DNA of 31,543 nucleotides from a virus. Location: the IMG/VR virus record IMGVR_UViG_3300005663_003099, positions 1 to 31,543 of that record. One strand, 5' to 3'. The notes below the pieces were generated by a model. It did not search any database and was not told where the DNA came from. It saw nothing but the letters and a program-made list of their open reading frames with translations. Shown here one piece after another: positions 1 through 31,543 of this stretch. Numbering within the stretch: position 1 is the stretch's first letter; each line of letters starts with the position of its first letter. The position numbers and the translations under genes were made by a program.

Positions 1-336
1 TTACCTGGGCTGGTATTTCTCTAGCAACAGCTCGTAAACTTTCTGCCGCGCCTCGTCCAGCGTCTCGCAAATCTCAGCTAGCTGCCCTGCGTAGAAGCTT
101 CGAACGCATCCTTCTAATTCTTGCAGTTGCACATCGCTGAGAGGTTGAGAAAACGAGAAGGGGATATTTACCTCTTGTGGCGCCTGAAGCGCAGCCATGG
201 TCTTTGAAAGCTCATCAAGCAATGCTTCGGCCCACTCGCCGTGATAGCCCATGTCATCGAACACTTTTCGCCACTCACGGCGTTGTTCTCGCTGCGCGCG
301 ATCAAGGCCATTTGGTAGCTGGGTTATCTTAGCCAT
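1..336 (-). CDS. Small phage protein of the tail region, unknown function
   Basis: Complete 111-residue ORF whose stop codon is the first three bases of the window. It follows the tape measure gene with a 13-base gap, in the place where siphoviruses encode small proteins ahead of the tail-tip genes. The protein is charged and predicted helical, rich in Glu, Arg and Gln, with no membrane segment and no motif I recognise. Position suggests a minor tail or tail-tip accessory protein made with the late operon. That role rests on synteny only. Confidence 0.7.
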   Translation of the reverse strand: MAKITQLPNGLDRAQREQRREWRKVFDDMGYHGEWAEALLDELSKTMAALQAPQEVNIPFSFSQPLSDVQLQELEGCVRSFYAGQLAEICETLDEARQKVYELLLEKYQPR

Positions 337-349
337 AAGCCTCCTTGCG

Positions 350-2731
350 TTATCGTCCGAATCTGGCGTTCACCATGCGTTGCTTCCTCGCCATATCTTC
401 CATCATCTGGTTAGAGGTGCGCCTGTCGATAGTACCATTGACGTGGTTGTGCAAATGCATATCGCCGATTACGCTTCGCCCGGCGCTCTGGCGCTGGACA
501 TCATTGAGTACATTGTCAAGCTTTACGCTCGTCTCTGCCGTAGTGACGCGCTCTCCCTTCTCGAGCAGCCATGTTCCCGTTTTCGGCACAAAGTCGATAC
601 CGTCGTGAGCCATGCCGGTCATGCTGACGTTACCGATCGCGGCGGCTTGCGCGACCTGAGCCGCCGCGGCTGCCACACCTGCGGCCGGGGCGAGAGCGGG
701 CCCGACAATCGGAATACCCACAACAGCGGCAAACGCATCAGAGTAGGACTTCGGCACATTCATTAGCGCCTTGCCGATCGCGTAGGCCTTTTCTACAGCG
801 AACGCCGCTTGGTACAGCTTGGAGTTTTCCCCGAAGAAAACCCTTGCGGCGTCTGCCATATGGCCAAACGCTTCTTCACCAGCAGCCATCTGGACAACTC
901 GCCGGGCCTGCTCAATGTCCGCCAGCTTGTCTTCATGCTCTTGCTTGAGCGCTAATTCTTCTTCATCCCATGTGGCGTTCAGATCTGAGCGCTCTGATCG
1001 AAATTCTTCAAGTATCTCAAGCTGCGTGGAATACCACTCGGAAAGCTTTTCTTCGGCATCATCGATCTTCAGCAGCTCGCCCATCGGACCGGCGACTGTT
1101 GCATCCAGTCCGCCGAACTCCGGTGCCTCATCTGTAGCGGCTCCCGCGATTCGGCCTGCCGTATCGTTGCGCTGGTTTTCGGTCAGCCCCGACATGGCAT
1201 CGAGCACCGCCAGGCGCTCGCGCATCTGATCGGTTAGAACCTCCTCGTCGGTGCGCAGATCCTTGAGAAGGTCGGCGTATCCTTTCTGCGCTTCCTTCGA
1301 GAGCTCAAGATTGGCGACTGTCTCAAGGTGTGCGCGGGCGAGTTTTAGCTGCGTATCCGATGCCCCGTCAGCCTCGAGATTCCAGAGCTTGACCGCATCA
1401 GCGTCCATGCCCCAGGTTGCAGCGGCGCGCTCCAGGGCGCTTATTTGCTTCTGGATCGCTTCTGTCTGCTTGCCGTTGTCCTCATCATCGCGTGCCCTCG
1501 TACCGCCCGCGCTTGCGAGCCTTCTAGCTGCAATGACTGCTTCAGCGGCGGCCTGGCCTGCTACCTGGGCGTCAGCAACGAACTGCTTGAACGCTTGGCC
1601 GGCTAGTGGTTTGTTCAGCGTATCAGTGATGTCCTCTTGCGCTGCGGCAATTGCGCCTTCTGCAATGGAGAGATCCGACTTTATCCGCGACCCAGCACCG
1701 GTCATCTCGTAAGGATCTAGATCAATGCCAGGTATCTTGCTGAGTATTTCTAGCAGGACGTTAGCCGCTTCGATTGGCCCGTTATAGAACGTATCGGCCA
1801 TGCCCAGAAGTTTGCTGTTGATTTGCAAGATGTTCAGTGCAATCAGCTTGCCTGATATCGAAAAGACGCGGCCCACACCGTCTCCAGCATCCATCACGAA
1901 CGCCAAACCGGTGACTGCCTTATCAACAGCATCCCGCACAGCTTCGCCCATGCCGCCAGCCTCTTCGGCATTGCGCAGGAACTCGTCGCCGATAGCGCGC
2001 AAGATTGGCGCAAGCTCAACAGTTAGTTGCTGCGATAGACCGGTAGTCGCGCTGCCGAGTGTAGACATGGCATCGTTTGCCATCTCAACTTTCGCGGCAT
2101 CCACGTCCGACAGGTTGAGCCCGAAGATTTCTATTTGCCGCGCTGCTTCGGCAATGGTGTCGGGGTCGAGCATCTGCATTGTGATAGCGCCTTCCTCACC
2201 GAATATCTTTCCGGCTACTGCGGCGCGCTCTGATGCCTGTACGTTCTCGCGTAATGCTTTGTTGATTGCCCCGATGCGCTGATCCAACGGAAGGTCGGCG
2301 ATTGCCTGAGCGCTAAGGTGTAGGCGGTCAAAGGCTTCCTTCTGTGCAACGGTGCCTTGAATGGCCTGGCCTAGCCGCTGCTCCAATCCTTTACTGGCGG
2401 TCTCGATCTGGCCCATGCTGACGCCGGCAAGCTCACCGGCCCGGGCCAGAGTGGACAGGCTTTCGTATGATGTGCGCATACGCTGCGCCATCTTCGCCTG
2501 CTGGTCGATCAGATCGCGCTGCTTGTTGACGACCAGCACCAGTGCGGTTGCCGCTGCCGCAGCGCCTGCTGTCAGTGCAACGCCCATAGCCTTGCCGGTC
2601 GCTTTTACGTCCTTCTCGACCTGCTTACGCCACTTGGCCGACTGCCGCTCGGCCTTATCCATGCCAGCGACAAAGCCCCCAGTGCGGGCGATCAGGTCAA
2701 GCGTTAATGTGCCCAGCGATTTACTGGCCAT
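350..2731 (-). CDS. Phage tail tape measure protein
   Basis: 793 residues, the largest late gene in view. Tape measure proteins fill the tail tube during assembly and set tail length. The N-terminus (about 1-110) has the family's short start followed by a small hydrophobic Ala-rich stretch near 48-69. The middle is long, helical and Ala/Glu/Gln-rich, and a second hydrophobic Ala/Pro/Gly-rich stretch lies near 680-730. The family's rule of about 0.15 nm per residue would give a tail near 120 nm (inference). The gene sits directly downstream of the G/GT-like chaperone pair, the canonical siphovirus order. Its ATG follows a GAGGA ribosome site with 8-base spacing. A hairpin with a T-run lies just upstream of that site. 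Confidence 0.93.
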   Translation of the reverse strand: MASKSLGTLTLDLIARTGGFVAGMDKAERQSAKWRKQVEKDVKATGKAMGVALTAGAAAAATALVLVVNKQRDLIDQQAKMAQRMRTSYESLSTLARAGELAGVSMGQIETASKGLEQRLGQAIQGTVAQKEAFDRLHLSAQAIADLPLDQRIGAINKALRENVQASERAAVAGKIFGEEGAITMQMLDPDTIAEAARQIEIFGLNLSDVDAAKVEMANDAMSTLGSATTGLSQQLTVELAPILRAIGDEFLRNAEEAGGMGEAVRDAVDKAVTGLAFVMDAGDGVGRVFSISGKLIALNILQINSKLLGMADTFYNGPIEAANVLLEILSKIPGIDLDPYEMTGAGSRIKSDLSIAEGAIAAAQEDITDTLNKPLAGQAFKQFVADAQVAGQAAAEAVIAARRLASAGGTRARDDEDNGKQTEAIQKQISALERAAATWGMDADAVKLWNLEADGASDTQLKLARAHLETVANLELSKEAQKGYADLLKDLRTDEEVLTDQMRERLAVLDAMSGLTENQRNDTAGRIAGAATDEAPEFGGLDATVAGPMGELLKIDDAEEKLSEWYSTQLEILEEFRSERSDLNATWDEEELALKQEHEDKLADIEQARRVVQMAAGEEAFGHMADAARVFFGENSKLYQAAFAVEKAYAIGKALMNVPKSYSDAFAAVVGIPIVGPALAPAAGVAAAAAQVAQAAAIGNVSMTGMAHDGIDFVPKTGTWLLEKGERVTTAETSVKLDNVLNDVQRQSAGRSVIGDMHLHNHVNGTIDRRTSNQMMEDMARKQRMVNARFGR

Positions 2732-2748
2732 ATGATTTCCTCAAGGCA

Positions 2749-2771
2749 ATAAAAAACCGCCCGGAGGCGGT
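2749..2771 (-). terminator. Terminator-like hairpin between GT-like and tape measure genes
   Basis: On the minus strand a 6-bp perfect stem (ACCGCC/GGCGGT, arms 2756-2761 and 2766-2771) with a 4-base loop is followed by a run of six T. This is intrinsic-terminator form, but it lies inside the late operon just before the tape measure ribosome site. It may act as a partial terminator, or as an mRNA end or processing structure. Confidence 0.6.
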
Positions 2772-2800
2772 CTGTTTGGCAAGGGCTGGCCTGAACTTCG

Positions 2801-3061
2801 CTATGCCTGATCCCATTGCTTCAGCTCGTCGAGAGTCAGAATCGGCTGGTCGTGATACGGCGCGAAGTCGTGCAGACCATAGCCGCCGTTCTTCGACTTG
2901 CTGTTGGCGTATAGCGTTGCAAGTAAGGCCGACCCACGTTCAACGCGCAGTCCCAGGTTCAGACTGCCGCGCTTGGCGCGGTACTTGGCCCACTGGACGA
3001 ACTCCGGATAACTGATAGTCTGCTGCGCTTCGGCAATGGTCTTGCCGCCTATACCGCACAT
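2801..3061 (-). CDS. Tail assembly protein T-like domain, expressed by frameshift
   Basis: 86-residue open frame matching the lambda gpT / minor tail protein T position and type. It probably has no independent start: the reading frame is open upstream to 3106 and connects exactly, by a -1 shift at GGGAAAG, to the preceding G-like gene. In lambda, the GT fusion recruits the major tail tube protein to the tape measure protein through its T domain and is absent from the finished tail. The predicted fusion covers 2801-3444 (214 residues). The ATG at 3061 lies within the T frame and has no good ribosome site of its own. Confidence 0.8.
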   Translation of the reverse strand: MCGIGGKTIAEAQQTISYPEFVQWAKYRAKRGSLNLGLRVERGSALLATLYANSKSKNGGYGLHDFAPYHDQPILTLDELKQWDQA

Positions 3062-3093
3062 AACCAGCTCATGCCAGAGTTCGTCCTCGTCGG

Positions 3094-3444
3094 TCAGCCC
3101 CGTGTCTTTCCCATGCCGTTCACTTCGCCAATGACGGCGAGCAATGCCATGGTAAGGCCGCCATCCAGCGGGCCGCGTTCCGGGTCAGCCTCGCCGGTAA
3201 TGTCAGCAGCGGTAAACACAGCCTCGCCCTTCTCGTCACAGATGCACGCGGCAATCCGCCCGGCAATAGGGTCGCCTTTGCTGCCCGCGGCGAACAGGTC
3301 AGACACGGCTGAGCGGTACGACAGCGGACGGACGTAGACAGTAGCGGTGTTCTCCTTGTCGCCCTGCTTCCACGTAATTTCACGTTCAACGGGAGCGCCG
3401 GTGAAGGCGCCTGCTTGTTTCAGAGAGTCGATAGATAGCTGCAT
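3094..3444 (-). CDS. Tail assembly chaperone, lambda G-like
   Basis: About 116 residues from the ATG at 3444; a TTG at 3450 is in frame but overlaps the previous gene's stop. It is the unshifted product of the G/GT pair. It is acidic, lies between the major tail protein and tape measure genes, and ends with Gly-Met-Gly-Lys-Thr-Arg-Gly, whose codons contain the lambda-type slippery heptamer. In siphoviruses this protein coats and holds the tape measure protein during tail assembly, in large excess over the frameshifted GT form. The assignment rests on position, size and the frameshift signal together. Confidence 0.85.
   Translation of the reverse strand: MQLSIDSLKQAGAFTGAPVEREITWKQGDKENTATVYVRPLSYRSAVSDLFAAGSKGDPIAGRIAACICDEKGEAVFTAADITGEADPERGPLDGGLTMALLAVIGEVNGMGKTRG
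3106..3112 (-). promoter_or_regulatory. Programmed -1 frameshift site (GGGAAAG)
   Basis: Minus-strand GGGAAAG is read in the G frame as ..G GGA AAG, the correct register for tandem slippage, three codons before the G stop. Slipping back one base gives an uninterrupted 15-residue linker (Asp-Thr-Gly-Leu-Thr-Asp...) into the T frame. The heptamer is the same as in the lambda G/T overlap. Confidence 0.85.
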
Positions 3445-3446
3445 GG

Positions 3447-3941
3447 TCAAGCCGCCTTCATCGTCAGGCCGGCTGCGCCGGAGCGTTGAATGGTCACAGC
3501 CGAGGTCACGACGGCGTTGGCAGCCATGTCGAATGGCACGTCAGACAGATAGCCCTCAAACGTGTACCAAGTGCGGGCAGTAGAGAGCACGAAGTCATAG
3601 CCGCCTATTGCTACGGTCGGCGCTTCGGTGCCGTCAGACCATCCCAGCGCCCATTTCAGAGTCGGCGCCGGGTTCATCTGGCTCAGTTCAAACATGCGAA
3701 TGTGAGCGGCCTCGGACGGGTCGAAGTTGACGGTCAGCGAGGCTTGGCCAGGAGTGCGAAGCCCCGCCCTGTAACGGCGGCTGTCGCGGTCTTCGAGCGT
3801 GGTGACTTCGATCTGGTCGGCAGGGTTGCCGCCTGGGGTGAAGGCGGTCGCGCTGGGCACGGTCAGCACTTCAAAAATGCTCGGGTCAGCTTTGGTCGGA
3901 GCCAGCACGTAGACCTGCGAGCCTTGGGACAGAATAGCCAT
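3447..3941 (-). CDS. Major tail (tube) protein
   Basis: 164 residues from the ATG at 3941, chosen because a GGAG ribosome site lies 8 bases upstream. An in-frame start at 4025 would run back through a terminator hairpin and overlap the previous gene. The protein starts Met-Ala-Ile-Leu-Ser-Gln-Gly-Ser and is rich in beta-strand-forming residues, as expected for tube proteins that stack as hexameric rings around the tape measure protein. It lies between the tail terminator and the G-like chaperone genes, the standard siphovirus order. It is preceded by a strong hairpin that may raise or isolate its expression. Confidence 0.82.
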   Translation of the reverse strand: MAILSQGSQVYVLAPTKADPSIFEVLTVPSATAFTPGGNPADQIEVTTLEDRDSRRYRAGLRTPGQASLTVNFDPSEAAHIRMFELSQMNPAPTLKWALGWSDGTEAPTVAIGGYDFVLSTARTWYTFEGYLSDVPFDMAANAVVTSAVTIQRSGAAGLTMKAA

Positions 3942-3971
3942 GGGGTGTTTCTCCAGTACGGGTTTTGGGAC

Positions 3972-3993
3972 AAAAAAACCCGCACGAGGCGGG
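3972..3993 (-). terminator. Intrinsic terminator-like hairpin upstream of the major tail gene
   Basis: Minus strand reads CCCGC, loop CTCGT, GCGGG, then seven T (positions 3993 down to 3972). This is a textbook intrinsic terminator form. It separates the connector block from the highly expressed tail gene. Confidence 0.75.
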
Positions 3994-4011
3994 CTGTTAG
4001 GGTTGCTAGGT

Positions 4012-4377
4012 TCAGCGTGGAACAAGCCAGTCGATATCGAAGCTGATGCGCTTGTTCTTTGTTACGGGGTCGGTTTGCTGTCCGCCCCAACGGGTGATGT
4101 TCGCGTGCAACTCGATAGCGTCGCGGATTACCGTCGCGGCGGTGGTGGTTGACGAGCCGGTCTTGCCATATACATCGACTTGGATCGTGAAGGCGTCCAC
4201 GTCAGGGCGGCCGGCTAGATAGCTTTCCGGCGTGCCGCCAATTACTTGCCAGACGGCATACGGATAGGCCGGGCGTTCCGGTATCTCGCCCCACTGGAAC
4301 AGGCGTAGGGGCTGCGCTCCCAATACCAGCGTGACAGCTGCGTCAGCTGCGCACACGGCGTGAATAGGTGGTGTCAT
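4012..4377 (-). CDS. Tail completion/terminator protein (DUF3168-like)
   Basis: 121 residues. Size, content (a central Pro-Tyr-X-Val-Trp-Gln-Val strand and a later Ile-Gln-Val-Asp-Val-Tyr strand) and position after the HK97 gp10-like gene match the DUF3168 / gp17 family. These proteins cap the tail tube and join it to the head connector. The ATG overlaps the previous gene's stop by four bases (ATGA), so translation is probably coupled. Confidence 0.8.
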   Translation of the reverse strand: MTPPIHAVCAADAAVTLVLGAQPLRLFQWGEIPERPAYPYAVWQVIGGTPESYLAGRPDVDAFTIQVDVYGKTGSSTTTAATVIRDAIELHANITRWGGQQTDPVTKNKRISFDIDWLVPR

Positions 4378-4865
4378 GCTCGTTGTCCCTTCTTCGCGGC
4401 CGACTTGATCGCTCGGTCGATAGCTTTCTCGTATTCGGTGACGAACGTGTTGGTGGCTTCGTCTATGCTGCTTTCCAGCGCGCTACGCATGAACGGGTTG
4501 GGGCTGACGCCCTCCCTGCCGAGCTCGATCAGACGCCAATGCGGCGTAGGCCCGTTTAGCCCGGGGTCAGGGTTGCCTTTTTCCTCGATCACTGCGCCGT
4601 GCTGCACGCCTACTCGGAAGCTTGGGTCTCCAGTGCGTTTGAACAGCCGGCCATTCCAGCGCATACCGATATTGGCTGAGATGCTGCGCCCGGTGGCTTT
4701 GTCGTCCAGAGCTGCGGCGTTCTGCTTGGCCTTCGCCTCGACGACCTGAGCCGCCTTGCGTAGAGCAGCACGTCCGCCTTTGCGCTTGGTCTCATAGCTG
4801 ATCGCCTCCAATTTCCCCAGCAGGGAATCCAGACCGCCAATCGCGAATTCAATACCGTCAGCCAT
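4374..4865 (-). CDS. HK97 gp10-family head-tail protein
   Basis: 163 residues. It begins with a short strand, Gly-Leu-Asp-Ser-Leu, then a Lys/Arg-rich helix and a stretch containing Gly-Pro-Thr-Pro-His-Trp-Arg-Leu-Ile-Glu-Leu-Gly before Asn-Pro-Phe-Met-Arg. This is the usual architecture of the HK97 gp10-like family found between the head-closure and tail-terminator genes. The proposed role is head-tail joining. It overlaps the upstream head-closure gene by eight bases and the downstream gene by four. Confidence 0.85.
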   Translation of the reverse strand: MADGIEFAIGGLDSLLGKLEAISYETKRKGGRAALRKAAQVVEAKAKQNAAALDDKATGRSISANIGMRWNGRLFKRTGDPSFRVGVQHGAVIEEKGNPDPGLNGPTPHWRLIELGREGVSPNPFMRSALESSIDEATNTFVTEYEKAIDRAIKSAAKKGQRA

Positions 4866-5199
4866 CGTTCACGCCCTCGCTGCAGGGCAGAGTCAGCCAG
4901 GCCCGTCCTGAGTCCGGGTCAGGCAATACGCCTTCGATGTTGTAAATCCGGTCGTTGTGCAGGATCCGCATGGAGGCCGTCACGCCTTCCCGGTACCGAA
5001 TGGTGATGCGCGCCGACACTTCCGATTGAACAGCCTGGGAGGCGACGAACTCTTTCGCACTCAGCGGCTCGATGGCAGCCGGCACCTTGTCCCATACCGT
5101 CGACCAGACAATGTTCATATCGGTGGTCTCTGGATCTCGCTCATAGTCCGGACGCTGAATCGTGATCCGGTGCCGCAGCACGCCCGCTGAAATGTTCAT
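4858..5199 (-). CDS. Phage head closure / head-tail adaptor protein
   Basis: 113 residues with the compact pattern of SPP1 gp16/HK97 head-closure proteins. The start contains Leu-Arg-His-Arg-Ile-Thr-Ile-Gln. A central Trp-Ala/Pro-type strand and an Arg-Ile-Thr-Ile-Arg-Tyr-Arg strand follow, then Ile-Leu-His-Asn-Asp-Arg-Ile-Tyr-Asn-Ile-Glu-Gly. It forms the ring that closes the portal channel. The start codon overlaps the stop of the preceding connector gene (ATGA). Confidence 0.87.
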   Translation of the reverse strand: MNISAGVLRHRITIQRPDYERDPETTDMNIVWSTVWDKVPAAIEPLSAKEFVASQAVQSEVSARITIRYREGVTASMRILHNDRIYNIEGVLPDPDSGRAWLTLPCSEGVNDG

Positions 5200-5492
5200 G
5201 CGAATGTCGGCTCCCTCAGGCGATCCAGCAGCCGCACAACACTTAGGGAAAGCGGGTCGGCAGCGGCTTCACGGTTCTTGAATATCTCGCCCAGTACCAG
5301 CTTCACCGCCACTGATACAGGCCCGGGCACGTTGATGGGCAGTCCTGCTTCGTCCTGCCATTCGATGGCCGGCTTTTTCAGGTAGTCCAGGACGAGCAGG
5401 GAGGCCTCAGTCGCTAGCTGGGTTATTTCCGCGTCAGCGTCGTTGTGATCCATTTGCAGATGGGCCTTGGCGGCCTCGATAGTGATTAACAT
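5196..5492 (-). CDS. Head-tail connector, gp6-like
   Basis: 98 residues. It begins with a helix followed by His-Asn-Asp-Ala-Asp-Ala-Glu-Ile, like the gp6/YqbG-type adaptor family (often annotated 'phage gp6-like head-tail connector'). This dodecameric ring sits directly under the portal. It lies immediately after the portal gene and overlaps its stop (TGATG), so translation is likely coupled. Confidence 0.85.
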   Translation of the reverse strand: MLITIEAAKAHLQMDHNDADAEITQLATEASLLVLDYLKKPAIEWQDEAGLPINVPGPVSVAVKLVLGEIFKNREAAADPLSLSVVRLLDRLREPTFA

Positions 5493-6763
5493 CAGGACGC
5501 CTCCACAGCAGGTTTCACAGCAAGCGGACTGCTCTGGTCGCGCGCATGGAGCGCACCCAAGGAGAAGTTTTGCTGTTGCAGGTAAGGGGTGTCGCCACCG
5601 ATAACCGGGGGCAGATCGACCCGGCGCCTGGCTTCGTTGGGAGTCATCCAGCCGCCGCCAACCGCATCGTTGTTGGCCTTGTACAGGGTCGCGGTGTCCA
5701 TGCGCAGCAGGCCGTCCAGATCAAACTCCGTGCCGTAGGGGTCGGGCAGCTCAAGGCCTTCATCCAGGCACAGCTCCAAGCTTTCCAGCAGGCTCTGCAC
5801 GCAGTCGGAGTAATAGACTTGGTTCAGGATCTCGGCGTTGCTGTGAGTCGGCGCCTGGCCAACTCCGGCTTTATATCCCGGAACATGAAACACCGAACAA
5901 ACTGTCTCGGCAGACCAGCGCAACTGCTCGATCAGCTGCGAATCAGCCGCGCTCATCACCATTGGCTCGTAAGTCAGGCCATCGCCCAGCACTGCCACGC
6001 GGCCGGAGTTCTCGCCGGTGTAATTGGCTTCCCAGTGTGTCTTCAGTCGGGCGGCTGTCTCGTCACCGATAGAGTTCGGAGCGGTTAAAACTCCTCCGGG
6101 GCGGCTGCCGTTCTGGAAGAACCGGGCCGAACTGGTCTGAATGGCGTTCCCCTGCATCGCAGCCAGGCCGCAAGCGTAGATAGGGGAGAGCCCAACCAAC
6201 GGATGAAACAGGCAGTTTATGCGGTCGTGGATGATGTCACGCGCAGGAACAATCAGATCCCCTTCAAGCAGCGAAAGATTGTCAGTCTTGAGCTGGTAAT
6301 ACACGCTGCCATCGTCGCCAACCAAAGTCGTCACGCGGCGGGGGTTGAGTACATACAGCGCTGTTACTAGGCCGCGATTGTCTCGCTGCTTTAGCACGTA
6401 GGTGTTGCCGTGGCACAGCTTCGAGATGATCCAGGTTTCGAAGAATTGAATGCGGTTCTGGAAGTGGTTCGGCTTGCGCAGCACGGCCGAGAAGTCGGCG
6501 TTCCGTGCTTCCGCCCAGATCCCATCGTCGGTCAGTTTGACCAACCGCACGCGTAGCTTGGCCACGTCTGCGGCGATCAGCGTCACGCACGAGAACACAG
6601 CGGAGAATGCCAGAACCGTGTCGTGGTTGATTTCAACGCTTTGCTGCCAGGCACCGGAGAACGACTCGCGGATGCCGCCAAACCAGCTGCCGCGATTGTC
6701 GGCGGGGCGCAGGGCCTTCTCGCTAGTGTCTTTCTGCTTGCGCCCAAACTTGAACAGTCTCAT
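5492..6763 (-). CDS. Portal protein, HK97 family
   Basis: 423 residues, the normal length for HK97-type portals. The N-terminus is basic. The centre contains the wing and stem segments, including Gly-Asn-Thr-Tyr-Val-Leu and Leu-Asn-Pro-Arg-Arg-Val, both common in the family. The portal is the dodecameric DNA gate at one capsid vertex, binding terminase during packaging and connectors afterwards. The ATG is preceded by AGGAG at 5-base spacing. Here the gene lies downstream of the capsid fusion rather than between terminase and protease. Confidence 0.93.
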   Translation of the reverse strand: MRLFKFGRKQKDTSEKALRPADNRGSWFGGIRESFSGAWQQSVEINHDTVLAFSAVFSCVTLIAADVAKLRVRLVKLTDDGIWAEARNADFSAVLRKPNHFQNRIQFFETWIISKLCHGNTYVLKQRDNRGLVTALYVLNPRRVTTLVGDDGSVYYQLKTDNLSLLEGDLIVPARDIIHDRINCLFHPLVGLSPIYACGLAAMQGNAIQTSSARFFQNGSRPGGVLTAPNSIGDETAARLKTHWEANYTGENSGRVAVLGDGLTYEPMVMSAADSQLIEQLRWSAETVCSVFHVPGYKAGVGQAPTHSNAEILNQVYYSDCVQSLLESLELCLDEGLELPDPYGTEFDLDGLLRMDTATLYKANNDAVGGGWMTPNEARRRVDLPPVIGGDTPYLQQQNFSLGALHARDQSSPLAVKPAVEAS

Positions 6764-6776
6764 CGCGGCTCCTGAA

Positions 6777-7004
6777 TTATTCGACCGTCATGTCACGGCG
6801 TTTGTAAGTGCGGCTATTGGCTCGCTCTTCCTGCTTTATCTCGGGGGGCGCGGGCTGGGCCTCGCTATCGGGGGTTGCAGGTTCGGGCGATGCTCTGCCG
6901 ATCAGGCAGAGAATCTTGGCGTCACGCTCGGTTGCGGTGAATAGGCCACCTGGCTGCAGCAGCTTGCCGGCGTAACGGAATTCTCGAAGTGCTTTCAGTT
7001 CCAT
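6777..7004 (-). CDS. Small phage head-region protein, unknown function
   Basis: 75 residues between the capsid fusion and the portal gene. The ATG follows GGAGG at good spacing. The first half contains a short beta-like segment (Phe-Arg-Tyr-Ala-Gly-Lys-Leu-Leu-Gln-Pro-Gly); the second half is Pro/Glu/Ala-rich and probably disordered. Small proteins with this layout are common beside HK97-type capsid genes. Function is not assignable from sequence. Confidence 0.7.
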   Translation of the reverse strand: MELKALREFRYAGKLLQPGGLFTATERDAKILCLIGRASPEPATPDSEAQPAPPEIKQEERANSRTYKRRDMTVE

Positions 7005-7051
7005 GGTTCCTCCAGTGGAGGGGAGGGGCCGCAGATGCCCCTCCGTCTCGC

Positions 7052-8998
7052 TTACGCTTGGTAATTAGCGCTGTCGATGTAACCAACAGCTTGCGGGCGG
7101 CGGCGCTTCCAGTTGATGTAACGCTCGGCGCGCAGGGCGACCATGTGGTTCTGCCACAGCGAGACGAGCGCTGTGGCGCCGTCAGCCGGAGCGGAATCCA
7201 TCTGTAACGAGGCCTCGCGACTTACGTCCAGGGTCACGCCGCCATCGTCGGCCAGTAAGATTTCGCTGGTCTTCACCAGAACGATACGGGCGCCTTCAGT
7301 ACCGACCCCGGCGTTGGCCGGGACGCTCTCGGACACGATGACAGGCAGGCCGAAGAACGTACCGCCATTCATGTCGATACCGGGAAATTCCGGCTGGCCA
7401 AGGGCGTTCTGCATCATGCTGAAGGTCAAAGCTATGGTAGGGGTCATCACCCAGACGCCGCCCGCGGGGGTCAGATTCGCAGCGATGAACGCAGTGAACA
7501 GGGCCTTCACGTCGGCTTTCAGCGCGTCAACGGTGGTGCCGCTGGCGATGATCGGCGTCACGCCATTGGTGATCGAGGCCGGAGAAACGTCGGCCACTTC
7601 GGCGCGGGTCGGATCGATGAACGACTCGTCTAGGAACTGAGCGATCGAGGCGGCCAGGTCAGCCTGAACGATGGCTTCGGCGCTCGGGTTGCTGAAGCGC
7701 ACAAGCTCGTCGGTTAGCACGACAATGCCGGCGCACTTGGTGTGGCGCAGCGTTGTGGTGTCAAAAGCCAGCTTGGAAACGGAAGTTGACTTGCCCTGGC
7801 CCACCCATCCGGTGCTAGATCCGGAGGTTTGGCCCGGCATCTTGATGTTGAACGGCACGTTACGCATACCCTGCATGCGGCCGATGATGGTCTGCGGGCG
7901 CAGCAGCTCGATGAACTCGCTCGCCATGTTCTGGTATTCAACCAGGGGCGCAGCCCACGCGGAGTCAGTAGTGGTGCCTGCAGCGATAGCGGCCTTCAGA
8001 ACGGTCTCAACTTCCGGGGTGGAGTCGTGCCAGCTTTTGGCGATTTCGGCGGCCTGCATCAGGTTGCCCTTAGAGCGTGCCAGGGCGATGGCGTAGCGAG
8101 TGAACGCGGTGCCCTTGGGCAGGTTGCGCTCGACGCGGATCACGGCGTTGTCGCGGAACTCGGCGCCTTTCTCGAATGAATTCACTTTCTCACCTTCTAT
8201 CGGCTTGGCCTTGATGGCTTGTGTTTTTTCCAGGCCTCGCAGGCGGACAAGGTGCTTGTCTACGGCGACAACCTCAGTTTCGAGACCTTCGTATTCCTCG
8301 GTTTCGATCTCATCCAGGGTGCGGCCATCGTCGGCTGCTTTGGCCATGATCGATTCCAGGCGGGCAGCGGAGGCCGCACGCTTGTTCTCGAAGGATTTGA
8401 TCTGTTCAGCGATATTCATAGGTCGGCCCTCCTCGGGCTTCGGGGGTGTGGTTTTGCGGGTAACTGCCGAAGCACCGGCAGAGGAATCAGAGCGAGTCGA
8501 CTTGGAGCGGCCAGACGCGGCCAGCAGCTCGTTATCAATCGCCTTGATCTGGGTAATGGTGGCCTCAGCGTTGGCCGGGATAGTCACCAGGGAAAGCTCC
8601 AGCCATTCCCATTCTTTGAAGCGCAAGCCGCCTGATTCCAGCCGTTCGGCCTTGTCAGCGATGGCCTTAAAGCCGATGGAAACGGCCGTGACCAAGCCGG
8701 ACTTGACCGACTGCCATGCTTCGTCCACGCGATCTTTCAGGGCGCCCGGCTCAGCGATGGCCGGCAGGCGCGCTTCAAAAGGGATGCCTTCCTTGGTCGG
8801 CGCGGCGAACTCAACCAGGCCGACAGGCTTGTCGTGTTGGTGCTGCCAAAGAAGCGGCATAGGCGTCTTGAACTTGGCGCCCAGCGGCTCCACGACGTCG
8901 CCCATGCGGTCAGGGGAAGGCGTCGAGGCAATGCCGCGGATAATGCGTTGCTCGCCGTCGACCTCCTTCACGTTCAGGACGGAATAGGCTCGATTCAT
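7052..8998 (-). CDS. Fused prohead protease and major capsid protein, HK97 type
   Basis: 648 residues from the ATG at 8998, which has GGAG at 8-base spacing; an ATG at 9004 is too close to it. Residues 1-150 are an HK97 U35-type serine protease with likely catalytic His in Trp-Gln-His-Gln-His (H53 or H55) and Ser107 in Ala-Val-Ser-Ile-Gly-Phe. Residues 160-190 are a Ser/Pro-rich linker. From about 194 comes a coiled-coil scaffold (delta) domain, then the capsid fold with Thr-Thr-Asp-Ser-Ala-Trp-Ala near the mature N-terminus. In most relatives protease and capsid are separate genes. The fusion may be natural, with the protease cutting itself free, and an internal start at 8419 could add unfused capsid protein. 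Confidence 0.93.
   Translation of the reverse strand: MNRAYSVLNVKEVDGEQRIIRGIASTPSPDRMGDVVEPLGAKFKTPMPLLWQHQHDKPVGLVEFAAPTKEGIPFEARLPAIAEPGALKDRVDEAWQSVKSGLVTAVSIGFKAIADKAERLESGGLRFKEWEWLELSLVTIPANAEATITQIKAIDNELLAASGRSKSTRSDSSAGASAVTRKTTPPKPEEGRPMNIAEQIKSFENKRAASAARLESIMAKAADDGRTLDEIETEEYEGLETEVVAVDKHLVRLRGLEKTQAIKAKPIEGEKVNSFEKGAEFRDNAVIRVERNLPKGTAFTRYAIALARSKGNLMQAAEIAKSWHDSTPEVETVLKAAIAAGTTTDSAWAAPLVEYQNMASEFIELLRPQTIIGRMQGMRNVPFNIKMPGQTSGSSTGWVGQGKSTSVSKLAFDTTTLRHTKCAGIVVLTDELVRFSNPSAEAIVQADLAASIAQFLDESFIDPTRAEVADVSPASITNGVTPIIASGTTVDALKADVKALFTAFIAANLTPAGGVWVMTPTIALTFSMMQNALGQPEFPGIDMNGGTFFGLPVIVSESVPANAGVGTEGARIVLVKTSEILLADDGGVTLDVSREASLQMDSAPADGATALVSLWQNHMVALRAERYINWKRRRPQAVGYIDSANYQA
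8419..8433 (-). promoter_or_regulatory. Internal ribosome site and in-frame start for the capsid half
   Basis: Inside the fusion gene the minus strand reads AGGAGG (8433-8428), eight bases, then ATG at 8419 in the same frame (residue 194). Initiation here would give a 455-residue scaffold-plus-capsid protein without protease. The site falls exactly at the domain border. Confidence 0.7.
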
Positions 8999-9021
8999 TT
9001 TCATTGCTCCAGGAACGAGAA

Positions 9022-9040
9022 AACCCGCACAGGGCGGGTT
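9022..9040 (-). terminator. Hairpin between large terminase and protease-capsid genes
   Basis: Perfect 7-bp inverted repeat AACCCGC/GCGGGTT with a 5-base loop. On the minus strand it is followed by only a short T-rich tail, so termination is likely weak. It has the same design as the hairpins at 2749-2771 and 3972-3993. Confidence 0.5.
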
Positions 9041-9058
9041 CGTTTGGGGTTGGTTGGC

Positions 9059-10795
9059 TCAGGCAAAGAACAGCTGATATTCCGGCTTTCGCTCGCCCTC
9101 CTTGGGCAGGGAGACGCCAATCGCCATCAGTAGGGCGGCCATGTCATCGATCTTGTCGGCTGAGCGCTTCTTGTCCGGTGCCATGTTCATGTTTTGGTCG
9201 GTACGGCTGATGATGTTCGAGGCGCACCAGTTCAGAATCATGTCGCCACCGTGGGCCAGCTTGCCTGCGATGTAGGCCCGTTCGAGCGCCTGCATAGCAG
9301 GGTGGTACGACTTCGGCCCTTGAATGAACTCAATCATGGGCAGATTCGCCGCAACCAGCCGGTTTACCAGGTCAGAGGCGTTCCAGCGGTCGAAGGCGAT
9401 CTCTTGGACATTGAAGCGCTCGCACACTTCAAGAATGTCTTTCTCGATGACCGCGTAATCGGCCACGTTGCCCTCTGTCTGTTTCAACAGCCCCGTCTCG
9501 ACCCATGAGGCATAAGGCACAGTGCCCCGCTCGGTGCGAAACGCCACAGCGCTTTCTGGGGCCCATCGCCAGCCGTGGGTATAGAGCACGCCATCGACGT
9601 TCCAGACCAGCCGGAAAGCGGTCAGATCTGTTGTACTGGCCAGGTCGAGACCGCCCCAACAGGGGTAACCACGCAACCATTCCAGATCGACCGGGCCGCT
9701 ACAGACCTGCCACTTGTTTAGATCGATCCAGCCGTCAGCAGTGGAAGCCGGGCGGTTCAGACGCTTGATGCGAAACTCGGCAAGCTTCGACGGCATCTGC
9801 TTAGCTTCGACCGCTTCTTTGCGGATAGCCGATAGCAAGTGCGGATTGACATTCATCAGGGGGTTGGCCTTGATCCAACAGCGCTCGTCGAACTCGTCGT
9901 CAGCCTTGATGCCAGCGCTCTTATCGTCGTCGTCAACCGCGTAGAACACCACCAGGAAGTGGTCAGCAGTCGAGCCAAACAGCCCGGCCAACAGCTTCTT
10001 GGCGAACATCCTGATCTCTGCCCATGGCCCCGGGTTGGTATAGCCCTCGGTGGTCGTGTACAGCCACAGCGGATTACTCCGGGCGCCGGCCGCAGAGGTC
10101 AGCACGTTGAGCAGATCCGCCGTCTTGTGAGCGTGAATCTCGTCCAGGCCGACATGTGACGGGTTGAGACCGTCCTGCGTGCTGGCCTTGGCGTGAACAG
10201 GTTTGAAGCTCGCACCGGTCTCGACCCGGCTAATCGCCTTGGCCCATGTTTCCAGCCCGAAGGCCTCGCGCAGATCCGGCGTCTTCTCGACCATCCGCTT
10301 GGCGGTGTTGAAGATGATTGAGGCCTGCTGAAAGGTCGTCGCCGCGCTGATGACCTGGGCGCCTTCCTCCGGTTCGCAGCACTCGCAATAGAGCAGGATC
10401 GACGAGGCCAGCGTTGATTTGGCGTTCTTTCTGGCTACCGCAAACAGAGCCGAGGTGAAGCGCCTGGGGTGGAAGTCGCCATACCCTTCGATATGCATCG
10501 ACTCGGCCTTGCGAAAGCCGAACAGCTGCACCGTGAAGAAGATGTGTGAAGGGTGCATAACAATCGTTGGCGTGTCCCACTTGCCTTCCACGTGGGGCAG
10601 CTTCTCGATGAAGTCGCATGGGTCGTTCGCGTGCCACTCGTCGAATATGAACGGGGCGTCCTTTCGCTTGGCTCGCTTCAGATCGTTCAGGAATCGCTGT
10701 GCTGCCTGCCTGATCAGCTTGCCGTGCTTGGCCCGCTTCTTGTCTGCAACGGCTGCCCTGGCGTATTCAATGGCGATATGAACGTAGTCACGCAT
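9059..10795 (-). CDS. terL: Terminase large subunit
   Basis: 578 residues, usual for the HK97/P27-partner class. The N-terminal ATPase has the Walker A variant Ala-Arg-Lys-Asn-Ala-Lys-Ser-Thr (residues 121-128) and Walker B Val-Gly-Leu-Asp-Glu-Ile (D218/E219). The C-terminal RNase H-like nuclease shows metal-binding acids at D384 (Gly-Gly-Leu-Asp-Leu), D469 (Ala-Phe-Asp-Arg) and D550/D551. It pumps DNA through the portal and cuts concatemers. The start overlaps the end of the small terminase gene by eight bases, with a GGGAGG ribosome site. The gene appears intact and functional. Confidence 0.96.
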   Translation of the reverse strand: MRDYVHIAIEYARAAVADKKRAKHGKLIRQAAQRFLNDLKRAKRKDAPFIFDEWHANDPCDFIEKLPHVEGKWDTPTIVMHPSHIFFTVQLFGFRKAESMHIEGYGDFHPRRFTSALFAVARKNAKSTLASSILLYCECCEPEEGAQVISAATTFQQASIIFNTAKRMVEKTPDLREAFGLETWAKAISRVETGASFKPVHAKASTQDGLNPSHVGLDEIHAHKTADLLNVLTSAAGARSNPLWLYTTTEGYTNPGPWAEIRMFAKKLLAGLFGSTADHFLVVFYAVDDDDKSAGIKADDEFDERCWIKANPLMNVNPHLLSAIRKEAVEAKQMPSKLAEFRIKRLNRPASTADGWIDLNKWQVCSGPVDLEWLRGYPCWGGLDLASTTDLTAFRLVWNVDGVLYTHGWRWAPESAVAFRTERGTVPYASWVETGLLKQTEGNVADYAVIEKDILEVCERFNVQEIAFDRWNASDLVNRLVAANLPMIEFIQGPKSYHPAMQALERAYIAGKLAHGGDMILNWCASNIISRTDQNMNMAPDKKRSADKIDDMAALLMAIGVSLPKEGERKPEYQLFFA

Positions 10796-11204
10796 TCCGC
10801 CTCCCGTTGCCGGTAAACGGATTCTTCTTCAGGCCGTCATTGCTGCCAGCCCGAACTTTGCCCTGTGCAACAGGGGTCAGGCCGAAGTCGTTCTGAAAGT
10901 TGCGCAGCGTTCCTGTCAGGCTGGCAGTTGGAGCCTCGCCTGCAGCATACAGCTGGACAATCTTCCCATGCAGGGCGCACATGTGAGCGAGCGGGCCGAG
11001 CGCGGCTTCGGTCAGCAGCTTGTTGGCCATCAGAATTGAAACCAATCGATCCCATTCCTTCACAGCGTGCGCATTGGGCAGCCAGTCAGGGGCAGACGGT
11101 AACGACTCCACCAGCGGTAGGTCGAGAGCATCCGCAACCTCACGGTCTTTGCGCCCAGTTCCGGCGATTGCCTTCAGCTGCGGCGGCTTGCGTGGGTTGG
11201 CCAT
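10788..11204 (-). CDS. terS: Terminase small subunit, P27 family
   Basis: 138 residues. The N-terminal Arg-Lys-Pro-Pro-Gln-Leu-Lys and the segment Pro-Asp-Trp-Leu-X5-Ala-Val-Lys-Glu-Trp-Asp-Arg-Leu are typical of the P27 small terminase family, as is the C-terminal Gly-Leu-Thr-Pro-Val-Ala-Gln-Gly-Lys-Val. It recognises the phage packaging site and hands DNA to the large subunit. HNH upstream and terL downstream form the usual HNH-TerS-TerL module. The ATG follows GAGG at 6-base spacing. Confidence 0.93.
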   Translation of the reverse strand: MANPRKPPQLKAIAGTGRKDREVADALDLPLVESLPSAPDWLPNAHAVKEWDRLVSILMANKLLTEAALGPLAHMCALHGKIVQLYAAGEAPTASLTGTLRNFQNDFGLTPVAQGKVRAGSNDGLKKNPFTGNGRRNA

Positions 11205-11272
11205 GGTCTACCTCGGGAATCCGGTTTTGCTCAACTGACTGTGTGAAAAAAAGGCTGCGGAATGGTGTCCAG

Positions 11273-11596
11273 TCAGAGCACTTTTTTAAGCTGGACAGGC
11301 CCCCCGGTGTGGCGTCCGCCTTCCTGGGTTGTCTTGATCTTGTGGCACGGCACGCAGATAGCGCGCAGGTTCGTCATCGAGTCATCACCGCCGTGAGCCT
11401 TGGGCTTAATGTGATCCACCTCGAGCTCGTCGCTGATCTTGCTGCACACCTGGCATGTGTAGAGGTCTCGGGCTAGCACTGCATCTCGCTTGCGTCGCCA
11501 CGGTCTGCCGCCTCGGCCTTGTCCCCATGTGAGCGCTACATCGTGCCGCTTGGCTATCTGCTCGGCTGGCTTGTGGCGCTCGGGCCTTATGGGCAT
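11273..11596 (-). CDS. HNH endonuclease of the packaging module
   Basis: 107 residues with a complete zinc HNH fold. C48 and C51 form the first CxxC, D61-H62 is the catalytic pair (Glu-Val-Asp-His-Ile-Lys-Pro), N76 is the central Asn, and C81-x2-C84-H85 is the second zinc pair. In HK97-like phages the adjacent HNH protein works with terminase in cos cleavage. The start overlaps the stop of the 47-residue gene upstream. The gap to terS (11205-11272) holds nothing else I can see. Confidence 0.92.
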   Translation of the reverse strand: MPIRPERHKPAEQIAKRHDVALTWGQGRGGRPWRRKRDAVLARDLYTCQVCSKISDELEVDHIKPKAHGGDDSMTNLRAICVPCHKIKTTQEGGRHTGGPVQLKKVL

Positions 11597-11730
11597 GGCG
11601 AGCCGTCGAGGTATGTCACGGGCAGCTCGTCACTGTCGTCGTCTTCCTCGTTTAGCGCGTGGATGAGTAGAAGTAGGAGCTGGTTGGTCTTGCGTTGCTC
11701 GATCAGTAGCTCATGCAGCAACTTTTCCAT
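11587..11730 (-). CDS. Small 47-residue phage protein
   Basis: Short ORF with a strong GGAGG ribosome site 7 bases before the ATG. It overlaps both neighbours, as do other genes in this operon. The N-terminal half is a Leu-rich amphipathic helix (Glu-Lys-Leu-Leu-His-Glu-Leu-Leu-Ile-Glu-Gln), followed by an acidic Glu-Glu-Asp-Asp-Asp patch. Function unknown. It may be a partner of the HNH or terminase proteins, but only position supports that. Confidence 0.6.
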   Translation of the reverse strand: MEKLLHELLIEQRKTNQLLLLLIHALNEEDDDSDELPVTYLDGSPCP

Positions 11731-11902
11731 AGCGAGCCTCCAGCGCCAGGAGGCGGTCAGCTAGAGGAAACATCGGGTAACCGTAGAGCTCTTCCGTCCG
11801 CTTGATCTGGTCGTCGAGCCAGAGCTGTTGATCAGGTGTCAGGCGAGGAGGGGCGTTCACTGCGTCACCCTGCGAGGTGTGACAGGTCGAAAGGCAATTC
11901 AT
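11711..11902 (-). CDS. Small phage protein, unknown function
   Basis: 63 residues from the ATG at 11902, preceded by GGAG at 9-base spacing; an upstream in-frame start at 11923 lies in the terminator tail. Content includes Leu-Thr-Pro-Asp-Gln-Gln-Leu-Trp-Leu-Asp-Asp-Gln-Ile and a later Leu-Ala-Asp-Arg-Leu-Leu-Ala-Leu-Glu-Ala-Arg helix. It is the first gene after a strong terminator, so it may open the packaging/late transcription unit. Confidence 0.6.
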   Translation of the reverse strand: MNCLSTCHTSQGDAVNAPPRLTPDQQLWLDDQIKRTEELYGYPMFPLADRLLALEARYGKVAA

Positions 11903-11921
11903 GGTTTCGATCTCCAGAAAC

Positions 11922-11945
11922 AAAAAAACCCAGCACTTGGCCGGG
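11922..11945 (-). terminator. Intrinsic terminator at the early/late gene boundary
   Basis: Minus strand: CCCGGC, loop CAAGT, GCTGGG (one G-U pair), then seven T. It sits in the AT-rich gap between the replication/early genes and the packaging genes, a logical stop for early transcription and a target for antitermination. Confidence 0.75.
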
Positions 11946-12021
11946 GTCTAGTTATTTATTGCGCAAATACGCAACTCTGGTGATAGGATCAACCAAATAA
12001 CCAAATATTTCAAGCAGCAAA

Positions 12022-12561
12022 TTAAATTATTAGCTCTTCTTCGTCGAGAATGTGCTGCACCTCCACCAAGCCGCTATTCACCACGTCATTGAGCCACCGC
12101 TGAATGACCTTATTCCAGCGGCGCCGGGTGGTGTCGGATCGGCCTTCGGTGTCCCAGTAGTTGAAGTCATACCAGTAGGCAGGCAGCACAGCGGTCGAGC
12201 GCTTGCCGTCCCTGCCCTTGGGCTTGGGGAAACTCCAGGCGACCGCAGCATGCCGAGTGAATCGGGCGTCAGCGGGGGAGACGATCACAGGCAACAGCTG
12301 CTCCAAGGCTTTGGCCTTGGACTTCGAGCAAGCGGAATACTTCGCCACCAGCGCATGCCACAGAACCGCATCAAGCTCGCGGTGCAGCTTGGCATGAACC
12401 ATCATGTCGAGAGCCATGCGGTCATCATTACTGAGCCCGGCTTGGCCGTTGATCCTGTCGGGGCTATAGCTGGGCTTCGATGTGGTATCTATCACTGCAG
12501 CTGACGTAGCTCGCTTGATGGCGTCAATAACGTTCACGTATCCTAGGCGCTTGTCACTCAT
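12022..12561 (-). CDS. Phage protein of unknown function, last gene before packaging module
   Basis: 179 residues. The mid-region is helical with Ser-Lys-Ser-Lys-Ala-Lys-Ala-Leu, then Trp-Ser-Phe-Pro-Lys-Pro-Lys-Gly. An Arg-rich helix (Arg-Arg-Arg-Trp-Asn-Lys-Val-Ile) and an acidic end (Asp-Glu-Glu-Glu-Leu) follow. It overlaps the SSB-like gene by four bases and is the last gene before the terminator at 11922-11945, the place where lambdoid phages keep a late activator such as Q. I see no diagnostic Q motif, so a late-regulator role is only a hypothesis. Confidence 0.75.
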   Translation of the reverse strand: MSDKRLGYVNVIDAIKRATSAAVIDTTSKPSYSPDRINGQAGLSNDDRMALDMMVHAKLHRELDAVLWHALVAKYSACSKSKAKALEQLLPVIVSPADARFTRHAAVAWSFPKPKGRDGKRSTAVLPAYWYDFNYWDTEGRSDTTRRRWNKVIQRWLNDVVNSGLVEVQHILDEEELII

Positions 12562-12845
12562 TCGCTGGCCTCCTTGAAGTGGATCTGCATCGTCTGCACG
12601 TCAATGGTGAGGTGCGCCACAGTCTTTCCGGTCAGGCTGATGGCTCCCTTGCTTCCCAGTCTCCCGGAGACTGTCAGCCGGCCACCCTTCGGTAGCATTC
12701 CAACCAGCTCGGCATGCCGGGCATTGCGAAACATAGCCCGAACAGCTCGCCGCGCTTCGTCGCTGTAGATCGTGCAGTAGCGGCGACCGAACTCATCTGT
12801 TGTCAGTTTGCTGGTGATCCCGCCAGTTATTGTTGCTGTCAGCAT
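12558..12845 (-). CDS. Small OB-fold-like protein, possible SSB
   Basis: 95 residues, predicted mostly beta. The segment Leu-Pro-Lys-Gly-Gly-Arg-Leu-Thr-Val-Ser-Gly-Arg-Leu resembles the conserved strand of single-stranded-DNA-binding proteins (Lys-Gly-X-X-Val-X-Val-X-Gly-Arg). It is shorter than classical SSB and lacks an acidic Asp-Asp-X-Pro-Phe tail. Its place in the replication gene block fits a ssDNA-binding role. Overlap with the next gene suggests coupled translation. Confidence 0.65.
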   Translation of the reverse strand: MLTATITGGITSKLTTDEFGRRYCTIYSDEARRAVRAMFRNARHAELVGMLPKGGRLTVSGRLGSKGAISLTGKTVAHLTIDVQTMQIHFKEASE

Positions 12846-13468
12846 GAGCGCGTCTCCTCGGGTGTTTTGGCTGGAACGATGTGCAGAGTAGGTGGGAGCT
12901 TCTCGCCGAATATCTCACCAGGTGCGAATGGATCGGGCAGGGCGGCTTCGGGTGCGGTCGCAATGAAGTCAGCCATAACCAAGAAGCATGCCTCGAACAG
13001 CGGGCCGCGTTTCCAGCCTGCGTCTCGGTTACTGGCGCTGCTCTCCAAGTTGTGAACGAATACCAGCTCCCAGGGGGTATGCCAGCCTTCTCGGCGCGCT
13101 TTCTCCCTCTCAACGCGGTTGATATTTAGCAGATCAGCCAGTGCTTCAAAGCCCAGGGCCTGTAGTTCGCCGTCACGGTCGCGAAGGATTGTGTTGCCAA
13201 AGCCTCGCAGCACTTCACCGGCGCCCTTCATTTCATCGGCTAAGTGGTCATTGGCCTGCTGCTCCAAGACTTCGATCTGGCGCTTGGTGAATGGCAGGTG
13301 TTCTCGCAGCTTGCTGGCCTCTCGGCGAATTGCATGGCGCTCTGCATGGATGACTTCGCGGCGCTCATAAAGCCGGCGCGCAATGCGGCGCGTGACTGTC
13401 AGTTGGTCGCGGACGGAGATGCCAGGCTTCAAGCCGATCATGGCGAGGGTGTGAGTTATAGGAATCAA
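12839..13468 (-). CDS. Phage early protein, unknown function, helical N-terminus
   Basis: 209 residues beginning with TTG at 13468, supported by GGAG at 8-base spacing directly after the upstream stop. Residues 20-75 are strongly charged and helical, probably coiled coil (Arg-Arg-Ile-Ala-Arg-Arg-Leu-Tyr-Glu-Arg-Arg). Residues 135-165 contain Trp-X-Leu-Val-Phe-Val-His-Asn-Leu, and the C-terminus is Pro-rich. It is kept in the overlapping early gene string. I do not recognise the family. Confidence 0.75.
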   Translation of the reverse strand: MIPITHTLAMIGLKPGISVRDQLTVTRRIARRLYERREVIHAERHAIRREASKLREHLPFTKRQIEVLEQQANDHLADEMKGAGEVLRGFGNTILRDRDGELQALGFEALADLLNINRVEREKARREGWHTPWELVFVHNLESSASNRDAGWKRGPLFEACFLVMADFIATAPEAALPDPFAPGEIFGEKLPPTLHIVPAKTPEETRSC

Positions 13469-13470
13469 GC

Positions 13471-13767
13471 TCAGTTCTCCAGGATTTCGGCATCAGGCCA
13501 CCGCCAGCGGGCTATCTCTTGAGCCTCGTGGTAAGTGGTCGGTTCTCCTATCATCGTGCATAGGGCTCGGCCGTCGCGTATCACCTTCCAGCTCATGCGC
13601 CGGGCCTCGCCATCATTTGCAGCCAGCTCTGCCAGCAGAACTAGTCGATGCTTTTTAACGTACTGCCGAACGTCCTCTGTTATTAAGCCTTTGGGTTTGA
13701 GCCTCACACGGCTTCCGACACGTTGCGCGGTCAAGCCTTGCTCTCGGAGATAGTCGATAGCGGCCAT
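13471..13767 (-). CDS. TubC_N-like small phage protein
   Basis: 98 residues from the ATG at 13767 (the GTG at 13770 is less well spaced from GGAGG). The first 50 residues follow the TubC docking-domain pattern: Leu-Arg-Glu-Gln-Gly-Leu, then Arg-Val-Arg-Leu-Lys-Pro-Lys-Gly-Leu-Ile-Thr, then Val-Lys-Lys-His-Arg-Leu-Val-Leu-Leu-Ala-Glu-Leu. Such domains occur in phage replication regions beside primase or helicase genes, where they may be protein-docking modules. The start overlaps the helicase stop (TGATG), so the two are likely co-translated. Confidence 0.7.
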   Translation of the reverse strand: MAAIDYLREQGLTAQRVGSRVRLKPKGLITEDVRQYVKKHRLVLLAELAANDGEARRMSWKVIRDGRALCTMIGEPTTYHEAQEIARWRWPDAEILEN

Positions 13768-14975
13768 CACAGATCCTCCGCGTCAGGATCTGCATCAGCG
13801 ATTTCATCGAAGGTGCTCATCTCTTGCCGAAGGTGCTCACTGTTTTGTCTGAGCATCTTCGGGGAATCTTGAGCATCTTCGGCGCATGAATGAGCACCTT
13901 GGAAGGGAAGCTCCCAGAACCATCCGGCGTCCATTCCGCCTTTTCTGGCTTTAGCTCCGATTGCTTTCTGTGCTCTGCGCACGGTTGCCCAGGTCAAGCC
14001 GCTGCCGTCAGCGTCAACCTTAATTTGCTTGGTGGGGATCGGGCCGTTCGCCAGTAGAGCGCGGAGAAAATCGCAAGCCTCGTCTAATTCAGTCCTGCGT
14101 TCGTCTGTGTTGTCGCCTTCAACATCCGCCAGAATATCCCGAGCGGTGCCTTCGATACGGTCGCCCCATAAAACTCTTGTTGTTGAAATCCCAGCACTAA
14201 CGGTGGTCTCTTCGATGGTGTAAGAACAGCCGCCAGAGTCGATAGAGATGTTCGACTTCGCCCGTGCCAAAACACGAAGCTCTGAATCCTCTTGCTTGGC
14301 AGCTACCAAGACCGTTCGAGCCAAGGCTCCGAAGGCTTGAGAGCCCAGCACACGGTCAGCGGGGTTACTGCCTGCCGATCCTTTGGAAAAGTGAGTAATG
14401 CCGATAATCGCGCAATCGTAGCGCTCGGCTAGGTCTACCAAGCTTTGTAGAGCGCGGCGGACTTGGTTGGCCTGATTCATGTCGCCGGCAACGGCTGAAA
14501 CGATGGGGTCGATCATTATCATTCCCACGTCGCCGATGCGCTCCATCTCAGCGGCGAGTAGATTGATATCCTTCGCCGGGTCGAATGGTTCCATCTCGCC
14601 CAATCCGTTGATCCGGCCTTGCAAGATCGAAACCTTACTGAGATCCGCGCCAGCCGCTATCAGCCGTGGAACGATCGTGTCGGCGGGATCGTCTTCACTG
14701 GACCAAATCATCACGCTTCGGCGCTCGCTGCAGCGCTCCCCATCTGGCCATTTTCCCGCGCTGGTCATCGTCGCAGCTAAACCGATGTTGAGTGTCGTTT
14801 TCCCGGTTCCACCAGCGCCTGCCAGGATGGTGAGTTTCCCCAAGGCTATCCATCCTGGCCAGGCCCAATGAATAGCGCGTGGGGTGATGCTGCTAGCCGG
14901 AACGGCATTCGCCCGCCATGCATTTTTAGACGTGGCTTCCCATTCCTTGGCGAAGCGATCTATAACGGCTGTCAT
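13767..14975 (-). CDS. RepA-like RecA-fold replicative helicase (AAA_25)
   Basis: 402 residues. Walker A is Ala-Gly-Ala-Gly-Gly-Thr-Gly-Lys-Thr-Thr (52-61). Walker B is Gly-Met-Ile-Met-Ile-Asp-Pro (D156), followed by the Ile-Gly-Ile-Thr-His-Phe-Ser-Lys motif at 191-198 that carries the family's sensing His. This architecture belongs to the RSF1010 RepA / AAA_25 hexameric helicases used by phages and plasmids. The last 60 residues are low-complexity and encoded by DNA carrying five iteron-like repeats. It overlaps the zinc-finger gene upstream (ATGA), suggesting the two proteins work together at the fork. Confidence 0.88.
   Translation of the reverse strand: MTAVIDRFAKEWEATSKNAWRANAVPASSITPRAIHWAWPGWIALGKLTILAGAGGTGKTTLNIGLAATMTSAGKWPDGERCSERRSVMIWSSEDDPADTIVPRLIAAGADLSKVSILQGRINGLGEMEPFDPAKDINLLAAEMERIGDVGMIMIDPIVSAVAGDMNQANQVRRALQSLVDLAERYDCAIIGITHFSKGSAGSNPADRVLGSQAFGALARTVLVAAKQEDSELRVLARAKSNISIDSGGCSYTIEETTVSAGISTTRVLWGDRIEGTARDILADVEGDNTDERRTELDEACDFLRALLANGPIPTKQIKVDADGSGLTWATVRRAQKAIGAKARKGGMDAGWFWELPFQGAHSCAEDAQDSPKMLRQNSEHLRQEMSTFDEIADADPDAEDL
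13808..13902. repeat. Iteron-like repeat cluster inside the helicase gene
   Basis: Five copies of a 12-bp unit, consensus CGAAGRTGCTCA. Two are in plus orientation (13808-13819, 13828-13839) and three inverted (13850-13861, 13870-13881, 13891-13902, the last with one change). Starts within each set are 20-21 bases apart, two helical turns. A T-rich spacer separates the sets. The layout resembles replication iterons inside an initiator gene, as in lambda O. A repressor or regulator site is the alternative. Confidence 0.65.
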
Positions 14976-15349
14976 GGCTTCACTCCAAGGCGTTGCTTGG
15001 CGAGTTCAAATCGCGCCTGATCGTTCGCGTTTAAATGGTTGCCACGCATCAGCGAGTTCAAGGCAATGTGATAAACGATTTGCTCATGCTTTATTGCTGC
15101 TTTGCTCGGGCCTCTGCGCTCTTTCTTGTCGCCGGGGAATAGGTCGCCTAGATCCATTTCGAGCGCTGCGGTGATCTGGTGAATCGTGCAGCCGGCCCAG
15201 CAGTGCAACAGAACCTTGCCGTCTTCCGCTTCGGATATCGCCAGGCTTGGGTCCTTGTCGTCATGGGCAGGGCAGCAGGCTTTCCATTTGTTCGGGCCGC
15301 TGGCCTTGACTTTGTCCAGTTGGATTAGGATTCGGTCGATAGGCATCAT
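14972..15349 (-). CDS. CHC2 zinc-finger primase-like protein
   Basis: 125 residues containing only a DnaG-type zinc-binding domain: C26-x2-H29 in Cys-Pro-Ala-His-Asp, then C50 and C54 in His-Cys-Trp-Ala-Gly-Cys. It lacks the TOPRIM catalytic domain of DnaG and T7 gp4. Phages with RepA-like helicases often carry such truncated primase genes, where the finger may bind template DNA and the host DnaG or another protein supplies catalysis. It overlaps both neighbours by four bases. Confidence 0.85.
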   Translation of the reverse strand: MMPIDRILIQLDKVKASGPNKWKACCPAHDDKDPSLAISEAEDGKVLLHCWAGCTIHQITAALEMDLGDLFPGDKKERRGPSKAAIKHEQIVYHIALNSLMRGNHLNANDQARFELAKQRLGVKP

Positions 15350-15606
15350 GCCGCTTCTCCGGTGTGGTCGGAGGTGCGGCGGTGTAGAAATTCGGCCAGG
15401 TCAGTGACGCGATAGCGAACCAGACGCCCGACCTTACGGAAGGGGAGGTTATAGCGACCAGTGGAGCGCCAAACGGACAACGTAGATGCTTTGACGCCTA
15501 GAGCAAGAGCGGCTTGCTTGTCATCAATTTGGGCGGGAGGGTTCTGCGGGTCGTAGCCAAGTGCCGCGGCAATTTCGGCTTTGATTGTTTCGATGTTGGT
15601 GTGCAT
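15346..15606 (-). CDS. AlpA/excisionase-like helix-turn-helix protein
   Basis: 86 residues. The core Gln-Ala-Ala-Leu-Ala-Leu-Gly-Val-Lys-Ala-Ser-Thr-Leu-Ser-Val-Trp-Arg is a MerR/HTH_17-type recognition unit. It is followed by the beta wing Phe-Arg-Lys-Val-Gly-Arg-Leu-Val-Arg-Tyr and a Leu-Ala-Glu-Phe-Leu helix. Proteins of this type activate integrase or early genes (AlpA) or act as excisionases. It heads the replication gene string, and its upstream gap holds an unusual repeat/dyad structure (15673-15734) that is its most likely DNA target or control site. Confidence 0.85.
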   Translation of the reverse strand: MHTNIETIKAEIAAALGYDPQNPPAQIDDKQAALALGVKASTLSVWRSTGRYNLPFRKVGRLVRYRVTDLAEFLHRRTSDHTGEAA

Positions 15607-15672
15607 TGGTAAAGCCTCGTCGGGTTAGAAGTGACGAGGCCATCTTGTGTAATGCAGCAGTTCTTAAAAATT

Positions 15673-15734
15673 CCCGACACGTAACGGAAATGAGGTTATC
15701 CGTTACGCAATTGAGGTTATCCGTTACAGTCGGG
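15673..15734. promoter_or_regulatory. Dyad with nested 21-bp-spaced direct repeats upstream of the AlpA-like gene
   Basis: TGAGGTTATCCGTTAC occurs twice in direct orientation (15691-15706, 15712-15727), 21 bases apart. An inverted GTAACGGA lies at 15681-15688. Outer arms CCCGAC (15673-15678) and GTCGGG (15729-15734) extend the pairing of GTAACGGA with the last TCCGTTAC to 14 base pairs around a 1-2 base bulge. The structure lies in the AlpA-like gene's upstream region and covers the stop codon of the gene before it. A regulator-binding or origin function is likely. Confidence 0.7.
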
Positions 15735-16469
15735 AGGGTTTAGGAGGCCGACCGCCTTTGCGCGCAAAGCTGGGTGCGACTGGCTTTATCCAGTCCCTAA
15801 CGCGGTCTTTCTCCGGCAGCACTTTCGCAAATCCTTCCTCATACATCCTGCTATAGACTTCCTCTGTCATTGATCCAATTCGCATCGTTGCGTATTCAGC
15901 GGACCGCCATAGGTCGGTAGCTATCGCCTGCGCTCGCTCAACCTTGGAATCATGGGCACTGTGCATCTTCACCAGTGATCTCTTGTGACCGCTCTGACGC
16001 TCGTGGATGGCAAGCGTTGTGCTTTTAACGACTGCGTAGCTTGCGCTTAGAAGCTCCCGCATTATGTCGCGCGTAATTTCTGCTGCTTTCGGAAAATCCG
16101 ATTCGACCTCTTCTAACATGAGAAACGCCAGGGTCACCCTCAAAGAGGCATCCGCCATGGTTTGCAAGTCTGCGGCCAGGCTCGTGGTTGCCATGGCGAG
16201 GAGATATTCAGGCTGGTTGAGCAGACGATCAATTTTGCTCTTCGCCTCCGGGTCAGCGACCGGGTTGCTAGCCTTGACTGCCTCCCATGTCTGCGGGTCT
16301 CGCATCCGATCGGCGACGGCGAGACCGGTTGCTGAAGGGTAATCATGTCGGAGTCTGCGGGATTGGACACTCGTTCGATCTCGTCCATAAACCGGGCCGG
16401 CAACCACTCTCTAAGGTTTTCCTTGCTTCGCGGCAGAATGTCGCTGAGCAACTCCTTCATATCGTCCAT
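15724..16469 (-). pseudogene. Phage early gene interrupted by a frameshift
   Basis: The best start is ATG 16469, with AGGAGG at 7-base spacing. Its frame reads plausible protein (Met-Asp-Asp-Met-Lys-Glu-Leu-Leu-Ser-Asp) for about 45 codons, then turns into Arg/Ser-rich nonsense and stops at 16140. Plausible protein continues one base back in frame from about 16330 (Leu-Ala-Val-Ala-Asp-Arg-Met-Arg-Asp-Pro-Gln-Thr-Trp) to the stop at 15724. The rejoined product would be about 247 residues: helical, ending in a basic Lys-Gly-Gly-Arg-Pro-Pro-Lys tail. A one-base deletion or a sequencing error near 16325-16345 explains this. A 227-residue ORF from GTG 16407 is the alternative if both frames are used. 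Family unknown. Confidence 0.6.
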
Positions 16470-16568
16470 AACGATGCCTCCTCAGGCAACCTACATTAAA
16501 TCGACCAGCCAGGCGGGGTAGGTGGCCCGCTTTTCGCCCCGTCGGGCTAGACTGGTCAAACTCGGTTA

Positions 16569-16877
16569 TCAGGCGTTGATGCCGCGCTCCTTTAACGCCT
16601 GGTGCACGGCGTCAACCACCGCCTTGGCACTCTCCAGCGTGTGATGGACGAGCCAGGCGTTATTGTCTACCAGAGGCTCCCCCATGCCGGCCGCATTAAC
16701 TGGAGTTAGCGCCGTGTCGAGCATATCGGATGCTGTTTGCAATGCGTCAGTAATGTCGACGCCAACATTCACGGTAAAGAGGCGCTGCTGTTTTTCCACC
16801 CATCCTGTATTACAGAATGCCGTCCCCTCGTCGGTCTTGATTGAAGTCGGGGCGAGCCCCTGCACGATCGCGTTCAT
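16569..16877 (-). CDS. DUF3077-like small protein
   Basis: 102 residues. The pattern Phe-X-Val-Asn-Val-Gly-Val-Asp-Ile-Thr-Asp-Ala-Leu-Gln-Thr-Ala-Ser-Asp-Met-Leu and the later Trp-Leu-Val-His-His-Thr-Leu-Glu-Ser-Ala-Lys-Ala fit DUF3077, a family known mainly from Pseudomonas and its phages. Function is unknown. It is translationally coupled (ATGA overlap) to the 85-residue gene upstream. The gap to the next gene (16470-16568) contains GC-rich pairing segments, including GACCAG/CTGGTC arms, but no ORF I can support. Confidence 0.7.
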   Translation of the reverse strand: MNAIVQGLAPTSIKTDEGTAFCNTGWVEKQQRLFTVNVGVDITDALQTASDMLDTALTPVNAAGMGEPLVDNNAWLVHHTLESAKAVVDAVHQALKERGINA

Positions 16878-17131
16878 GGACGTTGCTCCGAAAGGCCGTG
16901 CTTCTCGCTGATTTCCCGGGCGTAGCCTTCGAACAGGCTCACCTGGTGCTCAGCGACGTATTGCATTACGCCTGCGAGGTCTTTCGCTCGAAGCGGGAAC
17001 CCGTCCCGGATGGCTGACTGGATGGCGGCGGCCAGCGATTCCGTCCATGAGGCGTACTCAACGGCGACGGTTGCCTGGTCGTGCATTTCATCGGGGTCAA
17101 TCGGGGTTGCTACGTTCACTTGTGCTGTCAT
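16874..17131 (-). CDS. Small phage early protein, unknown function
   Basis: 85 residues with AGGAG at 9-base spacing before the ATG. It is mainly alpha-helical and acidic at the start (Asp-Pro-Asp-Glu-Met-His-Asp-Gln). The middle contains Asp-Gly-Phe-Pro-Leu-Arg-Ala-Lys-Asp-Leu-Ala-Gly-Val. It forms a two-gene unit with the DUF3077-like gene. No recognised domain. Confidence 0.65.
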   Translation of the reverse strand: MTAQVNVATPIDPDEMHDQATVAVEYASWTESLAAAIQSAIRDGFPLRAKDLAGVMQYVAEHQVSLFEGYAREISEKHGLSEQRP

Positions 17132-17251
17132 GGGTACTGCTCCTTGTGCGCGGCCCCTGATCCCCTCCCCAGGTTCGCGGGCGGCCGCTGATGTGATGTT
17201 GTTATCGTGTTGCGTGTCAGTTTTCTTGAATCCGTTCGTCGCCCGGATCCC

Positions 17252-17614
17252 TTACAGCTTGACGTAGATCGCTTTGTTTCCCGAGGTGCGGTCGACCCAG
17301 TTAGCTATGCCTTGTGACTCAACCAGCTTGCGAAATCGTTTACCCAGCGACTTACGCTCTCCACCGGTCATGCCGTCCCAGCTTTCTTGATCAATGACAT
17401 CGTCCAACGAGAATTGCTTTCCGGATTCGATGAGAGAAATTCCTTCGACAGCTGCAACCAATACGTTATCGACCAACGTGCTTTCGGCTATCGGCTGGTG
17501 AAGAGCTTCGCGCAGAAGCTCATCGATCAGCGCTTCAGTAGTGGTGTTTGTCTCAACGGCACGTGCGGTCAAGGCGGCAACCAGATCGTCTTGCATATTG
17601 ATTTGGATTTGCAT
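17252..17614 (-). CDS. Ribbon-helix-helix-like N-terminus with DUF1413-like C-terminus
   Basis: 120 residues from the ATG at 17614, chosen because AGGAG lies 9 bases upstream; an in-frame start at 17653 has no such support. Residues 1-40 look like a ribbon-helix-helix unit, with the strand Met-Gln-Ile-Gln-Ile-Asn and helices holding Ala-Leu-Ile-Asp-Glu-Leu-Leu. Residues 75-120 match the DUF1413 style: Phe-Ser-Leu-Asp-Asp-Val, Trp-Asp-X-Met-X4-Arg-Lys-Ser-Leu-Gly-Lys-Arg-Phe. A small DNA-binding regulator is plausible, and this is the nearest thing to a repressor in the early region. Confidence 0.7.
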   Translation of the reverse strand: MQIQINMQDDLVAALTARAVETNTTTEALIDELLREALHQPIAESTLVDNVLVAAVEGISLIESGKQFSLDDVIDQESWDGMTGGERKSLGKRFRKLVESQGIANWVDRTSGNKAIYVKL

Positions 17615-17728
17615 GGTGATGTCTCCTGTGTAGTGAGATTGCAATTTACTCATCTAATTACATGAGTGCAACACCTTTTCATGATAATCGATAAAAGATT
17701 AGCAAGGTTCAATTAACCTCCGAGGCGG

Positions 17729-18355
17729 TTAACCTGCTTTGATCCACGCCTTAACTTGGCGCTGAGCAACAAGAAAGCTGGTGCCCCGGCCTTTGCGACT
17801 AGCGACGAAAGCCTCAACGTCTGCTAGCGCCGTGTTCTTCAGCTTGCAACGGTTGAAATAGGCTCGAAGTTTTTGGCTAGAGCCTCCGGGCTCCGAGGTC
17901 GCCCAATAAAGGACATGTACCAGCGCGCCAGTATGCTTGCCTTCCAGACGTAGAGCGTTCGCAAGAGACAGGCTGACGCTCGCATCGAGGCCGGCAGCCT
18001 CCTTAGCCGAGAATCCGGACCGATGCGCGTGCTGCATGTAAAGGTGCTTTTGATCGTGGTAACGAGCCCAAGCTTCATCGAAGCGGCTGGCCTTCACGGC
18101 GGCGCTAGCGGCTCTGCCTGCTTCAGCCGCCAGCCCGAGATAGTCGGTACTATCGCGAGCTTCTAAGCGGTCCACGATTTGCTGAAGCGCTACGGGGTCA
18201 GACGGAAGGGTGATAGTCGCCGCACGTATTGGTTTCTGTAACGCAGCCACAGGAGGGGGCGAAGGCGTCTGGGATGCGCGGCGGCTGACGGGCTTGTTAG
18301 AAACGAGCCGCTTTCGGAGGCGCAGCAGGGCTTTGATAAGGGAGAGGAGTGGCAT
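17729..18355 (-). CDS. Unknown protein beside the integrase
   Basis: 208 residues. It begins with a basic, weakly hydrophobic helix (Leu-Leu-Ser-Leu-Ile-Lys-Ala-Leu-Leu-Arg-Leu-Arg-Lys-Arg), then a Pro/Ser/Thr-rich linker near 25-40. A helical domain with Ala-rich repeats, possibly TPR-like (Ala-Arg-Tyr-His-Asp-Gln-Lys), follows. It starts 29 bases after the integrase stop with a poor ribosome site, so it is probably translated at a low level. Such integrase-linked genes are often lysogenic-conversion cargo. Function unknown. Confidence 0.65.
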   Translation of the reverse strand: MPLLSLIKALLRLRKRLVSNKPVSRRASQTPSPPPVAALQKPIRAATITLPSDPVALQQIVDRLEARDSTDYLGLAAEAGRAASAAVKASRFDEAWARYHDQKHLYMQHAHRSGFSAKEAAGLDASVSLSLANALRLEGKHTGALVHVLYWATSEPGGSSQKLRAYFNRCKLKNTALADVEAFVASRKGRGTSFLVAQRQVKAWIKAG

Positions 18356-18384
18356 GGGCCGTCCGTGGCGAGTCTAGATATGGA

Positions 18385-19635
18385 TCAAGTGTCTGACTGG
18401 GCGTCACAGGTGTCAACGGTCTTGGCGCCCATGGCAGCAGTAATCTTATTGAGTACGTCGCGCACCGGATCGTTTTCAAGGTGGGCGTAGCGCTGCGTCG
18501 TGATGGTCGTGGTATGTCCTAGCAGCTTGCCTACCATCGGCAGGCTGACGCCCTGGCCAACTAGCCAACTAGCAGTTGTATGCCTCAGATCATGTATACG
18601 GACGTCCGGCACAGCTTCCATCTTTGACGCCTTCGCGTAGATAGCCAGTACGTCTTTCCATGCCGCGTAAATATCGCTGATATGGCTGTTGCCATTCGCA
18701 GAGGGGAATACCCAATTTGGATTCAGCCCCGTTCGCCGGTTCAAAACTTCCATTGCAGCCGGCACAAGCGGAATCGTGTGGATACGCTTGTTCTTATGGT
18801 GGGCGCTTCCGATGGTCCAGGCGGCGGCAGTAAGGTCGAGCTGGTCCCATCGCATAGCCTTTACGTTTCCCGATCTAGCGCCGGTATAAAGGCAGAGCCG
18901 GACAACGTCCGCGGCATTCTGATTGCTGATCGAATCCACGGCTTTGAACAAGGCGGGCATCTGCTCCGGCCTGATCCACTCTTCGCGGGCAGCTTCATAG
19001 TTATCTTTAAGGGTCGTCCAGGGGTTACGGATGTTCAGATTATGGTGCTTTATGACGTGGTTCCACATTGCCCGCGCCAGACGCTTCACATGGTTGGCCT
19101 CAACCGGGCCGCTAGCGACCGTAACGCCGCTGAATATCTTGCTGGCGACTGGCGCGGTTATCTCGCTGACGCGGCGTTTGGCGCGGTCCTTTAAATGACA
19201 ATCATAAAGGCGCTGATCTTTTTTCCAGCTCCGTTTGATGGGCTTATCTGGGTTCGGGCCGACGGCGCGTTCAGACTTCCAGATTGCCCATATGTCGCCC
19301 ACGGTCATTTCATCTTTTCGAGTCAGTGAGGCGGCGCGGACACTTTCACCTGCATTTAATACGCGTAACTTTTCGCGCGCAGCAGAGGACGCTTGTTCGA
19401 CGGTCAACCCGTCTGATCCACCGGTAAAGGCTCCCAGCCGAATAAACTCTGTATTACCGCTTCGGCCCATACCGGCAACGCGGCGAATCACATAGAAAGT
19501 TTTGGTTCCTGCAGGAGTGACGCACAAGGCCAGACCGGCCGTTTTTGCATCCCGGTACCAGGCACGCTTATCAGTCGGCGCGATTGCAGTCAAAGCGGTT
19601 TTTGTGAAGCGCAGGGACGTTTCCTTGCCGGCCAT
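18385..19635 (-). CDS. int: Tyrosine integrase of the prophage
   Basis: 416 residues from ATG 19635, with GAGG upstream; an in-frame TTG at 19662 is less likely. The N-terminal 100 residues form the arm-binding domain seen in P4-like integrases (Gly-Leu-Ala-Leu-Cys-Val-Thr-Pro-Ala-Gly-Thr-Lys-Thr-Phe-Tyr). Residues 110-210 are the SAM-like core-binding domain. The catalytic set is complete: R254 (Thr-Gly-Ala-Arg-Ser-Gly), a Lys at 281 or 283, H348 and R351 (His-Asp-Leu-Arg-His-Thr), H374 and nucleophile Y383. Its start faces the tRNA-derived att site about 150 bp away, with arm-type repeats between. It drives integration and, with a directionality factor, excision. Confidence 0.95.
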   Translation of the reverse strand: MAGKETSLRFTKTALTAIAPTDKRAWYRDAKTAGLALCVTPAGTKTFYVIRRVAGMGRSGNTEFIRLGAFTGGSDGLTVEQASSAAREKLRVLNAGESVRAASLTRKDEMTVGDIWAIWKSERAVGPNPDKPIKRSWKKDQRLYDCHLKDRAKRRVSEITAPVASKIFSGVTVASGPVEANHVKRLARAMWNHVIKHHNLNIRNPWTTLKDNYEAAREEWIRPEQMPALFKAVDSISNQNAADVVRLCLYTGARSGNVKAMRWDQLDLTAAAWTIGSAHHKNKRIHTIPLVPAAMEVLNRRTGLNPNWVFPSANGNSHISDIYAAWKDVLAIYAKASKMEAVPDVRIHDLRHTTASWLVGQGVSLPMVGKLLGHTTTITTQRYAHLENDPVRDVLNKITAAMGAKTVDTCDAQSDT

Positions 19636-19783
19636 CTTTTTAATCCCTCGGTTAGCCGTCAATCACCGGTCAATCACATTTGGTTAAAACCGGTAATAAC
19701 TGGTAAAGCGAGAATATGCCTGAAAGCCAGTAAATACAAGGGTTTGTGGTGTTTGGTAAAAATTGGTAAATCGATAATAAAGA
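19636..19783. repeat. Integrase arm-type repeat region next to att
   Basis: GTCAATCAC occurs twice, 11 bases apart (19658-19666, 19669-19677). A TGGTAAA-type repeat follows: a CGGTAA variant (19691-19696), CTGGTAAA (19700-19707) and TTGGTAAA twice, 10 bases apart (19753-19760, 19763-19770). Helical phasing and position between int and the core site fit integrase and excisionase arm sites. No gene is visible from 19636 to 19950. The int promoter must also lie here. Confidence 0.6.
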
Positions 19784-19840
19784 GACTTAAAATCCCTCGG
19801 GGGTAACCCCGTGCCGGTTCGATTCCGGCTCCGGGCACCA
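19784..19840 (+). other. Attachment site: 3' fragment of tRNA-Leu (anticodon UAA)
   Basis: The sequence matches the 3' two-thirds of a tRNA-Leu: anticodon loop CTTAAAA and the 3' anticodon arm TCCC, then a long variable arm (CTCGGGGGTAACCCCGTG). The T arm is GCCGG-TTCGATT-CCGGC, and the acceptor half ends in CACCA. The 5' half is absent: upstream bases do not form the GCCCGG acceptor or D arm. It is therefore a core att repeat left by integration, with the intact tRNA gene expected at the other prophage end, left of this window. Confidence 0.85.
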
Positions 19841-19908
19841 TCTAGAACAAGCCTTCCAACCCTTTTTACACAATAACCTGCTCATGCAAGTTTGAAGTAA
19901 AATACCCC

Positions 19909-19932
19909 GCGAACCGTCCAGCGAACTGTCTG
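19909..19932 (+). repeat. Tandem 12-bp repeat upstream of the first block 2 gene
   Basis: GCGAACCGTCCA is followed directly by GCGAACTGTCTG (10 of 12 identical). It ends 18 bases before the start of the gene at 19951. A similar 12-base-spaced pair of CGAACCGT lies at 24573-24592. This may be a regulator site. Confidence 0.45.
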
Positions 19933-19950
19933 AGCGAGCGCACCTTTCCC

Positions 19951-20445
19951 ATGAATATCAACGAAACCGAATTAGCCAAGGCGCGGGCCGCTTGGAACGC
20001 TTGCCTCCAGCAGGAGCACGACGCCCAGCAGTTGCAAGAGCGGTTAGTGACGATTCGGGATAAGCTCCAGCCTGCCTTTGAGCGAATTGAATCCGCATGG
20101 TCCCAGCTACGCGCTGATGAAGAACTACGGGAAGTTCTAGGCGATCAGGTGGCGTGGCTAACCGATAACGTCCATGGCGCTGGCCCAGTTGAGCCGGCTC
20201 TAGAGACCCTTCGACACCTCGCCACACTGACCGCGTTCACACCCGGACGAACTGGCCGAGGCCACCACTCGGGCGTCAGTCTTGAGGCTATCCGTGCGGT
20301 TGCCCGTACCCTGGGCCTACGCAGCTACGGCAGTAGTCAGCGGACTAAGCCTCTTCCTGATGAACGCACGCTGCTCACCGTCTGCAAGACCTTTGATGGA
20401 CGTGTCTCTGCGGCCAACGTCCGCAACGCTCTTAAGACCCCGTAA
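19951..20445 (+). CDS. Unknown protein, coiled-coil N-terminus
   Basis: 164 residues, the first gene after the att site. Residues 5-60 are a long charged helix (Ala-Arg-Ala-Ala-Trp-Asn-Ala, Gln-Gln-Leu-Gln-Glu-Arg-Leu), probably coiled coil. The C-terminal 60 residues are basic, with Gly-Val-Ser-Leu-Glu-Ala-Ile-Arg-Ala-Val-Ala-Arg, and could hold a small DNA-binding helix pair. The ribosome site is weak. A 15-bp palindrome (20470-20484) follows the stop. No family recognised. Confidence 0.6.
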   Translation: MNINETELAKARAAWNACLQQEHDAQQLQERLVTIRDKLQPAFERIESAWSQLRADEELREVLGDQVAWLTDNVHGAGPVEPALETLRHLATLTAFTPGRTGRGHHSGVSLEAIRAVARTLGLRSYGSSQRTKPLPDERTLLTVCKTFDGRVSAANVRNALKTP

Positions 20446-20469
20446 ATAGCTTTCGAAAATAACGTTCAT

Positions 20470-20484
20470 TGGCGGGTCCCGCCA
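20470..20484. repeat. 15-bp palindrome
   Basis: TGGCGGG-T-CCCGCCA, perfect 7-bp arms about a single central base, in the gap after the 19951 gene. No T-run follows, so an operator is as likely as a weak terminator. Confidence 0.45.
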
Positions 20485-20518
20485 CGCGGCGTCGTTTCTG
20501 CGAAAGTTTGCTCCATAC

Positions 20519-20539
20519 GAGGCAGCGCGGTGCTGCCTC
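20519..20539 (+). repeat. Leader hairpin just upstream of the 20558 gene
   Basis: GAGGCAGC and GCTGCCTC form a perfect 8-bp stem with a 5-base loop, six bases before the AGGAG ribosome site of the next gene. It may stabilise the mRNA end or limit ribosome access. Confidence 0.5.
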
Positions 20540-20557
20540 GATCATCAGGAGCACAAC

Positions 20558-20935
20558 ATGGATATTCACGAACGATTGAATAATCTTGAGAATGACATGA
20601 AGAGCATTCTTAGTGTTGCCAAGAGCTTCGTATTGGATGCGGAGCCTTCGCTTCGCTTCGGTGCGTGGCAAACTTGGACAGAGAACGACTTACGGTATCC
20701 GCTGCAGGGCTTAACTGAGGCCTGTTGGGGAGAATGCGGCGAAACACTGGCAGCCGACGCACTTACCCTCGTTCGTGATTTGGAGTTTGAATGTGTGCCC
20801 CAAGATCGAACCGTGTTTTTGACTATCCAAACGTTCGCTGACAAGCTGTCCGACCTCGGGGAGTCGGAGGATGCTCGTGCATTGGCGAAGCTGATTTTGA
20901 GTGCGCTAGATGCTTTCCCCCGGGTGACGCACTAA
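20558..20935 (+). CDS. Unknown 125-residue protein of block 2
   Basis: The ATG is preceded by AGGAG at 6-base spacing. The protein is acidic and helical: Met-Asp-Ile-His-Glu-Arg-Leu-Asn-Asn-Leu-Glu-Asn-Asp-Met-Lys at the start, and a Leu/Ala-rich C-terminal helix. The mid-region holds Phe-Gly-Ala-Trp-Gln-Thr-Trp-Thr-Glu-Asn-Asp-Leu and two Cys. No membrane segment. It sits ahead of the noncoding control region of the primase operon. Function unknown. Confidence 0.65.
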   Translation: MDIHERLNNLENDMKSILSVAKSFVLDAEPSLRFGAWQTWTENDLRYPLQGLTEACWGECGETLAADALTLVRDLEFECVPQDRTVFLTIQTFADKLSDLGESEDARALAKLILSALDAFPRVTH

Positions 20936-21279
20936 CCCAGAGTTACCACTCCGGCCCGGTCTAGCAGGCGCTGCGCCTGCTGGGCTGGTCTGCGAGCCGT
21001 AAGACAGACCGTGCCCTCTCTCAGGAAACGGGATGTAAGTGTCACGAGTCATGCGTTGCCCGTTGCGGTGGGAGCGTAGATGTCGGAGGATTGAAAGCGT
21101 TAGCGAGAGCGTGCCTGAATCGACAGGACGAACCAGGACGGCCTACGGAGGGCAGTCCAGTAGCGGTGGCAGTCCGCAGCTAACAAGCGAACCCTGTTCC
21201 GCCGAGCTGGGTTCCATGCTTCGCCAGCAGTGTCCTGGGCGCTTCCGAATCTTGGCGATATCAGATTCGGAAAATTGTT
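20936..21279. promoter_or_regulatory. 344-base noncoding control region with strong pairing potential
   Basis: No convincing ORF. A near-perfect palindrome AGCAGGCGCTGCGCCTGCT lies near 20963, followed by GGTCTG/CAGACC arms (about 20986-21010). A repeated GGCAGTCC follows (21151-21158, 21168-21175), and a 30-bp dyad closes the region before the HTH gene. P4-like satellites keep an immunity RNA and early promoters in the matching place upstream of their primase gene, so a structured RNA is plausible. I do not recognise a known family. Confidence 0.45.
21243..21272. promoter_or_regulatory. Perfect 10+10 bp dyad before the AlpA-like gene
   Basis: TTCCGAATCT (21243-21252) and AGATTCGGAA (21263-21272) are perfect inverted repeats around a 10-base spacer. 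The centres of the half-sites are two helical turns apart, as for a dimeric HTH protein. It ends 7 bases before the ATG, so a bound protein or the RNA hairpin could block initiation. Confidence 0.7.
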
Positions 21280-21531
21280 ATGTCCCATACTCCTGCCCAA
21301 GACGGCAACCTTACCGATAACGTCTCGTTCAACATGCCCAAGCGCTGGCTCCGTGCCAAGGAGACTGCCAAATATCTGGGCGTGTCCATCCCGCACCTCG
21401 CCCGCCTGCGTGAACTGAAGAAAGGCCCGCCGTATCGCAAGTTCGGCACCGTCGTTCTGTATGACATTCGCGAGCTGGATGCCTACGTAGAAACACTGCC
21501 TCACGTCGAGACTAAGGGTGGTGGCCTATGA
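21280..21531 (+). CDS. AlpA-like helix-turn-helix regulator
   Basis: 83 residues. The core Arg-Ala-Lys-Glu-Thr-Ala-Lys-Tyr-Leu-Gly-Val-Ser is the MerR/HTH_17 recognition unit. The wing Pro-Pro-Tyr-Arg-Lys-Phe-Gly-Thr-Val-Val-Leu-Tyr and the helix Ile-Arg-Glu-Leu-Asp-Ala-Tyr-Val complete an AlpA/excisionase-like fold. It overlaps the primase-helicase start by four bases (ATGA), so the two are co-expressed. In P4-like satellites such proteins switch on replication and excision genes. The dyad directly upstream is a natural candidate for autoregulation. Confidence 0.85.
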   Translation: MSHTPAQDGNLTDNVSFNMPKRWLRAKETAKYLGVSIPHLARLRELKKGPPYRKFGTVVLYDIRELDAYVETLPHVETKGGGL

Positions 21532-23969
21532 CCGCCGCCGCAAATGAAAGATGCCCCCGCCAGGGTGTGAACCTGGAAGGGGTCGCTAATGAAGTGAAGC
21601 TAGATCGACTGGTGCAAAATGAATCTTTCACTACGGAAGCCACTCAGCCAATCATCGATACCGCAGCCGCTGTCAGTTTCTTGCAGCGCTTCCATCCGGA
21701 CGGGCTGTGGTCGCTGACCGCTATTTCGCCGGACAAGAAAGTTGTTCAAACCGCGACCTTCACTCCTAAGCAGGAGTCCGCTTGCTGCCAGTGGATCAAC
21801 GACCGCAACGGTAAGCTGAATATCTACTTCAGCGCCAACCGGCCCATGCGCGACATGCGCAAGAAAGCCGAGAAGACGGATATCGGCGAGGCTTGCTGTC
21901 TTCACATAGACATCGACCCACGTGCTGGTGAGGACATCGGCGAAGAGCAGGAGCGAGCCTTGCGCTTGCTACGTGCAGCCAGCCCCGCACCCTCAGTCAT
22001 CGTCTTTTCGGGCGGTGGCTTTCAAGCCTTCTGGCGCTTGGCGGAGCCAGTGGGGATCGACGGCGACCCACTCCAGGCGGAGGACTTCGAGCGATACAAC
22101 ATTCACCTGGAACGCCAGTTCGGCGCGGACAACTGCCACAACGTCGACCGGATCATGCGCCTGCCGGGCACGATCAACCTTCCGGACGCGAAGAAGCTGA
22201 AAAAGGGGCGGAAGCCCGCCCTTGCCCGGCTGGTCGAGTTCAGCGAGAACGTCTACCCATTGTCGTCCTTCACTGCCGCGCCCAAGGTGCAGAAAGACGC
22301 GGGGTCCGGCTTCTCGGGGCGCTCAGTGGTGGTTTCGGGCAACGTCCAACGCCTGGATTCGGTTGATGATCTTGACCAGTGGGAGGCGCCTGACTGGCTG
22401 AAGGTACTCATCGTCCAAGGCAAAGACCCCGACGAGCCGCATAAATATCCCAGTCGCTCCGAAGCCTTATTTGCCTGTGTGTGCGAGTTGGTACGCCGGA
22501 GCGTCCCGGATGATGTCATTTTCTCAATCCTCACCGACGAGTCGTTCGGCATCGCTGAATCAGTAGTTGAACACAAGCGCCCTGAAAAATACGCGCTCCG
22601 CCAAATCGAACGCGCTCACGAAGACGCCATCAATCCTGTTTTGCGCGAGCTGAACGAGAGATTTGCTGTCATCGGCGACATGGGTGGTAAGTGCCGAATC
22701 ATCAGCGAGGTGTACGACGAAGGGCTCAAGCGGCACAAGATTAGTCGCCAGTCGTTCGAGGATTTCCGCAACCGCCACATGCATATCAAAGTTGCTGCTG
22801 GTGACGATGGCAAAGGCAACGTCCGGCATGCGAAGGCGGGCCACTGGTGGCTGGAGCAGCTGAACCGCCGCCAATACGACCGCATCGTGTTTCTGCCGGG
22901 GCGTGAGGTGTCTCCCAACGTCTACAACCTTTGGAAGGGCTTCGCCGTCGATGCAGTTCCTGGGGAGGGTCACCTACCGTTCCTCGATCACATCCGCATC
23001 AACGTCTGCCAAGGTAACGAAGAACACTATCGCTATCTGCTCGGGTGGATGGCCCGCACGGTGCAGCAGCCCGACAGCCCAGGTGAAGTGGCAATCGTCC
23101 TTCGCGGGCAACGCGGCACCGGCAAGTCATTCTTTGCGAAGGTGCTGGGAAATCTGTTTGGGCGACATTTCATGCAGGTCTCTGACCCGAAGCACTTGGT
23201 GGGCTCATTCAACGCTCACCTTCGCGATTGCGTGGTGCTCTTCGCAGACGAAGCGTTCTATGCGGGCGACAAAAAACATGAGTCGGTCCTGAAGATGATC
23301 ATCACTGAGGAAACACTCGTGGTCGAGGGCAAGGGAGTGGATGCAGAAATCAGCCCGAACTATCTCCATGTCCTCATGGCATCGAACTCGGACTGGGTTG
23401 TCCCCGCTGGTGAGTTCGAGCGTCGATTCTTCGTGTTGGATATGGGTAACGACCATCGCCAAGATCGGGACTATTTCCGTAGCTTGCGCGAAGGGCTCGA
23501 CACAGGCGGCATGGAAAATCTTCTTCATTACTTGCTGACCTACGACCTTTCGACCTACGAGGTTCGGGCCGTGCCCAGCACTAAGGCGCTTGAGGAACAG
23601 AAGGCATATTCCCTTGAGCCGTTCGAGCGCGAGCTGGTCGAGTGCGCTCAACTGGGCACCTTTCCGCAGTCCGTCTCCGAGGGCGGCACAGCACGCCCCA
23701 TCATCCACTGGAAGGGGGGCGCCGCTTACTTCTCGACGGAGGCATTCATGGCTCACGTCCGGCAAAAGTCCCGGGGTTGCTCGATCAACCCAACCATGGT
23801 CGGGCGGGACGCCAATAAGATCGGGCTACAGAAGGCACATGCTAATCCACGGGGATACTTCGTCGGATCACTACAGGAGTTCCGCGACAAGCTATCGCAG
23901 ACGGTCGCCGGGGTGGAATGGGATGCGGACATTGATGAATGGGTTGGGCTGGATAAGCCGGCCTTTTAA
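21528..23969 (+). CDS. Primase-helicase (AEP-type primase plus DUF5906/SF3-like ATPase)
   Basis: 813 residues. Residues 85-240 look like an archaeo-eukaryotic (RepB-like) primase: metal motif His-Ile-Asp-Ile-Asp (126-130), Ser-Gly-Gly-Gly (161-164), and Asp-Arg-Ile-Met-Arg-Leu-Pro-Gly-Thr-Ile-Asn (207-217). Residues 500-690 are an ATPase: Walker A Gly-Gln-Arg-Gly-Thr-Gly-Lys-Ser (527-534), Walker B with D574/E575, sensor N620, and Arg finger R632/R633. This is the DUF5906 pattern found in phages and satellites. It should prime and unwind DNA at a specific origin, and an origin-like region lies 80-330 bases downstream. Reading frame and motifs are intact. The protein is the functional equivalent of P4 alpha, with a different primase type. 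Confidence 0.93.
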   Translation: MTAAANERCPRQGVNLEGVANEVKLDRLVQNESFTTEATQPIIDTAAAVSFLQRFHPDGLWSLTAISPDKKVVQTATFTPKQESACCQWINDRNGKLNIYFSANRPMRDMRKKAEKTDIGEACCLHIDIDPRAGEDIGEEQERALRLLRAASPAPSVIVFSGGGFQAFWRLAEPVGIDGDPLQAEDFERYNIHLERQFGADNCHNVDRIMRLPGTINLPDAKKLKKGRKPALARLVEFSENVYPLSSFTAAPKVQKDAGSGFSGRSVVVSGNVQRLDSVDDLDQWEAPDWLKVLIVQGKDPDEPHKYPSRSEALFACVCELVRRSVPDDVIFSILTDESFGIAESVVEHKRPEKYALRQIERAHEDAINPVLRELNERFAVIGDMGGKCRIISEVYDEGLKRHKISRQSFEDFRNRHMHIKVAAGDDGKGNVRHAKAGHWWLEQLNRRQYDRIVFLPGREVSPNVYNLWKGFAVDAVPGEGHLPFLDHIRINVCQGNEEHYRYLLGWMARTVQQPDSPGEVAIVLRGQRGTGKSFFAKVLGNLFGRHFMQVSDPKHLVGSFNAHLRDCVVLFADEAFYAGDKKHESVLKMIITEETLVVEGKGVDAEISPNYLHVLMASNSDWVVPAGEFERRFFVLDMGNDHRQDRDYFRSLREGLDTGGMENLLHYLLTYDLSTYEVRAVPSTKALEEQKAYSLEPFERELVECAQLGTFPQSVSEGGTARPIIHWKGGAAYFSTEAFMAHVRQKSRGCSINPTMVGRDANKIGLQKAHANPRGYFVGSLQEFRDKLSQTVAGVEWDADIDEWVGLDKPAF

Positions 23970-23993
23970 TTCGGTGGGGGTGATAACGGTGAG

Positions 23994-24010
23994 GGGGCTT
24001 CGGCCCCTTT
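23994..24010 (+). terminator. Intrinsic terminator after the primase-helicase gene
   Basis: GGGGC-TTCG-GCCCC followed by TTT. A stable UUCG tetraloop hairpin 24 bases after the stop codon at 23969. The T tract is short. Confidence 0.75.
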
Positions 24011-24046
24011 CTGCTGTCTGGGCGGTTGCGCCGGGGTGGCTGGCCC

Positions 24047-24298
24047 AACCCGCAGCCGCATGCGGGTTTGCAACAGACCCGCAAGGCTCAATCCCTGTAG
24101 AGACCGGGCTTACAGCGGGTGCGCGGGTTTGCGCGTGTTGACTTAAGTCGCTAGGCCGAGAGCTGCCCTGGTGCGGGGTGGCGAGTTCTTTATTCTTTTA
24201 ATTATTAATAAAAAAAACTCGCTAAACCCGCCTTAAGCCCCGTCTCTACAGGGGTGCGGGTTTGCTGCGGGTAGGCCGAGCAAGCGGGTTGTACCCGC
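24047..24298. other. Candidate replication origin with nested inverted repeats and iterons
   Basis: GCGGGTTTGC occurs three times exactly (24062, 24123, 24256), with further GCGGGT/ACCCGC units at 24047, 24077, 24115, 24224, 24266 and a palindromic pair at 24284-24298. CCCTGTAGAGACCGGGCTTA (24093-24112) pairs with its inverted copy at 24234-24253, 19 of 20 positions. Inside it, GCGAGTT (24181-24187) pairs with AACTCGC (24216-24222) around a 28-base AT-rich core. Iterons, dyad and AT-rich unwinding element beside a primase-helicase are the standard parts of a replication origin. The wider noncoding gap is 23970-24598. Confidence 0.75.
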
Positions 24299-24572
24299 AA
24301 TGGGCATGGAGCCACCGGGTGGTGCATCTTCTGCGTTATCCATTTCAACTGACACTCTCGCGTCCGCACGCGAACAACTAGCCCCGTACGCAGTTCCTGG
24401 CCAGCTCTCCCAGCCCCGACGGCACCAACCAGCAAGGCACCCAGCCGCTGGCCCGCCTGGGCCGTGCCGTAGCTCCTCGGCCCGCCTAGGAATCCCGCCG
24501 GAATATCACTGGCAAGTTCGAGTTACCGCGCCGTGCCCGCCAGGTGAGGGATTCCAGCAGTATTCACCTGAA

Positions 24573-24592
24573 CGAACCGTGTAGCGAACCGT
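24573..24592 (+). repeat. Pair of CGAACCGT repeats, 12 bases apart
   Basis: CGAACCGT at 24573-24580 and 24585-24592, the same spacing as the pair near 19910. It lies just beyond the stop codon of the divergent lipoprotein gene. From 24299 to 24572 I see no supported gene or repeat. Confidence 0.4.
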
Positions 24593-24598
24593 TTGCCG

Positions 24599-25120
24599 CT
24601 ACGGCTGGCGGTCTACTTCGCTCAAAAAGCGCTTCATCGCATGGAACGCTTTACTATCGTTGTTTCCATCAATTACGGCGTCCTCCGCATAACCGGACGT
24701 GGTGTTGACTCGAAGCCATGTCTTCCCAGACATGGTGATCTTGCGGACAAGACTCGTTGGCACGAGGAAACCTTTTCGTGATTCTTTAGTTGCAGCACCA
24801 AACTCGCTGAAGTTAGTGAATGTCTCCATGACGCGCAATTGGTACACCTCGCCATCAATATTCAGCTTTGCGCCGGTAATGGCGTTTATGCTGTTGAATA
24901 TGCTGACGACTAGGATCGTTTCTTCAGGTCGAGCGGCGTTCCAGTAAGCGCCAAGGCCGGTGCAAACCATCCCGGAGCAAGCATTGCCGTGTGGATTGAT
25001 CCGTATCACCGTCGCGTTATCAAAACCGCTATGCGATACAACGGGTCCGGTCCCGGATGTTGTCGAGCAACCGGATAAAAGGACTGTAAAAGCTATTGTT
25101 ACGAAAATTCCCTTCGTCAT
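24599..25120 (-). CDS. Predicted lipoprotein
   Basis: 173 residues with a classic lipoprotein signal: Met-Thr-Lys, a hydrophobic core Ile-Phe-Val-Thr-Ile-Ala-Phe-Thr-Val-Leu, and lipobox Leu-Ser-Gly-Cys with the lipidated Cys at 18. The mature part has two close Cys (Ala-Cys-Ser-Gly-Met-Val-Cys) and beta-rich sequence. It is transcribed against the rest of block 2 and is visibly more AT-rich than the replication genes. AAGGA precedes the ATG. A lone divergent lipoprotein in a prophage or satellite suggests a moron, for example superinfection exclusion, but no family match supports that. The gap 25121-25279 must hold its promoter and that of the next operon. Confidence 0.8.
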   Translation of the reverse strand: MTKGIFVTIAFTVLLSGCSTTSGTGPVVSHSGFDNATVIRINPHGNACSGMVCTGLGAYWNAARPEETILVVSIFNSINAITGAKLNIDGEVYQLRVMETFTNFSEFGAATKESRKGFLVPTSLVRKITMSGKTWLRVNTTSGYAEDAVIDGNNDSKAFHAMKRFLSEVDRQP

Positions 25121-25279
25121 GACATTCCTTAGTTATGCGTTGCTTAAGAGCTGCTCGACTATTAATCCCAAATAGCCATTAGTCAAGCTACTGCCCGAGT
25201 TGTAATCCACCTCAAAAATGATATCGCTACAGCATTGCAACCGAGATGATTCTTTGAGCTGCAGAGGTCGGGGGACCGC

Positions 25280-25609
25280 ATGACATTCACTGCACGCGCC
25301 CGAAGCGGCACCGAAACTCATTACGAGATCGAGCAAGACGAAGACGAGCTGCCGGATAGCCCGGAGCAACAGCTGGCCTCTGCGGTTTTGCTCCAGGCGT
25401 GGAGTGATGCGAACGCAACGCTGCAAACGCTGAAGTACAGCAAGGGCTTCGGGTCACCCGAGCGGGCGATCAGTTCAGCGAGACGATTCCTGACCGCTGA
25501 GCTTCCGTGCCCCTGGGCTCGCCAGCGCCAGCTATTCACGGGCGCGTTACCGGTTGACGACGTGGCCATCCGCTTGCGTGCGGTGGCTGTGTTTGGAGAG
25601 GGATATTGA
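25280..25609 (+). CDS. Unknown 109-residue protein opening the TerS-like operon
   Basis: ATG with GGGG upstream. It starts basic, then Glu-Gln-Asp-Glu-Asp-Glu-Leu-Pro-Asp, followed by helices with Leu-Leu-Gln-Ala-Trp-Ser-Asp-Ala and Arg-Ala-Ile-Ser-Ser-Ala-Arg-Arg-Phe-Leu. Its TGA is one base from the ATG of the TerS-like gene, so the two are tightly coupled. It may be a partner or regulator of the TerS-like protein. No domain recognised. Confidence 0.65.
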   Translation: MTFTARARSGTETHYEIEQDEDELPDSPEQQLASAVLLQAWSDANATLQTLKYSKGFGSPERAISSARRFLTAELPCPWARQRQLFTGALPVDDVAIRLRAVAVFGEGY

Positions 25610-25610
25610 A

Positions 25611-26246
25611 ATGAGTATCAAACCTAAAACCGGAGGCGGTGGCCGCCCCGGCGCTCCGGTGGGCCGCAAGCCTAAGACGCCGGTGGCGAATGCTGCGATG
25701 ACCGACAAAAGGAAAGCTATATTCCTATCGGAGCTGAGTAAGCACGGGATCGTGAGCGCTGCCGCCCGTGCTGCCAGCCCACACGCTCAGGGCACTTGCG
25801 CACCTTCCTTCTACATCCTGCGCCGCAATGATCCGGAATTTGCAGCGGCCTGGGACGATGCCATCGAACAAGCCACGGGCAGCGTCGAACTGGAATTGCA
25901 CCGCCGCGCCGTCGAAGGTTACGAAGAACCCGTATACCAGAAAGGTGAATTGGTCGGCACAGTCACCAAATACAGCGACCGCTTGCTGGAAATCCGAGCC
26001 AAGGCGCTGATGCCGAACAAATACATCGAGCGGCGGGCCGTCGAACTTAGCGCGAACCTCAACGTAACCCAGGAGCTGTATGGCGGCCATGCGCTGACAT
26101 TGAAGCCAGAGGACGTTTTGTTGCTGGACGAGGACAAGCGCCAGCTGCTGCTGAGCCTGCTTACCGACATTGCCGTGGCACGGGGCGACCTTCGGGACGT
26201 TGAACCAGAGCCGGTGGGCCTGCTGGGGGTAGACGATGATCGGTGA
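25611..26246 (+). CDS. Terminase small subunit-like protein
   Basis: 211 residues from ATG 25611, chosen because the upstream in-frame start would overlap the previous gene and GGAGAGGG precedes this ATG. A basic Gly/Pro/Lys N-terminus is followed by a homeodomain-like HTH (about 28-75) with Phe-Leu-Ser-Glu-Leu-Ser-Lys-His-Gly-Ile-Val-Ser-Ala-Ala. Next come Asp-Pro-Glu-Phe-Ala-Ala-Ala-Trp-Asp and a helical region with Arg-Arg-Ala-Val-Glu-Gly-Tyr, Tyr-Ser-Asp-Arg-Leu-Leu-Glu and Asn-Lys-Tyr-Ile-Glu-Arg. This series is typical of phBC6A51-type small terminases. No large terminase accompanies it, a situation known from phage satellites that redirect a helper's packaging motor. Confidence 0.8.
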   Translation: MSIKPKTGGGGRPGAPVGRKPKTPVANAAMTDKRKAIFLSELSKHGIVSAAARAASPHAQGTCAPSFYILRRNDPEFAAAWDDAIEQATGSVELELHRRAVEGYEEPVYQKGELVGTVTKYSDRLLEIRAKALMPNKYIERRAVELSANLNVTQELYGGHALTLKPEDVLLLDEDKRQLLLSLLTDIAVARGDLRDVEPEPVGLLGVDDDR

Positions 26247-26463
26247 CTTCCTCACCCAAGTGCGGGGGCTGGTCAGCTTCGAGGCGGAAAATGGCGTTCC
26301 CGCTCGGAGAACGCCGTTTGGCTTCTTGATGCCGGACTACCAGCAGGACAACGAAGGCATGGATCTGTGGGAGAAGCAGTTCGGCGAGAAGGCGAAGGGG
26401 ACAACCCGCGTACCCATCCCGCCGCCTCGGAAAGTCCGCAGCGCGCACGATCGAACCGTCTAA
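26236..26463 (+). CDS. Small protein overlapping the TerS-like gene
   Basis: 75 residues, overlapping the preceding gene by 11 bases, so translation is probably coupled. It contains Pro-Phe-Gly-Phe-Leu-Met-Pro-Asp-Tyr and a basic Pro-rich end (Pro-Ile-Pro-Pro-Pro-Arg-Lys). No recognised domain. The gap 26464-26627 shows no further gene. Confidence 0.5.
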   Translation: MIGDFLTQVRGLVSFEAENGVPARRTPFGFLMPDYQQDNEGMDLWEKQFGEKAKGTTRVPIPPPRKVRSAHDRTV

Positions 26464-26627
26464 CACGCTGTGACTCCCGTCTCGCTCGCCCACCTGGGTA
26501 ACTAGACATTACTCCGCCTGTTCTGGCCGCCAAAACTGACAGCGCCTCCCGGATGCCTGGGGAATGATTCTCGTGCAGGTGCTGGGAGTGGTTCCCGGTG
26601 CCGCTTTATCCAAGGTGGAGAAGCCGC

Positions 26628-27341
26628 ATGTCCAAACTCAAAATCAAACGGGTACTCAATCGAGGCCACGTCCAAGAACTCCGCGCCTCGCTGAAGAACC
26701 ATGAAGCGACCTTGCGCGAACTACGCGAAGCCGTAGTGAATGCTCCCGCTGTTGCCTTCAAACGCGCCCTGGAAGAGGTAGGTCGAATCGACATGCCCAA
26801 GTCCGAGCGCGAGCTGTTCGCCCGTCGCAAGGCCGATACCCAAGTGAAGGACGTTCGCCAAGCTGCCCGTGAGCGAGCTGACGCGATCAAGGAGGACTTA
26901 GCTGGCGCTCGCGAGCTGCTGGCCCTGTCGAAAGATGCTCTATCGAACCCGTTCGCCGTGCTGGATTCGCAGACCCTGGACGATCCCCGCCGTGCGACCT
27001 ACATGGCGAATCTCGTGGGTGCTGGCCCGCTGGCGCTGAAACACGCCGCTGAACAGGCAGCCGCCACTAACGACGCCGCCCTTGCCGCTGCTGTCATCAG
27101 CGTGTTGGAGCGGATGCCGACCGCCGACCGACCGTTCTACCCGCAAGCAGTCCTCGAGATCTTCCCGGACGATCACGACGTGTTCCAGCCCATGCACGAA
27201 TACCTCGACGCCGAACGTACCCTGCAAGATTCTGTGTCCCTGTTCAGCGAAGTGCTCAACGGCTCCGCAACCATCACCGGCAAGATCAGCCGGGGCTTGC
27301 GTGCTGAGGAAGCGTCAGCAACCGAAGAGGGTGACGCATGA
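26628..27341 (+). CDS. Coiled-coil protein of block 2, unknown function
   Basis: 237 residues from ATG 26628, with GGAG 6 bases upstream; an earlier in-frame start at 26598 lacks a ribosome site. Residues 10-110 are a long charged coiled coil (Leu-Arg-Ala-Ser-Leu-Lys-Asn-His-Glu-Ala-Thr-Leu-Arg-Glu-Leu). The second half is helical with Ala-rich segments. It begins a three-gene unit with four-base overlaps. A scaffold-like or capsid-modifying role is possible in a satellite, but nothing in the sequence proves it. Confidence 0.7.
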   Translation: MSKLKIKRVLNRGHVQELRASLKNHEATLRELREAVVNAPAVAFKRALEEVGRIDMPKSERELFARRKADTQVKDVRQAARERADAIKEDLAGARELLALSKDALSNPFAVLDSQTLDDPRRATYMANLVGAGPLALKHAAEQAAATNDAALAAAVISVLERMPTADRPFYPQAVLEIFPDDHDVFQPMHEYLDAERTLQDSVSLFSEVLNGSATITGKISRGLRAEEASATEEGDA

Positions 27342-27706
27342 GCGACTTAGCGACTCTTTCCAATGAGGAACTGGCGCAGCGGATCTTCGACACGCTAACA
27401 GATACCGAGGCAGCCGCTCTTGGTTCTGCCTGTATGATCGCAAGCGCCCTGGGCCAGGACCGACCCGATGTGAAGACGGCTCGCGCCTGCTGCGAGCTGG
27501 TAGGCGAAAAGCCCGACCGTTTGATGGCCTTTCTTGGCTACGTCCCGCTAACGGGGCACCCGAACGGCTGGGTCAACGTCGAGAAAGGCTCGAACGGCCC
27601 CGGACTAGTCGGCAGCGAGCAGACCCTGGGCCTGTTTGTCTTCCGCCAGCTCGGAGGCGTTCTCCGAGCCAATCTGCGAACCAAGCAACCTTCTAAGGAG
27701 CAATGA
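27338..27706 (+). CDS. Unknown 122-residue protein
   Basis: The start overlaps the previous stop (ATGA) and GAGGG precedes it. Acidic helical N-terminus (Leu-Ser-Asn-Glu-Glu-Leu-Ala-Gln-Arg-Ile-Phe-Asp-Thr-Leu). The centre has several Cys (Ala-Arg-Ala-Cys-Cys-Glu-Leu) and a beta-rich end with Leu-Gly-Leu-Phe-Val-Phe. It is kept in the same transcript as its neighbours. No family recognised. Confidence 0.65.
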   Translation: MSDLATLSNEELAQRIFDTLTDTEAAALGSACMIASALGQDRPDVKTARACCELVGEKPDRLMAFLGYVPLTGHPNGWVNVEKGSNGPGLVGSEQTLGLFVFRQLGGVLRANLRTKQPSKEQ

Positions 27707-27708
27707 CA

Positions 27709-27990
27709 ATGCCGCAATTCATCTTGTACGCCGACCAACCCCAAACCCGCCGCGCCGACGGTGTGAACACTCTCGTAGTGGTCGCCGCTGACCCTGCATC
27801 CGCCCCGGCAGCGGCCCGCGCGCTCGTGCGTGGTGTTGCTCCGGACGCCTTCAATGACTTCCGAACCGTAGCCCTGGGCGCCGGAACCGAATTTGTTGTC
27901 GAGGGCTCGCCGCTTGTTGGTCGCCCGGACAACGCTGAAGGCTTCCCCACCCTTGGCCGTGGTGGCCAGCGGACGCTGACGCCTGCATAA
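27709..27990 (+). CDS. Unknown 93-residue protein, possible beta-fold
   Basis: The ATG at 27709 has AAGGAG at 8-base spacing, so it is preferred over ATG 27703. Compact and beta-rich: Gln-Phe-Ile-Leu-Tyr-Ala, Thr-Leu-Val-Val-Val-Ala-Ala-Asp, Glu-Phe-Val-Val-Glu-Gly. Ala/Pro helices lie between strands. It is the last gene of the TerS-like operon, followed by a terminator. Confidence 0.65.
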   Translation: MPQFILYADQPQTRRADGVNTLVVVAADPASAPAAARALVRGVAPDAFNDFRTVALGAGTEFVVEGSPLVGRPDNAEGFPTLGRGGQRTLTPA

Positions 27991-28012
27991 CCGAACTCCT
28001 GTGGCACCCCTT

Positions 28013-28041
28013 GCCCGGAACCGAAAGGAACCGGGCTTTTT
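28013..28041 (+). terminator. Intrinsic terminator ending the TerS-like operon
   Basis: GCCCGG and CCGGGC arms with an inner CC/GG pair, a GAAA loop and a TTTTT tail, 23 bases after the last stop. It separates this operon from the convergent gene at 28128. Confidence 0.8.
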
Positions 28042-28127
28042 ACCTTTAGGCGGTGCGTTCAGACGGTCCGTCATGCCAGTGACTACCGGCCTCCCTGAGC
28101 AGACCAGCAGTAGCCAGTAACTGCGAC

Positions 28128-28667
28128 TTACTGGTCCGCTTCTGGCAGCGCGAAGGTTCCGCGCCCGACACAGGCGATGGTGTGGCCGCTACGGCGGGCG
28201 GTGTCGATGGTCGAGCGTGCCCTCTTCTGGTCCATACCCAGCATCTCGGCCAGCTCGGCGACGGTACGCGGACCGCTGGCGAGCGCTGCCAGGAGTTCAT
28301 CGACGCGGGCCTTGAGTCCGGCGGGCTGGGCCTTGGCCTGGGCGGTGGCTGCGCCCTCTACGGGCTCCTCGGCAGTGCTAGGCGCAGTGGGGGCGGGAGC
28401 TGCCCCCACTGCGCCTGGGGTGACGGGCTCCTGCACGCTTTCGGCCGGCTCCGGCGCAACCTCGGCGGGATCTTCCTGGGCAGCCTCTTCGAGTTGGACG
28501 AGCTGCGGCTCAATCAAGGCCCAGACCTGCTGCATGCCCTTGGCGCGTTTCAGGAATTGCTTGGTGTTCTTGCCGGTGACGCTGTTGTAGTAGGTCAGCA
28601 GGTCGGCGGTGGAGACCTTATTCAGGTCGGCAAAGCAGATGATGTTGGCGTCAGCGATGCGGATCAT
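28128..28667 (-). CDS. Two-domain protein with C-terminal winged-helix-like domain
   Basis: 179 residues from ATG 28667; AGGAG lies 7 bases away, too close to the ATG at 28673. The N-terminal part (about 1-60) has Asp-Leu-Leu-Thr-Tyr-Tyr-Asn and Lys-Gln-Phe-Leu-Lys-Arg-Ala, a pattern common in phage and plasmid proteins. Residues 65-125 form a Pro/Ala/Glu-rich linker. The C-terminal 60 residues look like a winged helix (Val-Ala-Glu-Leu-Ala-Glu-Met-Leu-Gly-Met-Asp-Gln-Lys-Arg-Ala). It is probably a DNA-binding regulator, transcribed towards the TerS-like operon. Confidence 0.75.
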   Translation of the reverse strand: MIRIADANIICFADLNKVSTADLLTYYNSVTGKNTKQFLKRAKGMQQVWALIEPQLVQLEEAAQEDPAEVAPEPAESVQEPVTPGAVGAAPAPTAPSTAEEPVEGAATAQAKAQPAGLKARVDELLAALASGPRTVAELAEMLGMDQKRARSTIDTARRSGHTIACVGRGTFALPEADQ

Positions 28668-28860
28668 GGCCATTCTCCTTTTCTGGTAGACCGATCGTGC
28701 GGTCGGTTAGAAGAATCCTGTCCAGCTTGCTGAAGACCGACAATAGCTGGAGAAGGGTTTGCCGGCAAATTGCCATGTCCGGCGCACGAGGGTAGCGGTA
28801 AAGTAGCCATGACCTGAGCGGCAACCGCCCAGACGGAATATTCAGAGAAGGGACAATCAA

Positions 28861-29292
28861 ATGAAAAGAATAGGGATTCTGCTTGGCGTATTCGCAGTGC
28901 TCGTTGTTGTGGGATCGGCTTTGAATGGCGGGAAATCTGGGCAGACGAGACAACAACCTGTTGTTGCGATAACATCCGAAAAAGCCAAGGAAACGCCATT
29001 GACGCCGGCCGAAAACAAAGCCCGGCAGGAGAAGTGGTTTGGTGCCGCGACGATCATTGCGGCTCAGAAGGCGGTTCGTGCCGAGGTCAAAGACCCAGAC
29101 TCTGTGCAATTCAAAGACGTTTTCTCCAACTACACCGAAGCATATGACGTCGTGGCTTGTGGCTATGTCAATGCCAAAAATAGCTTTGGTGCTTATACCG
29201 GCTACAAGGCATTTGTATCGAGTGGCAAGAGCGTCATCCTGGAAGGCAGGGATGAAATCAAAACTGCGTGGGCGAGCGCATGCGGCCAATAG
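28861..29292 (+). CDS. Membrane-anchored small secreted-domain protein
   Basis: 143 residues. An N-terminal hydrophobic segment (Ile-Gly-Ile-Leu-Leu-Gly-Val-Phe-Ala-Val-Leu-Val-Val-Val) lies after Met-Lys-Arg and has no lipobox, so it is an anchor or a signal peptide. The outer domain has Ala-Val-Arg-Ala-Glu-Val-Lys-Asp-Pro-Asp-Ser-Val-Gln-Phe and Ala-Lys-Asn-Ser-Phe-Gly-Ala-Tyr-Thr-Gly-Tyr-Lys, a motif pair I have seen in many uncharacterised mobile-element and phage proteins. Two Cys (in Val-Ala-Cys-Gly and Ala-Cys-Gly-Gln) could form a disulfide. Superinfection exclusion is a reasonable guess. The 187-base gap before it (28674-28860) must hold divergent promoters. Confidence 0.75.
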   Translation: MKRIGILLGVFAVLVVVGSALNGGKSGQTRQQPVVAITSEKAKETPLTPAENKARQEKWFGAATIIAAQKAVRAEVKDPDSVQFKDVFSNYTEAYDVVACGYVNAKNSFGAYTGYKAFVSSGKSVILEGRDEIKTAWASACGQ

Positions 29293-29404
29293 ACGGCTCT
29301 ACAGACACTGCGAACCGTGCGAGTCCCCGCCCTTAACCTATATCTGCCGGGCGCTCGCAGGAACTAGAGGTTCCCAGTGATCAATAGCTCAACTAATCGC
29401 TTGC

Positions 29405-29465
29405 ATCGTCCCTTGAATATTTGTATCAGTATCTGTTGATAACATGATGTTTTTTTTTGCATGCA
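29405..29465 (+). promoter_or_regulatory. AT-rich putative promoter of the cargo pair
   Basis: The gap 29293-29465 is AT-rich towards its end. Weak sigma-70-like boxes are possible (TTGAAT near 29413 and TATC/GATAAC-like boxes 17-20 bases later). A nine-T run at 29450-29458 directly precedes the start codons and could tune expression by length changes. Assignment is by eye only. Confidence 0.3.
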
Positions 29466-29483
29466 ATGGAGCTGCCTAGGTCA

Positions 29484-30398
29484 ATGGATTATCTAAACAT
29501 ACAAACGTACGAAGAGCTGTTAGTCAGGGAAGGCTTTCATCCTGACCTTGACTTCTACCCAAAGGGCGAGCGCCGCTTTGGCGATGTGCTAGGACCGTAC
29601 CGATTTGTAAAAAAGATCCTGTGTGGTATCTCCAGCTGCCACACGCCCCACTTGCACGGCTATCTGATCACCACGAGTGACGGCTTCGAAACGGCCATTG
29701 GAGGCGACTGCGGCGCTCGCCATTTCGGCGTGCGGTTCACCAAAGAGCGGAGGCGCGTCGAGTCCGCGATGAGGCGCGACCAACGGATTAAGGCGATTCA
29801 AAACCTGATCCTTACTCTTCCGGACATGATTACTACGATACGCCAACTCGAAAACGACTATCGCACCCTACAAGACCTCAAAATGCGTCTGATGGGCGCT
29901 ACCACACCGAACTTCGTGAAGCAGCTCAAGGAGCGAGCCGAACGCGACGGGGCCACGATAACTCGAAGTGAGCCGATGACGAAGGACGAAGCAGCCGCTT
30001 ACTTTGCTACTAGCAACAAGCAGAATCGGACAAAACAGGATTGGCCACAGAAGGAGGTCTTTGTCGCGAAGCTGGACGGGCTTTCTTTTTTCAAGGTGCA
30101 GTTCAAGGATTTGCTCGTGACAAACCTGCTCGAGCCGCTGAATCGTTTGAGCCAAACCAGGGCAGAAGAGATCGAGGAAATGGGGCCAAAGGAACTCGCT
30201 CGAACGGCCAAATGGGTAGGCAACGTCCCTCGCGAAATCGCTAATGCACAAAGCGCGATCGATGCAGGAAAGAGGTTCTTCGCAGCTGATAACATCAGCA
30301 AGCTCGTCCATCTAGGGGCTGACAACTCAGCGCTCGCGCCGATGATATTGGACCTGCGCGGGCAGTCAGATTCGTCAATTCGCCCCGTTGTCGCATGA
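29484..30398 (+). CDS. Cys/His-motif protein paired with a PIN nuclease
   Basis: 304 residues from ATG 29484; in-frame ATG 29466 and TTG 29457 are alternatives. Near residues 47-80 is a zinc-finger-like module: Leu-Cys-Gly-X3-Cys-His (C47, C52, H53), His-Leu-His-Gly-Tyr (H56, H58), then Ile-Gly-Gly-Asp-Cys-Gly-Ala-Arg-His-Phe-Gly (C76, H80). The rest is helical and charged, with a long coiled-coil-like segment at about 90-160. It ends 35 bases before the PIN gene, probably in one transcript. Base composition is more AT-rich than the replication genes, consistent with separately acquired cargo. I know no described function. It could sense or bind nucleic acid for the nuclease partner. Confidence 0.75.
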   Translation: MDYLNIQTYEELLVREGFHPDLDFYPKGERRFGDVLGPYRFVKKILCGISSCHTPHLHGYLITTSDGFETAIGGDCGARHFGVRFTKERRRVESAMRRDQRIKAIQNLILTLPDMITTIRQLENDYRTLQDLKMRLMGATTPNFVKQLKERAERDGATITRSEPMTKDEAAAYFATSNKQNRTKQDWPQKEVFVAKLDGLSFFKVQFKDLLVTNLLEPLNRLSQTRAEEIEEMGPKELARTAKWVGNVPREIANAQSAIDAGKRFFAADNISKLVHLGADNSALAPMILDLRGQSDSSIRPVVA

Positions 30399-30433
30399 CA
30401 TTCGGTCCCCGGGAAACTTAGGGAGAAGTTTAG

Positions 30434-31543
30434 ATGAATTCTAGTGGTTTCGATTCGATTGTGGTGGACACCTCGATTTTTATCAGTAATGGCCTTCGAC
30501 TTGAGCGCGGACTGTTAGGGAAGCTATCGCAGTTTCAGCGCAGCCCGGTTGATCTGATACTGCCGGACGTCATCAGGAGCGAACTACAAAAGCATCTGGA
30601 GTCTAAAACAAAAGAAGTCAAGCTTAAGCTAGAGAGAGCGTTGAACGATGCAAGCGATCACTTGGCTAGCGAAGGAAATGCATCGGATGAGCACAGCGTT
30701 GCTGTCGCCGACATTCCGGCCTTTGTAGAAGGACGCATACGAGATTTTTGTAATCGGATCGGTGCAGTTCCCTTCGAGTGCGGGGTTCACGTATCGGTAA
30801 CCGAAGTTCTTTCTCGATATTTTTTGAGCGAAGCTCCTTTCGCTGAAACTGGGAGTAAAAAAGCGGAGTTTCCCGATGCGATTGTACTGATGGCGATCCA
30901 CAACTGGGCAGAAAAGGAAAACCGCGACGTACTGCTCGTTTCAAATGATAAAGGCTGGGAAAACTACTGCGCCTCGGCGAGCCGGTTGACATGCGTGGCC
31001 GACCTTTCCGAAGCGCTAGTCCTTTTCAACGAGACCAATGCGGTATATGAGTTTGTAGCTAGGCTTGAGAGCGAGCTGGACGCGGGTCGCGCTGTTTCGT
31101 TTACACGCCAGGTGGAGGAGGGACTTTCTCGAGCCTTAGACGGGATCACCCCAGAACAAGAAGCAGATTCTTACCTATATTGGGAACCAGATGGCTGCAG
31201 CGCTACATTCCAAAACTTCGCTTTGGTCGAAAATAAATTTTCTATAATCGACCAATACGAAGATTGGGTAGCGCTGTCTACCGTCGCAACCATCGGGATT
31301 GAAGCGGAAGGAGATTTTTCATTATCGGTTCACGATTCTATCGATGGAGATTATGTCCCGATGGGAGGAGTCACCGCCTCGGCAGAGGCCGTTTTCGAAT
31401 CGGAAATATTGATTACTGTATCTGGTGACATATTTGGATCGATTGACCAGCTGGAAGTGATCGACGTTGAAGTTCTTGATCCAATTACAAGCGTTGACTT
31501 CGGAACGATAGAACCTGATTTCGGGAACGACTATCACGACTAA
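30434..31543 (+). CDS. PIN-domain nuclease (DUF4935-like)
   Basis: 369 residues, with AGGGAGAAG 5 bases before the ATG; the stop is the last codon of the window. Residues 6-180 are a PIN fold with the acidic set D12 (Ile-Val-Val-Asp-Thr-Ser), E50 (Arg-Ser-Glu-Leu), D148 (Phe-Pro-Asp-Ala) and D172 (Ser-Asn-Asp-Lys-Gly-Trp). These match the four metal-binding positions of PIN ribonucleases and the DUF4935 pattern of longer PIN proteins. Residues 225-369 form an acidic beta-rich domain of unknown role. PIN proteins cut RNA, often in toxin-antitoxin or defence settings. No classical small antitoxin gene is adjacent, only the Cys/His-motif gene upstream. Confidence 0.88.
   Translation: MNSSGFDSIVVDTSIFISNGLRLERGLLGKLSQFQRSPVDLILPDVIRSELQKHLESKTKEVKLKLERALNDASDHLASEGNASDEHSVAVADIPAFVEGRIRDFCNRIGAVPFECGVHVSVTEVLSRYFLSEAPFAETGSKKAEFPDAIVLMAIHNWAEKENRDVLLVSNDKGWENYCASASRLTCVADLSEALVLFNETNAVYEFVARLESELDAGRAVSFTRQVEEGLSRALDGITPEQEADSYLYWEPDGCSATFQNFALVENKFSIIDQYEDWVALSTVATIGIEAEGDFSLSVHDSIDGDYVPMGGVTASAEAVFESEILITVSGDIFGSIDQLEVIDVEVLDPITSVDFGTIEPDFGNDYHD

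Follow-up and report, generated by a model that had tools for sequence, protein, structure and literature searches.

A candidate iteron-type replication origin behind a primase-helicase gene in a tRNA-Leu-integrated, phage-satellite-like element

The element and its primase-helicase

The window, i.e., the whole stretch of 31,543 nucleotides analysed here, holds one copy of a repeated tRNA-Leu(TAA) 3' end, the three copies starting at positions -351, 19785, and 33028 (in window coordinates, continued into the flanking DNA). Block 2 is an integrated element of 13,243 bp (19785-33027, plus one repeat). Its left attachment repeat, the 3' end of the tRNA-Leu gene, lies at 19785-19845 (plus strand), with the second copy at 33028-33087, beyond the window, and its integrase is encoded just past the window edge (31575-32849, minus strand). 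Domain and profile matches identify an AlpA-like HTH_17 protein, excisionase or regulator (21280-21531, plus strand), and a terminase-small-subunit-like (TerS-like) protein (25611-26246, plus strand; phrog_4044). A search of the block 2 ORFs other than a 95-aa one (27703-27990) found no TerL, capsid, or tail gene. A close relative, L006/L045, also adjoins a tRNA-Leu(taa) gene and has its integrase at the far end. Block 2 also has a lipoprotein-like cargo gene at 24599-25120 (minus strand; phrog_7678), absent from L006 and with a similar stretch at the matching place in L050, and a gene for a PIN_12-domain protein adjoining the integrase (30434-31543), possibly a cargo or defence gene.

Beside block 2 sits block 1 (-351 to 19845), which spans 20 kb and uses the same tRNA-Leu attachment site. 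It encodes AlpA-like, primase, helicase, HNH, TerS, TerL, capsid, portal, tail tube, and tape measure proteins, but has scarcely any space left for genes of lysis or of a tail tip. It may be a truncated prophage or else a satellite that forms capsids.

The protein Rep of block 2 (813 aa; 21528-23969, plus strand) combines a RepB-type primase domain, a DUF5906 helicase, and a C-terminal domain, according to profile matches, an alignment, and a structural model. Its profile matches are to RepB_primase (residues 88-230), to DUF5906 (residues 525-633), and, over residues 68-792, to phrog_1829 (DNA primase). In the AlphaFold model (mean pLDDT of 83), the fold matches those of the NrS-1 polymerase and of the SaPI5 primase-helicase PriRep1. 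In an alignment of 29 homologues, the columns of the primase DxD pair and of the Walker A lysine are invariant. The C-terminal domain (residues 680-813; 23565-23966, plus strand) is modelled as strand-helix-helix-hairpin-helix, a winged-helix-like arrangement; the fold search with this domain alone gave no significant match (best E of 0.13), the weak ones being to winged-helix domains and the SaPIbov1 Rep. In the rep gene of one relative, L039 (G091:C15:11566-12681), the N-terminal half is interrupted by an in-frame TAG.

Anatomy of the repeat cluster

Directly behind the 813-aa ORF, as a preliminary description of the sequence had noted, lies a cluster of short repeats at 24047-24298. That description counted at least nine GCGGGT-type units, three of them identical 10-mers; the cluster and the three 10-mers stand, and the exact count is ten. 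The units occur in both orientations between 24048 and 24298, five on each side of an AT-rich core. The left set (24048-24128) has GCGGGT at 24048(-), 24062(+), 24077(-), 24115(+), and 24123(+), and the right set (24226-24298) has it at 24226(-), 24256(+), 24267(+), 24284(+), and 24293(-). The whole window contains 23 GCGGGT, including these 10. Three of the ten units form the 10-mer GCGGGTTTGC, which has no other copy in the window. When two mismatches are allowed, GCGGGTTTGC is found 50 times in the window for 48.9 expected, which is background, so the signal is carried by the GCGGGT core.

The best 6-mer count in the 367-bp 3' flank of rep is 10, a value reached by none of 300 dinucleotide shuffles (mean maximum of 3.7). 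Across 71.5 kb of contiguous DNA around the window, 6-mers are nowhere else so densely clustered: in spans of 251 bp, the best count outside the cluster is 6, and no 6-mer but this one attains 10. The preliminary description had named a wide occurrence of the repeats in the host chromosome as evidence against an origin; in its 3.97 Mb, GCGGGTTTGC is present 17 times, with 3 copies in the cluster and 14 scattered. Pairs of TGCGGGT at most 30 nt apart occur at 7 sites of the chromosome, 2 of them in the cluster.

The AT-rich core (24186-24219), a putative melting site, contains the 30-mer with the highest AT content in the element (28/30). The nested inverted repeats reported around a 28-base AT-rich core are present. 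The outer arms (24093-24120 and 24226-24253) match at 19 of the 20 bases originally given and really extend over 28 nt (89% complementary), and the inner arms (24181-24187 and 24216-24222) match at 7/7 with 28 bases in between. The nearest relative has not preserved the inner arm as a perfect match, which makes the iterons, not the nested dyad, the conserved feature. The GC skew makes only small local swings over the element and is uninformative at this scale. Between the rep stop and the iterons, a GC-rich hairpin with a short T tail (23991-24010, plus strand) is a possible terminator that the terminator scan did not call; a similar hairpin is found in L006, L039, L049, and L050. Just downstream of the iterons, a conserved motif close to a DnaA box lies at 24336-24344; it reads TTATCCATT here and TTATCCACT in L049. 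Searches with the origin DNA against phages and plasmids gave no real match, and those in 298 family genomes gave only matches of ~30 bp, at chance level.

Natural exchanges of Rep C-termini and iterons

Eleven relatives share the layout of the window and carry, among them, four other iteron sequences. The five types found 3' of rep are GCGGGT (the window and L006, which keeps 9 iterons at 87% DNA identity), ACTTCC (L074), CGTAAC (L040), CGGGAA (L038, L051, L078, and L113), and CGGAAC (L039, L049, L050, and L121). In all 12 elements, the iteron type goes with the family to which the last ~125 aa of Rep belong, not with that of the first 360 aa, which contain the N-terminal primase. L078 and L049, for example, have different C-termini and different iterons in spite of 95% identity over the first 360 aa. 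The Rep of L074 is 87% identical to that of the window in the primase part and 75% in the helicase; its C-terminus belongs to the CGGGAA family, and its iteron is ACTTCC, present eight times.

The DNA similarity between the window and L074 (blastn) stops at 23603 (codon 692) and restarts at 24312, 14 nt past the end of the last iteron at 24298. These breakpoints delimit an exchange cassette (23604-24311, plus strand) made of the C-terminal codons of Rep and the putative origin. In the pairs L051/L050, L113/L121, and L078/L049, the N-terminal codons are 92-96% identical, while the helicase half and the iterons are exchanged; similarity restarts 326-353 bp past the stop codon, a few bases from the last iterons. 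Because the matches are interrupted from within rep to just beyond the last iteron, the end of Rep and the repeats move as one cassette, and it would be difficult to account for this if the two did not act together. Some changes of iteron reflect divergence instead of exchange, given that L040 (CGTAAC) shares 41-47% of the C-terminal domain with the CGGAAC-type elements. Related C-termini carry related iterons (CGGAAC and CGTAAC; ACTTCC and TTCCCG). The co-inheritance suggests that iteron specificity is carried by the C-terminal domain of Rep, which is thus the putative iteron-binding part of the protein.

Similar arrangements are found on small circular plasmids encoding a DUF5906 protein, each with its own repeats, in 3' iteron sets around AT tracts. 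They are clear in the Roseomonas plasmid (L068; 9.7 kb) and in pMP1 (L069; 7.6 kb), and weak in pMNOD07 (L070). On phage-type contigs, most of the rep homologues tested have no such iterons behind them, including those of the named phages Ab18 and Epa5.

The N-terminal part of the CGGGAA-type rep is identical in the genome of Gulbenkiania mobilis and in an IMG/VR contig (L113 and L051), and that of the CGGAAC-type rep is 99% identical between a Lysobacteraceae genome and another contig (L121 and L050). This indicates a recent spread across bacterial orders.

A second feature flanks the core. The near-palindromic motif CCCTGTAGAGACCGGG lies at 24093-24108, with a similar motif in the corresponding position in relatives that have other iterons, and its counterpart CCCCGTCTCTACAGGG is found in the sequence at 24238-24253. 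Even where the iterons differ, elements carry motifs resembling CCCTGTAGCTACAGGG at these positions to either side of the core, some copies matching the consensus at only 10-11 of 16 positions, which is near chance level. The 11-mer CCTGTAGAGAC is exactly common to the window, L006, L039, and L050.

Interpretation, alternatives, and known replicons

Several observations make 24047-24298 very probably the replication origin of block 2, a tRNA-Leu-integrated, phage-satellite-like element: how the cluster is built, how far its repeats exceed expectation, where in block 2 it lies, that it is conserved in relatives, and that iterons and Rep C-termini are inherited together. From these sequence data, we infer the binding, melting, and replication steps, as well as a satellite life-style and a helper. 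Once block 2 had excised as a circle, Rep would bind the ten GCGGGT iterons through its C-terminal domain, probably forming two helicase rings, with five iterons per side; its AAA+ helicase part would open the 93%-AT core and unwind outward; and the N-terminal primase domain would make primers, to be extended by a host or helper polymerase. That the 813-residue protein reads this locus as the origin of a satellite-like element, as first proposed, is the best-supported reading in view of the element's own attachment repeats and integrase, the tracking of iterons with C-termini in 12 elements, and the plasmid Reps with 3' iterons.

The TerS-like gene starts ~1.3 kb downstream, and pac sites can be marked by repeats, which would fit a packaging site (pac or cos) read by that protein. 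However, TerS is 83-97% identical across elements with differing iterons, the iterons vary together with the end of Rep, and plasmids lacking an annotated TerS share the rep-iteron layout. With TerS constant while the iterons change, we rejected this idea, which has very little chance of being right. A structured RNA, a terminator, or a transcription-control region, with the nested dyad acting as an RNA or DNA hairpin, seems equally implausible. The strand does fold better than shuffled sequences (z of -6.9), and a terminator-like stem overlaps 24162-24182, but folding is expected anyway from iterons in opposite orientations, a search of the region against Rfam gave no credible match, and the outer arms are direct, not inverted, in some relatives. 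A conserved hairpin was rejected because the iteron types have no common fold. Somewhat less improbable, if still clearly unlikely, is a former origin, inactive by now, in a decayed element. The element is integrated and its relative L039 has a stop codon inside rep, but the rep of the window is intact, with its primase and Walker residues in invariant columns, the ten iterons, the integrase, and the attachment repeats are all present, and the nine iterons of L006 have been retained.

Points against the iteron-Rep model are that some changes of iteron stem from divergence, that the C-terminal domain alone had no significant fold match, and that the near-palindromic pair is left unexplained. 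The origin might need two readers, the exchangeable C-terminal domain of Rep for the iterons and a constant protein of the host, the satellite, or a helper phage for the CCCTGTAGCTACAGGG-like pair; we regard this as doubtful. If true, the second reader could tie the replication of the satellite to its helper.

Read as an origin used by Rep, the locus appears to fit a replicon of the SaPI/PICI Rep-ori type in each testable respect: it is immediately 3' of the primase-helicase gene, with 5 + 5 iterons around the AT-richest 30-mer, and its iteron specificity, judged by co-inheritance, goes with the Rep C-terminal domain. This architecture is already known from SaPIs and Gram-negative PICIs; the iteron is new. 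The origins of Gram-negative (E. coli) PICIs have two iteron sets around an AT-rich region 3' of pri-rep, and their description includes a functional plasmid test (PMC6092414). Like those of EcCICFT073 and others, the origin of block 2 follows a fused primase-helicase, and the element resembles these small islands in its AlpA-like gene, its integrase, and the terS that is sometimes present (PMC6092414). Integrase and attachment repeats bound it as they bound islands of 10-15 kb (13.24 kb here), and its gene content agrees, with no capsid or TerL gene found, an AlpA-like regulator, and the optional terS. It differs by its new iteron GCGGGTTTGC and DUF5906-type Rep, and by its integrase, which in Gram-negative PICIs is at the left end with unidirectional transcription and here is at the far end, on the strand opposite to rep; in the relative L050, int is on the left and on the same strand as rep. 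It also shares its tRNA-Leu attachment site with block 1. Gram-negative PICIs use attachment sites that temperate prophages do not; block 1 has TerL, capsid, portal, and tape measure genes, but may itself be a satellite. Block 2 as a whole is thus PICI-like but not filed as a PICI, given the position and direction of its integrase and the shared attachment site.

The Rep of SaPIs reads a downstream origin through its C-terminal domain, and the SCCmec protein Cch2 likewise binds downstream repeats through its C-terminal domain (PMC7581432). Block 2 resembles the SaPI systems (SaPIbov1, SaPI5 PriRep1) in its origin 3' of rep, its two iteron sets, a C-terminal domain that probably serves as origin reader, and a predicted Rep fold matching 7ola and 7pds; it differs in host phylum, iteron sequence, and RepB-type primase domain, and a search of PDB sequences with the 813-aa Rep gave no match to SaPI Rep. 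As with Cch2, the Rep of block 2 would be a self-loading helicase that binds, through its C-terminal domain, repeats lying behind its gene, but SCCmec has only three iterons, places the primase function in a separate polymerase, and is a different element (PMC7581432). The NrS-1 polymerase and the primases of Mesyanzhinovviridae phages are homologous primase-helicases (that of Ab18 is 72% identical over residues 44-710) with another C-terminus and, in the phages examined, no iterons behind the gene. The AH14b satellite of Pseudomonas sp. ANT_H14 also has an integrase, an AlpA-like gene, and a primase, and no structural genes, but the primase is short and DnaG-like, the helicase is separate, there is no terminase gene, and no origin is mentioned in the available part of its description (PMC4936722).

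To the known Rep-ori type, the putative origin of the window adds the iteron GCGGGTTTGC and a clean series of natural domain swaps. This series of chimeras consists of near-identical elements that differ only in the helicase/C-terminal part of Rep and in the iterons, with five iteron sequences represented. Swapping ~125 codons could directly test the origin-recognition code of satellite primase-helicases. The series also suggests how satellites related to one another could use one tRNA-Leu site without incompatibility, namely through a change of replicon specificity.
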